From: Caldithrix abyssi DSM 13497
GTDB lineage: Bacteria; Calditrichota; Calditrichia; Calditrichales; Calditrichaceae
NCBI RefSeq assembly: GCF_001886815.1
Contig: NZ_CP018099.1
Location: forward strand, 2,726,501-2,790,500
Length of the DNA: 64,000 nt
Direction: 5' to 3'
In this document: in pieces, positions 1 through 64,000 of the stretch
How positions within the stretch are numbered: the stretch's first letter is position 1
Layout of the letters: every line of letters starts with the position of its first letter
The notes under the pieces: model-generated
Told to the model about the DNA's origin: nothing
What the model saw: only the letters and a program-made list of their open reading frames with translations
Database searches by the model: none
Made by a program: the position numbers and the translations under genes

Positions 1-706
1 GACATCCACGCGAGCTGATTAAAAAACTCAGCTTCCGCCTGCCCAGTCGGTAATGCTCGAGATTCAATCCGGCGAAATCAGGAAATGGCAGCTCGTCAAT
101 GGCAAAGTTTTCCTGCAGATCGTTAAAAACCAATTTTTCATGGGCAGTTTTAAATCCCAGATTGGGCACTTTGTCGAACCTTCTTTTGCCCAGCCACTCT
201 TCCACAAAGCGCACAACAGGACGCTCGCCTTCGCCGCGGATTACAAAATCCACAAAGGGCAAAGCCAATAGTTCATTGGCCCGGGCCGAGACGTCCGAAC
301 CTCCTAACAAAATCGGAACATTTAAACTTTTTTTCAAAATCCGGGCAAGCTGCAATGCCTGAGGGGCGTACGCCGTAAACAACATGGAAATGCCGATCAA
401 ATCCGGGTTTAGCGCCCCTACTTCCTTTAAAACCTGTTCCTCACTCGCGCCAAAACGATAGTAGTGATAAAAGGTTGAAAACGGACTGCGATCGGGAAAA
501 CGATAGTAATCCTTTAAAAACCTTAACGCATCCGGCAGAGGAATCGAACGTTTGCCCCAGCCCTGTTGAAAGTCTTTAACAATTACATCCACCTCTGGGA
601 AGTGCTTTTTTAATACGCCACTTAAATAGGCCAGCCCAATGGGCTGCAGTCTGATCGGCGTGCTGTAAAAGTCTTCGATAGGCGGCTGAATAAAAACAAT
701 GCGCAT
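1..706 (-). CDS. B12-binding domain radical SAM protein, 5' part (cut by window edge)
   Basis: Translating leftward from the ATG at 706 gives an open frame of 235 codons that runs off the window. The start MRIVFIQPPIEDFY, then PIGLAYLSGVLKK and DLIGISMLF, is the Rossmann-type cobalamin-binding N-terminal domain of B12-dependent radical SAM enzymes. The last residues, FLISSRGC, lead into the site where such proteins begin the radical SAM core (SSRGCP, first cysteine of the 4Fe-4S motif), so the catalytic domain lies outside the window. Members act as methylases or C-C bond enzymes on many substrates; the substrate cannot be told here. It is transcribed divergently from the ABC transporter gene at 885. 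The family is fairly sure, the reaction unknown. Confidence 0.85.
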   Translation of the reverse strand, partial: MRIVFIQPPIEDFYSTPIRLQPIGLAYLSGVLKKHFPEVDVIVKDFQQGWGKRSIPLPDALRFLKDYYRFPDRSPFSTFYHYYRFGASEEQVLKEVGALNPDLIGISMLFTAYAPQALQLARILKKSLNVPILLGGSDVSARANELLALPFVDFVIRGEGERPVVRFVEEWLGKRRFDKVPNLGFKTAHEKLVFNDLQENFAIDELPFPDFAGLNLEHYRLGRRKLSFLISSRGC

Positions 707-884
707 TTCGTTTTCTTTTTTAAATTTCCTTCTGCACCATTTTAGCCATATTTAATAAAAGTGGCAATAAATATTTCTATCGCTTAAATTCTGCAATCAT
801 GGCCGAACAATCAATATTCGGCTTTGTAATTTCGAGTTTTATTCTTAATTTAAATTAATTAATCGAAAAGGAATTGCGAAGTAG

Positions 885-2780
885 ATGAAATTATACATGC
901 AGGTTCTGGGGTTTATCAAACCTTACTGGAAAGGTATTGTTTTAATTATCGTACTGACTTTTTCGTATGTGATATTTAACAATCTTTCCATCTGGATTTC
1001 AATAGACTTTGTGCGCGAATTATTCAGCCCCGCTTACGTGCAACAACAATCCGTTCCGCCGGATAGCGTGCAGGTCGTGTCATCGGCCGATGAATTACAG
1101 GATATCGTTAAAAACAGCCAGGGCATCTACCAGAAACTCAATAGCAAAATAAAATCGTTTATTATCCGCAAAGACCGCCTCGAAACTCTGAAAATCGTCT
1201 GTCTGGTAATATTTCTGGCCTTTTTAATGAAGAACGTTTCACAATACAGCCGCAAATTGCTACTGATTTTTATTCAGGCGCGGGTGGTTGTGGATATCCG
1301 CAACAAGTTGCAACGCAAGTTTTTGCATTTACCGCTGTCATTTTTTCACCAGCACCACAGCGGCACGTTGACTTCCATCGTGTTCAACGATGTAAACGCC
1401 ATACAGCAGGTGTTAAATCAGAGTTTTGGCAAGATTATTCTCTCGCCGCTGCAAATTATCGCCAATATTATCATCCTGTTGATGATCAGCGTAAAGCTTT
1501 CGCTCATTACCTTTATCATATTACCGATTAGTTTTTTTGTCATTTACAAAATCGGTCAAAGCATCCGTCGTCGAAGCCGACGAGTTTTCCAGCAGGTGGC
1601 CGATGTGGTGCTGGCATTTCAGGAATCCATTTCGGCCATTAACATCGTTAAAATTTTTACCAGCGAAAAACGGGAAGAAGAACGCTTTAAGAAAACCAAT
1701 TTTCAATATTTCCAGAAACTGTTCCGCGCCGAACGCATTAAAATTGCCACCACGCCCATTAACGAGATTTTGCTGGTGCTTACCCTGGTCACCCTACTGT
1801 GGATCGGCGGAAGAATGGTCTATCAGAACGAAGGTTTACAGCCCGAAGATTTTGTGCGCTTTTTGGTGTTTTTGTTTGCCATGTTCAAACCGATTCAGGA
1901 ATTTTCGGGCATTAACAACGTGATGCAGACCGGCCTGGCTGCCGCCGAACGCGTCTTTAACGTTCTGGATCAACCGGAAGAGACCTACGATGCCCCTGAT
2001 GCCATCGAGCTAAAAGAATTTAAAAAAGAGATCAAATACGATCACGTCTATTTCAAATATAACAACGAAGACGAATTTGAATTGCAGGACCTGCATTTTA
2101 CCATTAAAAAAGGAGAAACCGTGGCCTTTGTCGGTCACAGCGGCGCAGGCAAAACAACCATCGTCGATTTACTGCCCCGCTTTTATCCTGTCTCTGCCGG
2201 TCGAATAACCATCGATGGGATCGATATCAATCGGATAAAACTGTTCTCCTTACGAAAGCTGATTGGACTGGTTAGCCAGGAGACCGTGCTTTTCAACGAC
2301 ACCATTCGCGGCAACATCGCCTACGGCCATCCCGACGCGTCGGAAGAAGCGATTATCAAGGCAGCCAAAGCGGCCAACGCCTGGGATTTTATTCAACAAT
2401 CCGAATTGGGGCTGGATACGCATATCGGCGAACGCGGCGTTAAGCTTTCCGGCGGACAGAAGCAACGGCTGGCCATCGCCCGCGCCATCCTCAAAAATCC
2501 GCCCATCTTAATTTTAGACGAAGCGACCTCTGCCCTGGACACCGAATCGGAACGGCTGGTGCAGGAGGCGCTGGATCATTTAATGCAAAGTAGAACCGTG
2601 CTGGTCATCGCCCATCGTCTCTCCACTATTCGTAACGCCAACAAAATCATCGTCATGCACCACGGAAAAATCGACGCGATCGGCACGCATACGGAACTCT
2701 ACGAAAAAAGCAGCATTTACCGTACATTGTACGAAAACCAATTATTGATCGGGGAGATAAAGAAAAAACCCGCATCATAA
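885..2780 (+). CDS. MsbA-like ABC exporter (fused permease and ATPase)
   Basis: 631 residues: an N-terminal six-helix ABC exporter domain (about 1-340) and a C-terminal nucleotide-binding domain. Visible motifs are Walker A GHSGAGKTT, Q-loop LVSQETVLF, signature LSGGQKQR, Walker B ILILDEATSALD and the H-loop AHRLST. It belongs to the lipid A/multidrug half-transporter group that works as a homodimer in the inner membrane. Between the first two helices (about residues 48-100) there is an unusually long polar segment rich in Gln, Ser and Lys, longer than the short loop usual in MsbA. The start ATG follows an AAGGAA-type ribosome site. The next gene begins 10 bases after the stop, so the two are probably co-transcribed. 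Lipid A transport is inferred from family and context, not shown. Confidence 0.88.
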   Translation: MKLYMQVLGFIKPYWKGIVLIIVLTFSYVIFNNLSIWISIDFVRELFSPAYVQQQSVPPDSVQVVSSADELQDIVKNSQGIYQKLNSKIKSFIIRKDRLETLKIVCLVIFLAFLMKNVSQYSRKLLLIFIQARVVVDIRNKLQRKFLHLPLSFFHQHHSGTLTSIVFNDVNAIQQVLNQSFGKIILSPLQIIANIIILLMISVKLSLITFIILPISFFVIYKIGQSIRRRSRRVFQQVADVVLAFQESISAINIVKIFTSEKREEERFKKTNFQYFQKLFRAERIKIATTPINEILLVLTLVTLLWIGGRMVYQNEGLQPEDFVRFLVFLFAMFKPIQEFSGINNVMQTGLAAAERVFNVLDQPEETYDAPDAIELKEFKKEIKYDHVYFKYNNEDEFELQDLHFTIKKGETVAFVGHSGAGKTTIVDLLPRFYPVSAGRITIDGIDINRIKLFSLRKLIGLVSQETVLFNDTIRGNIAYGHPDASEEAIIKAAKAANAWDFIQQSELGLDTHIGERGVKLSGGQKQRLAIARAILKNPPILILDEATSALDTESERLVQEALDHLMQSRTVLVIAHRLSTIRNANKIIVMHHGKIDAIGTHTELYEKSSIYRTLYENQLLIGEIKKKPAS

Positions 2781-2790
2781 AAGGGAAAAT

Positions 2791-3648
2791 ATGAGAAAAA
2801 TCCATTTTACCACAGGTCTGTTTGCCACGCTATTTTTTGGCGTTCTTTTCGTGAATTTGGCTCTAACAAAAACCGCTGATGACGCCACTTTCGACGCCAA
2901 TCCCTATCTTGTTTCAGAACTTCCTTTTGAAATCGGTGAGCGTCTTATTTTCCGCTTGCGATATGGTTTTATTTCCGCCGGTAAGGCTGAGATGAAAGTG
3001 CTTGGCCTTAAAAACAACGACTACGGTAACTACTATCACATCCAGACCACGGCGCGCAGCACGCGCACCTTTGACTGGGTATTCAAGGTTCGCGATGTAG
3101 TCAATTCATACATGAACGCCAAAACCCTGCATCCCATTCACTTTGAAAAACTTTTACGCGAAGGCAATTACAAAGCCGACACCTTTGTCGATTATTTTTA
3201 TGAAGATTCCATCGCCAGAGTCAAATATCTGCGTTATAAGGACGGCATGAAAATTAAAAAGCGGGAAGAATACGAAGTCAAAATTCCTCCCACGGGCGTA
3301 TTTGATGCCCTGTCTGCCTTTTACTACATCCGCACGCTCGATTTAAACGGCATTGACACGCTTTACGTACCGGCGCACGAAAAGAAAAAAGTTTACAACC
3401 TGCCGATCGCCATTTCAGGTCCGGAAATCGTAACGGTAAAAGCAGGGAAATTTCGTTGTTGGCGCCTGGAGCCGGCTTTAATGGAAGAAGGCATTTTTAA
3501 ACATGAAGGCAAACTGACGATCTGGCTGACCGACGATAACCTGAAAATTCCGGTCCAAATGAAAACCAAAGTGCTGGTGGGACACATCACCGCCGAGTTG
3601 ATAGAAATCAAGGGTATTTCTAAAAAAATCCCCGCAAAATTAAACTGA
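2791..3648 (+). CDS. DUF3108 family periplasmic/envelope protein
   Basis: 285 residues with an N-terminal hydrophobic signal (MRKIHFTTGLFATLFFGVLF) and no further membrane segment, so probably exported. The body, with PFEIGERLIFRLRYGFISAG near residue 45 and a beta-rich pattern including GVFDALSAFYYIRTLDL, matches the DUF3108 family. Such proteins have a lipocalin-like predicted barrel and no assigned activity. It starts 10 bases after the MsbA-like gene, suggesting a role in envelope lipid handling; that link is inference. No terminator hairpin is evident immediately after it. Confidence 0.75.
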   Translation: MRKIHFTTGLFATLFFGVLFVNLALTKTADDATFDANPYLVSELPFEIGERLIFRLRYGFISAGKAEMKVLGLKNNDYGNYYHIQTTARSTRTFDWVFKVRDVVNSYMNAKTLHPIHFEKLLREGNYKADTFVDYFYEDSIARVKYLRYKDGMKIKKREEYEVKIPPTGVFDALSAFYYIRTLDLNGIDTLYVPAHEKKKVYNLPIAISGPEIVTVKAGKFRCWRLEPALMEEGIFKHEGKLTIWLTDDNLKIPVQMKTKVLVGHITAELIEIKGISKKIPAKLN

Positions 3649-3816
3649 TTTCTTCTTTAGGAAAGGACGGGCTTTGCCTGAAGTTGTTCCACAGAGCCTG
3701 AATCCACCTTTCGCTTTCCGTAAATAATCCGCTTTATTAATCTCTTCTGGGAATAAAACCTCTCCATATTGCATTCTTATTACTAAACACGATTAAACAA
3801 AAACGGAGGATACATT

Positions 3817-4440
3817 ATGCCGCACCAACTACCTGAATTAGGTTTTAGCTATAACGCTCTGGAACCTTTCATCGATGCCATGACCATGGAAATTCATCAC
3901 ACCAAACATCATGGCGCTTATGTAAACAATTTGAATGCCGCTCTGGATAAACATCCGGATTTACATACTAAATCCATAGAAAAATTGCTAGGCCAATTAA
4001 GTACGGTGCCGGCCGATATTCAAACGGCCGTTCGTAATAATGGCGGCGGCCACTGGAATCATTCCTTTTTCTGGGCGTTGCTTAAAAAAAATGAGAATGG
4101 CGAACCCGTTGGAGAACTGGCCAAAGCCATTGATTCCGCGTTCGGCTCTTTTGACGCTTTTAAAGAACAATTCCACAAGGCCGGCATGACGCGCTTTGGC
4201 TCAGGCTGGGCCTGGCTCATTGTCAACGATCAAAAACAGTTAGTGATTGGCTCCACCCCCAATCAGGACAATCCTCTGATGGATATCAGCAAATTCAGGG
4301 GCACGCCGGTTTTAGGGGTAGATGTGTGGGAGCACGCCTACTATCTAAAATATCAGAATCGTCGCAACGAATATCTGAATAACTTCTTTAACGTAATCAA
4401 CTGGGAAAAAGTCGAAGAAAACTTTTTGCAGGCGCTGTAA
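3817..4440 (+). CDS. sodA: Superoxide dismutase, Mn-type
   Basis: 207 residues, normal for a bacterial Fe/Mn superoxide dismutase converting superoxide to peroxide and oxygen. Metal ligands are visible as H27 ([12 protein letters not shown]), H82 ([11 protein letters not shown]), D169 and H173 ([14 protein letters not shown]). The second-shell glutamine lies in the C-terminal domain (Q150, in [11 protein letters not shown]), while the N-terminal position is Gly (GGGHW); this pattern is typical of Mn rather than Fe enzymes. There is no signal peptide, so it is cytoplasmic. A strong GGAGG site precedes the ATG, and a hairpin terminator follows at once, so it is probably monocistronic. The cofactor call is from motif only; cambialistic activity is possible. 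Confidence 0.95.
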
Positions 4441-4445
4441 AAAGA

Positions 4446-4471
4446 AAAAGCCAGGCGCACGCCTGGCTTTT
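4446..4471. terminator. Bidirectional rho-independent terminator between sodA and the PepSY gene
   Basis: An 11-bp perfect stem (AAAAGCCAGGC) closes on a GCAC loop with A-runs on the left and T-runs on the right. It can end transcription of sodA from the left and of the convergent minus-strand gene ending at 4473. Confidence 0.85.
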
Positions 4472-4472
4472 C

Positions 4473-5030
4473 TTAATTATAAACGATCAAAAAGAAGATG
4501 GGAATCAAAAAACCAATGGCCGTAAGCCATTTTCCCCGGCCGGCCAGACCGTTCTTCCCCTTTAGCACAAACATTCCGCTAATGGCCAAAAACAGCAAAG
4601 CAACGGCATACAGGTCTGCAAAATAAGTCCACCACCGTTTGGCATGGTTCAAATGCAGATAGTTGAACTCATAAAGCAGAGGCCGCTTTTCCACAATTTC
4701 CCATTCGCCTTTTCCGCTTAACACATCCAATTTCAGCGTTTTATTTTTAAAAAAGACGTGAATCTCTTTAGGCGAAGGCCGAAAACTGCTTTCCGGCTGT
4801 TCGGCAATATTCATTTTCTGGAGGACGGATTGAAGCAGTTCGTCATGCTGCTCCGCTTTGATGGGCGTTGTTTGGACCGGAACCCTGCGGATTTCATAGC
4901 TGGGATTCCAGTCTTCCACGTGATTTACGGCAATGCCAGAAATGGCATAGATAATGGTCAAACCTACCGCCAGATAACCAATATCGCGGTGAAGAATGTT
5001 ATTCCATTTACGCCAGTGAATCTTTTTCAT
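4473..5030 (-). CDS. PepSY-associated membrane helix protein
   Basis: 185 residues from the ATG at 5030, preferred over an upstream GTG at 5036 because GGAAG sits at a good distance before the ATG. It starts with WRKWNNILHRDIGYLAVG, a transmembrane helix with the His-Arg pattern of the PepSY_TM family, then a periplasmic stretch of about 100 residues, then two more helices near the end (YAVALLFLAISGMFVL and WLTAIGFLIPIFFLIV). Homologues are inner-membrane proteins often near iron or heme systems; function is not established. It converges on sodA and shares its terminator. Confidence 0.75.
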   Translation of the reverse strand: MKKIHWRKWNNILHRDIGYLAVGLTIIYAISGIAVNHVEDWNPSYEIRRVPVQTTPIKAEQHDELLQSVLQKMNIAEQPESSFRPSPKEIHVFFKNKTLKLDVLSGKGEWEIVEKRPLLYEFNYLHLNHAKRWWTYFADLYAVALLFLAISGMFVLKGKNGLAGRGKWLTAIGFLIPIFFLIVYN

Positions 5031-5056
5031 TAGCACTTCCTCTTCTTCTAAAAAAG

Positions 5057-5094
5057 AAAGAGAAGCGAGGAAATTAAGCTCCTCACTTCTCTTT
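5057..5094 (-). terminator. Rho-independent terminator of the DUF4920 gene
   Basis: Read on the minus strand, a 15-bp stem (one mismatch) with an 8-base loop is followed by CTTTCTTTTTT. It lies 28 bases after the stop of the gene at 5122-5595 and before the ribosome site of the next gene. Confidence 0.85.
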
Positions 5095-5121
5095 TAAACA
5101 CACGTCAATGATATGCTACGC

Positions 5122-5595
5122 TTAGTCCATTTTTATTTTGGCGCCCAGTCCTTTGAGACGATAGATCGTTTTGCCCGAAGTAACCTTGCAGGAATCGAAC
5201 GGCTCACCCTGCTCTTCGGCGTGGTGTTTCATGGCCCGAATCAGATCTGCTTTAGAAATGACTAATTTTTCTACAATGCCTTCTACCAGCGCTTCGCGGC
5301 CTTTAGCTTGTAGCGGAAAAACAATTTCGCCATCCTTCACTTTAACGCGAATGGATTGGAACTCTTTATCGCTGGCAATCTCCATCCAGCAGCCGCGTTT
5401 TTTACAAACATCGACCACGCGTCCCTTCACCAGCACCTTTTTGCCTACATAAGCATCAGGATTTTCCAGAATCGCGGAAATCAACGTTGTCTCATTGAGC
5501 GTCAACTTTTTGCCAAAGGTTTTCCAGCCATCGGCAAAAAGTAAATTGGTCGTAATGAATAGAATAATCACAATAAAAAGCGTTCTTCCTGGCAT
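5122..5595 (-). CDS. DUF4920 domain protein, exported
   Basis: 157 residues with a cleavable-looking signal (RTLFIVIILFITTNLLFADG). The mature part has the OB-fold-like motif VKGRVVDVCKKRGCWMEI seen in DUF4920 proteins, with two cysteines that may bind metal or form a disulfide, and a later His-His pair (AMKHHAEEQGEPFDSC). The family is exported in FCB-group bacteria and has no proven function. Flanked by its own terminator on the 3' side and a GGAGG site before its ATG. Confidence 0.72.
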   Translation of the reverse strand: MPGRTLFIVIILFITTNLLFADGWKTFGKKLTLNETTLISAILENPDAYVGKKVLVKGRVVDVCKKRGCWMEIASDKEFQSIRVKVKDGEIVFPLQAKGREALVEGIVEKLVISKADLIRAMKHHAEEQGEPFDSCKVTSGKTIYRLKGLGAKIKMD

Positions 5596-5666
5596 AAGCG
5601 CTCCTCCTTTAAAGTTTAATGTAAAACGCTAAATTAACACGGAATGGTTAAAAAAGCACATTTTTG

Positions 5667-6200
5667 TTAAAACATCAAACGACAGATGTAAACGGCCGTA
5701 ATCAGTCCCGCCAAATCTGCCAACAAACCGGCAGGAACGGCATAACGCGTTTTGCGTACATTAATTGCGCCAAAATAGACGGCCACTACATATAAGGTCG
5801 TTTCCGTACTGCCGAACATGGTGGAAGCCATAAAACCGTAAAGCGAATCCACACCGTAAGTTTTCATGATTTCGGTCATCACGCTAATCGAACCGCTGCC
5901 AGAAAGAGGACGCATAAATGCCATGGGCAAAATTTCACCAGGAATGCCGATTTTACTGGTCACGCTTCCCAGAATATTGGTTAAAAATTCCAGGGCGCCA
6001 CACGCCCGGAACATGCCGATCGCCACCAGCATGGCCACCAGGTAGGGAATAATCTTTACACCCACGTTAAAACCTTCTTTGGCGCCTTCAACAAATTCTT
6101 CGTACACTTTAACCTTTTTGGAATAGCCGTACCCGATAAAAAGCAACAAAATTACCGGAATGGCTAAAATGGATAACCAATCTATGATCAGTTTAAACAT
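5667..6200 (-). CDS. spmB: SpmB-like membrane protein (nucleoside recognition domain)
   Basis: 177 residues, strongly hydrophobic, with the Gate/nucleoside-recognition pattern GVKIIPYLVAMLVAIGMFRACGALE and MAFMRPLSGSGSISVMTE. This matches spore maturation protein B. Its start overlaps the end of the spmA-like gene by 8 bases, so the two are translationally coupled. In Bacillus the pair affects spore core dehydration, but the pair is widespread in non-sporulating bacteria, where its role is unclear; nothing else in the window suggests sporulation. Confidence 0.85.
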   Translation of the reverse strand: MFKLIIDWLSILAIPVILLLFIGYGYSKKVKVYEEFVEGAKEGFNVGVKIIPYLVAMLVAIGMFRACGALEFLTNILGSVTSKIGIPGEILPMAFMRPLSGSGSISVMTEIMKTYGVDSLYGFMASTMFGSTETTLYVVAVYFGAINVRKTRYAVPAGLLADLAGLITAVYICRLMF

Positions 6201-6870
6201 TTTGTTTCCCTCCGCGTTTTTTCTGGAAAAACTGAATTAATTTTACGGTGGTAAGGCCGACCAGTGTCGCCATACTGGCCGCGATAATAGAAGGAACAAC
6301 AATTTGCTGCGGATTCACCGAGCCCATTGAAGCGCGAATGGCGATTGCGGTTGCCGGCACCAGCGTAATGGCGCTGGTGTTAATCACTAAAAAGGTAATC
6401 ATATCGTCGGTTGCCTCGCCCTTCTTGGGATTGAGTTTGTCCAGTTCTTCCATGGCTTTTATTCCCAGGGGCGTGGCGGCGTTGCTCAAGCCCAGCATGT
6501 TGGCCGCAATATTCATGATCATCGCCCCGATCGCCGGATGGTTGGACGGGATGGTGGGAAACAAACGTTTGGTAATCGGACGAACCAACCGCGCAATAAT
6601 GTCGATCATTCCTGCTTTTTCGGCAATACGCATAATCCCCAGCCACAAAGCCATAACGCCGATTAAACCAATGGAGATCTTTACCGCCGTATTCGCTGCA
6701 TCAATAGCCGCCGAGGTGGTCTGTCCCAGACGCGTTTCTTTGTTCAAATTACGTTGTTCTGTTTTAGCCTCTGTTTTGGTCTGCGGCCGATTGAGTTCAT
6801 GGTAAAAATCGTTTATCCCGGCAATGAAAATGCTGAGAATAATCATCCAGGCCCAGATGTGGTTTAGCAT
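6193..6870 (-). CDS. spmA: SpmA-like membrane protein (nucleoside recognition domain)
   Basis: 225 residues from the ATG at 6870, chosen because AAAGGAGG lies directly upstream; the open frame extends 10 codons further but across that ribosome site. The sequence includes ISIGLIGVMALWLGIMRIAE, NHPAIGAMIMNIAANMLGL and NAATPLGIKAMEELD, characteristic of SpmA. Several hydrophobic helices place it in the inner membrane. It is the first gene of a two-gene unit with spmB. The upstream side is the long repeat-rich spacer 6871-8048. Confidence 0.85.
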   Translation of the reverse strand: MLNHIWAWMIILSIFIAGINDFYHELNRPQTKTEAKTEQRNLNKETRLGQTTSAAIDAANTAVKISIGLIGVMALWLGIMRIAEKAGMIDIIARLVRPITKRLFPTIPSNHPAIGAMIMNIAANMLGLSNAATPLGIKAMEELDKLNPKKGEATDDMITFLVINTSAITLVPATAIAIRASMGSVNPQQIVVPSIIAASMATLVGLTTVKLIQFFQKKRGGKQNV

Positions 6871-7104
6871 GACGCCTCCTTTGTTTAACTGCTTTTTCAT
6901 TTGTTTGTGATTTAAAAATATCTTAGTTATTTTTTAAATTTACTTCAAGTTAAAGGTTTAATATTTTGAATACTTTTTGATGTGTTCTTTAAAAACTTTA
7001 TTTTGATGCAGCCAAAAAACGCTGGCATGGGCTGAAGGTGGTTTAAGGTCATTACGCTGCCGCTTTGCTACGTAGTGATAGTTTTGCAGGCTGAAAACAT
7101 GCCG

Positions 7105-7396
7105 GCTAAAGAACCAAGGCAGCACAGCCGCAACCAAAATCAACCGCAACGCGCGAATAGTAATTTTCTCGCAAATTACGCCAATCTTCGCAGAAAATGA
7201 TTTAACATTTAAGGCAAAAGCTAAACAAACCGGCGCTCTACTATACGGGCACAGCCTCCCGCTCCGCGTGATAATTTTTAATTCAAGTACAGCATAGCAG
7301 CAAACAAAAACATTCCCGCAGGAATTTAAGCAACCACAGTGAGGTCAGAGAAGTCACAAAAAGGGCGCAATGAATGTTTTAAATTAAATTACCCTT
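7105..7396 (-). repeat. Dispersed intergenic repeat R1, near-complete copy
   Basis: The reverse complement aligns along its length with 46690-46980, sharing blocks such as ATTATCACGCGGAGCGGGAG, TCATTTTCTGCGA and GAGAAAATTACT. Partial copies lie at 30098-30195 and 41690-41830. No open frame is conserved, so it is non-coding. Confidence 0.75.
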
Positions 7397-7445
7397 GCTC
7401 GCTCGACCCTCACTCCCAGATAAAAGATCAGGAATGAACGTACTT

Positions 7446-7554
7446 GTAAGGGCGAAGGATTTCCAACCCTACTTTATCCAGAGCGCTTTTTTTATATGAC
7501 TAAAGATTAATGCTTACCATCGCTGAATTGTTCTTGGAAATCCTTCGCCCCTAC
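7446..7554. repeat. 109-bp inverted-repeat element (MITE-like)
   Basis: GTAAGGGCGAAGGATTTCCA at the left end and its complement (one mismatch over 21 bases) at 7534-7554 on the right bound a 67-base centre without coding capacity. Size and long terminal inverted repeats suggest a miniature inverted-repeat element. No clear target duplication is visible. Confidence 0.6.
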
Positions 7555-7639
7555 ATAAACGGTGGTAGGAATTCATTATATTTACAGAAACAAATTTGGG
7601 ATGACAGACTAACTATTCAACCATTCAACTAATTAACTA

Positions 7640-7690
7640 TTCAACCAATCCAGCAGCACAAAAATTTTCAAATCCCGACCGGGCGGGGCT
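7640..7690 (-). repeat. REP-like palindrome with conserved tail (REP-A copy)
   Basis: On the minus strand the palindrome CCCGCCCGGTCGGG is followed by ATTTGAAAATTTTTGTGCTG and then a GGATTGGTTGAA tail. The same tail follows the palindrome at 40741 and, in diverged form, the interrupted copies around both long IS copies. Confidence 0.6.
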
Positions 7691-7712
7691 AGACCTTTCA
7701 GAAGAAGTATCC

Positions 7713-7879
7713 TAAAAAACTCACCCTCTTATTCCTACTCATTGCTCTGTGAGTCTTTTTGCAAAGAGAGGGGGATAAGAGCATACCTAACGTGTTAGTA
7801 ATTTTGTAATTAGGGGGTGAGTTATAAAAATGATCTTAGAAAAAATATTGTAATCTTAAAAAATTTGGGGGACATTCAG
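7713..7879 (-). repeat. Truncated copy of the CTGAATGTCCCCC MITE
   Basis: This is an inverted, left-truncated relative of the complete element at 46111-46339. It keeps the end ATTTGGGGGACATTCAG, the outer hairpin arms (AACTCACCC and GGGTGAGTT) and the ACGTGTTAGTAATT core, but lacks the second terminal inverted repeat. Confidence 0.75.
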
Positions 7880-8048
7880 CATGCCAACTAAAGAAGCCTT
7901 GTAAAAATAATTGAAATTGGTTATATTAAAAAGACAATAAACTGATAATTAAAAGATTTTTCTACACAGTGATTCCAATCACACAGACATTTTGCTTTTT
8001 GATCAATATTTAGTTATCAAGGATAGATCATTATTTACTGAGGTAATC

Positions 8049-9023
8049 GTGGAAAAAAAGTTTAAATTCAACAAAGTATTTGGTCTTAGTATTTTAGACA
8101 GGATGGATGAGACCTTTTACTCAATTTTAACCATCGTTCTTTTAGTTTTTTCCGCGCTAATTTTCATTAACTCGCAGGTCGATTATTCCAGATTTGAAGA
8201 AAAAACAGAGAAGCTTATCCGACATCGTTACAAAAATTTTGTGGCACAGTTGTTAATGGATGAGATTAAAACGGTTGAACCTGACGTAAAGGACATACGC
8301 ACAATCGTTGTCACTGCGCCGCTTGAAATCCCGGTTGCGCCGGAAAGAATTAAAGCCGAAATCACGGTTGAGCAGGCCGCTCAAAAAAGAGCTGAAGAAC
8401 GTAAACAAATTGCGAAAAAAATGGCCGCTACTCCTGTCATTCGCGGGATACTTAAAGAGCCGGAAGGCGCGGCGGGTGCAGCCGGAGAATTACCGGAGGT
8501 AGATGATTATTTCAATGATATTCCGATAATTGAAGAAAATCCCCTTGATATTCCCGCCACAGCTCAAACGGCCATTTCCAGAATACGAAATCAGGTCACA
8601 AACTTCGATCCCGGCGATATTGACGGGCCGCCCGATAATTTGTTCAATTATGTGGTGCGCAGGCAGGGAGCGGCGTATCTGGACGTTCCGGAACAATTGA
8701 CCAAAGAACCCGCCTGGGAAATCGGCTGGCGAGATCCGGAAGAAATCGAACGCGTTGTGCACAAATATTCGCCCATGATTGAATATTGTTTCCGGAAACA
8801 CACCAGGTACTCAGCCAACAGCCGGGGGTATATTAAGGTGGCCTTTAAAGTTTCGTACGAGGGCTATGTCATTCCCGAAAGCGTACGCATTATTAATTCC
8901 ACCATACGCAATAAGGCGCTTGAACAATGCATTAAGAATTATATTCGCCACTGGCGCGCTTTTAAGCAACTGGATGAATCCATGGGCATTGCTCAGGTGG
9001 TGCAAAAATTTGTTTTTAACTGA
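8049..9023 (+). CDS. TonB/AgmX-like envelope protein with one N-terminal membrane helix
   Basis: 324 residues from the GTG at 8049, which has GAGG five bases upstream; a TTG at 7992 in the same frame would add 19 residues but has no ribosome site. A single membrane helix (FYSILTIVLLVFSALIFI) follows a short cytoplasmic tail. The middle is Glu/Lys/Ala-rich and then proline-containing, and probably spans the periplasm. The C-terminal ~95 residues (YSPMIEYCFRKHTRY, GYIKVAFKVSYEGYV) resemble the AgmX/PglI and TonB C-terminal fold. A role in energising or scaffolding outer-membrane machinery is plausible but no ExbBD genes are adjacent. Its 3' end overlaps coaE on the other strand by 8 bases. Confidence 0.7.
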   Translation: MEKKFKFNKVFGLSILDRMDETFYSILTIVLLVFSALIFINSQVDYSRFEEKTEKLIRHRYKNFVAQLLMDEIKTVEPDVKDIRTIVVTAPLEIPVAPERIKAEITVEQAAQKRAEERKQIAKKMAATPVIRGILKEPEGAAGAAGELPEVDDYFNDIPIIEENPLDIPATAQTAISRIRNQVTNFDPGDIDGPPDNLFNYVVRRQGAAYLDVPEQLTKEPAWEIGWRDPEEIERVVHKYSPMIEYCFRKHTRYSANSRGYIKVAFKVSYEGYVIPESVRIINSTIRNKALEQCIKNYIRHWRAFKQLDESMGIAQVVQKFVFN

Positions 9024-9672
9024 TATGCTTTAATTGACGCTCTTTTTTCTCCTGCATATTCAGTAATTTTTCATACACCGCCCAGCTTTGTTTTTCCAGT
9101 TCGTCTAATGATCCGCTATTATCGATCACAAAATCGGCCCACTGTCGTTTTTCTTCCAGCGGAATCTGCTTGTTAACGCGCGCAAAAAAATCTGAGCGCG
9201 TCATCCCGTCGCGCTGTTTAACTCTTTTGTAACGCAATTCTATCGGAGCGTAAACCGTAACCACCGCGTCAAACATCTGCTCGATGCTTATTTCGTAAAT
9301 CAGAGCGGCATCTATGGCCACAATCGGATACTTACGCGAAAAACGCGCACGCTCAAGTTCTTCGATTAAATAAGCGACCATGCGCGGATGCACAATCTGA
9401 TTTAATTTTTGCGTGCTGATCTCATCTTTGAATGCCAGCGCGGCCAGCTTTTGCGTATTTAATTTCCCCTGGCGATTAAAAATCTCCTTGCCAAAGGTTT
9501 GGGCCAATATTCGTTTTACACTCCGGTCTTTCTGGATAATCTCCTTTGCTTTCTCGTCGGCGTTGATCACCCAGGCGCCCCATTTTTTGAAAAAATTTGC
9601 CACCGTTGTCTGACCGCTACCGATTCCGCCTGTAATGGCGACCAATAATGGAAACCTGTATTCTTTCTTCAT
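9016..9672 (-). CDS. coaE: Dephospho-CoA kinase with altered P-loop
   Basis: 218 residues, the usual size. CoaE phosphorylates the 3'-hydroxyl of dephospho-CoA, the last step of coenzyme A synthesis. The family signatures are present: glycine-rich loop ITGGIGSGQTT (residues 13-23), VINADEKAKEI, KLNQIVHPRM and VTVYAPIELRYKRVKQRD. The P-loop lysine expected at residue 21 is Gln (codon CAG); the rest of the loop is intact. It is the last gene of the minus-strand run from the sigma-54 regulator, 2 bases beyond the protease stop. Family assignment is secure; whether full activity is kept is open. Confidence 0.9.
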   Translation of the reverse strand: MKKEYRFPLLVAITGGIGSGQTTVANFFKKWGAWVINADEKAKEIIQKDRSVKRILAQTFGKEIFNRQGKLNTQKLAALAFKDEISTQKLNQIVHPRMVAYLIEELERARFSRKYPIVAIDAALIYEISIEQMFDAVVTVYAPIELRYKRVKQRDGMTRSDFFARVNKQIPLEEKRQWADFVIDNSGSLDELEKQSWAVYEKLLNMQEKKERQLKHIS

Positions 9673-9674
9673 AG

Positions 9675-12600
9675 CTACCTCACGATCACTAACTTTCCTG
9701 TTTTTTGATGCTTACCGTAGATGATCCGGTAAAAATACACGCCGCTGCTCGCTCTTTTTCCGGATGCATCGCGTAAATCCCAGCGAATGCCGCCATACTC
9801 ATTTACCTGCTCCAGGGTTCTAATCAGCAGGCCATGCATATTAAAAATTTGAATTTGAGCTTTTTGCGGTAATTTTGCAAATATTAATGCTTCATCCTGC
9901 GGGCGCACCGGCTGCGGATAGATGATAACACGCGACAAATCATCCTCCGGTCGGAAGAGGCTAAATTTCTGCCGTTCTGCCATCTCGACGCCCCAGCGAT
10001 TTTTCACCCCGTAAATTTCCAGATATGCCGCCTGACCAAAGCCACCGGCAGGCGCCTCTTTGGTGAGTGTTAGCTCTACCTCGCTGGCTAAGGCGTTCAA
10101 AACGGTCACCTCGCTTACAGAACCGGCGGGAAACAACTGATAATGACTCAACTGCTGAACGCTCCCCGAATCCATTGGTTGCGAAAAGGTTACGACAATC
10201 GTAGTGCGCGTCACAATGTTCAACTTTGTCACACGTGGCGCCTCGATCGGCGCCGCCAGATCAAGCGCAGACCAATCATACCGCCGGTCGATGGGCATAT
10301 CCTGCGCATTGAAGACATTTTCCACCTTCAAAGTGTCTTCTGTGAAGTCTGAATCCCGCAAATCATCAAAAATAACCAGCAATGAATGGCCCGGCGGAAT
10401 GAGCACGATGGAACTGGCTGCAATGCGAGCGGCTTCCAAAAATATGCGGGGCGGCTGGTCTGCCTTCAATTTTAAAGACTGATCAAATTGCAGAATAAAA
10501 GCCGTTTTTCCCACGCGCTGCACACTTAACAGACGGGGCGGGCGCCCAGTGCTTGCCGAATCGATGTTCGACCACTCGCTCTCCAGAGAATCAGCGACGG
10601 CAGTAACCGCATAAAAGTATGTTTCTTGCAGCGTCAGGTTTTGATCTAAGAAGACGTTTTGCGAAACATGCCGGTAAAATTGGAGACTTTGGGCGCTGAG
10701 ACCGCGGTAAAGATTAAAGCCATTGTAATTCTGGCCCTGCCATTCGATCTTAATACGCGCGCTGTCTAGCGGCGAAGCGTTTAAGCCAAAGGGCACGCTC
10801 AGCGCCTCCCCTTCCCCTTTAAAAAATCCGACGATCTTTTCGCCCGTATTAAAATAACATTCGAAATTTTGACTGGAGGGCGATTCACCAGCCACAATGG
10901 CGTTGGAACGACAGCTTTCGGTTTGCCAGACGACGGCCCATCGTCCTTCTATTTTTTCCAGAACAAAAAACGAGGGGGAAAGAGCAAGAAAAAGATATTG
11001 TCGGCCGTTGTATTCCGAAAAGCGCATGCCGGCGTCAAAGGTTTTTTTGAGAGAATAGGGATAAAAATGGATGATCTGGCTGGATTTCAATTCCCTCCAG
11101 CGCGCATCATAAGTAAAAATTTCCAGCGACCAGTAAAGCTGGGCCAGCTCGGATTCGAATCGCCTGCCCTCTTCTGTGTGACTGAGAACAAACAGAGCGT
11201 CGCCGCCGGCTTCTATTAAATCGGTGGCATCGGTCTGATACGTGTGCAACAATTGCAAAAGGTGGAACTGGTCGGCGCCCGAGCAGGAGTAAATATTGAG
11301 ATCGCCGTCATAATCGCCAAATACCAGTTCATTATTTCCATCGCCATTAAAATCGTGAACCACAACTTTTGGAGAGCCAAACCGATTTTCGCCCTTGCTG
11401 TGATTTATCAGCCTGGCAATTGGTAAAAATTGAAAATTCCCCTGATCTTCCAGCGCCACATAGGCCGAATCCCGATAACCGATGATTTCTGCCTTGCCGT
11501 TTTTGTTGCAATCGGTTAATGCGGCAGCCCAGAAACCCGAATCCTGCCAGACGATGCGAAATGTTTTGAGGCCAGAATCAAATTTCAGTAAGCGCGCCTG
11601 ACTTCCATAAGTCACCAACAACTCTTCACGGCCATCGCCATCCATGTCAAAGGCATCGCGAGGTATGGCCTTCTGGCTGAATTCGGCGATCTGTTCAAAG
11701 CCCTGCGGCGTATCTTCCCAGACTTTTAAATAACCAATGGCCCCGCTACTGGCGTATTCGCTTAAAACGATCTCTCGCTGTCCGTTTCGGTTAATATCCG
11801 TGAATTTGTGCAGAAGATAGCCAGCCGGCAGGGTGTGCTTGAGCGGCCTCCATGGATGCCACTGTCGATCGGCGAAAAAGATTTCCGGAACGTTTAGCGT
11901 GGTGTCTGCGATCAATCCGCCGTCATTCTTCACTTGAATTTTTAGCAAGTTATAATCTGCGATTTGACGGCTGGTAAACGTTAAAAAATGTTCGGAAAAG
12001 AGGTTAAGATCAACCAGACTATCCGCAGAAACGCTGCCTGAAGAATGCAAAAAAGTAACATGGGCGGTGGTTTGATCATCGGTAATAAGGTGCAATAAAC
12101 CGACAATTTCTGCCTGCTGAAAGGCGGGATCCAGTGTTAGTTTTAAAATACGCGGAGGCGTCCGATCAACATGTATTGAAGTAAGATCAAAAACCGACGT
12201 CTGATTTAATAGTTGCATTTGCAGTCGAATGGTCAGCACGGTATCCGGAATGTGATTGATGGGCAAAAGCGCCAGAGTATCGTGGTAAAAATAGCGGTAG
12301 TCCCATTTTCCCAGGGCGAACCATCGTTCTGGTTTGCTGCCAAGGCCATATTCCAGCAGCACGGACTGCAGATCCGGATGGTAAGCGCTGCCGACGATGA
12401 AAAGCGAATCTTTGACAGGCGTATTTTCTGTGGGGCTGATAATTTGCAGCGCGCCGCCATGTTGAATGAGCAGCGCCTTACCGGCGTCCAATCTTCCGGA
12501 GCCGACCTGCCATTGAGGATTGGGCAGGTTTTGTTCGGCGGAGTTTTTTAAAACGGTGCGCAGCTCTTCGTTGCTTAAATCCGGCCTGGCCGAAAGCAAC

Positions 12601-13703
12601 AGAGCGCAAACGCCGGCCGCCATCGGGGCGCTAAAAGAAGTTCCGCTCACAGTGCGGTATTTGTTACCCGGCGCGGTGCTGATGATTTCCGCTCCCGGAG
12701 CGATTAGATCGAGCCCCGGCCCAAAATTAGAAAAAGCGCTTAGATGATCTTGCCGGTCGCAACTACCGACGGCAATGGTTTCTTTAAAAGCAGCCGGATA
12801 ATAAATCTGCGGTTGTCCTTCGTTGCCTGCAGCGGCCACAAAGGTGATGCCCTTTTCCCAGAGGAAACGTAGCACATCTCTAAAAAGGGTGGACACCTTA
12901 ACATCGCCAAAGCTCATGTTGATGATTTTTGCCCCTTTGGAATAAGCATAAAGCATGGCCTGAATGACATCATCCTCTTCCAGATAGCCAGCAGCCGTTC
13001 CAGCGCGCAGATTCATGATTTTGATTTGCGGTGCAATACCGGCAATGCCTTTCAGGTTGTTGACCGTGGCGCCGATAATGCCGGCAATCTCTGTTCCGTG
13101 ACCGCCCAAAAATTCATCCATGGGATCCGGATCCGGGGTCAGGTAGTCTCCGCCGTCGGCAAAACGCGGAGCGTCGGTAAAATCCCAACCCATCACATCG
13201 TCGATCAAACCATTGCCGTCGTCATCCACGCCCGGCAAACCCTGTCGTTCAATTTCATTAATCCAGAGAACCTCCTGCAAATCCGGATGCGTGTAATCGA
13301 TGCCCGTATCGATGACGGCCAGCAATACATCGGGGGCCCCGCGCGTTACCTGCCAGGCTTGTTCAATGTTAATTTGTTCAAGATACCATTGTTCGGCAGA
13401 CAGGCTGTCGTTGGTCAGGGGGAATATTTTAAAGCGACGCACCGGTTCAAACGTTTCGATCCAATTTTCCTCTTGCAGCTCATGCAATTTCTGCGAATCG
13501 GCTTCCACCACAAGCCAGCGATCAACGAGCGGCAGCGGCTTAGAATAGGTTTGAAAGGTTTTGTAAGAAATACCGGCTGGTTTGAGCAAATTATTGCGCT
13601 TTAATTGCTCCTGCCCTGTTGCAGTTAATTTAGCAAAATAGACGTCTGCGGCGGAAAGCGAATGCAGATAGAAAAAAAAGAAGATTAAAAATATCGGCTT
13701 CAT
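9675..13703 (-). CDS. Secreted S8 (subtilisin-like) protease with repeat region and T9SS/FlgD-type tail
   Basis: 1,342 residues. A signal peptide (IFLIFFFFYLHSLSAADVYF) is followed by a propeptide and the S8 catalytic domain with D132 (AVIDTGIDYTHPDL), H202 (GGHGTEIAGI), oxyanion N294 (AAAGNEG) and S356 (SGTSFSAPMAAG). The middle has FG-GAP/VCBS-like calcium-loop repeats (DINRNGQREI, DMDGDGREEL, DCNKNGKAEI, DFNGDGNNEL). A fibronectin III-like stretch (KIEWQGQNYNGFNLYRG) follows. The last ~90 residues, with IIYPQPVRP, IQIFNMHGLLIRTL and SSGVYFYRI, are the type-A sorting/FlgD Ig-like tail of proteins exported by type IX secretion. Its ATG overlaps the TPR stop as TAATG. Likely extracellular or surface-bound. 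Confidence 0.93.
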   Translation of the reverse strand: MKPIFLIFFFFYLHSLSAADVYFAKLTATGQEQLKRNNLLKPAGISYKTFQTYSKPLPLVDRWLVVEADSQKLHELQEENWIETFEPVRRFKIFPLTNDSLSAEQWYLEQINIEQAWQVTRGAPDVLLAVIDTGIDYTHPDLQEVLWINEIERQGLPGVDDDGNGLIDDVMGWDFTDAPRFADGGDYLTPDPDPMDEFLGGHGTEIAGIIGATVNNLKGIAGIAPQIKIMNLRAGTAAGYLEEDDVIQAMLYAYSKGAKIINMSFGDVKVSTLFRDVLRFLWEKGITFVAAAGNEGQPQIYYPAAFKETIAVGSCDRQDHLSAFSNFGPGLDLIAPGAEIISTAPGNKYRTVSGTSFSAPMAAGVCALLLSARPDLSNEELRTVLKNSAEQNLPNPQWQVGSGRLDAGKALLIQHGGALQIISPTENTPVKDSLFIVGSAYHPDLQSVLLEYGLGSKPERWFALGKWDYRYFYHDTLALLPINHIPDTVLTIRLQMQLLNQTSVFDLTSIHVDRTPPRILKLTLDPAFQQAEIVGLLHLITDDQTTAHVTFLHSSGSVSADSLVDLNLFSEHFLTFTSRQIADYNLLKIQVKNDGGLIADTTLNVPEIFFADRQWHPWRPLKHTLPAGYLLHKFTDINRNGQREIVLSEYASSGAIGYLKVWEDTPQGFEQIAEFSQKAIPRDAFDMDGDGREELLVTYGSQARLLKFDSGLKTFRIVWQDSGFWAAALTDCNKNGKAEIIGYRDSAYVALEDQGNFQFLPIARLINHSKGENRFGSPKVVVHDFNGDGNNELVFGDYDGDLNIYSCSGADQFHLLQLLHTYQTDATDLIEAGGDALFVLSHTEEGRRFESELAQLYWSLEIFTYDARWRELKSSQIIHFYPYSLKKTFDAGMRFSEYNGRQYLFLALSPSFFVLEKIEGRWAVVWQTESCRSNAIVAGESPSSQNFECYFNTGEKIVGFFKGEGEALSVPFGLNASPLDSARIKIEWQGQNYNGFNLYRGLSAQSLQFYRHVSQNVFLDQNLTLQETYFYAVTAVADSLESEWSNIDSASTGRPPRLLSVQRVGKTAFILQFDQSLKLKADQPPRIFLEAARIAASSIVLIPPGHSLLVIFDDLRDSDFTEDTLKVENVFNAQDMPIDRRYDWSALDLAAPIEAPRVTKLNIVTRTTIVVTFSQPMDSGSVQQLSHYQLFPAGSVSEVTVLNALASEVELTLTKEAPAGGFGQAAYLEIYGVKNRWGVEMAERQKFSLFRPEDDLSRVIIYPQPVRPQDEALIFAKLPQKAQIQIFNMHGLLIRTLEQVNEYGGIRWDLRDASGKRASSGVYFYRIIYGKHQKTGKLVIVR

Positions 13704-15199
13704 TATTTTTTTGCCATAACCAGCTTTTTCAGAAATTCAATTTTTTTCTGGATACGCGGATTATCCGGCTCCTTTTTAGCCAGCGCGGTAAACACTTTTA
13801 ACGCGTCTTCAAATTTGTGTTGAGCGATCAAAATTTCACCGAATGTGGGCGTTAACAGGCTGGGATTGGAAAGGATGTCGTCGATATCCACATTATCGCT
13901 TTCGGCCTGCGATTCTAATTGCGCAATCTGTTTTTTACGCGCTTTGGTTTCGTCCCGCCGTTTTTCGCCCTCTTCCAGGCGCTTTAAAAGTTCGTTCATT
14001 TCCTGGCCAGACTCTTTACTCTCCTGCCGATCGTCATCCGCAGGCTGCTCTACCTCTGCTTCAGGCGCTTGCATTTCTTCTTGCGCTTCGGGTTCAACCA
14101 GATTATTCTCGATTTCCTCAAACTCGGCTGCCCCGATGCGTTCCAGGTCTTCTTCCAGCGTATTGAAATCGCCCAGAGGTTTTGCCTCTTCATCGTCTTC
14201 CTCTTCAGATACCGGTTCATCGCTTTTTCGATGATCGGAAAAAATCAGGATCGTATCCAGTTCACTGGCAATCTGATCTTCCATTTCCATTTCGTCCTGC
14301 TGCTCTTCTTTTTCTACTTCACTTTTTTCCTGCCGGCTTTCTTCGTCGTTGGTTTCGTCCGGTTTGAACAAATCGGACATAAACTGCGTGAACTCTTCCC
14401 GTTCGTCCCCTCTTCTTTTCGGCGCTTCTTCGGGCTGCACGTCGGGTTCGGCCTCTTCCTTTTCTTCCACCATTTCTTCTTCGGCTTCGTTTTCGCCCAA
14501 TCCCGGGCTTACAGCCGCCAGTTCTTCCGGAAAGGAATCGGACTCTTCTTCATTTATGCCCGACTCTGCTTCAAAAAAGGACTCATCAATTTTTTCGATT
14601 TCCTCCTCTGCGCTGGCCGGTTCCAGTTCAAACAGTTCATTTTCACCGACCTGCCGGGAATGTTCATCAATTTCTTCCAGAATCTGATTGCGTTCGTCTT
14701 CGTCGGTGGGACGCGAATCATCCAGAATCTCTTCCAGATCAAACATCGCTCCATCGTGCTGGCTACTATCCTCGTTCTCTTCATCAAACACCAGTGGACT
14801 GTAGAGCCTGGCAAGCAGGCCTTCGCTCTCTAAAAAATCGTGTAACTCTTCATCGTAAGGATCAAAAAGATAAGCTTTTAAAAGAGTAATCTCCCCGGCT
14901 TCACGTTCGCGCATTTTATAGTACAGATAGGCCAGGCCTTTTAAAGCCTTGGTGTGGTTTGGTTGCAATTTTAGCGCCTGCTGGTAGGCATTAACTGCGT
15001 CATCATTCATATTTTTTAGCTGATAGCAACGCGCCAGCTGAATATAGCCTTCAGCGTAAAAAGGAAAGCGTTTTACTCCTTCTTCGCAAAGCTCTAACGC
15101 CTCATCAATTTCATCCTCTTCAATCAGCAAATCCACTTTATGGGCAAATAAAATGGATTCGCTTCCAACGCTAAGAATGTAATCGGTTGGACTGATCAT
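13703..15199 (-). CDS. TPR protein with long acidic linker
   Basis: About 498 residues from the ATG at 15199, which has AGAGAGG seven bases upstream; an ATG at 15226 overlapping the previous stop would add nine residues. The first ~125 residues form TPR helices (AEGYIQLARCYQLKN, AVNAYQQALKLQPNHTKALK), and a further TPR-like pair lies at the C-terminus (FEDALKVFTALAKKEPDNPR). Between them lie nearly 300 residues dominated by Glu, Asp, Gln and Ser, probably disordered. No signal peptide or catalytic motif is seen. It sits between the lipoprotein and secreted-protease genes and may be an assembly or scaffold factor; function unknown. Confidence 0.8.
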   Translation of the reverse strand: MISPTDYILSVGSESILFAHKVDLLIEEDEIDEALELCEEGVKRFPFYAEGYIQLARCYQLKNMNDDAVNAYQQALKLQPNHTKALKGLAYLYYKMREREAGEITLLKAYLFDPYDEELHDFLESEGLLARLYSPLVFDEENEDSSQHDGAMFDLEEILDDSRPTDEDERNQILEEIDEHSRQVGENELFELEPASAEEEIEKIDESFFEAESGINEEESDSFPEELAAVSPGLGENEAEEEMVEEKEEAEPDVQPEEAPKRRGDEREEFTQFMSDLFKPDETNDEESRQEKSEVEKEEQQDEMEMEDQIASELDTILIFSDHRKSDEPVSEEEDDEEAKPLGDFNTLEEDLERIGAAEFEEIENNLVEPEAQEEMQAPEAEVEQPADDDRQESKESGQEMNELLKRLEEGEKRRDETKARKKQIAQLESQAESDNVDIDDILSNPSLLTPTFGEILIAQHKFEDALKVFTALAKKEPDNPRIQKKIEFLKKLVMAKK

Positions 15200-15219
15200 T
15201 ACATCCCTCTCTCTAATTT

Positions 15220-15744
15220 TTACCATGCCCCCAGGGTGGCGTTTAAAATATCTTCGGCAATTAACTGTAAAGCGTCATTGATCGCCTGCTCACGTTCTTC
15301 CAGGCCAGCCGTAGCATCCAGGGGGCTATATTGTTGAAACGTTTTATTGAATAAAACTTTGGAGGTTTTCACATCTTCGCACTTTACTTTTATGCTAACG
15401 ATCAATTTGTCTTCGGCCACTTCTTCGCCTTCTCGCACCACGGCCGGCTGCAAACGGATGGGGAGAATGACGCCGCTTAAAATCAAATCCGCTTTACTTT
15501 CATCCACGACTTTTAGGGTATTATCTTTAATGAATTCTGTGGTCAACAATTGATTTAACGTTTCCGGAACGCCGGGGTCCGGAGTTTGATTATCAAACAA
15601 CGGAATGGCAATGCTCTCAATATAGGAAGGCAGCGAGCCTTTAAACGAATAATAGCCGCAACTCGATACAAAAAATACGGCTAATATAATGAATAGGCCG
15701 AAGCCCAGCGATCTTTTAAACATCATTGTTTTTTCGCTTACCAT
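15220..15744 (-). CDS. lptE: LptE-like LPS-assembly lipoprotein
   Basis: Lipoprotein with hydrophobic signal and lipobox (GFGLFIILAVFFVSSC), followed by GYYSFKGSLPSYIESIAIPL and LFDNQT, the hallmark of LptE-type proteins in FCB bacteria. LptE plugs and helps assemble the outer-membrane LPS translocon LptD. The open frame extends to 15894, but its first 50 codons encode a cysteine-rich, unlikely N-terminus; ATGs at 15744, 15726 and 15723 each give a sensible lipoprotein signal, and 15744 has a purine-rich GAAGAGAGGA just before it. The C-terminus (INDALQLIAEDILNATLGAW) fits the family. Start uncertain, family likely. Confidence 0.78.
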   Translation of the reverse strand: MVSEKTMMFKRSLGFGLFIILAVFFVSSCGYYSFKGSLPSYIESIAIPLFDNQTPDPGVPETLNQLLTTEFIKDNTLKVVDESKADLILSGVILPIRLQPAVVREGEEVAEDKLIVSIKVKCEDVKTSKVLFNKTFQQYSPLDATAGLEEREQAINDALQLIAEDILNATLGAW

Positions 15745-15880
15745 TCCTCTCTTCAGATGATGCGAGCCCGATTTCTGGGCGCTCATAAATTTTTCTCCGC
15801 TATCTTCCTTATTTAGTATTCCACAACGCGCTGCTTCACCGCAGCAACATTCAACAAATTTTTTAATGCCTGTCATGGCT

Positions 15881-17041
15881 TTATGATAAACCATATTCGT
15901 GTAACTTACGATAAAGCGTACGCTCGCTTATTTGCAAGGCTTTGGCCGTTTTCCGGCGGTTTCCATTGAAACGTTTAAGCGTCTCTTTAATCAATTCTCT
16001 TTCCATGGCAGAGATGGACGTGGGTTTAATTTCCTGAGAATTTTCAGCAGAAGGCGTCTCTTCCTGAGTATGGGGCATTTGATGCTTCATCCAATCCATC
16101 TGAGTCTGGATTAATTTCCCGATCATCTGTTTTAATTCAGTTATGTCCAGCTTTAAGGAGATTAATGTGCGATAAATTAGCTCGCGTTCTGCCTGATCCG
16201 GCGTTTTGTTCAATGGTACCGGTAAATTATCGGTGGTTGCATAGCGGTGATCAAGATTCAGAACCTGACGCACATAAGAAGAATGAATTATTTCACCTCG
16301 ATTTAAGGTGATGGCCGTTTCTACAAAATTTTTTAATTCCCGAATATTCCCCGGCCAGTCATACTCTTTTAAAGCTTCAAGGGCTTCCGGCGAAAATCCC
16401 TTAAAAAAGATTTGATTTTTCTTTACGTATTCATCGGCAAATTTTTTGACCAGAACCGGAATATCCTCTTTCCTTTTACGCAGGGGCGGAATAAAGATGG
16501 TGATGGCTTTCAGGCGGAAATAAAGGTCTCGCCGAAATTCATTGTTGGCCACCGCCTGCTCAAGATTTTTATTGGAAGCGGCAATGACGCGCACATCGAC
16601 TTTAATGGGCGTGGTGCCGCCCACACGCATAATTTCCGAAGTCTCCAGGACACGTAAGAGTTTGACCTGGGTATTGAGCGGCATTTCACCGATTTCATCC
16701 AGAAAGATGGTTCCGCCGTCGGCTGCTTCAAAATAACCTTTTCGTTGAGCAATGGCGCCGGTAAACGATCCCTTTTCGTGACCGAAGAGTTCGGACTCCA
16801 GAATACCTTCTGGAATCGCCCCGCAGTTTACAGAAACGAGCGGTTTATTCCTGCGTTTGCTCAATTGATGGATGGCGTTGGCAACTACCTCTTTGCCGGT
16901 TCCGCTTTCGCCCTGAATTAAAACAGAAAGATCGGTGGGCGCAATCATGCGAATCGTTTGTAAAATCTCCTGAACCGGCTGACTAACTCCGTAAAACCCC
17001 AGTTTTTCTTTGAGTTCTTCTAAATATGTGCTTTCTTCCAT
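15881..17041 (-). CDS. Sigma-54-dependent transcriptional activator without receiver domain
   Basis: 386 residues. The AAA+ domain starts almost at the N-terminus with Walker A GESGTGKE (about 44-51), the sigma-54-contacting loop GSFTGA (91-96), Walker B GGTIFLDEIGE and the arginine-finger region. The C-terminus carries a Fis-type helix-turn-helix (ETLKRFNGNRRKTAKALQIS and RTLYRKLHEYGL). There is no N-terminal phosphoreceiver, GAF or PAS domain, so control must come from expression, a partner protein or the linker. It is the first gene of the lptE-TPR-protease-coaE run, suggesting sigma-54 control linked to envelope functions (inference). Confidence 0.92.
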   Translation of the reverse strand: MEESTYLEELKEKLGFYGVSQPVQEILQTIRMIAPTDLSVLIQGESGTGKEVVANAIHQLSKRRNKPLVSVNCGAIPEGILESELFGHEKGSFTGAIAQRKGYFEAADGGTIFLDEIGEMPLNTQVKLLRVLETSEIMRVGGTTPIKVDVRVIAASNKNLEQAVANNEFRRDLYFRLKAITIFIPPLRKRKEDIPVLVKKFADEYVKKNQIFFKGFSPEALEALKEYDWPGNIRELKNFVETAITLNRGEIIHSSYVRQVLNLDHRYATTDNLPVPLNKTPDQAERELIYRTLISLKLDITELKQMIGKLIQTQMDWMKHQMPHTQEETPSAENSQEIKPTSISAMERELIKETLKRFNGNRRKTAKALQISERTLYRKLHEYGLS

Positions 17042-17350
17042 TTTATGCTTTTGCTTTCAGTTTGAAAGAATACCAGAATGAATCACCTTTTTACTAATGT
17101 TTAAGTTATATGAATTTATAAAATTAGATTAAATAAAGCAATCTCCAATTAAACAATAATTTTTTTGCGTTGATCTACTTGCGACACGCTCATTCGCCAA
17201 TCATCAATCATCAATCATCAATCGTCAATCATCCCCCCACCATCCTGCGAATAATACCTCATCCTTTATCCTTGCCGAGGCATCCCCCTCTGGCGAGATA
17301 ATCCACAATTCGTAATTCGTAATTTTTAATTCGTAATTCGTAATTGATAC
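17042..17350. other. Spacer with two heptameric microsatellites
   Basis: Holds a tandem run of CAATCAT-type heptamers (about 17198-17232) and a run of AATTCGT-type heptamers (about 17307-17345), both with period seven. No gene or terminator is apparent. Either may be slippage-prone. Confidence 0.65.
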
Positions 17351-18187
17351 TCAACCAATACACTTTAATCCCCGTTCAATCCCCACAATAGTTCCCCGGC
17401 GCCGTTCTTCCGGATAGCCAAGGCAATGCGAAACATAGCGCACGCCGTCGATCACTCTGTCGCGATTAATATGCTGGTGTCCGTAAACGTGAATATCGGC
17501 GCGGAACTGGCGCAATTTTTTTTCAATCAATGTGGAACCGGCGACCTGACTGAAATTAAACTGTGGATGCCGGTCAAACTTTTTCATGCGCTGGCGATCT
17601 ATTTTTCTGTTTTCGGAGAACATGGTTTCCTGACGCGGCAGAAAATGGCTGAAGGTGATGATTAAATCGGCCTCAGTAAACGACTTCGGACGGCGGGTGA
17701 GTTCCACAAAATATTCCACCGGCCTAAAATGGTGGTTGGGCCAGCGTACGAAATGAAAGTCGCTCCACAATCGTTGCAGTTGTTCTTCACCGGGCTTGGG
17801 AAGATAAAGAGTGCCTGTTTCTTGCTTTAGATGGTACCAGGAAAAGATGGGAATAATGCCAATTTTACGCTTCCCATCGTTCAACAGGGCGGGCTCCATT
17901 GTTATTTGAGCATCCTGACAAAATTTTAAAAGCGCCTCAAATTTTTCCAGCGAATCATTAAAGGCCGTACCTTGAATCCACAAATCATGATTCCCCGGCA
18001 CAAAAAAAAGATGTTTGAATTTCCTTCGAAGCTCCTTCAAAATTCTTTGGAAGAGCTCAAAATTATGCGTCACATCTCCTGCTAAAATAAGGACGTCGTC
18101 TCTGTATTCCTGGGCAGAGATTTGATTAAGCCAATGTCGATTTTCAACAAAATCCACATGAATATCCGATAATATCCAAATTCGCAT
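17351..18187 (-). CDS. Calcineurin-like metallophosphoesterase
   Basis: 278 residues with all metal-binding motifs of the family: SDIHVDF at the N-terminus, GDVTHNF, GNHDLW, and near the C-terminus FSHFLPR and YGHQHINRD. It is cytoplasmic (no signal). Such enzymes hydrolyse phosphomonoesters or diesters; the substrate cannot be inferred. It lies about 210 bases beyond the hydrogenase operon and may be separate. The spacer 18188-18396 holds no convincing gene. Confidence 0.87.
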   Translation of the reverse strand: MRIWILSDIHVDFVENRHWLNQISAQEYRDDVLILAGDVTHNFELFQRILKELRRKFKHLFFVPGNHDLWIQGTAFNDSLEKFEALLKFCQDAQITMEPALLNDGKRKIGIIPIFSWYHLKQETGTLYLPKPGEEQLQRLWSDFHFVRWPNHHFRPVEYFVELTRRPKSFTEADLIITFSHFLPRQETMFSENRKIDRQRMKKFDRHPQFNFSQVAGSTLIEKKLRQFRADIHVYGHQHINRDRVIDGVRYVSHCLGYPEERRRGTIVGIERGLKCIG

Positions 18188-18396
18188 GGCTTAAAATAAA
18201 CAGAAGGCCAAAACAAATCAAATGCTTCTCTGTAAAAAACGCTAACCAGCAGGCGAACCGGTCATTCAATACATGAGGCGTAACGATTCGACCTTTTTGT
18301 TTCCATCTGTCAGGGGGAACGCATTTTGAATGGACGGATTCTGTGCCCGATCTTAAAACTTTCGCAATCGGGAGAGCCATCTTTTTAAAGGAGTTT

Positions 18397-18879
18397 TTAA
18401 ACAGGGGCGCCTAACAGATCATGGACTTCATTCAAAACTTCACCGCCGATTACAGGAATAATCGCCTCCAGTTCGGGACTTAAACCGAACTTTACTGAAT
18501 TGATCGAATCGATGGAAATGGCATAGAGCACCACTTTCGGCATTTTACCCAGCAGCTGGGCGGCGTCCAGCATATCTTTCAACCCGATATCGTGCGCCGT
18601 TAAGGTGGGCGGATAGTCGGAGGAGTATCTTGGTTGTAACCGTTCCCAGGAGGCCGGCGGCTGGCCGTTGATGGTTGCATCGATCAAAATGACGCAGTCG
18701 GCATTCTGAAAGGTTTCCAGCAGATGAAAACCGCCAGTTCCGCCATCCAGCACGGTAACGCCTGGCGGCAACTTTTGTTTTTCTAAAAATTGGGCGATAA
18801 AAGCGCCAATGCCTTCATCGCCCATTAACACATTTCCTATCCCCAGAATCAAAATATCAGAGATTTTCTTCCTTTTCAA
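18397..18879 (-). CDS. hyaD: Hydrogenase maturation endopeptidase (HyaD/HoxW type)
   Basis: 160 residues from a TTG at 18879, chosen because GGAGG lies eight bases upstream inside the end of the cytochrome b gene; a TTG at 18894 would add five residues but overlaps that ribosome site. Signatures are GIGNVLMGDEGIGAFI (nickel-sensing Asp/Glu), VLDGGTGGFHLLE and LTAHDIGLKDML. The enzyme clips the C-terminal extension of the NiFe large subunit after nickel insertion; here the large subunit at 19553 carries a 15-residue extension after DPCLACAVH. It is the last gene of the operon and overlaps the preceding gene by 23 bases. Confidence 0.9.
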   Translation of the reverse strand: MKRKKISDILILGIGNVLMGDEGIGAFIAQFLEKQKLPPGVTVLDGGTGGFHLLETFQNADCVILIDATINGQPPASWERLQPRYSSDYPPTLTAHDIGLKDMLDAAQLLGKMPKVVLYAISIDSINSVKFGLSPELEAIIPVIGGEVLNEVHDLLGAPV

Positions 18880-19540
18880 ATTTCCATCCTCCAACCATGG
18901 AAGAAGTCGTTCCGCGTCCTTCTACATAGTCATGATAAAATACCAGGTACACATGAATGATGGTAAAAACAATGAAAAACCACATGAACATGTGATGCCA
19001 CTGGCGAACGGCAAAATCTCCGCCCATAAAGGGCACCACCCAGCTGAAAAGCTGAGGCAGAAAAGACGAGCTCATGCTGGAGTAAAGCGCAAAACCGGTA
19101 AACGCCTGGAAGAGGAAGATCAGAAAAGAGATAAAATAGATGAGTCCGGCAAGGGAATTGTGTCCGATGCTGATACGTTCAGTAACGTCTTTTTGTAAAA
19201 TATCAACCTTCAGCACTTCCCAGATTTCCTGCCACTGTTTTTTCTTCAGCGGAATGAAATTTTTCCAGTCGGCGTACTGGTTCCCGACAAATCCCCAGTA
19301 AATTCTGACCAGAAAATTGAAAAAGAAGATAAAGGCGCTCACAAAATGGAGAAAGCGAACGGTGCCAAACCAGTACTGTTGATAGGCCTCGTTGCTGTAC
19401 TCCAGAGCAAAAGGTTTTCCGATGATGTAGCCGGTAACGGCCAGCACCACAATACAAATGGCATTAACCCAGTGAAACAGACGAACGGGAAATTCCCACA
19501 CATACACTCGCCGGTAAACATTCTTTTTGACTGCTTGCAT
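18857..19540 (-). CDS. hyaC: NiFe hydrogenase b-type cytochrome subunit
   Basis: 227 residues with four predicted membrane helices and heme-ligand histidines spread over helices (FPVRLFHWVNAICIVVLAV, FLHFVSAFIFFFNFLVRIY, ISIGHNSLAGLIYFISFL, WHHMFMWFFIVFTIIHVYL). It matches HyaC/HoxZ, the diheme cytochrome that anchors the periplasmic hydrogenase and passes electrons from its distal FeS cluster to quinone. It follows the large subunit by 12 bases and overlaps the protease gene. Its presence defines this as an energy-conserving uptake hydrogenase. Confidence 0.93.
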   Translation of the reverse strand: MQAVKKNVYRRVYVWEFPVRLFHWVNAICIVVLAVTGYIIGKPFALEYSNEAYQQYWFGTVRFLHFVSAFIFFFNFLVRIYWGFVGNQYADWKNFIPLKKKQWQEIWEVLKVDILQKDVTERISIGHNSLAGLIYFISFLIFLFQAFTGFALYSSMSSSFLPQLFSWVVPFMGGDFAVRQWHHMFMWFFIVFTIIHVYLVFYHDYVEGRGTTSSMVGGWKFEKEENL

Positions 19541-19552
19541 GTTCGCCCCCTT

Positions 19553-21268
19553 TCACATGATTTGAATGCGTCGCACATGATTGCCCTGCGGATCATACAG
19601 ATGTACAGCGCAGGCAAGGCAGGGATCGAACGAGTGGATAGTGCGCAATACTTCAACAGGCTTGTGCGGATCTTTAACCGGCGTTCCGATCAGCGCTTCT
19701 TCGTAGGCCGAGCGTTGATTGTTAGCGTCTCTGGGAGAAGCATTCCATGTACTGGGAACGATCAACTGATAATTGGCGATTTTTCTATCTTTAATGCGAA
19801 TCCAATGCGCCAGTGCGCCGCGAGGCGCTTCGGTCATGCCAACGCCCTGCGCTTCTTCTGGCCAGGTTTTTGGATTCCATTTTTCTTCGTTAAAGGTGCG
19901 CATATCGCCATTTTTAATATTGTTGATCAGATCGTTATAGAATTCTTTCATCCAGTGCACCACCAGTTTGGTTTCCAGTCCGCGGGCGGCCGTTCTGCCA
20001 AGCGTTGAAAATAAAGCCGTTGCCGGCGCATTTAACTGCTTAAGCGTGTCGTTAACCAGCTCCTGAACTTCTTTGTTTCCACTGGCGTAAGCGACCAACA
20101 TCCGGGCCAGAGGTCCTACCTCCATGGGTTTTCCCTTCCAGCGCGGCGTTTTTAACCAGGAATATTTTCCTTCTACGTTCAATTCTTTAAAAGGCGGCTT
20201 TGGACCGGTAAAATTAAATTCGGTCTCGCCATCCCAGGGATGTAAACTCTGCTCATCGCCCACCGAGTATTTGTACCAGGAGTGCGTCACATATTCCTGA
20301 ATTTCCTGTTGATCGCGAGGATCCACCTCATGGACTTCGTTTAAATTCCGGTCGAGCACCACACCTCGTGGAAACTTAAAATGAGCGGGTTCTCCGTAAC
20401 TTCTGGTAGGCAAATCGCCGTAGGCCAGGTAATTTTTCAATCCGCCGCCGTATTTCGTCCAGTCCTTATAAAAGCCCGCAATCGCAATGAGATCAGGCAG
20501 ATAGACTTTTTCAACGATTTCAATGGCGTCGTCAATTAACTTTTTAACATGGTTCAGGCGCTCCATATTAATGGCGTTAACTTCATTTAGATTGATGGAA
20601 CAGGGAACGCCGCCGACCAGGTAGTTGGGGTGCGGATTCTTGCCGCCAAAAATCGTGTGAATTTTAATCAGCTCTTTTTGCCACTCAAGCATTTCGAGAT
20701 AGTGCGTTACGGCCAGCAAATTAACGGCTGGCGGTAGTTTATAGGCCGGATGCCCCCAGTAGCCGTTGGCAAAAATTCCTAACTGACCGCTCTCCACAAA
20801 CGCTTTTAATCTGTCTTGAACTTCTTTAAAATATTTAGGCGAACTCTTTGGCCAGCTTGAAATGCTTTTGGCTATTTGCGAAGTTTCTTTTGGATCCGCT
20901 TTTAACGCGCTGACCACATCCACCCAGTCAAGGGCATGTAAATGGTAAAAATGGATCACATGATCCTGTACCATTTGCGCACAAAACATTAAATTACGGA
21001 TGAGTTCAGCGTTTTTAGGGACTTTTATGTTTAATGCGTCTTCAACCGTTCTAACGCTGGCCAGGGCATGAACCGTGGTGCACACGCCGCAAACGCGTTC
21101 GGTAAAGGCCCACGCGTCACGCGGGTCTCTTCCTTTTAAGATGATCTCTAACCCCCGCACCATGGTGCCGGAGCTAAAGGCATCGGTAATTACCCCATTT
21201 TCAACGACGGCCTCAATGCGTAAATGGCCTTCTATTCTGGTAATTGGATCTACGACCAAACGTGCCAT
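19553..21268 (-). CDS. hyaB: NiFe hydrogenase large subunit (group 1 uptake type)
   Basis: 571 residues. It carries ITRIEGHLRIE at the N-terminus, the first nickel-binding motif RVCGVCTTVHALAS (C60, C63) and the last DPCLACAVH (C550, C553, ending at H556). The final 15 residues (LYDPQGNHVRRIQIM) are the peptide expected to be removed by the endopeptidase encoded downstream. It splits H2 at the NiFe(CN)2CO centre in the periplasm after co-export with the Tat-targeted small subunit. The start lies 2 bases after the small-subunit stop. No hyp maturation genes for the cofactor are in this window. Confidence 0.96.
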   Translation of the reverse strand: MARLVVDPITRIEGHLRIEAVVENGVITDAFSSGTMVRGLEIILKGRDPRDAWAFTERVCGVCTTVHALASVRTVEDALNIKVPKNAELIRNLMFCAQMVQDHVIHFYHLHALDWVDVVSALKADPKETSQIAKSISSWPKSSPKYFKEVQDRLKAFVESGQLGIFANGYWGHPAYKLPPAVNLLAVTHYLEMLEWQKELIKIHTIFGGKNPHPNYLVGGVPCSINLNEVNAINMERLNHVKKLIDDAIEIVEKVYLPDLIAIAGFYKDWTKYGGGLKNYLAYGDLPTRSYGEPAHFKFPRGVVLDRNLNEVHEVDPRDQQEIQEYVTHSWYKYSVGDEQSLHPWDGETEFNFTGPKPPFKELNVEGKYSWLKTPRWKGKPMEVGPLARMLVAYASGNKEVQELVNDTLKQLNAPATALFSTLGRTAARGLETKLVVHWMKEFYNDLINNIKNGDMRTFNEEKWNPKTWPEEAQGVGMTEAPRGALAHWIRIKDRKIANYQLIVPSTWNASPRDANNQRSAYEEALIGTPVKDPHKPVEVLRTIHSFDPCLACAVHLYDPQGNHVRRIQIM

Positions 21269-21270
21269 AA

Positions 21271-22383
21271 TTAATTATCCTCCCCTTCTTTTTTGACATT
21301 CACCGATTCTTCCAGATGCTCTTTAATCAGCTTCCGTTTGCGAATATTGGTTGTAATGGCATGCGCGGTAACGCCTGCTAACGCTGCGGCGCCAACTACA
21401 GTACCAATGGTGTCGGCTGTGGTTTCAATTCCAAAACCAGGGAAAGAAGCCAGATGGCGATAGAAAGGTCCGTTATCCCAGAAATTATTTTCGCTGCATC
21501 CAATACATCCATGACCGGATTGAATGGGATAACTGGTGCCTGCGTTCCAGCGGGTTACGGCGCAGGCATTGTAGGTAACCGGACCACGGCAGCCCATTTT
21601 GTAAAGACAGTACCCTTTTCTAGCCTTCTCATCATCCCAGCGTTCCACAAATAATCCTGCGTCGTAGTACGGCCGGCGATAACATGTATCATGAACGCGT
21701 CGAGAGTAAAAGCTTTTCGGACGTCCCTGGCCGTCTAATTCCGGAATGGAGCCAAAAACCAGCACATGGGTCACAACGCCCGTCATCACATCGGCAATGG
21801 GCGGACATCCGGGCACTTTAATAACAGGTTTATCTAATATCTCATGAATAGGCGTCGCGCCAGTAGGATTAGGACTGGAGCTTTGCACGCAGCCGTTTGA
21901 TGCACAGCTGCCCCAGGCAATTATAGCCGCCGCCCCTTCGGCCGTCTCATGTAATATCTCCAGCGCCGACCTGCCGGCAATCGTACAATAGATGCCGTCG
22001 TCTTTGGTGGGTACGGAACCTTCGACCAGCAAGAAATATTTACCATGATAATTTTTCATGGTATCCTTAAGACATTTCTCTGCAGCTTCTCCGGCGGCAG
22101 CCTGAAGCGTTTCGGTGTAATCCAGCGAAATCTGATCTAAAATAAGATCGCCTACCATCGGATGCGAAGAGCGAATAAACGATTCGCTGCAGCAGGTGCA
22201 TTCTTGAAAATGCAGCCAGATTACCGGCGGCCTGGGTTGACTTTCAAAAGCATGCACCACTCTGGGAATACCAGTGGCGTCAAGTCCTATTAAAGCCGCA
22301 GCATAGCTACAAAAGCGAAGAAATTCACGACGGCTTAAACCAGACCTTTCAAGATGCTCCCGAAAACTTGGTGTTTTTGACAT
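21271..22383 (-). CDS. hyaA: NiFe hydrogenase small subunit with oxygen-tolerance cysteines
   Basis: 370 residues. A Tat signal (SRREFLRFCSYAAALIG) is followed by the cluster-binding domain and a C-terminal hydrophobic anchor (TIGTVVGAAALAGVTAHAI). The proximal cluster region reads ECTCCSES with C62, C64 and C65, and WGSCASNGC has C160 and C165. Offset by 45 residues these match E. coli HyaA C17, C19, C20, C115 and C120; C19 and C120 are the two extra cysteines that make the 4Fe-3S cluster of oxygen-tolerant hydrogenases. SGHGCIGCSENNFW supports a medial/distal cluster. It is the first gene of the operon, with AAGGGGGG before the ATG. Confidence 0.96.
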   Translation of the reverse strand: MSKTPSFREHLERSGLSRREFLRFCSYAAALIGLDATGIPRVVHAFESQPRPPVIWLHFQECTCCSESFIRSSHPMVGDLILDQISLDYTETLQAAAGEAAEKCLKDTMKNYHGKYFLLVEGSVPTKDDGIYCTIAGRSALEILHETAEGAAAIIAWGSCASNGCVQSSSPNPTGATPIHEILDKPVIKVPGCPPIADVMTGVVTHVLVFGSIPELDGQGRPKSFYSRRVHDTCYRRPYYDAGLFVERWDDEKARKGYCLYKMGCRGPVTYNACAVTRWNAGTSYPIQSGHGCIGCSENNFWDNGPFYRHLASFPGFGIETTADTIGTVVGAAALAGVTAHAITTNIRKRKLIKEHLEESVNVKKEGEDN

Positions 22384-22837
22384 AAGCCCCCCTTTGCTTG
22401 ATAAACACTATTTGATATGGTGTGATATATATTCAAATTAATGAGTTCTAAACAAAGAGGATAAAATAAATTTTTCCAAAGAATTAAACACATATAAAGT
22501 TTCCCTTCCCCCGGCAACTTCTTTGAAATTATAGAAAATATCCGATACGGATGCAAGATTATGAAATATTTTTCATTTTTATTGGATAAACTTTTTTTAA
22601 ATCAATGGTCGCCAGCCCCTCATTCCGATTCCCGCCCCGAGAAGATGAGGGCTATTTTTTTTAAGGAACAGATTGGCGCTTTGCCCTAATTGCCCAGGTT
22701 TAAAATGTTGAGTAGTAAGTCGCGATAAAACCTTTTATTAAGGCAGCATAGCCGCCACCCAAAATATGTAATCAACCGCAAAGAGCGCCAAGGAGACTCA
22801 ACGTAACGCCAAGTTTTTTATTAAATATTTTTAGCGT
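22384..22837. other. Upstream region of the hydrogenase operon, no gene seen
   Basis: It contains the leader of the minus-strand hydrogenase operon near 22384-22560, a plus-strand terminator-like hairpin (separate entry), and beyond 22740 scraps similar to dispersed non-coding repeats. A 42-codon plus-strand frame from 22561 runs through the hairpin and is not convincing. Confidence 0.6.
22614..22662 (+). terminator. Terminator-like hairpin on the plus strand
   Basis: AGCCCCTCAT pairs with ATGAGGGCT (one bulge) across a 21-base loop and is followed by a run of eight T. No plus-strand gene precedes it; it may end an antisense or small RNA, or be accidental. Confidence 0.45.
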
Positions 22838-23155
22838 TTATAGCGAACTCATTGCAAACATCCCGGGTAAAAGGACAAAGTCAGCAAAGTTTTTAGGTCT
22901 TGTCTCGTCCGTAAAAAATTCGTTTTTCCCCTGCTGAGCATGGTAGCTGTGAATGGTTATGAATTCATAATCATGACAGGCGCTGCAGGTTTTTTCTGTA
23001 CTGATCGGCTGCCCGCTTTGAATCACAGGCACACCATGCGCATCCAGTAATTTGACGGCGGGATGCAGTGAAATATTGGTATCGCTCCCGAAAAGAAAAA
23101 AAGGCAGCCACAATACTCCCAATAAAACGGTTAATATTCCATCCTTGTTGTACAC
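22838..23155 (-). pseudogene. Truncated multiheme cytochrome c, N-terminal fragment
   Basis: 105 codons from a GTG at 23155 with GGAGG eight bases upstream. There is a signal peptide (ILTVLLGVLWLPFFLFG), then PVIQSGQPISTEKTCSACHD, one CXXCH heme motif and EFITIHSYHAQQG. This pattern begins much larger multiheme cytochromes, yet the frame stops about 30 residues later. Its last codons (ATGAGTTCGCTATAA) fall in sequence resembling the terminal repeat GAGTTCGCTCTAAAAA of the MITE at 31988. This suggests the gene lost its 3' part at a repeat boundary. It follows the octaheme cytochrome gene by 15 bases. A functional short monoheme protein cannot be excluded. Confidence 0.6.
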
Positions 23156-23170
23156 GATCTCGCCTCCGCT

Positions 23171-24553
23171 TTATTTGCGCTCCAAATCATATTCGCGAAT
23201 CAGTTCTTCTTTTTTGCGATCGCCCATAAACATCGGATCGCCTTCATATCCCAGCTTCTCCCAGTCTAAAATGCTATTTTTCCCATGACAATCCACGCAC
23301 TGCAACGCCTTCTCTTTGGGAACCACCTCGTGATTAATGCGCCAGTACATTTTAGTCTCCACAAAAGCATAGTGACCGCTGTAAGGTAAGCCGGCAGCGG
23401 CCATGCCATCTTTCGCCGCTTTATCCCAGTTAAAATGCTTCCAGTATCCGCCCCACAGGTTGGGAATAATCAAATAATTATATTCGGCGTCATAAATTTG
23501 CTTGCCGCGCATGACTTTAAAAGGATATATCTTGGCCTTGTTATCATAAACACTGCCTCGCGGCCGGTTTAAATACAAAATATTAGCCGGATCGAGTTTA
23601 TCGCCTTTCAGATAACGATCCATGGTACCATTGTACCAGGCATACTCCGGCCGAACATTTTTCGCCCAGTGAAATTCGCCTTTCTTTTTATTAAAAGTTT
23701 CGCGTCCGTACTCTTCCTTTGGTTCTATGTCCATGCCGGCTTTGGACCAATCCCACCAGATTTTAGTGGCCATGCCTTTGGCAAATGTAGGAATATGGCA
23801 GGTTTGACAGGCAATGGATCGCACATGAAGATTTAATCGTTCATTCTCATGCGCATCCAGGCCATGGCAGTCCGCACAATACAAATGATTTTCATCCAGT
23901 ACGGAGACAGAAGACCCCCTGCCCTTAAAATCATGATTTTCATGAACATGACAATCCTGACATACCATTCCGGATCCCATGTGAACATCCTGATCACGCG
24001 TTGGATTGGCCAAAATCTGCTCCAGGTCGCCGTGTTTTACATTTTCACCGCCGCCGCCGTAAAAATGGCAGGAGCCGCAGTTTTCACGATCCGGAAGACG
24101 AACGCTGCGCGCCGCCTTTAAAAGATCGACATCCTTTTTGGGAAACCCCGCCCCCGCTGGATTTTTTTTGTAAATCTTCGGGTCGGCATGACAAATCAAA
24201 CAGTCCACATTCTCTTCTTTATCAAAATCGAATGAGTCATCTTTCCAACCATAGCCCGTATGACAGCTGGTGCATCTTGGCCAATTGGACTGCACGTGAA
24301 TGCAGTAGTTATTAAAGATGTCTTTTTTGCCGATTCGATGTAAGCCTTCGTGCCCGGGCACTTTAACAGGAGGCGTGGACCAGGTCCAATGCGAGGTTTT
24401 CATTATCTGTTGGGCGCTTTCTTCATGACAGGTCAAACACTGTTTGGTAACCTCCTGAGGATTTTTAAAAGGTCCTTTGATGTAGCTGGAATGATCTTCG
24501 GCAAATAGATGCCCGACTATTAAAAGGAAAAAAATTAATAATATATAGCGCAT
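23171..24553 (-). CDS. Octaheme c-type cytochrome, tetrathionate reductase (OTR) family
   Basis: 460 residues with a signal peptide and eight CXXCH motifs starting near residues 39, 94, 118, 159, 198, 226, 249 and 419. The sequence CTSCHTGYGWKDDSF and the overall spacing fit the OTR family described from Shewanella. Those periplasmic enzymes reduce tetrathionate, nitrite or hydroxylamine in vitro; the physiological substrate is debated. The gene lies upstream of a truncated cytochrome gene in one transcription unit and about 0.8 kb upstream of the hydrogenase operon on the same strand. Substrate is unassigned here. Confidence 0.88.
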   Translation of the reverse strand: MRYILLIFFLLIVGHLFAEDHSSYIKGPFKNPQEVTKQCLTCHEESAQQIMKTSHWTWSTPPVKVPGHEGLHRIGKKDIFNNYCIHVQSNWPRCTSCHTGYGWKDDSFDFDKEENVDCLICHADPKIYKKNPAGAGFPKKDVDLLKAARSVRLPDRENCGSCHFYGGGGENVKHGDLEQILANPTRDQDVHMGSGMVCQDCHVHENHDFKGRGSSVSVLDENHLYCADCHGLDAHENERLNLHVRSIACQTCHIPTFAKGMATKIWWDWSKAGMDIEPKEEYGRETFNKKKGEFHWAKNVRPEYAWYNGTMDRYLKGDKLDPANILYLNRPRGSVYDNKAKIYPFKVMRGKQIYDAEYNYLIIPNLWGGYWKHFNWDKAAKDGMAAAGLPYSGHYAFVETKMYWRINHEVVPKEKALQCVDCHGKNSILDWEKLGYEGDPMFMGDRKKEELIREYDLERK

Positions 24554-24981
24554 TTCAACCCTCCTTTTGTAAAATCTTTTCTTTCATTACTTCAATATTT
24601 TATCTTCTAAATTATTTATTCATTGAACTAATTTAATAAACTTTTTTAATGATTTCTATTTTTTTTGTTTTTTTAAAATAAGGGATTAAAAAACAGCGTA
24701 AGACTTTGCCTCCTGTAACTTAAAACAATTTCTTTTAAAAACTGTTTTTTTGCGTGCGAAAAATTTCGTTAATGCGTAACAGATTCATCGGTGATAATAC
24801 TTGTCTCTCGCAGATCGCGCCGATTAGCGCAGATTTTTTGTTTTTTATTTTATTCTACGATCATCTACAGAATCTGCGTGCAAAATGGAGTTAGAAAAAA
24901 GGAATGGAAGCTTTACAAATTTTAAAGCCAGGGGCCATCACGAGTTGACATTCAGAAGCCCCTGACAGTTTGATGCTAATT
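24554..24981. other. AT-rich intergenic region
   Basis: 428 bases with no convincing gene. It holds the leader of the octaheme cytochrome gene, long T/A-rich tracts and, near 24780-24860, a diverged scrap reminiscent of the R1 repeat (CGCAGATC and CGCCGATTAGCGCAGA). A weak inverted repeat at about 24931-24966 (CCAGGGGC and GCCCCTGA) may be the terminator of the Hpt gene's opposite neighbour or chance. Confidence 0.5.
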
Positions 24982-25311
24982 TTATGAGAGTTCCTGTTTT
25001 AGTTCTTCGTACATTTGAACGATTTCGTTATAGACTCCCGGTGCGCCGTCTAATTTTTCTTCTTTACCCATTATTTCCAGTTCATAAAACTTGTCAGAAA
25101 TTTTATCGGCACCCAGGTTTGCTGCGGCCCCTTTTAATCCGTGTGCCATAGACCGTACTTCTGCAAAATTTTTCTGCTCAATAGCCGTTTTGAGTTCTGG
25201 TAAAGTTTGCTCGATTTGCTCAACCAATTCATTCAAAAGTTCGACTAAAAACTCCTTATCGCCTCCCAATCGCTCAATGGCCGTTTCCCAATCGATGATT
25301 TTTTTTCCCAT
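24982..25311 (-). CDS. Hpt domain phosphotransfer protein
   Basis: 109 residues forming a single histidine phosphotransfer domain: the phospho-accepting His lies in VRSMAHGLKGAAANLGA, with flanking helices typical of the four-helix bundle. It has no kinase or receiver domain, so it must relay phosphate between proteins encoded elsewhere, such as a hybrid kinase and response regulator. CAGGAAAA precedes the ATG. It is not clearly in an operon with either neighbour; no partner hybrid kinase is in the window. Confidence 0.88.
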   Translation of the reverse strand: MGKKIIDWETAIERLGGDKEFLVELLNELVEQIEQTLPELKTAIEQKNFAEVRSMAHGLKGAAANLGADKISDKFYELEIMGKEEKLDGAPGVYNEIVQMYEELKQELS

Positions 25312-25376
25312 GGCTTTTTCCTGTATTTTATATTAAACCGATTTTCATAATCGGCAAAGAATCGGAAATTTTAATA

Positions 25377-25409
25377 AAAAAAGCAAATGGAAAAAATCCA
25401 TTTGCTTTT
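25377..25409 (-). terminator. Rho-independent terminator of the osmC gene
   Basis: A perfect 13-bp stem (AAAAGCAAATGGA) closes on an A-rich five-base loop; on the minus strand a T-run follows. It lies about 35 bases beyond the stop at 25445. Confidence 0.85.
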
Positions 25410-25444
25410 AAAATAAATTGAGTTTTTTTAGACCTCAAAAGATG

Positions 25445-25873
25445 TTATTCTTGCGGATTAATTTCATATGAATGGGTGATTTCCACAGCCTTTTGCAGCA
25501 TGGCGGTTACGGCACAATAGACATCTTGAGAAAGGTTAATCGCTTTGACTAAATTTTGCTCGTTGACATCGCCCCACACCTTGTAAGTTAAATGAATTTT
25601 GGTGTAAACTTTAGGATGCTCATCAGCCATTTCAGCCTCAACGTGCACCTCAAAGCGTTGAAACTTTTGGCGCATTTTCGTTAAAATAGACGCAACATCG
25701 CTGCCCGTACAACCGGCTAACGAAAGTAACAACAATTCTTTGGGTCGAATGGCGCCATTTTCTCCGCCAAACTTGGGCGGGCCGTCCATGGGCACCCAGT
25801 GGTTAGAGTCTGTAATCCCATTAAATGTAACGCCCTTAATGTGCACCACTTTGCCTTTAACCTGTGTAGCCAT
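25445..25873 (-). CDS. OsmC family peroxiredoxin-like protein
   Basis: 142 residues, standard for OsmC/YhfA. The two family cysteines are visible: LAGCTGSDVASILTKMR and LSQDVYCAVTAMLQKA. OsmC proteins reduce organic hydroperoxides, although YhfA-like members may have other thiol roles. It starts 21 bases after the DUF6132 stop behind AAAGGAA and ends at a strong terminator, so the two form a small operon. With the superoxide dismutase it suggests exposure to oxidants. Confidence 0.9.
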   Translation of the reverse strand: MATQVKGKVVHIKGVTFNGITDSNHWVPMDGPPKFGGENGAIRPKELLLLSLAGCTGSDVASILTKMRQKFQRFEVHVEAEMADEHPKVYTKIHLTYKVWGDVNEQNLVKAINLSQDVYCAVTAMLQKAVEITHSYEINPQE

Positions 25874-25893
25874 AATATTCCTTTCTGTTCATA

Positions 25894-26049
25894 TTATTTA
25901 AAACTTAAAAACAAACCTATTAACGCAAAATAAATTGTACTTATTCTCGGATCACAAATGAGCGGGCAACCAAAGCCTGCTTTAGACATATATTTACCAA
26001 TCAGGTAACCGATTCCGCCGCCGCCTAAGGCAGCAAGTACATGTATCAT
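25894..26049 (-). CDS. Small DUF6132-like membrane protein
   Basis: A 51-residue frame from ATG at 26049 with TTGGAG six bases upstream. It begins MIHVLAALGGGGIGYLIGKY, a glycine-rich membrane helix, then FGCPLICDPRIST with two cysteines, then a second helix (IYFALIGLFLSF). The Cys-Pro-x-x-Cys/Asp-Pro-x-Ile-Ser-Thr pattern is that of DUF6132 proteins, often beside thiol, rhodanese or thioredoxin genes. It is co-directional with osmC 21 bases later. Function unknown. Confidence 0.75.
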   Translation of the reverse strand: MIHVLAALGGGGIGYLIGKYMSKAGFGCPLICDPRISTIYFALIGLFLSFK

Positions 26050-26218
26050 AACTACTCCAATATTATTACTGATGTCTATTGGATGTTAATATTAGCAAAA
26101 AGAGACATTCATTTTGTGTCACTGGCAACGTTTAACAATGTCAGGATGAAAATTCTTTAAAATGTTGTTTTAACGTTGATTTTTAGAACACTTCATTCAA
26201 AACATCTGTCCCGCAATG

Positions 26219-27925
26219 GAGGCTGTTGCAAATTCAGTTTGAGTAAAATTCAAAAAATTTGTAAATTCTGGGCGACAGATAAAACAAGTAATAACAAAGG
26301 AATTCCATGAGTTTTATTACTTATAATCGCTCACAAATGAATCTCTTTGGCTATAGTGTGGAAGATTTTGCCAGAGACGATCCAAAGAGTCGATTTGTAG
26401 TGGAGTTGGTTTCGCGCCTTGATTTAAGTGCACTTTATTCCCGTTATAGTTCACAAGGCGGTGATTCTTATGCCCCAGACATGATGCTTGCCTTATGGTT
26501 TTATGCTTATAGTAACGGCATTACCAGCACCCGTAAGCTGGAGGAATTGTGTAAATATGATACGCGCTACATTTATATCACTGGGAATCAGCATCCGGAT
26601 CATAGTACATTAAGTCGTTTTCGCAAGGCACATTTGGATTTATTAGACCAATATTTTGTAGAGATACTTTTAATTGCCCAGGCCGAAGGCATAAGTAGTT
26701 TCAACCAGATAGCCATAGATGGCACGAAAATCAAAGCGCACAGCAGTAAGCGTCATGGCTACACTGAGGATCAATTAGACAAACGTATAGAGAAGTTAAG
26801 AGCAGAGATCAAGCAATACATGCAGCGCTGTAATTTTGTAGAACAGGGGGCCACGGATGAATTAGATTTAGAAACTCTTCGAGCGGAGAAAGAACGGCTT
26901 GAGCGCTTAGAGAAAGAGATATTAGAACGTAAAGCCCAATTGAAAGAGCGTAAGAAACAGCTCAAATCAGAACACCGTTCAAGACATCAAATAAATGTAA
27001 AAGAGCCGGATGCCCGCATGATGCCTTCGGTGGATGGACCGGGCTATAACGCACAATTAGGCGTAGATATGTCCAGTCATTTAATAGTAGCTCATGAAGT
27101 CGTAAGCCAGCCCAACGACCAGGGTCAATTCATACCGATTCAAGAACAAGTAGAGAAGAATCTTGGTTCAGATGATAAGCGATCTTACACGGCCGATTCC
27201 GGTTATCACAATAGCACAGACCTAAAAGAATTGGAAGAAAAGCAGATTGATGCCGTAATAGCCGATCCCCAGTTATCCAATCGTTCGATAAAGGAGACAC
27301 CAACCTCCAAGGAAGAATTGCAAAAAGAAGAAAGAAAACTAAAACGAAGTGATTTTGTGTATCATGAACAGGGAGATTACTATGAATGTCCGACGGGTAA
27401 GAAGCTTTTTCCAGTTGAGAGAAATAGCGAACGGATCGTATATCGTTCCAATGATTGTCAGGACTGTCCCTTAATTAATTTATGCATTTCCAGTAAAAAG
27501 AAAGTTAAGCAAATCCATCGTTCAGTTAATGAGAGTTATTGCGAACGTATGGCGAAAAAGTTACAAACTTCAGCGGCGCAGGAACGACTAAAGAAGCGTT
27601 CGGTGACAGTTGAACCTGTTTTTGGTAACTTGAAGCATAATTTAGGCTATCGTGGATTTTCCTTATCTGGTCTTAATAATGTTCGTAGTGAATTTACGTT
27701 AATGTGTATTGGGCATAATATTAATGTTCTATTTAAAAATATGTTAGGGAAACGTTTAGCAGCGTTTATAACAGCATCACAAGAAAAAGATGATCTATTA
27801 ATTTTATTTTCAAAGAATATTTTGGCGTTTTTAATTCTATATTTTGCCCAACGCTTAAGAATGAGAAAAAATTATCAATATCGGAGAATATAAGCATTAA
27901 TTCCTCCCCCCCATGCAACAGCCTC
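26219..27925 (+). mobile_element. IS1182-like insertion sequence, copy 1 (1,707 bp)
   Basis: The terminal inverted repeat GAGGCTGTTGCA is at 26219-26230 and its complement at 27914-27925. A 4-bp duplication AATG flanks it (26215-26218 and 27926-27929). The flanks CCGC on the left and GCGG on the right mean the target was the loop of a CCGC-AATG-GCGG hairpin in the REP-A repeat. One transposase gene fills it. Confidence 0.9.
26307..27893 (+). CDS. Transposase, IS1182-like (DUF772 N-terminus, DDE core), copy 1
   Basis: 528 residues. The N-terminal DNA-binding part includes YAPDMMLALWFYAYSNGI and HPDHSTLSRFRKAH; the catalytic acidic residues are visible in QIAIDGTKIKAHSS, SYTADSGYHN and VTVEPVFGNLKHNLGYRGF. 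A charged coiled stretch lies between the first two. A cysteine-rich segment (CPTGKK, CQDCPLINLC) precedes the last acid. The protein is identical to that at 30262-31848, so the copies are recent and the gene is intact and probably active. Confidence 0.93.
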   Translation: MSFITYNRSQMNLFGYSVEDFARDDPKSRFVVELVSRLDLSALYSRYSSQGGDSYAPDMMLALWFYAYSNGITSTRKLEELCKYDTRYIYITGNQHPDHSTLSRFRKAHLDLLDQYFVEILLIAQAEGISSFNQIAIDGTKIKAHSSKRHGYTEDQLDKRIEKLRAEIKQYMQRCNFVEQGATDELDLETLRAEKERLERLEKEILERKAQLKERKKQLKSEHRSRHQINVKEPDARMMPSVDGPGYNAQLGVDMSSHLIVAHEVVSQPNDQGQFIPIQEQVEKNLGSDDKRSYTADSGYHNSTDLKELEEKQIDAVIADPQLSNRSIKETPTSKEELQKEERKLKRSDFVYHEQGDYYECPTGKKLFPVERNSERIVYRSNDCQDCPLINLCISSKKKVKQIHRSVNESYCERMAKKLQTSAAQERLKKRSVTVEPVFGNLKHNLGYRGFSLSGLNNVRSEFTLMCIGHNINVLFKNMLGKRLAAFITASQEKDDLLILFSKNILAFLILYFAQRLRMRKNYQYRRI

Positions 27926-27980
27926 AATGGCGGTATACGAAAATTTTTGTGCTGTTTTAAAAACTCATCCCCCAGCCCGG

Positions 27981-29984
27981 GGCTGTCCCAAAAGTAAATC
28001 AAGATGTATAAATATGCAGGTTTTTAAATATAATTTTATTGGTAAATGTGATACGAAATTATGGAAAAGGTAAAAGATTTCAACAAAAAAACATGAATAA
28101 AAACAAGATTTAAATTGGTTCTATTTATTGTCTTTAGCACATAAAATAACTTGCATTAATAACTTGAAAATATTAAATTTAAAATAAAAACCATGAAGCC
28201 AAAACGTTGTCGGAAAATCCCATTTAAAACTACCGATCAAAACCAACTTACTATTCTTCCGCCTTCATTAGATGAGCTCATAGAACCCAATCATATGGTT
28301 CGGTTTATCAATGCCATCATAGACAAGATGGATATTGATTTTTTAATTAAAGAATACAAAGGAGGCGGTCGGGCCGCGTATCATCCGCGGATGCTATTAA
28401 AAGTAGTCATTTATGCCTATACGCAGAAGATATTTACTTCGCGCCAGATAGCTAAGGCCTTAAGAGAGAATATTCATTTCATGTGGTTATCAGGGAACAG
28501 TCGTCCGGATTTTAGGACGATAAATCGTTTTCGTTCATCACGATTGAAGGGAAAAATAGAGGAAGTATTCACCTATGTAGTTGAGCAATTATTGGAGTTG
28601 GGCTATATCGAATTAAATGATCTTTTTATAGACGGGAGCAAATTTCAGGCGAATGCGAATAAATACAAGGCAGTCTGGAAGAAGAATGTAGACCGTTACC
28701 AGAGAGTACTTCAAGAGAAGCTAAAGGAATTACTAAAGAAGATAGATAACGAGAATGATTTAGAGAATCGTTTATACGGTAATAAAGATTTAGGAGAATT
28801 AGGAGAGGATGTTACTTTAAGCTCTCATCAGATTGAACAAATAGTTGATATATTGAATGAGCGGTTAAAAAAGGAACCGGACAATAAGGAATTAAAGAGA
28901 GCAAAAAATAAAATAGAGAAGGATTATTTACCGCGCCAACGTAAATATGAAAAGCAACGAAAGCTTCTAAATGGTAGGAATAGCTATAGCCAGACGGACC
29001 CGGATGCTACCTTTATGAGTAAGAAGCGGGATCATCATAATAATACGGATTTGCTTCCGAGTTATAATGTTCAGGTAGGAAGTGAGAATCAATTTATAGT
29101 GAATTATACGATAAATCAGAACGCGAATGATAGCGTATTATTAAAGCCCTTTATGGAGTCATACAAGCGTTGTTATGGTAGGCAACCAAATCGAGTAATA
29201 GGCGATGCAGGCTATGGAAGTGAGGAGAATTATGCATATTTGGAATCAGAAGGTGTAGAAGCTTATATCAAATACAGTAGTTATTACAAAGAGCAAAAGA
29301 AGTCATACAAAGAGAATCCTTTTTTGATAGATAACATGCGGTATGATCCTGAATTAGATCGCTATGAATGTCCTGCCGGTCGGTATTTAGAATATGTTGG
29401 AGAACAGGAAAATGTTACGTCGACGGGATTTAAAGTAAAGCATCGTATTTACCGTAGTGAGAGTTGTGAAGGCTGTGCATTGAAAGAGAAGTGCTATAAG
29501 GGCCAGACTGCGCGTGTTGTTAGAGTAAATGTCATGCTTAATGATTATAAAAAGCAGGTTCGTTCTCGATTGAATACGGAAGAAGGAAGAAAATTAATCA
29601 GCAAACGAGGTTCGGAGATAGAAACAATTTTTGGACAAATAAAGCATAATCTAGGAATAAGGGGCTTTTTATTAAGAGGATTAGAGAAAGTAAAAACAGA
29701 ATTTGGTATAATAGCAGTAGCGTATAATTTAAAAAAGATGTTTAATCAGATGAAAGAGTACGGTTTAGTTAACGAGATGTATAAGTATAGCGCTAACATC
29801 TTTTTTAATTTAAACCGGGCAAGCCAGTGTCAAAATTTAGGCCCAAAAAATACCATTTTAAAATCGTTAGAGCGGTTTTTTATAGAAATTAAGGAAAAAA
29901 TAGTTGTTAAATATTCATCTTGTCTCTTCAACGCCAAAATATGTTTTGTATAAAAATTTACTTTCATCGACTTTTGGGACAGCC
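27981..29984 (+). mobile_element. Second IS1182-like insertion sequence (2,004 bp) between the IS pair
   Basis: Inverted ends GGCTGTCCCAAAAGT and ACTTTTGGGACAGCC (with a few differences inward) bound it. The 4-bp duplication CCGG lies at 27977-27980 and 29985-29988. The restored target is a CCCCGGGG palindrome inside a larger CTCATCCCCC/GGGGGTGAG inverted repeat. It carries one transposase gene. Confidence 0.85.
28193..29953 (+). CDS. Transposase, IS1182 family
   Basis: 586 residues. The N-terminus (LPPSLDELIEPNHMVRFINA, YHPRMLLKVVIYAYTQKI, RPDFRTINRFRSS) is the DUF772 domain of IS1182. Catalytic acids are in DLFIDGSKFQANANK, RVIGDAGYGSEENY and SEIETIFGQIKHNLGIRG. A long charged insertion and a CPAGRYLE / CEGCALKEKC cysteine motif lie before the last acid. 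It differs clearly in sequence from the flanking identical transposase pair. The frame is intact. Confidence 0.93.
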   Translation: MKPKRCRKIPFKTTDQNQLTILPPSLDELIEPNHMVRFINAIIDKMDIDFLIKEYKGGGRAAYHPRMLLKVVIYAYTQKIFTSRQIAKALRENIHFMWLSGNSRPDFRTINRFRSSRLKGKIEEVFTYVVEQLLELGYIELNDLFIDGSKFQANANKYKAVWKKNVDRYQRVLQEKLKELLKKIDNENDLENRLYGNKDLGELGEDVTLSSHQIEQIVDILNERLKKEPDNKELKRAKNKIEKDYLPRQRKYEKQRKLLNGRNSYSQTDPDATFMSKKRDHHNNTDLLPSYNVQVGSENQFIVNYTINQNANDSVLLKPFMESYKRCYGRQPNRVIGDAGYGSEENYAYLESEGVEAYIKYSSYYKEQKKSYKENPFLIDNMRYDPELDRYECPAGRYLEYVGEQENVTSTGFKVKHRIYRSESCEGCALKEKCYKGQTARVVRVNVMLNDYKKQVRSRLNTEEGRKLISKRGSEIETIFGQIKHNLGIRGFLLRGLEKVKTEFGIIAVAYNLKKMFNQMKEYGLVNEMYKYSANIFFNLNRASQCQNLGPKNTILKSLERFFIEIKEKIVVKYSSCLFNAKICFV

Positions 29985-30020
29985 CCGGGGAATTAAAGGG
30001 GGTGAGGGAAAGAAAATATT

Positions 30021-30056
30021 TATAAAAATACATTCTCTTTGACTTTTGGGACAGCT
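30021..30056. repeat. Solo right end of the 2-kb IS family
   Basis: TATAAAAATA, a diverged stretch and GACTTTTGGGACAGCT followed by CCGG repeat the right end of the element at 27981-29984 only 70 bases beyond it. No matching left end is present, so it is a relic of an earlier insertion or a remnant of a deleted copy. Confidence 0.65.
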
Positions 30057-30097
30057 CCGGGGAAAATTGTGCCGATTTGCTTAACTTTTCTCTCAAA

Positions 30098-30195
30098 ATA
30101 ATTTGTTTAATCTTTTTCTGCGATTATTGACGTAATCCGCTAGAAAATTACTTTGCGCACGTCGCGGTTGATTTTGGTTGCGGCTTCGCAACCTT
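30098..30195 (+). repeat. Partial copy of dispersed repeat R1
   Basis: Shares TTTTTCTGCGATTATTGACG and AGAAAATTACTTTGCGC and the GCGGTTGATTTTGGTTG tail with 46880-46980. It ends next to the REP-A copy that holds IS copy 2. Confidence 0.65.
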
Positions 30196-30229
30196 GAAAC
30201 ACATCATTAAAAACATCTGTCCCGCAATG

Positions 30230-31936
30230 GAGGCTGTTGCATGGGGGGGAGGAATTAATGCTTATATTCTCCGATATTGATAATTTTTTCTCATTCTTAA
30301 GCGTTGGGCAAAATATAGAATTAAAAACGCCAAAATATTCTTTGAAAATAAAATTAATAGATCATCTTTTTCTTGTGATGCTGTTATAAACGCTGCTAAA
30401 CGTTTCCCTAACATATTTTTAAATAGAACATTAATATTATGCCCAATACACATTAACGTAAATTCACTACGAACATTATTAAGACCAGATAAGGAAAATC
30501 CACGATAGCCTAAATTATGCTTCAAGTTACCAAAAACAGGTTCAACTGTCACCGAACGCTTTTTTAGTCGTTCCTGCGCCGCTGAAGTTTGTAACTTTTT
30601 CGCCATACGTTCGCAATAACTCTCATTAACTGAACGATGGATTTGCTTAACTTTCTTTTTACTGGAAATGCATAAATTAATTAAGGGACAATCCTGACAA
30701 TCATTGGAACGATATACGATCCGTTCGCTATTTCTCTCAACTGGAAAAAGCTTCTTACCCGTCGGACATTCATAGTAATCTCCCTGTTCATGATACACAA
30801 AATCACTTCGTTTTAGTTTTCTTTCTTCTTTTTGCAATTCTTCCTTGGAGGTTGGTGTCTCCTTTATCGAACGATTGGATAACTGGGGATCGGCTATTAC
30901 GGCATCAATCTGCTTTTCTTCCAATTCTTTTAGGTCTGTGCTATTGTGATAACCGGAATCGGCCGTGTAAGATCGCTTATCATCTGAACCAAGATTCTTC
31001 TCTACTTGTTCTTGAATCGGTATGAATTGACCCTGGTCGTTGGGCTGGCTTACGACTTCATGAGCTACTATTAAATGACTGGACATATCTACGCCTAATT
31101 GTGCGTTATAGCCCGGTCCATCCACCGAAGGCATCATGCGGGCATCCGGCTCTTTTACATTTATTTGATGTCTTGAACGGTGTTCTGATTTGAGCTGTTT
31201 CTTACGCTCTTTCAATTGGGCTTTACGTTCTAATATCTCTTTCTCTAAGCGCTCAAGCCGTTCTTTCTCCGCTCGAAGAGTTTCTAAATCTAATTCATCC
31301 GTGGCCCCCTGTTCTACAAAATTACAGCGCTGCATGTATTGCTTGATCTCTGCTCTTAACTTCTCTATACGTTTGTCTAATTGATCCTCAGTGTAGCCAT
31401 GACGCTTACTGCTGTGCGCTTTGATTTTCGTGCCATCTATGGCTATCTGGTTGAAACTACTTATGCCTTCGGCCTGGGCAATTAAAAGTATCTCTACAAA
31501 ATATTGGTCTAATAAATCCAAATGTGCCTTGCGAAAACGACTTAATGTACTATGATCCGGATGCTGATTCCCAGTGATATAAATGTAGCGCGTATCATAT
31601 TTACACAATTCCTCCAGCTTACGGGTGCTGGTAATGCCGTTACTATAAGCATAAAACCATAAGGCAAGCATCATGTCTGGGGCATAAGAATCACCGCCTT
31701 GTGAACTATAACGGGAATAAAGTGCACTTAAATCAAGGCGCGAAACCAACTCCACTACAAATCGACTCTTTGGATCGTCTCTGGCAAAATCTTCCACACT
31801 ATAGCCAAAGAGATTCATTTGTGAGCGATTATAAGTAATAAAACTCATGGAATTCCTTTGTTATTACTTGTTTTATCTGTCGCCCAGAATTTACAAATTT
31901 TTTGAATTTTACTCAAACTGAATTTGCAACAGCCTC
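30230..31936 (-). mobile_element. IS1182-like insertion sequence, copy 2 (1,707 bp, inverted)
   Basis: Same length and ends as the element at 26219, in opposite orientation, flanked by the same AATG duplication (30226-30229 and 31937-31940) and the same REP-A sequence (ACATCTGTCCCGC on the left, GCGGTATACG on the right). Confidence 0.9.
30262..31848 (-). CDS. Transposase, IS1182-like, copy 2
   Basis: 528 residues, identical in protein sequence to the copy at 26307-27893 but on the opposite strand; catalytic motifs DGTKIKAH, TADSGYHN and EPVFGNLKHN are all kept. The pair together could act as a composite transposon, but the only cargo between them is the other insertion sequence. Confidence 0.93.
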   Translation of the reverse strand: MSFITYNRSQMNLFGYSVEDFARDDPKSRFVVELVSRLDLSALYSRYSSQGGDSYAPDMMLALWFYAYSNGITSTRKLEELCKYDTRYIYITGNQHPDHSTLSRFRKAHLDLLDQYFVEILLIAQAEGISSFNQIAIDGTKIKAHSSKRHGYTEDQLDKRIEKLRAEIKQYMQRCNFVEQGATDELDLETLRAEKERLERLEKEILERKAQLKERKKQLKSEHRSRHQINVKEPDARMMPSVDGPGYNAQLGVDMSSHLIVAHEVVSQPNDQGQFIPIQEQVEKNLGSDDKRSYTADSGYHNSTDLKELEEKQIDAVIADPQLSNRSIKETPTSKEELQKEERKLKRSDFVYHEQGDYYECPTGKKLFPVERNSERIVYRSNDCQDCPLINLCISSKKKVKQIHRSVNESYCERMAKKLQTSAAQERLKKRSVTVEPVFGNLKHNLGYRGFSLSGLNNVRSEFTLMCIGHNINVLFKNMLGKRLAAFITASQEKDDLLILFSKNILAFLILYFAQRLRMRKNYQYRRI

Positions 31937-31987
31937 AATGGCGGTATACGAAAATTTTTGTGCCGCAAAAATGGTTGAATGTTTTAG

Positions 31988-32128
31988 GAGTTCGCTCTAA
32001 AAAGGTTTTTTTTACTATTCCACCAAAAAAATTCTTTAAAAGTCAGATTGTTTTTATTGTTATTTTGTAAGATTTCTCTCCTGCCGAAGCGGGAGAGAAA
32101 CGACAAATCTCATTTTTAGAGCGAACTC
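31988..32128. repeat. 141-bp MITE with perfect 16-bp inverted ends
   Basis: GAGTTCGCTCTAAAAA at the left end is matched perfectly by TTTTTAGAGCGAACTC at the right. The interior has a TCTCTCCTGCCGAAGCGGGAGAGA hairpin and no coding frame. It lies just downstream of the buk stop and could also serve in transcription termination. Flanking duplication is not evident. Confidence 0.75.
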
Positions 32129-32138
32129 ATTTATTGAA

Positions 32139-33218
32139 TTAATAAACTTTCGCTTCTTCTTCTTTATTTAAAACGCGAAGGGCACCAAGGGCCAGAGCGC
32201 GCATCTCTTCTTCGCCCGGAAAGATATAAATGGGCGCGATAAATGAAACGCGTTTTTTGATCAGGTCCACAAATCGTTTGCTTTTGGCCACGCCTCCTGT
32301 AAGAGCAATAGCATCCACCTGACCAAAAAGCACCGTTGCCAGCGCGCCGATTTCTTTGGCAATTTGATAGGCCATGGCCTCAAAAATCAATTTGGCTTCA
32401 CTATCCCCTTTATCGATTCGATCTTCGACCACGCGCAGATCGTGGGTCCCTAAATACGCCACCATGCCGCCGTGGCCTTTGATCAGTTTTTTCATATCCT
32501 GATAGGTGTAAGTACCGGAAAAAGCAACCTTGACCAGATCGCCAACAGGAACGCCCCCGCTGCGCTCCGGGCTAAAGGGGCCGTCGCCGTCCAGACCGTT
32601 GTTTACGTCGATCACCTTTCCCCTGTAATGAGCGCCCACGGTCACGCCTCCGCCCATGTGCGCCACAATTATACTAGATTCCCGATATTTTTTACCCAGT
32701 TTTTTAGCGGTTTCGCGGGCTACCGCTTTTTGATTTAAGGCGTGAAAGATACTTTTGCGTGGTATCAGCGGCATGCCAGAAATACGCGCCAGTTCTTGCA
32801 GCTCATCGACGACCACCGGATCGACAATATAAGCCTGGCAGCCCAGGGCCTTACTGATGGCATAGGCGATCAAACCGCCGCAATTGGATGGATGGTCTCC
32901 CATGATCCCCTTTTTCAAATCGGCGACCATTTGTTCGGTTACAATGTACGTGCCGCCTTCGATGGGGCGAACCAGTCCGCCGCGGCCTACCACCGCGGCA
33001 ATCTCGCTTAAATTCACTTTCTGCTCGCGCAAATAGCGAATAATCAATTCCATGCGGTACAGGTCCTGATCCGAAGCTCGATTAAAGCGCGCCAACTCTT
33101 CGATCTTATGCGCAATATTTTCCGTTAAAATTTCCTTTTCCCCTTTAAATAAGGAAATTTTTGTGCTGGTAGAACCGGGATTGATGGCCAGAATCAAAGG
33201 GTCTTTTATCTCGCTCAT
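32139..33218 (-). CDS. buk: Butyrate kinase
   Basis: 359 residues from the ATG at 33218, which has AAGGAG at the right distance; an ATG six bases earlier is too close to it. Acetokinase-family motifs are LAINPGSTSTKISLF, VGRGGLVRPIEGG, VAHMGGGVTVGAHY, NGLDGDGPFSPERSGG and ALTGGVAKSKRF. The enzyme converts butyryl (or branched-chain acyl) phosphate and ADP to the acid and ATP. It follows ptb by 14 bases, forming the usual Ptb-Buk module for substrate-level phosphorylation or, in reverse, acid activation. Confidence 0.95.
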   Translation of the reverse strand: MSEIKDPLILAINPGSTSTKISLFKGEKEILTENIAHKIEELARFNRASDQDLYRMELIIRYLREQKVNLSEIAAVVGRGGLVRPIEGGTYIVTEQMVADLKKGIMGDHPSNCGGLIAYAISKALGCQAYIVDPVVVDELQELARISGMPLIPRKSIFHALNQKAVARETAKKLGKKYRESSIIVAHMGGGVTVGAHYRGKVIDVNNGLDGDGPFSPERSGGVPVGDLVKVAFSGTYTYQDMKKLIKGHGGMVAYLGTHDLRVVEDRIDKGDSEAKLIFEAMAYQIAKEIGALATVLFGQVDAIALTGGVAKSKRFVDLIKKRVSFIAPIYIFPGEEEMRALALGALRVLNKEEEAKVY

Positions 33219-33232
33219 TTTCATCTCCTTAT

Positions 33233-34135
33233 TTAGCTTACTACCGCAAGCGCCGTGGCAATGGATAAGAATTTAGCATTTTCGGAATCTGCTCTGGAAG
33301 TAAGCACCACCGGCGCGGCGGCGCCCAGAATAACGCCGGCCACAAGCGCATTGCCCAAAATGGTCATCAATTTGTAAAAAATATTGCCCGCTTCGATATT
33401 GGGCACAATACAAATGTCGGCTTTGCCTCCCACCGCCGACTGCAGTCCTTTAATCTGATTCGCTTTGGGCGAAAGGGCGTTATCCAGGGCCAGCGGACCA
33501 TCCACGATGGCCTCTGCCAGTTGGCCCCGTTCGGCCATTTTGGCCATGATGGCCGCATCAGCAGAAGAAGGCATGTTTTCGGCGTTTACTTTTTCCACGG
33601 CAGAAAGCAATGCAACCTTTGGGCGCTTATAGCCCAGAGCATGGGCGGCCCGGATGGCGTTGTTGGTAATGGCGATCTTGGTTTTTAGATCGGGCGCAAT
33701 ATTCATAGCCGCATCCGACATCATGAGCAGTTTGGGGTAATTGGGACTTTCAAAAATAGCCAGATGCGAAAGCACCTCAGCCGCCCGCAATCCATATTCC
33801 TTATTTAAAATGCCTTTTAAAAAGTTGGCCGTGCTACACAGACCTTTCATAATCACCTGCGCCTCACCGGAGCGCACAATTTCAACCGCTTCTCTGACGC
33901 ATTTTTTTTCTTCTTTTACATCTACAATTTCGAAATTCTTTACATTGATGTGTTCTTCTTCGGCTCGTTTAATGATCTGTTCCCGGTCGCCCACTAAAAT
34001 GGCGTCTCCCAGACCGGCAGAATAAGCAGCGTTCAGAGCTAACAATATCTCGGAATCCTGTGCCATGGCAACTGCAATTTTGCGCCGTTCCATTTTAGAA
34101 ACCTGATTCAGCAATTGTTTAAAGCTTCTGAGCAT
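33233..34135 (-). CDS. ptb: Phosphate butyryltransferase
   Basis: 300 residues of the phosphotransacetylase family. It shows IVDGPLALDNALSPKANQIKG, VGGKADICIVPNIEAGNIFYK and LGNALVAGVILGAAAPVVLTS, the phosphate/CoA-binding region. It swaps CoA for phosphate on butyryl-CoA or similar short or branched acyl-CoAs, feeding the kinase encoded next. AGGAAGG precedes the ATG. Together with the GGDEF gene 15 bases upstream it forms a three-gene unit. Confidence 0.93.
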   Translation of the reverse strand: MLRSFKQLLNQVSKMERRKIAVAMAQDSEILLALNAAYSAGLGDAILVGDREQIIKRAEEEHINVKNFEIVDVKEEKKCVREAVEIVRSGEAQVIMKGLCSTANFLKGILNKEYGLRAAEVLSHLAIFESPNYPKLLMMSDAAMNIAPDLKTKIAITNNAIRAAHALGYKRPKVALLSAVEKVNAENMPSSADAAIMAKMAERGQLAEAIVDGPLALDNALSPKANQIKGLQSAVGGKADICIVPNIEAGNIFYKLMTILGNALVAGVILGAAAPVVLTSRADSENAKFLSIATALAVVS

Positions 34136-34150
34136 GGTCTTTCCTTCCTG

Positions 34151-35158
34151 TTAATCAAATTTCGTAGAGATGGTTGAAACATTCATTGTCCCGGACATTC
34201 GTTTGGCTAACATCAAAGCGTTTTTTACCGCAATTAGCAGGCCGTTCAGGCTATTGGCGTTTTCCGGGAAAGTGGCAATTCCGATAAAAACGCCCACGCG
34301 TAGTTTTTTTTCTGTAAACTCTGTTTCCTGTACAATTTTTATCAGCTTTTTGGCAGCCTGCAGCGCATTTTTAACGTCCGTGGCTGGCAGGCTGATTAAA
34401 AACTCATCCGCGCCAAAGCGGCAAATTTCATCGTATTTGCGCAATTGGATTTTGATTTTTTGCACCATTTCTTTAAGAAGGGATTGAGCCACTTTAACGC
34501 CGTATTGCGTGATGATGTGACTGTATTTTTCTACATCTAGCAGCAACAGAGAGTAGGGCTCGTTCATCCTTGTGCTGCGATGAAAATTTTCTTTTAAAAA
34601 CGGTAAATAAGATTCAAAACGCAGGGCGCCCGACTCTTCATCCACGCGCTCCATCTTTTTTAGTTTTTGCGAAATGCGTTCCAGATAGATTGCCGTAGAA
34701 ATCATGCCGGCAAAAATGCGCACAATGCTTTGCGTCTCGTCCGAGAAAAAATTTAATACGTTGGAATCGACAAATAAAAAGCCCAGCGGTTGTTGAAAAG
34801 CGTTTAAGCTGGTGGCAAAGCCGGATACGAATTCATGTTCCAGACGCAGCTGTTCCACCACCTTCAGCGCATGCTTACGTTCCGGGATATTGATGTCCTG
34901 ATTGTTCCAGATCAACTCCCTTAACAAACTGGAATCGATGGAACGCCGGTAGTTCTTACAAAAATTCCATGACAAATTGTAAGAATTGCGGATTTCCAGC
35001 AGTTCGGTATCCGGATTTAACTCAACAATGGCCGCCGCATTTAAATCAAGTATCCTTACCAGCTGGTTCAAAATATTGTGTAAAATGCGCTCGTAATTTT
35101 TGGCGCTGTTGATTTCCGCCATGCTTTTTTCGATGGCTTGCAAAATGGGCTGTTGCAC
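34151..35158 (-). CDS. GAF-like sensor with GGDEF (diguanylate cyclase) domain
   Basis: 335 residues from a GTG at 35158 behind GGAGG. The N-terminal ~155 residues look like a GAF domain (NYERILHNILNQLVRILDLNAA), then a linker, then a GGDEF domain (LLLLDVEKYSHIITQYG, RKYDEICRFGADEFLISLPA). The active-site signature is GADEF rather than GGDEF, a variant that retains activity in some enzymes. It could make cyclic di-GMP in response to a small ligand. Co-transcription with ptb-buk is unusual and suggests a link to acyl metabolism (inference). Confidence 0.85.
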   Translation of the reverse strand: MQQPILQAIEKSMAEINSAKNYERILHNILNQLVRILDLNAAAIVELNPDTELLEIRNSYNLSWNFCKNYRRSIDSSLLRELIWNNQDINIPERKHALKVVEQLRLEHEFVSGFATSLNAFQQPLGFLFVDSNVLNFFSDETQSIVRIFAGMISTAIYLERISQKLKKMERVDEESGALRFESYLPFLKENFHRSTRMNEPYSLLLLDVEKYSHIITQYGVKVAQSLLKEMVQKIKIQLRKYDEICRFGADEFLISLPATDVKNALQAAKKLIKIVQETEFTEKKLRVGVFIGIATFPENANSLNGLLIAVKNALMLAKRMSGTMNVSTISTKFD

Positions 35159-35202
35159 GACATAGCCCTCCTGAATGATCTACTGACCAATTGTTAGAAG
35201 AT

Positions 35203-35234
35203 AAAAATCCCCGAACTTATGTTCGGGGATTTTT
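35203..35234 (-). terminator. Rho-independent terminator of the malic enzyme gene
   Basis: A perfect stem AAAATCCCCGAAC / GTTCGGGGATTTT with a TTAT loop and T-rich flanks on either strand, located 10 bases beyond the malic enzyme stop. Confidence 0.9.
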
Positions 35235-35243
35235 GAACAATAC

Positions 35244-37490
35244 TTAAGCGTCAACTGCCGCAATAGCGCACATCCGCACAATAGTGTCCACATCGCAATT
35301 GCGCTGCAAAACATGAACCGATTTTTCCAGACCAACCAGAATCGGGCCGATGGCTTCTGCCCCGCCCAGGCGCATCATCAACTTGTAGGCAATGTTGCCT
35401 GCTTCCAGGGATGGAAAGATAAGGACATTGGCCCGACCTTTCAGATCGGAAAAGCTATAATCTCGATCCCGCAGTTCGGTGTCAAACGCCAGATCGACCT
35501 GCATTTCACCGTCGATGATCAAATCGGGCCGCATCTGTTTTACCATCTGTGTGGCTTTGGCCACTTTTTCGGCGTAGGGATGGCGCACGCTTCCGAAATT
35601 GCTGAACGAAAGCATGGCAATGCGCGGCTCAATGTCGAAGGTCTTTTTCACCTTATCGGCAACCATGATGGCCGTATTGGCCAGAATTTCTGCCGTGGAT
35701 TCGATATTCACCGTGGTATCGGCAAAGAAGATGGTCTCTTTTTTCAATACCATGGCGTACAAACCGGCGATAAATTTTTTGTCTTTTTGCACTTCCAGTA
35801 TTTGCAAAGCGGGTCTGATGACCTCCGGATAATAGTGATTGACGCCGGACACCATGCCATCGGCATCGCCCATACGCACCATCATTACGCCAAAATAGTT
35901 GGGATCGGTAGTGAGCAGTCTTCGACAGGCGTTTCTGGTTAAACCTTTCCGCTGTCTTAGGCGATACAGTTCATCCACATAAGCGTCAATCTTTTGGCAA
36001 GATGCGTATTCAACGATTTCGGCCCGACTGATATCCAGATCATGTTCTTTGGCCATCTTTAGGATTTGTTCTTTATTGCCCAGTAAGATGGGACTGACGA
36101 TCTCTTCATCAATCAAAATTTGCGCGGCGCGAAGCACCTTAATCTCTTCGCCTTCGGGCAAGACGATGCGCTTTTTAATATCTTTGGCCTTATTGATTAA
36201 AATACGTGAGACCTCATGCGTGCGGCCCAGTCGGCTTTCCAGGCTGTCGCGATAGGCATCCCAATCGGTAATTTTTTTGCGCGCCACGCCCGATTCTACC
36301 GCGGCCTTGGCCACGGCCAGAGCTTCCCAGGTGAGCACGCGCGGATCAAACGGTTTGGGGATGATGTATTCCGGCCCGAAATGGAACGGCTTACCGCCAT
36401 AGGCGCGGATTACGGAATCTGGCACATCCTGGCGGGCCAGTTCTGCCAGCGCATGAACGGCCGCTTTTTTCATTTCCATATTGATCTTACGGGCGTGCAC
36501 GTCCAGGGCGCCTCTGAAAATAAACGGAAATCCTAACACATTGTTTACCTGATTGGGATAATCCGAACGGCCGGTGGCCATAATCAAATCGCTCCGAACG
36601 GCAATGGCGTCCTCATAACGAATTTCAGGATCCGGATTGGCCATGGCCATGATAATCGGTTTGTCGGCCATGGATTTGACCATTTCTTTGGTAACCAGGC
36701 CGGCTACAGATACACCGGCAAAGACATCGGCATCTTTCATCACCTCGGCTAAAGTAGCGGGACTGTCGCCATTGGCAAAGCGTTCTTTGTAGGGATTCAT
36801 GCCTTCTTTACGCCCTTTGTAAACCAGGCCTTTGGAATCGACCAGGTACAGATTTTCTTTTTTCACGCCCAGTTCACAGTACAGAGTGGCGCAGGCAATG
36901 CCGGCCGCCCCGGCGCCGCTGAAGACCACTTTAACTTCTTCAATCTTTTTACCCTGCAAATAAAGGGCGTTGAGTAAGGCGGCGGCGGAAATAATGGCCG
37001 TTCCATGCTGATCGTCATGGAAAACAGGAATATCCATAATCTCCATCAATTTCTCTTCGATGTAAAAACACTCCGGCGCTTTAATATCCTCCAGATTGAT
37101 GCCGCCAAAGGTGGGCTCCAGCAATTTAACCGTACGCACGATCTCTTCCGGATCTTTGGAATCGATTTCAATATCAAAAACATCGATATCGGCAAAGCGT
37201 TTAAAAAGTACGCCCTTGCCTTCCATCACAGGCTTGCCGGCCATGGGGCCGATATCGCCAAGACCCAGAACCGCCGTGCCGTTGGAAACCACGGCCACCA
37301 GATTTCCTTTGGCCGTGTACTCGTACACCAAGTCCGGATTCTTTTCAATTTCGCGACAGGGTTCTGCCACGCCTGGTGTGTAAGCCAGGCTTAAATCACG
37401 TTGCGTTAAACAGGGTTTGGTGTTAATAACTTCAATTTTTCCCTTCCGGCCTTCGGAATGATAGGCCAGAGCATCTTCTTTTCGGATCAT
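35244..37490 (-). CDS. maeB: NADP-dependent malic enzyme fused to phosphotransacetylase-like domain
   Basis: 748 residues from the ATG at 37490, ten bases after GGAGG; a GTG at 37502 lies on the ribosome site. The N-terminal half is malic enzyme ([74 protein letters not shown]). The C-terminal ~320 residues match phosphotransacetylase ([40 protein letters not shown]), generally regulatory in MaeB. It decarboxylates malate to pyruvate with NADP reduction. It starts 20 bases after the NtrC-like regulator and two-component genes, with which it probably forms an operon. Confidence 0.95.
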
Positions 37491-37510
37491 GGTAACCTCC
37501 ACATGAAATG

Positions 37511-38866
37511 TTAGAGAACGTTTTTAATTCCCAGTTCATCCATCTTTCTGTACAAAGATGACAAACTGATATCTAATAATTTGGCAGCTTCTTCTTTATT
37601 GTTTCCGGTCCTGCGCAGTATATTCAATATGTGTTCTTTTTCGAAAGCGGCCACAGCGTCTTTTAGACGGTCGGGGACGGCGCTTAAATATTCTTCACGC
37701 ACCATATTGGGCGGCAGATCGCTTTTGGTAATGTATTCTCCCTCGCATAGAATTAAGGCCCGCTCAATCACGTTTTCCAGCTCCCGGATGCCGCCCTTCC
37801 AGGGATAGTTCATAAGAATGCGCATGGTTTCATTGTCGGTGCCCAGAACCCTGCGTTTCAGTTCGTTATTGTACTTTTTTATGAAATGATCGACCAGGAG
37901 CGGAATGTCTTCTTTGCGTTCGTTTAAAGAAGGTAGTTTAATTTCCACGACATTCAAACGGTAGTAAAGATCGTCTCTAAAGCGCCCATTTTCGATATCC
38001 TTCATCAAATCGCGATTGGTGGCCGCAATAATCCGCACATCGATTTGGATGGGCGTGGTGCCGCCCACGGGCATGATAACGCCTTCTTCAATGGCGCGCA
38101 GCAGCTTAACCTGCAGATGCATGGGAATATCGCCCACCTCATCCAGAAAGAGTGTGCCTCCGTTGGCAATTTTGAAAAAACCGTCTTTATCGCGGATGGC
38201 GCCGGTAAAAGACCCTTTTTTATGCCCGAAAAATTCGCTCTCCATCAGCGTGCCCACAATAGCCCCGCAGTTAATAGCCACAAATGGCTTGTTGGCCCGA
38301 TCGCTGTTGTAGTGTATGGCCCGCGCCACCAGTTCTTTTCCCGTTCCGCTCTTACCGGTTATCAGCACATTGCTCTTGGTTTTGGCCACTTTTTCGATCA
38401 GCTTAAAAACCTCTTTCATCTGCGGACTTTGACCGACAATATTGCTGAAATCGTAGCGGGAATGAATTTCCCGGCGTAAGGCCTGATTCTCTAAAATGAG
38501 TTCTTTGTGCTTAATTAAGTTTTGCACTTTGATTAAAACATCGTCAAAATCAAAAGGCTTAAGAATATAATCGTAGGCGCCCACACGCAGGGCTTCGATG
38601 GCTGTTTCCAGACTGCCATAGGCCGTAATAATAATAACCGACGTTTGCGGATAGGTTTGCAAACAATGTTTGGTTAGCTGGATGCCGTCGAGTTCGGGCA
38701 TTTTAAGGTCGGTGATCATAATATCAAAATTGTTTTCTTCCAGTAACTTTAAAGCTTGTTTGCCATCGGTAGCCGTTTTTACATTGTAGCCTTCTTCTTT
38801 TAATACCATTTCCAGCGAATCTCGAATAGACCGCTCATCATCTACGACTAATATATTAGCTTTCAT
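37511..38866 (-). CDS. NtrC-family response regulator
   Basis: 451 residues: a receiver domain with phospho-acceptor D53 ([12 protein letters not shown]), a sigma-54 AAA+ domain ([38 protein letters not shown]) and a Fis-type helix-turn-helix at the end ([20 protein letters not shown]). It is complete. The ATG overlaps the end of the histidine kinase gene by 11 bases, so kinase and regulator are a cognate pair. Malic enzyme follows by 20 bases and may be one target, which is inference. Confidence 0.95.
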
Positions 38867-40589
38867 TCATTTGCTCCATATTTGACTTAACTGGTAGTTT
38901 AATAGTAAAAATACTACCCTTCCCCACTTCGCTTTTAACCTGAATAGAGCCATTAAAGTTCTTAATAATCCCATAACTGACTGAAAGGCCTAGACCAGTA
39001 CCGTGTCCCACGTCCTTGGTCGTGAAAAACGGTTCAAAAATTTTATTCAGGTGCTCCTGAGGAATTCCGACGCCGGTATCTGCTATGGAAATAATTACAT
39101 GATCGTCTTCCAGCCTGGTAGTGATTTCAATTTTACCCTTCCCCTCTTTTAAGGCATCCATGGCGTTAAGCAGCATGTTTAAAATCACCTGAAGAAGTTG
39201 ATCGGGCGCCAGAAAGAGATTGGGCAAATTTTCCTGTAGATTTAACTGAAAATCGACGGTTTTGGCCCGTCTATCATATTTAACAATGCCGTAAGCATTG
39301 CGTACCACATCATTCACATTGACCCAGGTGGCTTCCAGGCTGGAAGGCCGGGCAAAATCGACCAGCTCGCGCACAATACGGGAAATCCGCTCGATATTTT
39401 CCAGAATGGTATTCAGATATTGTTTGACATTTTCATCGTTAACCTTGCGTTTGATGATTTGCGTCATGGAAGAGATGCTGGTTAATGGATTGCCAATTTC
39501 ATGGGCAATGCCCGCAGCCAGTAAACCGATGCTGGCCATTTTTTCCTGATGCGATATTTGAAACTGGGCCTCTTTTAAGGCGCGTGTGCGCTCTTCGATC
39601 TTTTTCTCCAGATTCTGGTACGATTCCAGAAGTTTCTGGCGCATGGTCTCGAACTCGGCCGCCAGTTCACGAATTTCGTCTTTTCCCTTAATGGGAAATT
39701 TTTCGTTTAAATGTCCATGACTAATCCGTTTGGCCGCCTCTGCCAACATGCGAATAGGCCTGGAAATGCTCTGGGCGGTAAAAATAGCAAAAAATAACAA
39801 CAAAATACCTAATGCCAGATTGGCCACAATAATTTGAAAAAGAAACTTTCTTAATGGTCGAAAAATGGTTTCCGTGCTTCTTTGAAAAGCAACCTTCCAA
39901 CCGGGTTCAAAATCATCAATAATGGTTATCCAGGCTTCATTATTAACCAGCTCGTCGATAAACGCCTGCAGTTGCGTGGTTTTTAAGGAAGGCGATTTAT
40001 CGAAAAGGCGGATTTCCTGCTTAGAAATAACCACGCCATCGTTTTCTGAAATCAGATAAAGACGCGTATTTTGCTGAAGGGCAAAATCGGTGGTTAACAG
40101 GTTGTGTAAAGGGTATTTTATGATGAGTATGCGCTCGCTTTCCAGATCAACCTTCAGCCAGAAAGTGGCGTCATCCTGGTTGAAATAGAGACTGCTTTCA
40201 GAATGAATTAGGTTGTAGACCTTTTTAACGCTTTGTTCATCAAGCTCTCGCGGAACAATTATTTCACCATTTTCAGACAGCGCCAACGGCTTGCTTACAA
40301 TAGCCGAGCCGGAATGTTTTAACGTAAATATCTTTTCGTGATCGTCTAAGTTATTAAGCAATATGGTGTAAACACCTTTTTCGACCTCGACAATTTTATT
40401 AAAATTTTTCTCCCACGTGATTAAATATTGTTGCTGATCGTTTAAATAGATCTGTCTTAAAATTTGCTTGTTTAAAAAATAACCAACCACACTGAAAATA
40501 AGCAGGGGAACATACGCAAACAGCAAAAAATAGATAAAAAATCTTAGATTTAAACCAGAATTTTTCTGAAGTAGCATTTTTTTAATCAT
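38856..40589 (-). CDS. Membrane sensor histidine kinase
   Basis: 577 residues. A first membrane helix (NLRFFIYFLLFAYVPLLIFSV) and a second (IIVANLALGILLLFFAIFTA) bracket about 200 residues of periplasmic sensor. Then come HAMP (ISRPIRMLAEAAKRISHGH), a coiled linker, the phospho-His motif GIAHEIGNPLTSISSMTQI and an ATPase domain with LNMLLNAMDAL, IADTGVGIPQEHL and GTGLGLSVSYGIIKN. It pairs with the NtrC-like regulator it overlaps. The signal sensed is unknown; the sensor has no named domain that I can recognise. Confidence 0.93.
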   Translation of the reverse strand: MIKKMLLQKNSGLNLRFFIYFLLFAYVPLLIFSVVGYFLNKQILRQIYLNDQQQYLITWEKNFNKIVEVEKGVYTILLNNLDDHEKIFTLKHSGSAIVSKPLALSENGEIIVPRELDEQSVKKVYNLIHSESSLYFNQDDATFWLKVDLESERILIIKYPLHNLLTTDFALQQNTRLYLISENDGVVISKQEIRLFDKSPSLKTTQLQAFIDELVNNEAWITIIDDFEPGWKVAFQRSTETIFRPLRKFLFQIIVANLALGILLLFFAIFTAQSISRPIRMLAEAAKRISHGHLNEKFPIKGKDEIRELAAEFETMRQKLLESYQNLEKKIEERTRALKEAQFQISHQEKMASIGLLAAGIAHEIGNPLTSISSMTQIIKRKVNDENVKQYLNTILENIERISRIVRELVDFARPSSLEATWVNVNDVVRNAYGIVKYDRRAKTVDFQLNLQENLPNLFLAPDQLLQVILNMLLNAMDALKEGKGKIEITTRLEDDHVIISIADTGVGIPQEHLNKIFEPFFTTKDVGHGTGLGLSVSYGIIKNFNGSIQVKSEVGKGSIFTIKLPVKSNMEQMNES

Positions 40590-40736
40590 ATAATTTTCAG
40601 GTCATTGACCTTTTTATTTTCATCAACGTTTTTCAAGCACAGGCAGAGTTTGCCTGACAATTACCAAAGAACTAAATATACGACTAAATTCGATTATTTT
40701 AAAATTTTGTTCTCATTTTAGAATACATCCTTCGTA

Positions 40737-40796
40737 GCATCTGTCCCGCCATGCGGGATTTGAAAATTTTTGTGCTGCTGGATTGGTTGAATGGTT
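40737..40796 (+). repeat. Intact REP-A palindrome with conserved tail
   Basis: The hairpin CCCGCCATGCGGG is followed by ATTTGAAAATTTTTGTGCTG and GGATTGGTTGAATGG. It is the uninterrupted form of the sequence split by both 1,707-bp IS copies. Confidence 0.7.
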
Positions 40797-41690
40797 GCCA
40801 GCCTGTCACTCCTCTTCCCGCCTTTGCACGAAACTGACCAGCGCAAGAATCCTTTACACAGTTGTAAATAATCTGCCATGCGAAACTTCCCCCTCTCCCA
40901 GACTTTTATTCTGGGAGAGGGGGAATTAAAGGGGGTGAGGGCCACTCCGGGCATTTCCTGCCACCGTTGGGCAAAAAAAGTGTATGAGTATAAGAGTTTC
41001 GAGGTTTTGAGGTAGTTTTTGAACCTTGATTAATGTGATTACAGGATTAACTTGATTTTTTTCACTCGTGAACGTTTACGCTCAATTTTAAGGCGAAATT
41101 TTGTAAGCACATAAAGCAAATCATGGAAATCCCGAAATCAAGTAAATCATGGTTCAAAATTGATTGGCCGCCGGTCTGGCATTTCTTCCCGCCTTTGCAC
41201 GAAACTGACCAGCGCAGGAATCCTTTACACAGTTGGAAATAATCTGCCATGCGAAACTTCCCTCTCTCCCAGACTTTTATTCTGGGAGAGGGGGAATTAA
41301 AGGGGGTGAGGGCCACTCCGGGCATTTCCTGCCACCGTTGGGCAAAAAAAGTGTATGAGTATAAGAGTTTCGAGGTTTTGAGGTAGTTTTTGAACCTTGA
41401 TTAATATGATTACAGGTTTAACTTGATTCTTTTTTTCACTCGTGAACGTTTACGCTCAATTTTAAGGCGAAATTTTGTAAGCACATAAAGCAAATCATGG
41501 AAATCCCGAAATCAAGTAAATCCTGGTTCAAAATTGAATGTTCGCCAGCCTGGCACTCCTCTTCCCGCCTTTGCTAAAAATAGCCAGCGCGGGAATCACT
41601 TACACTGTTGGAAATAATCTGCCACGCTCAGCCTCCCTCTCTCCAGAACTCTTATTATTGGAAAAGGGGGGAGGGCAATTGAAACTATTT
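40795..41690 (+). repeat. Tandem repeat R2, two full units of 371-376 bp plus a partial third
   Basis: The CTTCCCGCC start recurs at about 40814, 41185 and 41561. Units 1 and 2 are nearly identical over CTGGGAGAGGGGGAATTAAA, GGGCATTTCCTGCCACCG and GGAAATCCCGAAATCAAGTA; the third is diverged. Each full unit has a strong CCTCTCCCAGA/TCTGGGAGAGG hairpin. A diverged relative lies at 46396-46690. Confidence 0.85.
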
Positions 41691-41830
41691 TTAATTTAAA
41701 ACATTTTTTTCGCATTTTGTGCCTTCTCTGTGCTCTCTATGGTCACTTAAAATAATTTGTTTAATCATTTTCTGCGATGATTGGCGTAATCTGCGAGAAA
41801 ATTACTTTGCGCCATTTGCGATTAATGATT
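41690..41830 (+). repeat. Partial copy of dispersed repeat R1
   Basis: Shares TTTTTAATTTAAAACATT, CATTTTCTGCGATGATTGGC and GAGAAAATTACTTTGCGC with the copy at 46690-46980, with an internal deletion. Confidence 0.65.
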
Positions 41831-42060
41831 TCTTTTTTAAAAGCAAAATCATCCCTGCTTAAGTTTTTTTGGCTGCGGCAGCGCTTCATTCACAATGGAT
41901 TTATTTTTTTTGGTAAATTTCAAACTATGTCATAAATTCGCCAAAGTTTTCTCTGACAGGCGCTGAAATGAATTTTTCGGAAAATTCAGGGAATAATAAA
42001 AAGCGAAAATGAATTATTAAATTCTTTAAATCAGATCGACTTAATAAAGAAGACTGGAAT

Positions 42061-43314
42061 ATGAAAGGCTACAAAAAAGAACTGACCATTATCTTTCTGG
42101 TGATTTTTATTGATTTGTTAGGTTTTGGTATCATCATTCCCATTATTCCCTACTATCTGGAAGAATTTGTAACACAGCCCGATCAAATTGGCAAAGTGAT
42201 TGCCAGCATGATCACCGTTTATTCGTTGATGCAATTTATCTTTTCGCCCATCTGGGGCAGATTATCGGATCGAATTGGCCGACGTCCGATTTTGCTGATG
42301 AGTCTGGCGGGCTCGGCCATCACGCACGTGATATTTGCCCTTGGCGGAAATTTAACCGTATTGTTCGTTGCCCGCATTCTTACCGGTATTTTTGCGGCTA
42401 CCGTTCCCACGGCCATGGCTTATATTTCCGATATTACGCCGCCAGAAGACCGGGCTAAAGGCATGGGCATCGTAGGGGCAGCTTTTGGATTAGGATTTAT
42501 CCTCGGGCCAGCGCTGGGTGGAATTGTAAGCGGCTTTGCCGGTCATCGAGTTCCTTTATTGATGGCCGCCGGCTTTTCGATGACGGCATTTACTTTTGCT
42601 TATTTAAAGCTAAAGGAAACGGTAGATACTGAAAATCCAGTGGTACGTGATTATCAGCGTTTTAATCTAAAAAACCTGTACCGGGCTTTGCACCATCCCA
42701 ATCTGGGAATTTTATTTTTGATCTTCTTTATCGTCAGCACATCATTTGCCAATTTTGAAACGATATTTGCTCTGTACCTGGAGCGCACTTTTGGTTATCA
42801 AGCGCACCATGCCGGTTATTTTTTTGCCATGATCGGCGTGATCAGCGCCACCACGCAGGGTGTATTTATCGGCAGGCTGGCCAAACGTTTCGGAGAAAAG
42901 CGCCTCATAACCACGGCTACTCTCATTCTTGGCGTCGCCTTCATCCTTTTTCCGTTCGTCCATGTTCTGGCCTTCTTTCTGGTCATCGTGGCTGCTATCG
43001 CCTTTAGCTTTGGGATGCACAATCCGTCCGTTACGGCATTAATTTCCAAGAATGCGGCGCGCACCGAACAGGGAGGCATTCTGGGTATTAATCAATCCTT
43101 TTCTTCGCTGGGCCGCGTTATCGGTCCTTTATGGGCGGGCTATTTCTTTGATAAATTCGGCCCGGAAATTCCATTTGTCAGCGCAGGTCTTTTCATTTTA
43201 TTGGCCATGGCGCTTAGTTTCAGACTTTACGGAAAATCTTTAAAAGAATCGCACCAGAGCATCGAACAACAACGCGCTGAAGTGCTGCCGGCCAACCATC
43301 AAAAGCTGGATTGA
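42061..43314 (+). CDS. MFS transporter, drug/tetracycline-type exporter
   Basis: 417 residues with twelve predicted membrane helices. Family motifs are DLLGFGIIIPIIPYYLEEF in the first helix, WGRLSDRIGRRPILL (motif A) between helices 2 and 3, and AYISDITPPEDRAKGMG between helices 4 and 5. This is the DHA1 group of proton-driven efflux pumps; the substrate is unknown. The C-terminal tail is Gln/Glu-rich. It is monocistronic, converging with the histidine kinase at 43368, and preceded by the long repeat region. Confidence 0.88.
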   Translation: MKGYKKELTIIFLVIFIDLLGFGIIIPIIPYYLEEFVTQPDQIGKVIASMITVYSLMQFIFSPIWGRLSDRIGRRPILLMSLAGSAITHVIFALGGNLTVLFVARILTGIFAATVPTAMAYISDITPPEDRAKGMGIVGAAFGLGFILGPALGGIVSGFAGHRVPLLMAAGFSMTAFTFAYLKLKETVDTENPVVRDYQRFNLKNLYRALHHPNLGILFLIFFIVSTSFANFETIFALYLERTFGYQAHHAGYFFAMIGVISATTQGVFIGRLAKRFGEKRLITTATLILGVAFILFPFVHVLAFFLVIVAAIAFSFGMHNPSVTALISKNAARTEQGGILGINQSFSSLGRVIGPLWAGYFFDKFGPEIPFVSAGLFILLAMALSFRLYGKSLKESHQSIEQQRAEVLPANHQKLD

Positions 43315-43367
43315 ATCTTTAGCTATAATAATCCCGAGAGGGACCATTCGATTAAAGGATGGTTGAG

Positions 43368-45404
43368 TTATTGGGAGGAATCCAGGGCAATAGTCCTGGG
43401 CAAGGTAATGGTAAAAGTGGTTCCTTTATCCCTTTCGCTGCTCACCCGAATCATCCCGTCGTGCTCGAATACAATACGCTGGACGATACTTAAACCAATT
43501 CCCGTTCCGTCGGCTTTCGTTGTAAAATAAAGATTAAAGATTTTATCCAGTTGTTCCGGAGGGATGCCTTTGCCCGAATCCGTTACCTTAATTATGATCT
43601 TATCGTTTTCCTTAGTAACGCATACTTCGAGTCTTTTTCTTTCCGTCATGGCATCAATAGCGTTTTGAATAAGATTGGACATGACCCCGCGCATCTGGTC
43701 GGCGTCCCAGAAGACTTCGCCATCCCAGTTGAGTTGAAGAACAAATTCAATTTGTCGGTCTTCAAAGGTCGGCTGATATTGTTTAATGATGGAATTTAAC
43801 CAATCGCTTAATTTAAATTTGGAAGGACGTATGGGTTCCGGTCTTGAGAATCGCAAAAATTCATTGATTTTTTGGTTGATCCGTTTGACTTCGGTGTAAA
43901 CAATATCGATTAACTCATTATACACATCTTCATCGCGGGTTGGTTTAAAATCTTTTTTTAGTTGCTGAACAATCGTACTGATGCTGTTCAGCGGATTTCG
44001 GATTTCGTGAGCCACGCCGGCAGCCAGCTGCCCTACCGCAGTAAGTTGTTCCTGACGCTTCATGCGGTCTTCAAGATGTTTTTGTCTTGTTATGTCTCTT
44101 ATTACAACAATATAATTTTCTGTATTGTCGCCATCCCAAAAATGGCTTTGAGATATCAGAACAATTTTCGAGACATCGCCGATCGTCAACTCAATTTCCT
44201 GAACCGGCTCATTTTTGCGGACAATCAAATCAAGCGTCTCCGAATGCAGAAGATGGGTGATAGGCTTTCCGAGAACGGCATTTTTGTCCTGCTTGAATAG
44301 CCTTTCGGCGGCGCTGTTAAATATTTGAATGCCCTGCCGGTTATTAAACACAATGATGGCGTCGCTTACATTTTCGATAATATTTGAAGAATAGGTTTCG
44401 ATGACCGCGTATTGTTTTTGCAAAATATCATAACGCTGGCGAATGAATCCAAAGGTAACGATTAAAAATGCAAAACCGATCAGGATAGCGCTTAAAACCA
44501 GGAGACGTTGAAAAATGCGATCATTGATGCTTTGCAGGGCCTTTGTCGAAAGTCCCAGCCGGAACAGACCAATTTGCCTGTTTTGATAATGAAATGGATG
44601 ACTGGCCTCAAAAACGGAGACCGAATCAAAATCCAGAATGCGGAAAGAAACCGGATTGGCGGGTTCGGATTCTTTTAATATCGTTTCATTCAAAGGGTTG
44701 CCTAAAAATTGCACGTGACCTGCCGCGGCAATTATGCTGGCGCTATCCTGCAAAGCAAGGTAAATAATATCCGGGCTTCTCTCGGCGATATTACGTATCA
44801 GGCGGCCGAAATTAATGTGGTTGGAAAAGGCGCCCATCATTTTCGGCTCACCGATCAACAGCAATACCTCCCCGCCCGGTAAAAATTCACATCCGATTCT
44901 GTACTGCACGCTATCCGTTTCCGAGAGCCTTTGTTGCCAGAAAACCGTGTCTCCACTGATGGTTTGAAGGGTAAACGCTTTGTCCAGTAGCTGATTCCAC
45001 TGCTCCAGAGTTAGTCTTTTAAATTCTCCGACCACGGTCTGAGGCGTGAAGTTGGCATCCAGGAATAATATGCCGGCAATTCCTGCCCGGCTGGCAATAG
45101 AATCCAACAGATAGGGATTGAAATCGGTAAGTTTTGATATGGTATAAAGTATTTCTAATGTTCTGGCCATCTGATGTTCGATGATCATTTGAGTCTGGAC
45201 GTTATTTTTAATCAAATTTTCCGAAGCCAATATAAGCGAGTGCAATGTGGCTTCCGATTGGTTTTCCATCAACTCCATTAACTCTTTTTTGCTTTGACGC
45301 ATTTCAAAAAAAGCGTTAAAAATCAGAAGAGCGGCAACCAGGAAGTAGAGCATAAATAGATAACGGTAGGTTTTTAGTGTAATAAGAATTTTTTTAAACA
45401 TCAT
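43368..45404 (-). CDS. PAS-containing membrane histidine kinase
   Basis: 678 residues. A first helix (LFMLYFLVAALLIFNAFF) and a second (LLVLSAILIGFAFLIVTFGF) enclose a periplasmic sensor of roughly 270 residues. Then a PAS domain (IIENVSDAIIVFNNRQGIQI, VLGKPITHLL), the phospho-His motif GVAHEIRNPLNSISTIVQQL, and an ATPase domain (NLIQNAIDAM, VTDSGKGIPPEQL, GTGIGLSIVQRIV). It resembles NtrB/ZraS kinases that pair with sigma-54 regulators, yet no regulator is adjacent; the receiverless activator at 15881 cannot be phosphorylated in the usual way. Partner unknown. Confidence 0.92.
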   Translation of the reverse strand: MMFKKILITLKTYRYLFMLYFLVAALLIFNAFFEMRQSKKELMELMENQSEATLHSLILASENLIKNNVQTQMIIEHQMARTLEILYTISKLTDFNPYLLDSIASRAGIAGILFLDANFTPQTVVGEFKRLTLEQWNQLLDKAFTLQTISGDTVFWQQRLSETDSVQYRIGCEFLPGGEVLLLIGEPKMMGAFSNHINFGRLIRNIAERSPDIIYLALQDSASIIAAAGHVQFLGNPLNETILKESEPANPVSFRILDFDSVSVFEASHPFHYQNRQIGLFRLGLSTKALQSINDRIFQRLLVLSAILIGFAFLIVTFGFIRQRYDILQKQYAVIETYSSNIIENVSDAIIVFNNRQGIQIFNSAAERLFKQDKNAVLGKPITHLLHSETLDLIVRKNEPVQEIELTIGDVSKIVLISQSHFWDGDNTENYIVVIRDITRQKHLEDRMKRQEQLTAVGQLAAGVAHEIRNPLNSISTIVQQLKKDFKPTRDEDVYNELIDIVYTEVKRINQKINEFLRFSRPEPIRPSKFKLSDWLNSIIKQYQPTFEDRQIEFVLQLNWDGEVFWDADQMRGVMSNLIQNAIDAMTERKRLEVCVTKENDKIIIKVTDSGKGIPPEQLDKIFNLYFTTKADGTGIGLSIVQRIVFEHDGMIRVSSERDKGTTFTITLPRTIALDSSQ

Positions 45405-45428
45405 CAGGCCGGCGCGTTAATAAAACAG

Positions 45429-45459
45429 AAAAGCCATTACCGTAACGGTAATGGCTTTT
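45429..45459 (-). terminator. Rho-independent terminator of the tetraheme cytochrome gene
   Basis: A near-perfect 15-bp inverted repeat (AAAAGCCATTACCGT) with T-runs lies 17 bases beyond the cytochrome stop and before the kinase start. Confidence 0.85.
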
Positions 45460-45475
45460 AAATTGCCAAATGTAA

Positions 45476-46021
45476 CTATTTCTTTTTTGGCGTAGGATGC
45501 GCTATTTTAGCGGAAAATTCTTTATAATTAAAAGGTTTATGGAAAGGATTTTGCTCGTTGTGGCAGGTTACGCACACTTTCTCCTCAGGCAAAACCAGGC
45601 CATTAGCCAGAGCCTTTTCGCGATCTTTCATGATGCTCAACTTTTTATAAACGCTTCCCGGGCCGTGGCAGGATTCGCAGGAAACGCCTTCTTCCATGGT
45701 CAGTTTACCTTTGGGATCGATCAAAGCTTTGTCAACAGCGGCCATGGTGGCATGGCATTTAGTACACTTGGGATCGGTTGAAGGATCGGCAATGCCATGT
45801 TCTTTAGCGTATTTTAAAGAGGCTTCGCTTTTCAGTGATTCCATGGCTTTGGCATGCGGGCCATTTTTCCAGATGGTGTATTGTTTGCCGCTCTTTTTCG
45901 TATTGTGGCAGGTTTTACATTTAGCGGCGCCCACATACTTAAAATCTTTGGCATAACTAAACGAGCCCAGAACACCGACAGCCAGAATCAGCGTTAGTAG
46001 AAATTGAAAGGATCTTCTCAT
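45476..46021 (-). CDS. Tetraheme c-type cytochrome (cytochrome c554-like)
   Basis: 181 residues from the ATG at 46021, which has GGGGATAGGA upstream; the open frame extends 18 codons further without a ribosome site. A signal peptide (FQFLLTLILAVGVLGSFSYA) precedes four CXXCH motifs: CKTCHN, CTKCHA, CESCHG and CVTCHN. The pattern AAKCKTCHNTKKSGKQYTIW and EGVSCESCHGPGS matches the cytochrome c554 fold of periplasmic electron carriers. It may shuttle electrons between the quinone pool or hydrogenase and terminal reductases (inference). Confidence 0.9.
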   Translation of the reverse strand: MRRSFQFLLTLILAVGVLGSFSYAKDFKYVGAAKCKTCHNTKKSGKQYTIWKNGPHAKAMESLKSEASLKYAKEHGIADPSTDPKCTKCHATMAAVDKALIDPKGKLTMEEGVSCESCHGPGSVYKKLSIMKDREKALANGLVLPEEKVCVTCHNEQNPFHKPFNYKEFSAKIAHPTPKKK

Positions 46022-46110
46022 AATCCTATCCCCTAAGTTTGGTTTAACATTTAAAAGCCATACTAAATTAATCAATTAAACATTATATTTCAACCTATAT
46101 TTTCATTATT

Positions 46111-46339
46111 CTGAATGTCCCCCAAATTTTTTAAGATTACAATATTTTTTCTAAAATCATTTTTACAACTCACCCCCTAATCATATAATTACTAACACGT
46201 TAGGCATGCTCTTATCCCCCTCTCTTTGCAAAAAGAGAGGGGGAATAAGGGGGTGAGTTTTTCATACATTCAGCTATTGTATTCCCTTAAATATCAATCG
46301 ATTATAAGGTCTTTGTTTGAAATTTTGGGGGACATTCAG
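46111..46339. repeat. Complete 229-bp MITE with 14-bp target duplication
   Basis: CTGAATGTCCCCCAAA at the left end is the perfect complement of the right end. The sequence ATATTTTCATTATT occurs directly on both sides (46097-46110 and 46340-46353), a 14-bp target duplication. The interior has nested hairpins: outer AACTCACCCCCT/AGGGGGTGAGTT and inner CCCCCTCTCTTT/AAAGAGAGGGGG. No coding frame exists. A truncated inverted relative is at 7713-7879. Confidence 0.88.
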
Positions 46340-46395
46340 ATATTTTCATTATTTTCTTTTTTTGATTTTTAGTAGGCAGCATGGCGCGTTTATAG

Positions 46396-46690
46396 GGGAA
46401 AGGTTTAGAGATAGTTTTTGAACCTTGATTAATATGATTAAAGGATTAACTTGATTTTTTATTTGTGAAAGTTTACACTCAATTTTAACGCGAAATTTTT
46501 TAGTTACAAAAAGCAAATCTTGGAAATCCCGAAATCAAGTAAATCATGGTTCAAAATTGATTGGTCGCCGCCCTGGCATTCCTAATTGGCCAGCGCGGAA
46601 ATCACTTACACTGTTAGAAATAATCTTCCACGCTCAGCCTCCATCTCTCCCAGACTCTTTTTCTTGGAAAGGGGGTGAGGGCAATTGAAA
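46396..46690 (+). repeat. Diverged copy of repeat R2
   Basis: Contains the ordered R2 blocks GAACCTTGATTAATATGATT, GGAAATCCCGAAATCAAGTA, CATGGTTCAAAATTGATTGG and a degenerate CCCAGACTC hairpin. Confidence 0.7.
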
Positions 46691-46980
46691 CTATTTTTAA
46701 TTTAAAACATTCTTTGAGCCCTTTGTGACTTCTCTGTGCGCTCTGTGGTTGCCTAAATTCCTGCGGAAAAGTTTTTGGCGGCGGCTATGCTGTAATAGCG
46801 TTAAAAATTATCACGCGGAGCGGGAGGCTGTGCCCGAATTATGAATTACGAATAGTAGAGTGCTGGTTTGCTTAATTTTCGTCTTAAATGTTAAATCATT
46901 TTCTGCGATGATTGGCGTAATCTACGAGAAAATTACTTTGCGCGCGTTGCGGTTGATTTTGGTTGTGGCTGTGCGGCCTT
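46690..46980 (+). repeat. Dispersed repeat R1, near-complete copy
   Basis: Aligns with the reverse complement of 7105-7396 along its whole length. It ends directly at the 3' end of the surface-repeat gene. In both places an R1 copy lies a few hundred bases from a CTGAATGTCCCCC element in the same relative order. Confidence 0.75.
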
Positions 46981-46982
46981 TG

Positions 46983-48092
46983 CTATTTGAAGTTAAAATT
47001 AACAAGCGGCAGGGCGCGCAGCCAGCGGGGATTATTCTCGGCATAATTAATAAGCCCGATTTGAACGCCTTTTAGATGGCGGGCATAGTTCAGGACGCCC
47101 AGGGTAATGCCAACTTGCGTTCCTTTATTCCAGTTAATTGCAGAAAGCCCCAGCCCTTTAAATTGCCCTGCTTCCTTAATTTTAATCATGCCGCCGGCAA
47201 TTGTAATCCCTCGGACATTTTCAGCGCCGACCATTATTCCGGCAACGCTCAAGCCTTCGATATTTTTTGCGCCAAGGCCAAAGCCGGCAACATTTAACCA
47301 GCGCAAACGCTCCGTGGCGCCCAAACCAATTCCGGCCACGCTAACGCCTTCAATGGAATGCCCCGCGCCAATACCGAACACAGCCGCCTGAAATCCTTTA
47401 ATGGTTTTGCCGGCGCCGATACCGAAACCGGCCAGCGTAACGCCGCTTACACTTTCACCGGCGCCCAAACCAAATCCTGCAACGTGAAGCCCCTTAACTG
47501 ATTTTCCGGCTCCCGTTCCAAAACCAGAAATCGAAATGCCTTTTAAAGATTCACCGGCGCCTATGCCAAATCCGCTCACACACAGCCCGCTTACTGAGCC
47601 GGCGGCGCCAAGCCCAAAACCTGCCACAGCCAGCCCGTTTACGCTTTCGCCAGCAGCCAACCCCAGCCCGGCCACCGATAGACCGGAAACGCTTTTTCCG
47701 CTACCAATGCCAAGACCGCCGATGTTCAACCCTTTTATCTGACCGCCAGAGCCAACGCCCAGAGCGCCCAGATTGATGCCTGCCATGCTTTTGTGTGCGG
47801 AAACGCCGACTAAGCCTGCCTGCAAGCCGTACAACGCTCCGGCCTCTGGCATTATCAGCCCCAATGAAATACCCTTAACAATAGCCCGCTCATTATCTGC
47901 GGCGCGCCACAATGTAATATTAATGCCGTTTATTTTTTCGACCTGCCGATCGCTCCAGTTGATGCGTAATCCGGTGAATTCTTTGGAATTACCAATACTG
48001 ATGCCAAACCGTGAAGTAGGTAGATCGATCGATTGGGCCGAAAGGGAAAAAGAAAAAGCCACAAAAAGCAGTAAAGTAGCGATTCTGTTCAT
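46983..48092 (-). CDS. Surface protein with tandem 16-residue glycine-rich repeats (LA_2272-like)
   Basis: 369 residues from the ATG at 48092, which follows TGGAGG; the frame extends nine codons further across that site. A signal peptide (IATLLLFVAFSFSLSAQS) is followed by at least ten repeats of 16 residues with the form GLxVAGFGIGAGESVK, for example GLHVAGFGLGAGESVS and GVTLAGFGIGAGKTIK. The end reads GVQIGLINYAENNP, typical of the LA_2272 surface-repeat family. The regular Gly/hydrophobic alternation suggests a beta solenoid or outer-membrane strands. Function unknown. Confidence 0.85.
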   Translation of the reverse strand: MNRIATLLLFVAFSFSLSAQSIDLPTSRFGISIGNSKEFTGLRINWSDRQVEKINGINITLWRAADNERAIVKGISLGLIMPEAGALYGLQAGLVGVSAHKSMAGINLGALGVGSGGQIKGLNIGGLGIGSGKSVSGLSVAGLGLAAGESVNGLAVAGFGLGAAGSVSGLCVSGFGIGAGESLKGISISGFGTGAGKSVKGLHVAGFGLGAGESVSGVTLAGFGIGAGKTIKGFQAAVFGIGAGHSIEGVSVAGIGLGATERLRWLNVAGFGLGAKNIEGLSVAGIMVGAENVRGITIAGGMIKIKEAGQFKGLGLSAINWNKGTQVGITLGVLNYARHLKGVQIGLINYAENNPRWLRALPLVNFNFK

Positions 48093-48477
48093 TGCGTATC
48101 CTCCACAAAATAAAGTCATTCTTGCAAGTAATTACGAAATTGAATGAAAAAAGTTACCATTTCAATCAAAAACTTTTAAACCATTCATGCAAAATGTAGT
48201 TGTAAGCCGCGCAAAGAGAACACAAATCATGTTACAATTTAAACATTCTGCTTTACATCGTTAGATAAAGACCGACCGCGGTTAGATGTCCCGGGCCTGT
48301 TCCCAAAGATGGCGTAGATGAAAAATAATCAAAAAAATTCATCTTAAATTATTGTTCACTTGAGTTCAAAATAGAAAGATTGGGAGAGCCGGAGCTAAGC
48401 TAAACGGTGAATCTGCGACTGTTGATTGAATAGCGTCCGGCGCGAAGCCTATTCGCTTTAAAGGTAATATATCAATT
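48093..48477. other. Intergenic region downstream of hicA
   Basis: 385 bases without a gene. It contains the leader of the surface-repeat gene, two GTTAGAT heptamers near 48261 and 48281, and repeat A (separate entry). Confidence 0.6.
48351..48455. repeat. ~104-bp direct repeat, copy A, behind hicA
   Basis: Matches 49372-49475 with only a few differences, including TTCAAAATAGAAAGATTGGG, AGCTAAGCTAAACGGTGAA and TGCGACTGTTGATTGAATAG. It lies immediately 3' of hicA. Confidence 0.85.
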
Positions 48478-48702
48478 TTACAGAAGTTTCTTAAATTCTT
48501 CAACAGTCAATCCAACTTGTTTTATGATCTTCCGTAAGGTACCTTTCGCAATTTCGTGATGATCTGGAACAACAACTCGTCTATGAGGATACGCAATCTG
48601 TCGCAAAACTATATGACTGCCTTTCTGTCTGTCTCTTTCATAACCAATCTTTGACAACGCTGCCACCACATCACGTCCTGATATTCGAGGAAGTGTACTC
48701 AC
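48478..48702 (-). CDS. hicA: HicA toxin (mRNA interferase)
   Basis: 74 residues, the usual size. HicA has a double-stranded-RNA-binding fold whose catalytic His is in RQKGSHIVLRQ; RVVVPDHHEIAKGTLRKIIK is the other family signature. It cleaves mRNA and tmRNA when free of its antitoxin. The gene follows hicB with a 4-base overlap, the reverse of the most common hicA-hicB order but well known. The frame is intact. Confidence 0.92.
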   Translation of the reverse strand: MSTLPRISGRDVVAALSKIGYERDRQKGSHIVLRQIAYPHRRVVVPDHHEIAKGTLRKIIKQVGLTVEEFKKLL

Positions 48703-48911
48703 ACGACCACCTCTACAATTTCTTCATCTATGGAGGGTGGAATAGGTTCATTGTGTGCCTTCAGGCTTTCAATATAAACTGCTATTGCCTCTTGAATATT
48801 TTTTAAAGCCTCTGCACGTGTTATTCCTTGAGAAATACAACCTGGCAGAGAAGGTACCTCTGCCACAAACACTCCATCTTCATCTTGTTCAATAATAACT
48901 CGATATTTCAT
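48699..48911 (-). CDS. hicB: HicB antitoxin
   Basis: 70 residues with the HicB core YRVIIEQDEDGVFVAEVPSL and PGCISQGITRAEALKNIQEA, a degenerate RNase H-like fold that binds HicA. It lacks a long C-terminal DNA-binding domain, so autoregulation may be weak or rely on the complex. GGAGGC precedes the ATG. An attC-like hairpin ends about 40 bases upstream of the start. Confidence 0.92.
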   Translation of the reverse strand: MKYRVIIEQDEDGVFVAEVPSLPGCISQGITRAEALKNIQEAIAVYIESLKAHNEPIPPSIDEEIVEVVV

Positions 48912-48950
48912 GACCGCCTCCTAATTAATTATGATTGCCGAACGGCGGGC

Positions 48951-49027
48951 GCCTAACCTGATTTGCCACGATTAAATAATTTTAAAAATACCAGAAAATC
49001 GAACGCGTGGCAAACTTAGTGTTGACG
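48951..49027 (-). repeat. attC-like recombination-site hairpin (tentative)
   Basis: Read on the minus strand, CGTCAAC, a 6-base spacer and TTTGCCACG are matched by CGTGGCAAA, a 4-base spacer and GTTAGGC. The 9-bp arms are perfect, the loop is 35 bases, and the outer AAC/GTT pair with unpaired bases between. GTTAGGC fits the integron R-box consensus GTTRRRY. CGTCAAC misses one position of its partner consensus. No integrase is in the window. Confidence 0.45.
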
Positions 49028-49371
49028 CCCTTGTTGAACTAAGCCCCGCAGGCATAGCAACTTTTATATGGCATATTTTCGCATTAGTTCGCCCGCCTCA
49101 AGACAAATCATTACCGATCATTCTTAGCCTGAAAAGAAGTTAATAAAATTTTTTCCTGCAACAAAATGGAACATCACAAGGTCTGCATGAAAGACTTTTT
49201 TAAATAGAGATGAGTTCAGTATAAAAACCACGAATTTCACGAATGGACACGAATATATTTTATGTAATTTAAATAAAAACAATAGGCCCATTTAAATGAA
49301 TTTGGATAACAATACCTTTTTAGAGTGGACTCAGAGATGATCAGAAATCCCAGAAACAAACAGTCCTAAGA

Positions 49372-49475
49372 TATTGTCCCCTTGAGTTCAAAATAGAAAG
49401 ATTGGGAGAGCCAGAGCTAAGCTAAACGGTGAACCTGCGACTGTTGATTGAATAGCGTCCAGCGCGAAGCTTATT
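49372..49475. repeat. ~104-bp direct repeat, copy B, behind the Avs-like gene
   Basis: Direct copy of 48351-48455, 1,021 bases away, located 43 bases 3' of the Avs-like stop codon, the same relative position that copy A has to hicA. Confidence 0.85.
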
Positions 49476-49517
49476 TGTTGGGCCTGTTCGTGTAAATCTA
49501 AGGCCTTTTGTTTTCCG

Positions 49518-52500
49518 TTATTCAAGGTGTAATGGTCCCTTGTTTTCGTCGTAGTCATCAAAGAAAACCATATCACAAAACTCTATAGTCCCATCCTCTT
49601 TCAAACGAGCAATTTGACTGAATGTACACTGTGGAGTAGGTTTAGAATGAACACCGCCTATAATGATCTTTTCGCCAAGGAGCGTCCAAATAATATTGAG
49701 ACCAAGCTTTTTCAGTCGGATGATAAGGTCGTCAAAATCAACAATCAGTGAACGTGGGCCCTCTTGCGTGAGGGAAGGGTCGCGGAATATTGTCCGCCCG
49801 TTTATGAGACGATAGCCGGCCTGCCCATTCCACCACAGGTCTCCTGGCTCGAAAAAAATACGGGCGGGGACCAAGAAATATCGGTTTTCAGGGAATGAAA
49901 CATCGTACTCCCATTCAGCAGCGATTTCGTTCCATGTTGGCATACACTCGAAAGGTAGTTTATGCTCAGAACCTCCAAGACCATGCCATTCTTCTGGTTC
50001 TGTATTAAATGGTGTGGCCCATGGATATTCCCCCGCAAACCCATAGAGCCACATTGCTCCTTCAGGCATCCATTTTCCGAAGAAATTACGCTTGCGCAAA
50101 GCGACGAAGGCTCTCTCCGCTTGTTCTTTCGGCACCAAATAGCCCGCAAGGTGAATCCATACTCGCCTATAGAGAGCATCAAAATCGTCGTCTTCTTTTC
50201 GGTTATCCCATGAAGGATAAGCCACAAGCAATTGCCATCTTTGACTAGCGTATTCAAAGCTTTGCAACAAATCCTCAAGTCGTGGGACATCTTCTTCTAA
50301 ATTTACCCAGGCTTCATCCTCAAGGTGTTCACTAACTTGAAGGTTAACCGATGTTCTTATCCACCATATATTGGCGTTACGTTTACTAGCAGCTATCTTA
50401 AGTGGTAATGTTGGATCCATTTTGCGTTCTTCCAACAGGATCAACGGTGTTCGAAGTGGTTCAGGTTCCCAACTGTCTCGTCGTCTCTCGACATTATCAT
50501 GAAGTCGCGACGCTAGCTGGTACATGGCAATCCATTGATACTTCTTACCGATTCTTTCCGCCCATACAGGCTTAGCTCTACCACCCCCATATTTACTGAG
50601 CATGTAGTGGTCATAGTTTTCACAGCCGGAATCCGCATAGCCAAAATCACGGGCAATGCGCTGGAGAATCCATTTTCCCATGTCAGTTTTAGACACAGCG
50701 TGTTTCCAGGGTCGAAGACACTCCATTGAGTACTTAAAGAAATCACTAAGAAATTCATTAGGCCAGAAGTGAACGAGTTTGCTCCATTTTTCTACTTGCT
50801 CTTCTGGCGGGATCTCCAACGGCCATTCCGATGATATGGGCTGGGTGGTAATTAATGCTGGATCGTATCCTCCAGATAACACGCCCAATTGGTCAGCAAG
50901 TTCACCTATACATCTAATGTGATCACGTATCAGCGCATTATTGAACGCTGCTGGGTTATCCTGAAAAGCGTGGTATGTCTCCTTTATAACGTCTTTAATT
51001 GCCCCCGCATCACGAGTTAATATAAGTGCTCCATAGCAACTCAGCAAAGCCCTCTCCCGTATTGTATCGTCATCACAATAGAGGAAGCGTGTCAAGACAC
51101 CCGGAATGATTTCTGGCTTATGCACAAAAAGGGCTACAAGTGCACGGGTTGCCCAGTCTTTGACTCGTCGATCGGCCGCCGCAGTAAACCACACAAGAAG
51201 TGTGGACCAACGCTCTGCGATCTCAATTTCTATGTCACTCAACGGCAGTTCGAAGGCGGCATCAATCAGTCGCTTAACCACACCAGCAGATTCATACTGT
51301 TCATGCAAATAACCACACCAGTAAGCGTCTCGCTTGGCCATAGGCTTCGCCCTTAAAAGAGTATCCACCCAAAAGGCATCAATGCGGGATGGTTGCCACG
51401 CCACTGATAAGACGGAATCCATAGTTGCGTATGACATATCCCCTTGGGCTAGCCCCTCAAGAACTAAGTGTTCGGTAGCCGAGGAAAAGGTTTCTGGATG
51501 ACGCCAGACTAATGAGTTTATGGTGACTTTCAGCAATTCGGTGCGAATAATGTCGTCATCTACCAAGTCAGGTAGTTCAACCCCCGGATGCTTCTCCGGA
51601 ATAAGGATAGAAAGAACACTGAGCAATCCACTATTCATAGAGATTGCTTTCAAATCTTTCACTAAGAAACTTAGAGATCCTTCGGGATGGAATGCTCGTT
51701 CAATCTGATTGGATGGAACCTTGGATAGTAGTTCGTCTGCTATGAGAAAATCCCCCAGCCTCTCGAATGCCGGGCGGACAGTACCCTCTTCGCCCAAGGG
51801 ATCTGGAGTGTCAGGAGCATCTTCAATGAGCAGGCCGTGACCTATCAGCCATTCGAGGACAGGTAAGTTATTCGTTTGAGGGCGTTCTGTTGCGATCACC
51901 TTTAGAGCATCCGACCAACGAATTGCAGAATTGCCTGAATCGGCGATTGCACGGCTGATCGCTTGGAGACTGCCACCTACTATATTGGCTTGAGGGCTTG
52001 TCTCGTGTTCAATTACAAATTGTTTTTCCTTCTCCTCAATAAAAGCACGAATGACCGGAACAAGACCGTGCCAACCTGTGGGGAGGCGATCCAGGCCGCG
52101 GCCGCGCAACGTTTCGCACACAAGTCTCAAATACAATGGGTTTTTCAGTTCAGGTTGCAGAATGGGCGTTATTGGTGGTTTTAGTCCATAGAATTCAAAA
52201 AATTTTTGGCAGGCGTATCGTTCAATTCCTTCAAATCCCCGGTACTCAACTCTTGGTACACAAAACCCATCAGGTAAACAATATGGAACGTAAGGCGTTC
52301 TGCACGTGATACAAAGTCGCAAGTAAGGTCGGGTTTGGACGGCATGTACTATCTCTGCTAGATGATTTCGCCAATATTGCAGCGGGTGTGTCTCATTGAT
52401 CGCATCAATGCAAAGCATGAGAGGATAGCCAGATGCCTCGACCGCAGAATTTAGCGCGTCAAGCAGTCCCTCTTTACCCAAAGTGATGGAAAGTCCAAGG

Positions 52501-53753
52501 CTCTCCAAGAAACGTGACCATGGATCGGGCTCCCCTCCGAATTGGTGGCCAAGAAATACACATGTGAGGAGTCCATCTTGCAGTCGGGCAAAAGCTACAT
52601 CACAAACACCATGGGTCTTCCCCACTCCTGCCTCGCCAGTAAGCACGAAGGCCCGATTATAAGCCAAGAACCCTTCAGGAGATTGAAGCCACTCTTGAAA
52701 ATCTCGGAACACTTTGATAGCATTACGTAAGTCATCAAGATTGGCGGTCGGGAAGGAAACCATATATTCAGCCATAAATTGACGGAATCCAGGTGCGTCA
52801 ATCCTTCCTTTCCAATCTGGATATTTGGCCTCCAGATATTCAATCAACAATGGTTCGAGCGATTCCAAATTCTCCAAGATTTCATCCAGTTGCTGGATAC
52901 ACCGAGAATAGATTTCAGATCTATCCGTTTTTTCTAATGAATCGCATGTGCTAAGAAAGGTCTCTATCCTTTTTAGCAAGGAATGAGCGTGCTCTCGTAA
53001 ATTTTCAGGCCATGCTGGCGACAATCCATCTGACCCTGTCCTTTCGACGCTAACAGCCAGTTTTTTGAAAGCATCTTGACACGCTTTCAAGTTATTATTG
53101 AGCTGTTGCAAGAAGACCGGAGTACGTCCAAAGGCTGCAAACCACCTGTAGAGATCTGTCTCTACATTCAATTCCGGGTTATAGCGAGGCCCTGCACTGG
53201 CTTTAACCGACTCGAGGTGGTTCCAAAACCATTCTTCCGTGAGGACAGTCTTGTCGAAGAAATAGATGCGCAGTCCCCCTGACACATCTAAGTTCAACAG
53301 CAGGGATCTGATCTTTGAAGCTGGCCAGGCTTCAATGGTCAGATCACGGCCTGTTGCAATGGCTTCGCTTTCACGCTTATTCCGCCATTCTTCAAATTTT
53401 CCCTGACCGCTTCGGCCCTGCCTCCCTGTGGAGCCAGTAAGATCAAACGGGAAACAGACAATGTAATGAGTCAAGGTGGGATGAATTTGTAAGGCTGTAG
53501 CTAGTGACGAGTCAAGTTGGCGAATCAAGGAGTTCACATCAAAAACGAATTTAGCTTGCCATCCTATTCTAGTCCCATCAGGCAGGTCAGCAAAACATTC
53601 AACTCCACCATCTCCGCCTGCTCCATAAAGACGCACATAATTCGCGTCTTTTGGAAGAGAACGACGCGCTAATTGGCAGCAGAGCTCTTCAAATGATTCA
53701 CGCTTACCGCCAAGACGCGGGGCTATTTGTTGAAAATCAAAATCCTGCATCAT
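49518..53753 (-). CDS. Avs-like STAND NTPase with N-terminal PD-(D/E)XK nuclease
   Basis: 1,411 residues. The N-terminus has a restriction-endonuclease-like domain: FEELCCQLARR, then GAGGDGGVECF (D48, E52) and IGWQAKF (Q66, K68), the Mrr/Cap4 pattern. A linker with PRYNPELNVETDLYRWFAAF follows, as in Avs proteins. The STAND/NACHT ATPase has a P-loop TGEAGVGKT (ending at T380) and Walker B LMLCIDAINE (D450). The remaining ~850 residues are helical repeats rich in Trp and Leu, the presumed sensor. Known Avs proteins bind phage terminase or portal, oligomerise and switch on the nuclease. No signal or membrane segment. Neighbour HicBA supports a defence region. The phage target is unknown, and assignment to a numbered Avs type is not attempted. 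Confidence 0.82.
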   Translation of the reverse strand: MMQDFDFQQIAPRLGGKRESFEELCCQLARRSLPKDANYVRLYGAGGDGGVECFADLPDGTRIGWQAKFVFDVNSLIRQLDSSLATALQIHPTLTHYIVCFPFDLTGSTGRQGRSGQGKFEEWRNKRESEAIATGRDLTIEAWPASKIRSLLLNLDVSGGLRIYFFDKTVLTEEWFWNHLESVKASAGPRYNPELNVETDLYRWFAAFGRTPVFLQQLNNNLKACQDAFKKLAVSVERTGSDGLSPAWPENLREHAHSLLKRIETFLSTCDSLEKTDRSEIYSRCIQQLDEILENLESLEPLLIEYLEAKYPDWKGRIDAPGFRQFMAEYMVSFPTANLDDLRNAIKVFRDFQEWLQSPEGFLAYNRAFVLTGEAGVGKTHGVCDVAFARLQDGLLTCVFLGHQFGGEPDPWSRFLESLGLSITLGKEGLLDALNSAVEASGYPLMLCIDAINETHPLQYWRNHLAEIVHAVQTRPYLRLCITCRTPYVPYCLPDGFCVPRVEYRGFEGIERYACQKFFEFYGLKPPITPILQPELKNPLYLRLVCETLRGRGLDRLPTGWHGLVPVIRAFIEEKEKQFVIEHETSPQANIVGGSLQAISRAIADSGNSAIRWSDALKVIATERPQTNNLPVLEWLIGHGLLIEDAPDTPDPLGEEGTVRPAFERLGDFLIADELLSKVPSNQIERAFHPEGSLSFLVKDLKAISMNSGLLSVLSILIPEKHPGVELPDLVDDDIIRTELLKVTINSLVWRHPETFSSATEHLVLEGLAQGDMSYATMDSVLSVAWQPSRIDAFWVDTLLRAKPMAKRDAYWCGYLHEQYESAGVVKRLIDAAFELPLSDIEIEIAERWSTLLVWFTAAADRRVKDWATRALVALFVHKPEIIPGVLTRFLYCDDDTIRERALLSCYGALILTRDAGAIKDVIKETYHAFQDNPAAFNNALIRDHIRCIGELADQLGVLSGGYDPALITTQPISSEWPLEIPPEEQVEKWSKLVHFWPNEFLSDFFKYSMECLRPWKHAVSKTDMGKWILQRIARDFGYADSGCENYDHYMLSKYGGGRAKPVWAERIGKKYQWIAMYQLASRLHDNVERRRDSWEPEPLRTPLILLEERKMDPTLPLKIAASKRNANIWWIRTSVNLQVSEHLEDEAWVNLEEDVPRLEDLLQSFEYASQRWQLLVAYPSWDNRKEDDDFDALYRRVWIHLAGYLVPKEQAERAFVALRKRNFFGKWMPEGAMWLYGFAGEYPWATPFNTEPEEWHGLGGSEHKLPFECMPTWNEIAAEWEYDVSFPENRYFLVPARIFFEPGDLWWNGQAGYRLINGRTIFRDPSLTQEGPRSLIVDFDDLIIRLKKLGLNIIWTLLGEKIIIGGVHSKPTPQCTFSQIARLKEDGTIEFCDMVFFDDYDENKGPLHLE

Positions 53754-54027
53754 CGTTTATTGTTTCTCCCACAGCGTTAAGGAAAGGCCCAACATCCTTC
53801 GCTCACAAGCACCGTGTAATCCATTTATTTTCCAAACGTTAACTGGTTACTTCACTGAGAAAAATAAACTTCCAAACAAGGCTAATGTATTCGCGACAAT
53901 TTTGAATAAAATTATATAAGAATAAATCGTATTCAAGTCAAGGAGCAAAACGCAGCAGTTGTTTTTTCAATGCACTCCCTCCCTGCTTTTTTAACGGCTG
54001 ATCAAAAGGGCTCTACGATCGCAAACA

Positions 54028-56148
54028 TTAAATTAGGTTCCACTTTTTGCGTAAACTCCATTCCAGGGTGATTAAAGTAAGAATCAAAATCAACAGCCCC
54101 AGTTTGTACCACAGTTCCACTTCTTTTTTTTGACGGACGTACTGCTGTTTTCCGCTGACAATCTGTTGAACTGCGTTAAGAGAATCGGCCGGAATCATTC
54201 GTCCGTTGTTAATTAAGGCTAACTTCTTTAAAAAGAGCGTATCCGGTTTCAATTGAATCAACTCTTTATTGACGGGAATGATGATGAGGCTGGTGGAATC
54301 GCTGCCCCAGAATTCATTTTGTTGAAAACCGCGGGCTATAATTTTGTAATTGCCTTCGCGCACAGGAATAAACTCGGCGCTGAAATGACCGGCCTGGTCT
54401 TTTTGCACGGGCAGATTAAACGATTGATCTTCACCTTTCACCATTAGCGCCGCAGTTCCATCCTGAATGCTTTGCCCGCGACTATCTACCAACTGTATTT
54501 CAAGTTGAAATTTCTGACCGATGTTTCCTCTTTTTCGATCCACTTTTAAAAGCACCGGTTTAAACGGCGTCCGTTTACTTAACCAGCCGACTATTTTTTC
54601 AATAAAAACGGTATATCCGGCAGCCAGCCTCTCGTCGGGCTGCAACAAAAAGTGCCAGCGCCACAAGCCCAGGCCATTGATTACGACTGCTTTTAACTTT
54701 GTTTCGGATAAAAAAATGAGCGGAACGGCGCGTCCTCTTAAAATGGACTGGATCAAAAGCACATCTTTAGGCCCTGTTTGCAGGTTGGGATAAAAACTTT
54801 GGAGGGGAGGTACCATGCTCCAGAATTGTTGATTGCGGGCGCTCTCTTCAAACAAATTCAAAAAAGTTGCCGCCCCGGGAGAATTCACGGTAATCGGCGT
54901 TAACTCCCTTGCCGCCGATAATGGAGAAAAATTAAACCTTAAAAATTGACCGAAAATTTTTCGAAATCTTGAATTTGAAAACTGGCCGCCCGGCATAAGC
55001 AGGACATTCTGACGCGTTGTTTCCCAGCTCTTTCTTAATTGATCGATCAAAATTCCGGACGTATTTTTGCCGGGAAAATCGACAAATATCCATACATCCA
55101 TGCTGTCCAGATTCTGAAAGGCATCTTTAACAATAAATTTCCCGCGATTGTTTTCCACAAAGGTAAATGTTTTAAAGCGCGGAAATTTTTCAATGGCTAA
55201 TTTCAGGAATTTCAGATCATAGTTGGGATAAGCCGTAAAAAGCCCGACATTTTTACGCGATTTAAGGACTTCCTGTACAACATGAAAACGGTTGTTGGCG
55301 GTGTTTGCCTCCCCTTTTACCCGCTCAATTTCAAAGGTTAAATGATGTAGCCCAAGTTTATCTAATTTGTAGCTAAGCGGAACGCTATACCTACCGTTAC
55401 CCGGAGTTAACGTAATTCTTTTTTGAGCGAGCAATTTATTATCCATTTTGACTGTTAAAATAAGCGAAACAGCCTTCTTTAAATGTTCCGCTCCGATGAC
55501 GATATCTGCCTTAACCTCTTCGTTTCGGTAAACGGATGCAGGACTTTTAACCTCGCTGATAAAAACATCCGTCTGGCTTTGCGCCCTGCCCACGACCACG
55601 GTAAACACCTGGCTGCCTATTTTACGTGTTAGCGAGGGGATACGTCCTTCGGTAACCACGCCGTCGCTAACGATGATGGCCCTGTCCGGTTTCTGCTTTC
55701 GTATGGCATTGAACACTGCCTGAAAGTTGGTGGCCCCTTCCGATGGTTTAAGGCTGTCTGGATGGCTGAGCGGTTGGACGCTGGCATTGAAAGTAAACCA
55801 TTTGATCTCACTGGCTGGTTTTTTACTGACCAGGGCCTGCGCCACCTTTTCAACGCTTTCCCATCGCATCTTATCGCCGTCTTTTACGTTCATGGAGCGC
55901 GAATTGTCAAAAAAAACGGCGATTTTTTCAGCTTTTTCCTTCACAAAAATCAATTTGACCGCCGGCGTAAAAAAGATTAAAAAGAGTAAAAAGAAGACCA
56001 GGGCGCGCAGCATGAGCAAAACCCACCGCGCATATTCGGGGATGGGCGGATTGGTTTTTCTGTAAAAAAAATAGCTGACGGCAAAAGCCGCCGCAGCTGT
56101 AAGCAGCACAACAATAAAAGGAATATTAAATTGGATTAGTTCAGGCAT
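54028..56148 (-). CDS. Membrane-anchored von Willebrand factor A domain protein
   Basis: 706 residues. Two N-terminal membrane helices (IPFIVVLLTAAAAFAVSYFF and LLMLRALVFFLLFLIFF) lead to a VWA domain with the metal site DNSRSM and a later ATNFQAVFNAI and AIIVSDGVVTEG. The middle is a beta-rich periplasmic region, and a last helix (LGLLILILTLITLEWSL) lies at the C-terminus. The layout resembles BatA/B-type and glutamine amidotransferase-like VWA membrane proteins of FCB bacteria. Function unknown; protein interaction through the metal site is likely. It follows tsaD by about 80 bases on the same strand. Confidence 0.8.
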   Translation of the reverse strand: MPELIQFNIPFIVVLLTAAAAFAVSYFFYRKTNPPIPEYARWVLLMLRALVFFLLFLIFFTPAVKLIFVKEKAEKIAVFFDNSRSMNVKDGDKMRWESVEKVAQALVSKKPASEIKWFTFNASVQPLSHPDSLKPSEGATNFQAVFNAIRKQKPDRAIIVSDGVVTEGRIPSLTRKIGSQVFTVVVGRAQSQTDVFISEVKSPASVYRNEEVKADIVIGAEHLKKAVSLILTVKMDNKLLAQKRITLTPGNGRYSVPLSYKLDKLGLHHLTFEIERVKGEANTANNRFHVVQEVLKSRKNVGLFTAYPNYDLKFLKLAIEKFPRFKTFTFVENNRGKFIVKDAFQNLDSMDVWIFVDFPGKNTSGILIDQLRKSWETTRQNVLLMPGGQFSNSRFRKIFGQFLRFNFSPLSAARELTPITVNSPGAATFLNLFEESARNQQFWSMVPPLQSFYPNLQTGPKDVLLIQSILRGRAVPLIFLSETKLKAVVINGLGLWRWHFLLQPDERLAAGYTVFIEKIVGWLSKRTPFKPVLLKVDRKRGNIGQKFQLEIQLVDSRGQSIQDGTAALMVKGEDQSFNLPVQKDQAGHFSAEFIPVREGNYKIIARGFQQNEFWGSDSTSLIIIPVNKELIQLKPDTLFLKKLALINNGRMIPADSLNAVQQIVSGKQQYVRQKKEVELWYKLGLLILILTLITLEWSLRKKWNLI

Positions 56149-56228
56149 AAAATTTACCGTTCTTTAAAATTTAAAAAAGTAAAGGCGCATTGGACAAAGT
56201 GGCGTCTCTCCAACCACGGCAACAGGCT

Positions 56229-57248
56229 TTATTGCGTCGCTCCTATTTTGCCGGCCAGTTTTAATGCCGGATAAGCATTTAAGGTTAACGGCGATTTTTG
56301 TCCCCGACGCAAATATTCCAGGCCGGCGCGGGCAATCATGGCGGCGTTATCGGTGCAGTAGGCAAATTCCGGCAGGTAAAAGGCAAAGCCATTCTCGTCG
56401 CAGGCCTGTTTAAGCCAGGTGCGCAACAAAGAGTTAGCGGCCACGCCCCCTGCAATGGCCACCTGTCTGGCGCCAAATTCTTTTGCGGCGTTAATGGTTT
56501 TAATAATCAGCGGTTCAACCGCCGCTTTTTGATACGAAGCGCAAATATCTTTTAAATGTTCTTCTTTTTCCTTTTCTGACAATTTTTGCAAAAAAACCAA
56601 TAAGGCTGTTTTTAAACCGGAGTAACTGAAGTCAAACGGATTATCTTTGAGCATGGCTCTGGGAAAACGGTAATAGCTATCATCGCCTTCTCTGGCCAGC
56701 CTGTCAATTAAAGGCCCGCCCGGGTAGCCCAAACCGAGTAATTTAGCGCCTTTATCAAACGCTTCGCCAACGGCATCATCGCGCGTCTGGCCGATTATCC
56801 TGTATTTTAAATGATCTTCCATTAAAACTAGCTGCGTATGTCCGCCGGAAACAATTAAAAAGACGATGGGAAATTGAATTTGCTCCTGCGAGAGAATATT
56901 GCCGTAAATATGTCCTTCCATGTGATTGACGCCAATAAACGGTTTGCCCGTTGCCAGCGCAAGTCCTTTCACAAAATTAAGGCCCACCAATAAAGCGCCG
57001 ACCAGGCCGGGCCCGTAGGTAACCGCAAATCCGTCAATCCCATCCAGCGTCAGGTCGGCCTGCTCCAAAGCCTTTTCTACAATGGGAATGATCAGGCGAA
57101 TGTGCGCTCGCGACGCCAGTTCGGGCACCACGCCGCCAAACTGATTGTGGATTTCCTGCGATGAAATTACGTTGGCTAAAACTTGATTTCCGTCAATAAC
57201 GGCCGCGGAGGTTTCATCGCATGAAGTTTCAACGCCTAATATCTTCAT
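56229..57248 (-). CDS. tsaD: tRNA N6-adenosine threonylcarbamoyltransferase
   Basis: 339 residues, the normal size. Motifs are GVETSCDETSAAVIDG, GPGLVGALLVGLNFVKGLA, the metal-binding NHMEGHIYGN, VSGGHTQLVLMEDH and AIAGGVAANSLLR. TsaD transfers the threonylcarbamoyl group to A37 of ANN-reading tRNAs, together with TsaB and TsaE (not in this window). The ATG overlaps the YbbR-like gene stop by 4 bases, so it is translationally coupled in the mutM-DUF62-ybbR-tsaD operon. Confidence 0.97.
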   Translation of the reverse strand: MKILGVETSCDETSAAVIDGNQVLANVISSQEIHNQFGGVVPELASRAHIRLIIPIVEKALEQADLTLDGIDGFAVTYGPGLVGALLVGLNFVKGLALATGKPFIGVNHMEGHIYGNILSQEQIQFPIVFLIVSGGHTQLVLMEDHLKYRIIGQTRDDAVGEAFDKGAKLLGLGYPGGPLIDRLAREGDDSYYRFPRAMLKDNPFDFSYSGLKTALLVFLQKLSEKEKEEHLKDICASYQKAAVEPLIIKTINAAKEFGARQVAIAGGVAANSLLRTWLKQACDENGFAFYLPEFAYCTDNAAMIARAGLEYLRRGQKSPLTLNAYPALKLAGKIGATQ

Positions 57249-58198
57249 TGATTATGATCCTTCTTTTTTAACATTAAACGAAATGATTTAGGGCTAACCT
57301 GAACCACCGAAACGCCTTCGGGTAGTTCGATTTTCGGCACATAGTGATTACGGCCAATCCGATAGTCTTCATCGTAATTAAAAATAGCAGTGATTTGCCC
57401 CGGTTCAATGTCCTTTATCCGGCCTTCGCTGCCCTTAACGCGCACCGAAACCACCGGCGGAATGGGAAGCGGTTCAATATCTTTAGGAGCCCCGATAATT
57501 TGAATCGGAATGTTGTACAATTGCCGTTCAACAATTTGTTCAATCACAAATTTTACGGAAATTTGCCGCGGCGCAATCTCAACGATCTCCGGATACGGGG
57601 AAAAAAGATGCAGCCTTTCGCTAAACGGATAACGAACATTTTCCACCGTTATCGTTTCGCTTTCGATCTTTTCAATCTCATTAACCAGATTGGCCGGCCC
57701 CATGACCATCACCGAATCGGTTTCAGGCTCTACTCCGGTTAAACTGTAGCCCGGCATGGGTTTAATACGGTATTTTATCTGAACAGGCTTAAACACTTCT
57801 CGATATCGATCGACCTTTAAAGCCAGTTTTTTAGGCTCCAGTACGCCTTCTATGGTAATGCCCAGCTCCTGTCCCACATAAAATTGATTTTGATATTCGT
57901 TTAAATCAATTTCCATCGAATGATCAACCGAAGGCAGCTCCAGCCGGATAATTGGTTTGTAAAAATACAGGGCCAGCAAGGCGCGGCCTTTTCCACGCAG
58001 CTTCAGGCTAATGGTGCGAGGCGGCTGTTCGCTTAACACATATCCCTCCGCCAGACGCGTAATCTCAAACGGAAGGTTAACACGAATGGTGTACACCTTA
58101 TTCGTTGTTACCGCAGCCCAGAGCAGAAGCGCCAGAAAAAAGGAGCCCAGTAACGCCCGATAATCAGAATGTTTTAAATCCTTACCGAGTAACTTCAT
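57245..58198 (-). CDS. YbbR-like (CdaR) domain protein
   Basis: 317 residues with one N-terminal membrane helix (LLGSFFLALLLWAAVTTNKV) followed by about three YbbR repeats, each ending in Val/Pro-rich strands (VKIRYR-like: VQIKYRIKPMPGYSLTGVE, IQIIGAPKDIEPLPIPPVVS). YbbR/CdaR usually regulates the cyclic di-AMP synthase CdaA encoded beside it; no cdaA gene is present here, so a different partner or a distant gene is implied. Located between the SAM hydrolase-family gene and tsaD. Confidence 0.82.
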   Translation of the reverse strand: MKLLGKDLKHSDYRALLGSFFLALLLWAAVTTNKVYTIRVNLPFEITRLAEGYVLSEQPPRTISLKLRGKGRALLALYFYKPIIRLELPSVDHSMEIDLNEYQNQFYVGQELGITIEGVLEPKKLALKVDRYREVFKPVQIKYRIKPMPGYSLTGVEPETDSVMVMGPANLVNEIEKIESETITVENVRYPFSERLHLFSPYPEIVEIAPRQISVKFVIEQIVERQLYNIPIQIIGAPKDIEPLPIPPVVSVRVKGSEGRIKDIEPGQITAIFNYDEDYRIGRNHYVPKIELPEGVSVVQVSPKSFRLMLKKKDHNQ

Positions 58199-58224
58199 TG
58201 ATTCTCAATCACTTTACTAATTAT

Positions 58225-59013
58225 TTATGAGACGTCGGTTAATTCGATTACGGCCCGATCCTTCTCAGGATTAACGTTAAAAAAATCGGCAGCCCTTCCC
58301 TGTGTAAGCGCAATTTCCAGCATGTTTTGACTGTTCCACAACGCCAGCGGTTTGCCGGGCTCTTGCTGCGCGTAATATTCCAGAATCGTTTGACTGCTGA
58401 AAGTTTTGAAATTTACCAATTTTATGCTTTTTTTCCAATGTTTTAAATCTTCTCTGGAAAGAGCAAAAATGATGTTTCCAAAATGATCGACGGAAACAAT
58501 CGGAATTTTACAGATATTTCCCTGGCAGGCTAACTCTTTTTTATCATTGATGATCACCCGATCCAACGGGGCGCCAATTTCTTCCGGTTTAACGCCTTTT
58601 GCCAGCAGGGCGGCCGCCGGGGCAAAAATATCGCGGCCATGAAAGGTGCTGCTGTAACCTTCGGGATTGACCAGTTCCGGCAAAATTTCAAACGCCCGGT
58701 AGGCTTCCTTTTTTAATACAAAATCGAAAACGCCGTTATCCGGCCCTACAAAATGATAATTCATGGTCTGAATGATCAATGGTTTTCGTTCACTGCCAAC
58801 GCCGGGATCCACCACCACCAGATGAACGGTTCGGTCAGGAAAAGAATTGTAATAATTGAGCAGGCAATAGGCGGCCTGAGGAATATTAAAAGGCGGTATC
58901 TCATGCGTAACGTCCACAATCAGCGCATCTGGCGCCTCTTTCAGCAAAACGCCTTTGACGCTGCCCACATAACCGTCTTTGGTGCCAAAATCAGTCATAA
59001 AGGTTATGATCAT
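58225..59013 (-). CDS. SAM hydroxide adenosyltransferase (DUF62) family protein
   Basis: 262 residues with the family N-terminus ITFMTDFGTKDGYVGSVKGV and IVDVTHEIPPFNIPQAAYCL, then VVVDPGVGSERKPLII, FVGPDNGVFDFVL and STFHGRDIFAPAAALLAKG. Characterised members hydrolyse S-adenosylmethionine to adenosine and methionine using hydroxide, or act as fluorinases or chlorinases in a few actinomycetes; hydrolysis is the likely case. The ATG overlaps the mutM stop by 4 bases. Confidence 0.92.
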   Translation of the reverse strand: MIITFMTDFGTKDGYVGSVKGVLLKEAPDALIVDVTHEIPPFNIPQAAYCLLNYYNSFPDRTVHLVVVDPGVGSERKPLIIQTMNYHFVGPDNGVFDFVLKKEAYRAFEILPELVNPEGYSSTFHGRDIFAPAAALLAKGVKPEEIGAPLDRVIINDKKELACQGNICKIPIVSVDHFGNIIFALSREDLKHWKKSIKLVNFKTFSSQTILEYYAQQEPGKPLALWNSQNMLEIALTQGRAADFFNVNPEKDRAVIELTDVS

Positions 59014-59828
59014 TTACTCCCCCTCAATTTTTGACACTGCGGACAAAAATGGGTGCCTCTGCCCGCCACTTTTTTCTTTTCAATCAAAGCGCCGCATGCA
59101 AAGCAGGGCTTTCCGGCTCGCCTGTAAACTTTAAAATACAACTGATTTCTGCCCGGATTCCCATACGCATCCCGATAATCGGAAATGGTGCTGCCCATAT
59201 TTTCAACGGCTCTGTGTAAAATTTCCTGCACCGCTGTAAACAGTTTCCGCCCCTGGCCAGGGCTGATCTGGTCGCAGGTCTGCTCTGGATGGATTTTAGC
59301 CAGAAACAGGCTCTCATCGGTGTAAATATTGCCCAGACCGGCAATCCATTTTTGCGACATCAAAAAGGCCTTAACGCCCATTTTTCTGTTTTTCAGGTAA
59401 TCGTAAAAATGTTCAAAAGTCAAATGCGTATCCAGGGCGTCAATACCCACATTCTTCAAAACCTCTTCAACTTCCTTAACATGATAAATTCTTCCGAATT
59501 TGCGCATGTCTTCGAACAACAGACGGCTGCCATCCTTAAACTGGATCAGGCAACGAAGGTGCGGAAGATCGCTTAAATCGCCCTGGCCGTTACTTAATGA
59601 AAGGCGGCCCGTCATTCGCAAATGAACAATGAGGTAACTGCGATTTAATACAAGAATGATAAATTTGCCGCGCCGATCAATTTTTTGAATGATCTGCCCG
59701 GACAACGAAAGGCCTGCCTGATCGACAAATGTTTTTTGCCAGATTGCTTCCACCCTGTCAATGGTCTTGCCCACAATAAGCGGTCTCAGCTCTCTGACGA
59801 CAGTTTCTACCTCTGGTAATTCCGGCAT
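59010..59828 (-). CDS. mutM: Formamidopyrimidine-DNA glycosylase
   Basis: 272 residues. The catalytic N-terminus PELPEVETVVRELRPLI is intact (Pro2 nucleophile after Met removal, Glu3). The DNA-binding helix region and the C-terminal zinc finger CFACGALIEKKKVAGRGTHF followed by CPQC (four Cys) are present. It excises 8-oxoguanine and related lesions and cuts the abasic site. It is the first gene of the mutM-DUF62-ybbR-tsaD set, with a 4-base overlap to the next. Confidence 0.97.
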   Translation of the reverse strand: MPELPEVETVVRELRPLIVGKTIDRVEAIWQKTFVDQAGLSLSGQIIQKIDRRGKFIILVLNRSYLIVHLRMTGRLSLSNGQGDLSDLPHLRCLIQFKDGSRLLFEDMRKFGRIYHVKEVEEVLKNVGIDALDTHLTFEHFYDYLKNRKMGVKAFLMSQKWIAGLGNIYTDESLFLAKIHPEQTCDQISPGQGRKLFTAVQEILHRAVENMGSTISDYRDAYGNPGRNQLYFKVYRRAGKPCFACGALIEKKKVAGRGTHFCPQCQKLRGSK

Positions 59829-59945
59829 CCCTACCTTAGAGTTAAATAATTTTTAATGAAGCGCTTGCAAACAACGCCTTTAATAGCACAAATTTAAGAA
59901 CGATTGGGATTCATTCCAAAAATTGAATTCTGGGAAGACAAAAGG

Positions 59946-61241
59946 CTATTGCGACGCCCGTTGATTGATCAGTTCGCTGATGGTGGCAAATCGGTATCCC
60001 CGGCTTCTTAAAGAATCGATCAACGCAGGAAGCGCTAAATAAGGGAAATCGTTTTTGCGGTCTGTGCCCAGATGCATGAGGATGATTTTTCCGTTAAGGC
60101 CGGAATTTTTCTCCAGTTGTAAAAAATGTTCTAAAATTTGAGTGCTGCTGCGGTACAGGGTTTGAGTGCTGTCTTCCACCCAATCCAGCGCGTCGCATTT
60201 TGGCGACCAGGCGATCTGTTTGAAGCCGGCCTCGGCCGCCCAGCGCAGTATCTGCCGGTTGTATTCTCCAAACGGCGCCCGCCAGTAGGGGGCCAGACGT
60301 CGGCCGGTTAAAGCCATAAACAGGCTGTCCACTTTCAACAATTGCGAAATGACAAATTCTCTGCCGACATGAGCGCCGTTGTGGTGAAGACGATTCTGTT
60401 CGTAAGTGGTTAAATGGGGATGACTGTACGTGTGGTTGCCCACTTCGTGCCCGTCTTTGACCATTTGCATCACCACCTGCGGAAATTTTTCCAGAAATCT
60501 ACCGGTGATAAACATGGTGCAGCGCAGGCCTTTATCGCGTAAAATTTTCAGGATTTCTTGCGCCCCTCGATCGGAAGAGCCCGCGTCAAAGGTCAGGGCC
60601 ACCATGCGGGAATCGATGGCGCCCTGAATAAACGGACGGGCTAAAAATTCCAGCCGCGCCGAACGGTAAAAAATGTTCAGAGAATCCACCAGATGCGTGG
60701 CGCCATCGGCCTGATGCGCCCAGATGACAAATTTGTTATCGCCAAAAAGAAGCGGAATATCCTGGATTTGAATCTTGCCGCCTTGCCCGCTGGCAAAACG
60801 CATTAATTTTCCGTCGCGCCATACCGAAACGCTAAGCCCATCTGACACGCGCAGCGAAAGTCCAAACTTACCGTCGATGGGACGAAAGGTCGAATCCACA
60901 TAAAACCAGGCGGAATCTCTCTGTGTAACAGATTTAGATGTTGGCGGTTGTTGCCGAGTAATTTTTTTCAGGGAATCCAGTTTGTGGTTAAAATAGAAAA
61001 ATAAAAAAAGATTGGTAAGCAGAATGAGCGACGCCAGGAGGTAAATCTGCAAATTCGGTATTTTTTTTACCCGCAAAAAAAATTGACCGGCCTTCCACTT
61101 CACAAAACACCATCGTCCGCAAAAATAGTGGCGTTCCAGCTTCGAAATACACTCGGAACAAACGGGCGCATGGCAATGGTAACACCGCCGTGCGGTTAAA
61201 CGATCCGGATGATTTTTGCAGGGTTGTTTTGCGCGTGCCAT
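59946..61241 (-). CDS. B-box zinc finger, membrane helix and NodB polysaccharide deacetylase
   Basis: 431 residues. The first ~45 carry a B-box-like zinc finger (CKNHPDRLTARRCYHCHAPV, then CSECISKL and HYFCGRWC). A membrane helix (LQIYLLASLILLTNLFLFFY) follows. A beta domain (about 105-205) precedes a NodB deacetylase domain with MVALTFDAGSSDRGAQEIL, GHEVGNHTYSHPHLT, APYWRAPFGEYN and IILMHLGTDRK. NodB enzymes remove N- or O-acetyl groups from cell-surface sugars; motif 1 is TFDAG instead of TFDDG. The zinc finger would be cytoplasmic and the enzyme periplasmic. Substrate unknown. Confidence 0.88.
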   Translation of the reverse strand: MARAKQPCKNHPDRLTARRCYHCHAPVCSECISKLERHYFCGRWCFVKWKAGQFFLRVKKIPNLQIYLLASLILLTNLFLFFYFNHKLDSLKKITRQQPPTSKSVTQRDSAWFYVDSTFRPIDGKFGLSLRVSDGLSVSVWRDGKLMRFASGQGGKIQIQDIPLLFGDNKFVIWAHQADGATHLVDSLNIFYRSARLEFLARPFIQGAIDSRMVALTFDAGSSDRGAQEILKILRDKGLRCTMFITGRFLEKFPQVVMQMVKDGHEVGNHTYSHPHLTTYEQNRLHHNGAHVGREFVISQLLKVDSLFMALTGRRLAPYWRAPFGEYNRQILRWAAEAGFKQIAWSPKCDALDWVEDSTQTLYRSSTQILEHFLQLEKNSGLNGKIILMHLGTDRKNDFPYLALPALIDSLRSRGYRFATISELINQRASQ

Positions 61242-61410
61242 TTAATTTCTCATGGTTTGTTCGCCTTCAAAGCGCTGTTGGTTTTTAACTCCTGTGGCCA
61301 CTAAAAACGCCAGAAGGGCATCCGGTGTGCAAAGACGTTTTAATTATCCTTTTCAGATTCTCTGCGTCTTTTGTGCTTTTTTCTATTTAAAGCTTTGTTT
61401 AAAATACCCC

Positions 61411-62424
61411 TTATTCATCCTTACTGGCGTAATGTTTTTCGTAAAAGCGTTTGTATTCTTCCTGTTTTTCTTTAATGTGACGCCACCAGGTTTCATTCTC
61501 CACATACCAGTCGATGGTGTGTTTTAATCCTTCTTCCAGGCTCCATTTGGGTTCCCAGCCCAGAGCCCTGATCTTACTCGTGTCCACCGAATAGCGGCGA
61601 TCATGTCCCGGACGGTCTTTTACAGGCTTAATCAACGATTTCGGTTTACCCAGATAATCCAGAATAAAATGGGTGATGTAGATATTCTCGCGTTCATTTC
61701 CGGCGCCAATATTGTAAATTTCGCCGATCTTCCCCCGGTGTAAAACGACGTCGATTCCCGCGCAGTTGTCCTCCACGTAAATCCAATCGCGCACATTTTT
61801 CCCGTCGCCATAAAGTGGCAGCGGCTGATCGTCAATGGCATTGGTAACAAACAGCGGAATGAGCTTTTCCGGATACTGGTAAGGCCCGTAGTTGTTGGAA
61901 CTACGCGTAATCAAAACCGGCAAATCATAGGTCTTAAAATACGAACGCACCAGCAAGTCTCCGCCGGCTTTACTGGCCGAATAGGGACTGTTGGGCATTA
62001 AAGGGTCTGTCTCTTTAAATGAACCGTTTTCAATGGATCCGTACACCTCGTCGGTCGAGATGTGTAAAAATCGTTCAATGCCGTACTTTTTGGCGGCTTC
62101 CAGCAGTACAAAGGTACCGCGAATATCGGTATCAATAAAAGCGCCGGCCTCATGAATGGAGCGATCCACATGAGTTTCCGCGGCAAAATTGACCACGGCG
62201 TCCACATTACTCATCAAATTATCGACTACTTTTTCATCGCCAATGCTGCCATGGTAAAATAAATAGCGGGGATCTTTTTCCAGATCGGCCAGATTTTCGC
62301 GATTACCGGCGTAAGTCAGGGCGTCGAGTACAATGATCCGATAATCGGGATATTTGTTCAGCATATAACGCACAAAATTAGAGCCTATGAATCCTGCTCC
62401 ACCGGTTACCAGAATGGACTGCAT
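61411..62424 (-). CDS. rfbB: dTDP-glucose 4,6-dehydratase
   Basis: 337 residues of the extended short-chain dehydrogenase family. NAD-binding TGGAGFIGSNFVRYML, ISTDEVYGSIE, the catalytic YSASKAGGDLL and SNNYGPYQYPEKLIP are all present. The enzyme makes dTDP-4-keto-6-deoxyglucose, the precursor of rhamnose and other deoxysugars for surface polysaccharide. No rfbA, rfbC or rfbD follows; the gene stands alone between the deacetylase and the start of a repeat-rich region. Confidence 0.95.
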   Translation of the reverse strand: MQSILVTGGAGFIGSNFVRYMLNKYPDYRIIVLDALTYAGNRENLADLEKDPRYLFYHGSIGDEKVVDNLMSNVDAVVNFAAETHVDRSIHEAGAFIDTDIRGTFVLLEAAKKYGIERFLHISTDEVYGSIENGSFKETDPLMPNSPYSASKAGGDLLVRSYFKTYDLPVLITRSSNNYGPYQYPEKLIPLFVTNAIDDQPLPLYGDGKNVRDWIYVEDNCAGIDVVLHRGKIGEIYNIGAGNERENIYITHFILDYLGKPKSLIKPVKDRPGHDRRYSVDTSKIRALGWEPKWSLEEGLKHTIDWYVENETWWRHIKEKQEEYKRFYEKHYASKDE

Positions 62425-62647
62425 TTAGCTTCCTCCTTTACAGAAATAAATTTAAATTAGCGAAGATTTATTTACTTTGAATAAACCAAACCTCTTTTTG
62501 AATTTAGCGGAAAATTTAAAAAAGGGCAAAAAAATGAGCTCAATTAATGCGGGTGCTTAAAATTTTGTTAACGAGGAATTAATTTTTTAACTTACATACC
62601 GGATAAAAACAGGGATAAAGATATTCAAAACACAAACGAGGTAAACG

Positions 62648-63118
62648 ATGAATTTATTTAAAGCGCTCCCTTTTTTCTTTGTCGTATTTCTGACATTCGT
62701 TTCTTGTGAGGAAGACAAAGGCACAGATATTGACATCATCGAATATAACGATATAATCATCACGCTTGACAAGGGCACCTACAAGCCGGAAGAATCGGCT
62801 CACCTGACCATCCATAACAACACTGACAAGGATCTGGTGTTGCTCAATTGCGGAACCAGTCCGGGCTTTGATTTGCAAAAGCGCATTGTTGGCAAATGGA
62901 ACAATGTCTATTTACTGGAATGTCCGGCCATTGGCCTGCCCTTTGAAATTTTAGCCGGGGATAAAAAGGAATTTGACATTGCGCTGCCGCCCTTAACCTT
63001 AAAACCGTCTGAAGTGGAAGGCGAATATCGCTTGCTGCTGTGGTTAAAGGATAAGCAATCGGATCAATTTCTGGAGCAAAGCGAACGAGCAACCGACTCC
63101 TTTAGAATGACCAATTAA
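62648..63118 (+). CDS. Small exported lipoprotein, unknown
   Basis: 156 residues with a lipoprotein signal (FKALPFFFVVFLTFVSC) and then an acidic spacer (EEDKGTDIDI). The remainder looks like one immunoglobulin-like beta domain (ITLDKGTYKPEESAHLTIHN, SEVEGEYRLLLWLKDKQSD). No catalytic motif is seen. CGAGGTAAACG precedes the ATG. It is convergent with nothing and followed by palindrome clusters. I do not recognise the family. Confidence 0.72.
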   Translation: MNLFKALPFFFVVFLTFVSCEEDKGTDIDIIEYNDIIITLDKGTYKPEESAHLTIHNNTDKDLVLLNCGTSPGFDLQKRIVGKWNNVYLLECPAIGLPFEILAGDKKEFDIALPPLTLKPSEVEGEYRLLLWLKDKQSDQFLEQSERATDSFRMTN

Positions 63119-63129
63119 AGGCAGGATGT

Positions 63130-64000
63130 GCGGGAATATCAGCCCCCTTGAGGGATTTTATTTTTTGCCAGGATGAATGCACATCGTCTTCCAACAAGCT
63201 CCGCCAGAAGGGATGATGAACAGTTATTCAGATGTCCCTACGGGACATTTTTTCATTTGTGTGGTTTCACTTTTCCCGGCAGTGAACTGCCGCGTTATTC
63301 TCAAAAATCCCTGCGGGATTTAATTTTTTACAAAAAGAATTTAACACATCTACAGGGCATTGCCTTCCGAAGGCCAATAATTACGTCCCGGAGAGACAGC
63401 CGACAATAGCCCGTCGTTTCATCAGAGGGAGAAAATACACCAGAACAAAAAACCAGTCCCGCAGGGACGATTCAAAATAGCCCGTCGTTTCAACGGCGGG
63501 GAAAATGTACAACCCCAACCGCCAATCCCGTCCCGGCAGGGACGGTTGAACCATGGTGGCAGGTATTCAAATTGAGTGCTTGTCCTTTGTTCCCGGCAGT
63601 GAACTGCCGCGTTATTCTCAAAAATCCCTACGGGATTTATTTCTTACCTCAACAAGAATTTGACATATCTACAAAAATTTCACACTACGTAACGCCATTG
63701 AATCCGTCCCGTCAGGGACGATTGAAAATAGCCCGCCGTTTCAACGGCAAGGAAAATGTACACCGCTAACCGCCAATCCCGTCCCGGCAGGGACGGTTGA
63801 AACAGGGCGGAATGGTAATGCAATTGTCCCTACGGGACATTTTTTCATTTGTGTGGTTTCCCTTTTCCCGGCAGTGAACTGCCGCGTTATTCTCAAACAT
63901 CCCTACGGGATTTAATTTCCCCAAACGAAAATTCGACATATCTATATGAATTTACATTCCGTACGGCCAATAATTACCTCCCGGAGAGACGGCCGACAAT
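63130..64000. repeat. Cluster of short palindromic repeats (REP-like), runs off the window
   Basis: At least a dozen short hairpins of a few types recur: TGTCCCTACGGGACA, GGCAGTGAACTGCC, AAATCCCTACGGGATTT, GTCCCGGCAGGGAC and GCCGTTTCAACGGC. A module with CCCGGCAGTGAACTGCCGCG recurs at 63275, 63592 and 63867. No gene is seen. Spacing between like units is irregular (317 and 275 bases). Confidence 0.8.

Follow-up and report, generated by a model that had tools for sequence, protein, structure and literature searches.

In a window of 64,000 nucleotides from Caldithrix abyssi DSM 13497 (contig NZ_CP018099.1, positions 2,726,501 to 2,790,500), an avs2-like gene occupies a single intact ORF that begins with ATG and has no internal stop codon. 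The gene shares an accessory insertion with a HicBA-type toxin-antitoxin pair (Table 1). In a genome of the same genus (L026), the flanking genes, which encode a VWA-like protein and a glycine-repeat protein, are adjacent and 221 bp apart, whereas here they are separated by 5908 bp.

Table 1. Positions of the features of the insertion in the 64,000-nucleotide window; residue numbers refer to the Avs2-like protein
Feature	Position	Strand	Basis or remark
Accessory insertion, 5908 bp	48120..54027		flanks 221 bp apart in same-genus genome
Direct repeat of 137 nt, on the far side of hicBA	48317..48453	-	85% identical pair
hicA-like toxin gene	48478..48702	-	PF07927, E 4e-18; same insertion as avs2
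hicB-like antitoxin gene	48699..48911	-	PF15919, E 4e-12; same insertion as avs2
Direct repeat of 137 nt, lying between avs2 and hicBA	49339..49475	-	85% identical to other copy
avs2-like gene, 1411 aa	49518..53753	-	intact ORF; PADLOC, NCBIfam and PDB matches
Likely N-terminal PD-(D/E)XK (Mrr-like) nuclease domain, residues 1-165	53259..53753	-	motif, 8dgf profile match, predicted core, weak fold hits
Helical linker, residues 166-345	52719..53258	-	alignment and structure model
STAND NTPase core, residues 346-560	52074..52718	-	Pfam, alignment, fold hits to STAND/NLR/Avs3 structures
Walker A GEAGVGKTH, residues 373-381	52611..52637	-	alignment
Walker B LMLCIDAINE, residues 445-454	52392..52421	-	alignment
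Helical region after NTPase and helical sensor part, about residues 561-1090	50484..52073	-	9o4e match, model
ERIGKKYQ, conserved Avs2-family sensor motif, residues 1066-1073	50535..50558	-	alignment
C-terminal sensor part, about residues 1091-1411	49521..50483	-	predicted mixed alpha/beta, low confidence; 9o4e match

The HicBA pair sits between the two direct repeats. A search of the genome with a 121-nt repeat query returned only the two copies in the window, and a stretch with 78% similarity was seen at L056 4413-4540 (G000:C1 near 1112412). The G+C content of the gene is about 45-49%, like that of its surroundings. No Rfam family was found in 46000-54200, and a simple consensus detected no sigma-70-like promoter upstream.

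Upstream of hicB, on the minus strand, a strong hairpin (48947-49030, z -3.1) carries GTTAGGC and has an attC-like look. Together with the adjoining 49068-49325, it matches G000:C1:1112577-1113132, which overlaps an integron-integrase-like fragment, and a repeat within it (49210-49325) shares 93% identity with the DNA that immediately precedes the strong IntI-like gene of the genome. The hairpin and the stretch beside it are possibly integron debris. An integron-integrase-like gene at L057 (G000:C1:4864876-4865817) scores over the cut-off of TIGR02249 with 464 bits; it contains one in-frame TGA, is apparently broken, and has transposase genes and the gene of a large protein of ATPase type in its vicinity.

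Two further observations concern the rest of the window. The minus strand of 46983-48119 encodes a secreted-looking protein of 378 aa, made of glycine-rich repeats of ~20 residues (VxGLxVAGFGxGAG...), which had no Pfam match and is kept in the congener at 61%. Two more PADLOC matches, both partial, are to mad3 (E 1e-33, 89 residues only) and to a subtilase model, at 885-2780 (+) and 9675-13703 (-); these are probably general domains and not defence systems.

Assignment to the Avs2 family

All six Avs2 models of PADLOC (PDLC02161-02166) matched the protein, with E-values from 6e-122 to 2.8e-290; the best of them spans residues 3-1017 and another spans residues 4-1368. The PADLOC models of Avs1, Avs3, Avs4 and Avs5 gave no match to the protein at E<=10. 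Among solved structures, the best match in a sequence search of the PDB was the Avs2 structure 9o4e (E 4.1e-99, residues 171-990 and 1036-1367), and a family profile built from the query and 14 relatives matched 9o4e at 1344 bits over 16-1466 of 1474 positions. E-values of 2.8e-290 for PADLOC Avs2 and 4e-99 for the PDB Avs2 exclude a chance match. Across the family, 15 of 15 members of alignment A1 match all six PADLOC Avs2 models, and two of the 15 carry an avs2 annotation in their records. The Pfam matches were weak (NPHP3_N 0.0023, NACHT 0.23), so that the protein can pass for an orphan; it is the PADLOC and PDB comparisons that resolve its identity.

The NCBIfam Avs2 model NF041813 also matched (E 1.3e-202), but its score of 676 bits falls short of the 1000 bits set as the threshold for naming an equivalog. 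We therefore call the protein a divergent member of the Avs2 clade and not an equivalog, and functional equivalence with characterised Avs2 is not assured. Taken together, the profile and structure-sequence matches indicate that the gene product is a divergent Avs2 (AVAST type 2) protein, which adds a member to an already known family.

A sequence-only reading of this locus had proposed an Avs-like nuclease-STAND defence protein in an accessory region, and both the Avs2 matches and the empty site in the congener bear this out. The same reading had raised the possibility of a new lineage in this phylum, whose sensor might recognise another viral fold. This finds no support, since the STAND domain and the sensor both match the known Avs2 family and the nearest relative, 62% identical, is a planctomycete protein. 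A new Avs type was likewise considered and rejected, because both the NTPase and the sensor match Avs2 by PADLOC, PDB and family profile.

NTPase and sensor

The motifs that had been named from the letters of the DNA were all located in the protein: GGDGGVE at residues 46-52, QAK at 66-68, and the two Walker motifs of Table 1. Walker A and B, R485, GF506-507 and, with small variations, ERIGKKYQ are kept across 19 aligned proteins. The whole sensor aligns with Avs2, and ERIGKKYQ is present in most members of the alignment; identity of the sensor to the 9o4e-like Avs2 is only about 25%.

A model of residues 340-1411 (mean pLDDT 68) is helical to about residue 1087, with confidence dropping near the helical end; for the last ~240 residues (about 1166-1409) it gives, at low confidence, a mixed alpha/beta structure with many strands. 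The earlier description of ~850 C-terminal residues as helical repeats does not seem to fit this last part. A fold search with the NTPase-sensor model matched NLRC4, one further STAND protein, Avs3 in complex with phage terminase (8dgc, E 3e-4) and, lower, an AVAST5 filament. The global TM-scores were low, and these predicted-fold hits support the kind of protein and not its ligand.

N-terminal domain

The N-terminal domain is likely a PD-(D/E)XK-type nuclease, mainly on the strength of its motif and of a match to Avs4. The candidate catalytic residues E22, D48, E52, Q66 and K68 are retained in 14 of the 19 aligned proteins. Of the other five, L034 and the 9o4e-like L042 carry a different N-terminal domain, L037 and L044 as annotated or predicted lack residues in this part, and L045 retains all except D48. 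The N-terminus of the family profile matches the Avs4 chain 8dgf over the first hundred residues of the latter (whole-sequence E 1.7e-7, domain i-Evalue 1.6e-5). Phmmer with the N-terminal domain by itself found nothing useful in the PDB.

An AlphaFold2 model of the N-terminus, made from four sequences and, like the NTPase-sensor model, of moderate confidence (mean pLDDT 72), has an a-b-b-b-a-b core in which strand 53-56 begins directly after GGDGGVE and strand 62-67 runs into QAK. Foldseek gave no hit to this model at E<=0.001. The ten top matches, all at E>0.001, include Can2 (twice), EndoMS, EcoT38I and VRR_NUC, and these five of ten we take to be PD-(D/E)XK nucleases. The nuclease pattern proposed earlier for the N-terminus is upheld by the located motifs and the 8dgf profile match, and the predicted topology would agree with it.

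Relatives and acquisition of the gene

The closest relative is a protein from a Planctomycetaceae MAG (L002, WFWZ01000420.1), which is 62% identical over its full length and lies on a very short contig that gives no context. The next relative (L017, 46% identity) comes from a genome within the phylum of that MAG; matches were present in 8 of 392 genomes of this phylum, and only two are strong over the full length. More distant relatives, with 23-29% identity, are encoded by plasmids of Rhodothermus, Burkholderia, Acetobacter, Vibrio, Moraxella, Caulobacter, Rhizobium and haloarchaea. Viral contigs scanned with single proteins gave no close relative, and an alignment query gave five loci, among them L042, which looks nearly identical to the 9o4e Avs2 in the parts compared by eye.

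A tree of the NTPase and sensor places the query with the planctomycete protein (SH-aLRT 97), L017 (100) and, on a long branch, a Burkholderia glumae plasmid protein (99). These four proteins have in common a linker insertion before the NTPase, FRQFMAEYMVSFP / FRQFMAEYMVSFPTANLD and variants. The tree contained no reference sequences of Avs1, Avs3 or Avs4, so that the profile and structure-sequence matches are the grounds for the Avs2 assignment.

A search of 39 other genomes of the Caldithrix phylum gave no avs2 match. This sole copy among 40 argues against a lineage specific to the phylum, and judging from this distribution the gene was probably acquired horizontally. The empty arrangement is seen in one congener, and since every other genome searched in the phylum lacks avs2, a gain here is favoured over a loss in the congener.

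Proposed mode of action

Avs1-4 recognise phage terminase or portal and then act by nuclease activity on the phage and host genomes (PMC12931631). Avs2 senses via its C-terminal domain and undergoes ATP-dependent oligomerisation, and for one Klebsiella Avs2 the large terminase is a binding partner and Ksap1 appears to be another (PMC12724215). Because the C. abyssi protein has the same NTPase and sensor as Avs2 together with an intact DNase-type effector, the same action is the most likely one by analogy with characterised Avs2. In the resting cell the protein would be inactive. On infection, its C-terminal sensor would make direct contact with a conserved protein of the phage, for which the large terminase subunit is the most likely candidate; the STAND core would then bind ATP and drive oligomerisation, and the clustered N-terminal PD-(D/E)XK domains would degrade both phage and host DNA. 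The infected cell would stop growing or die ahead of phage release, which would amount to abortive infection. We consider it quite probable that the locus encodes, beside HicBA, a divergent and probably horizontally acquired Avs2 anti-phage receptor that acts through this chain from sensor to oligomerisation to nuclease.

Alternatively, with the same architecture and Avs2 ancestry, the sensor of the insertion-bearing subclade could have come to recognise some other phage protein in place of the large terminase. The score below the NCBIfam Avs2 equivalog cut-off leaves room for a different trigger, though no sign of one was seen. Such a switch would fit the separate subclade (SH-aLRT 99) that the query, the planctomycete protein, L017 and the B. 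glumae protein form, as well as the apparent binding of Ksap1 by a Klebsiella Avs2. Yet the entire sensor still aligns with Avs2 and most members keep ERIGKKYQ, and we consider the switch unlikely. That the gene is a decayed, non-functional avs2 is more doubtful still. The repeats and the possible integrase-associated debris in the adjoining spacer could be taken as signs of decay, but the frame is full-length and free of stops, the NTPase and nuclease motifs are all intact, and the protein aligns over its full length with a 62% identical relative. STAND proteins generally have varied roles, and this one could serve in regulation or in a cell death unrelated to phage, but every strong family match is to Avs2 defence models, and the accessory, patchy distribution and the plasmid-borne relatives fit defence, so that such a role is the most improbable of all.

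As an Avs2 defence protein, the gene product places Avs2 in a phylum where the other searched genomes have none, and does so paired with a DNase-type effector. Its origin in a thermophile means that it may be stable and so lend itself to structural studies of Avs2 carrying an effector of this type. By itself, the protein raises no new question on bacterial immunity.

Comparison with known Avs proteins

The likeness to Avs2, as represented by 9o4e, NF041813 and PDLC02161-02166, extends through the STAND NTPase and the entire C-terminal sensor, with the same conserved motifs. Identity is about 25-30%; the N-terminal domain of 9o4e differs and is without the GGDGGVE/QAK nuclease motif, and the query has the linker insertion that is common only to its subclade. 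The annotated Avs2 of the Rhodothermus marinus plasmid pRMAR01 has the same nuclease-linker-STAND-sensor order and the PD-(D/E)XK motif; it is 28-29% identical to the query and differs by a longer sensor insertion in pRMAR01. The Planctomycetaceae protein, by far nearer at 62% over the full length, is functionally unannotated in the collection used. Avs4 (8dgf) has a related N-terminal nuclease domain, whereas its STAND and sensor match weakly or not at all. The likeness to Avs3 in complex with terminase (8dgc) is at the level of the fold of the NTPase-sensor model, and the PDB sequence search gave no match to it.
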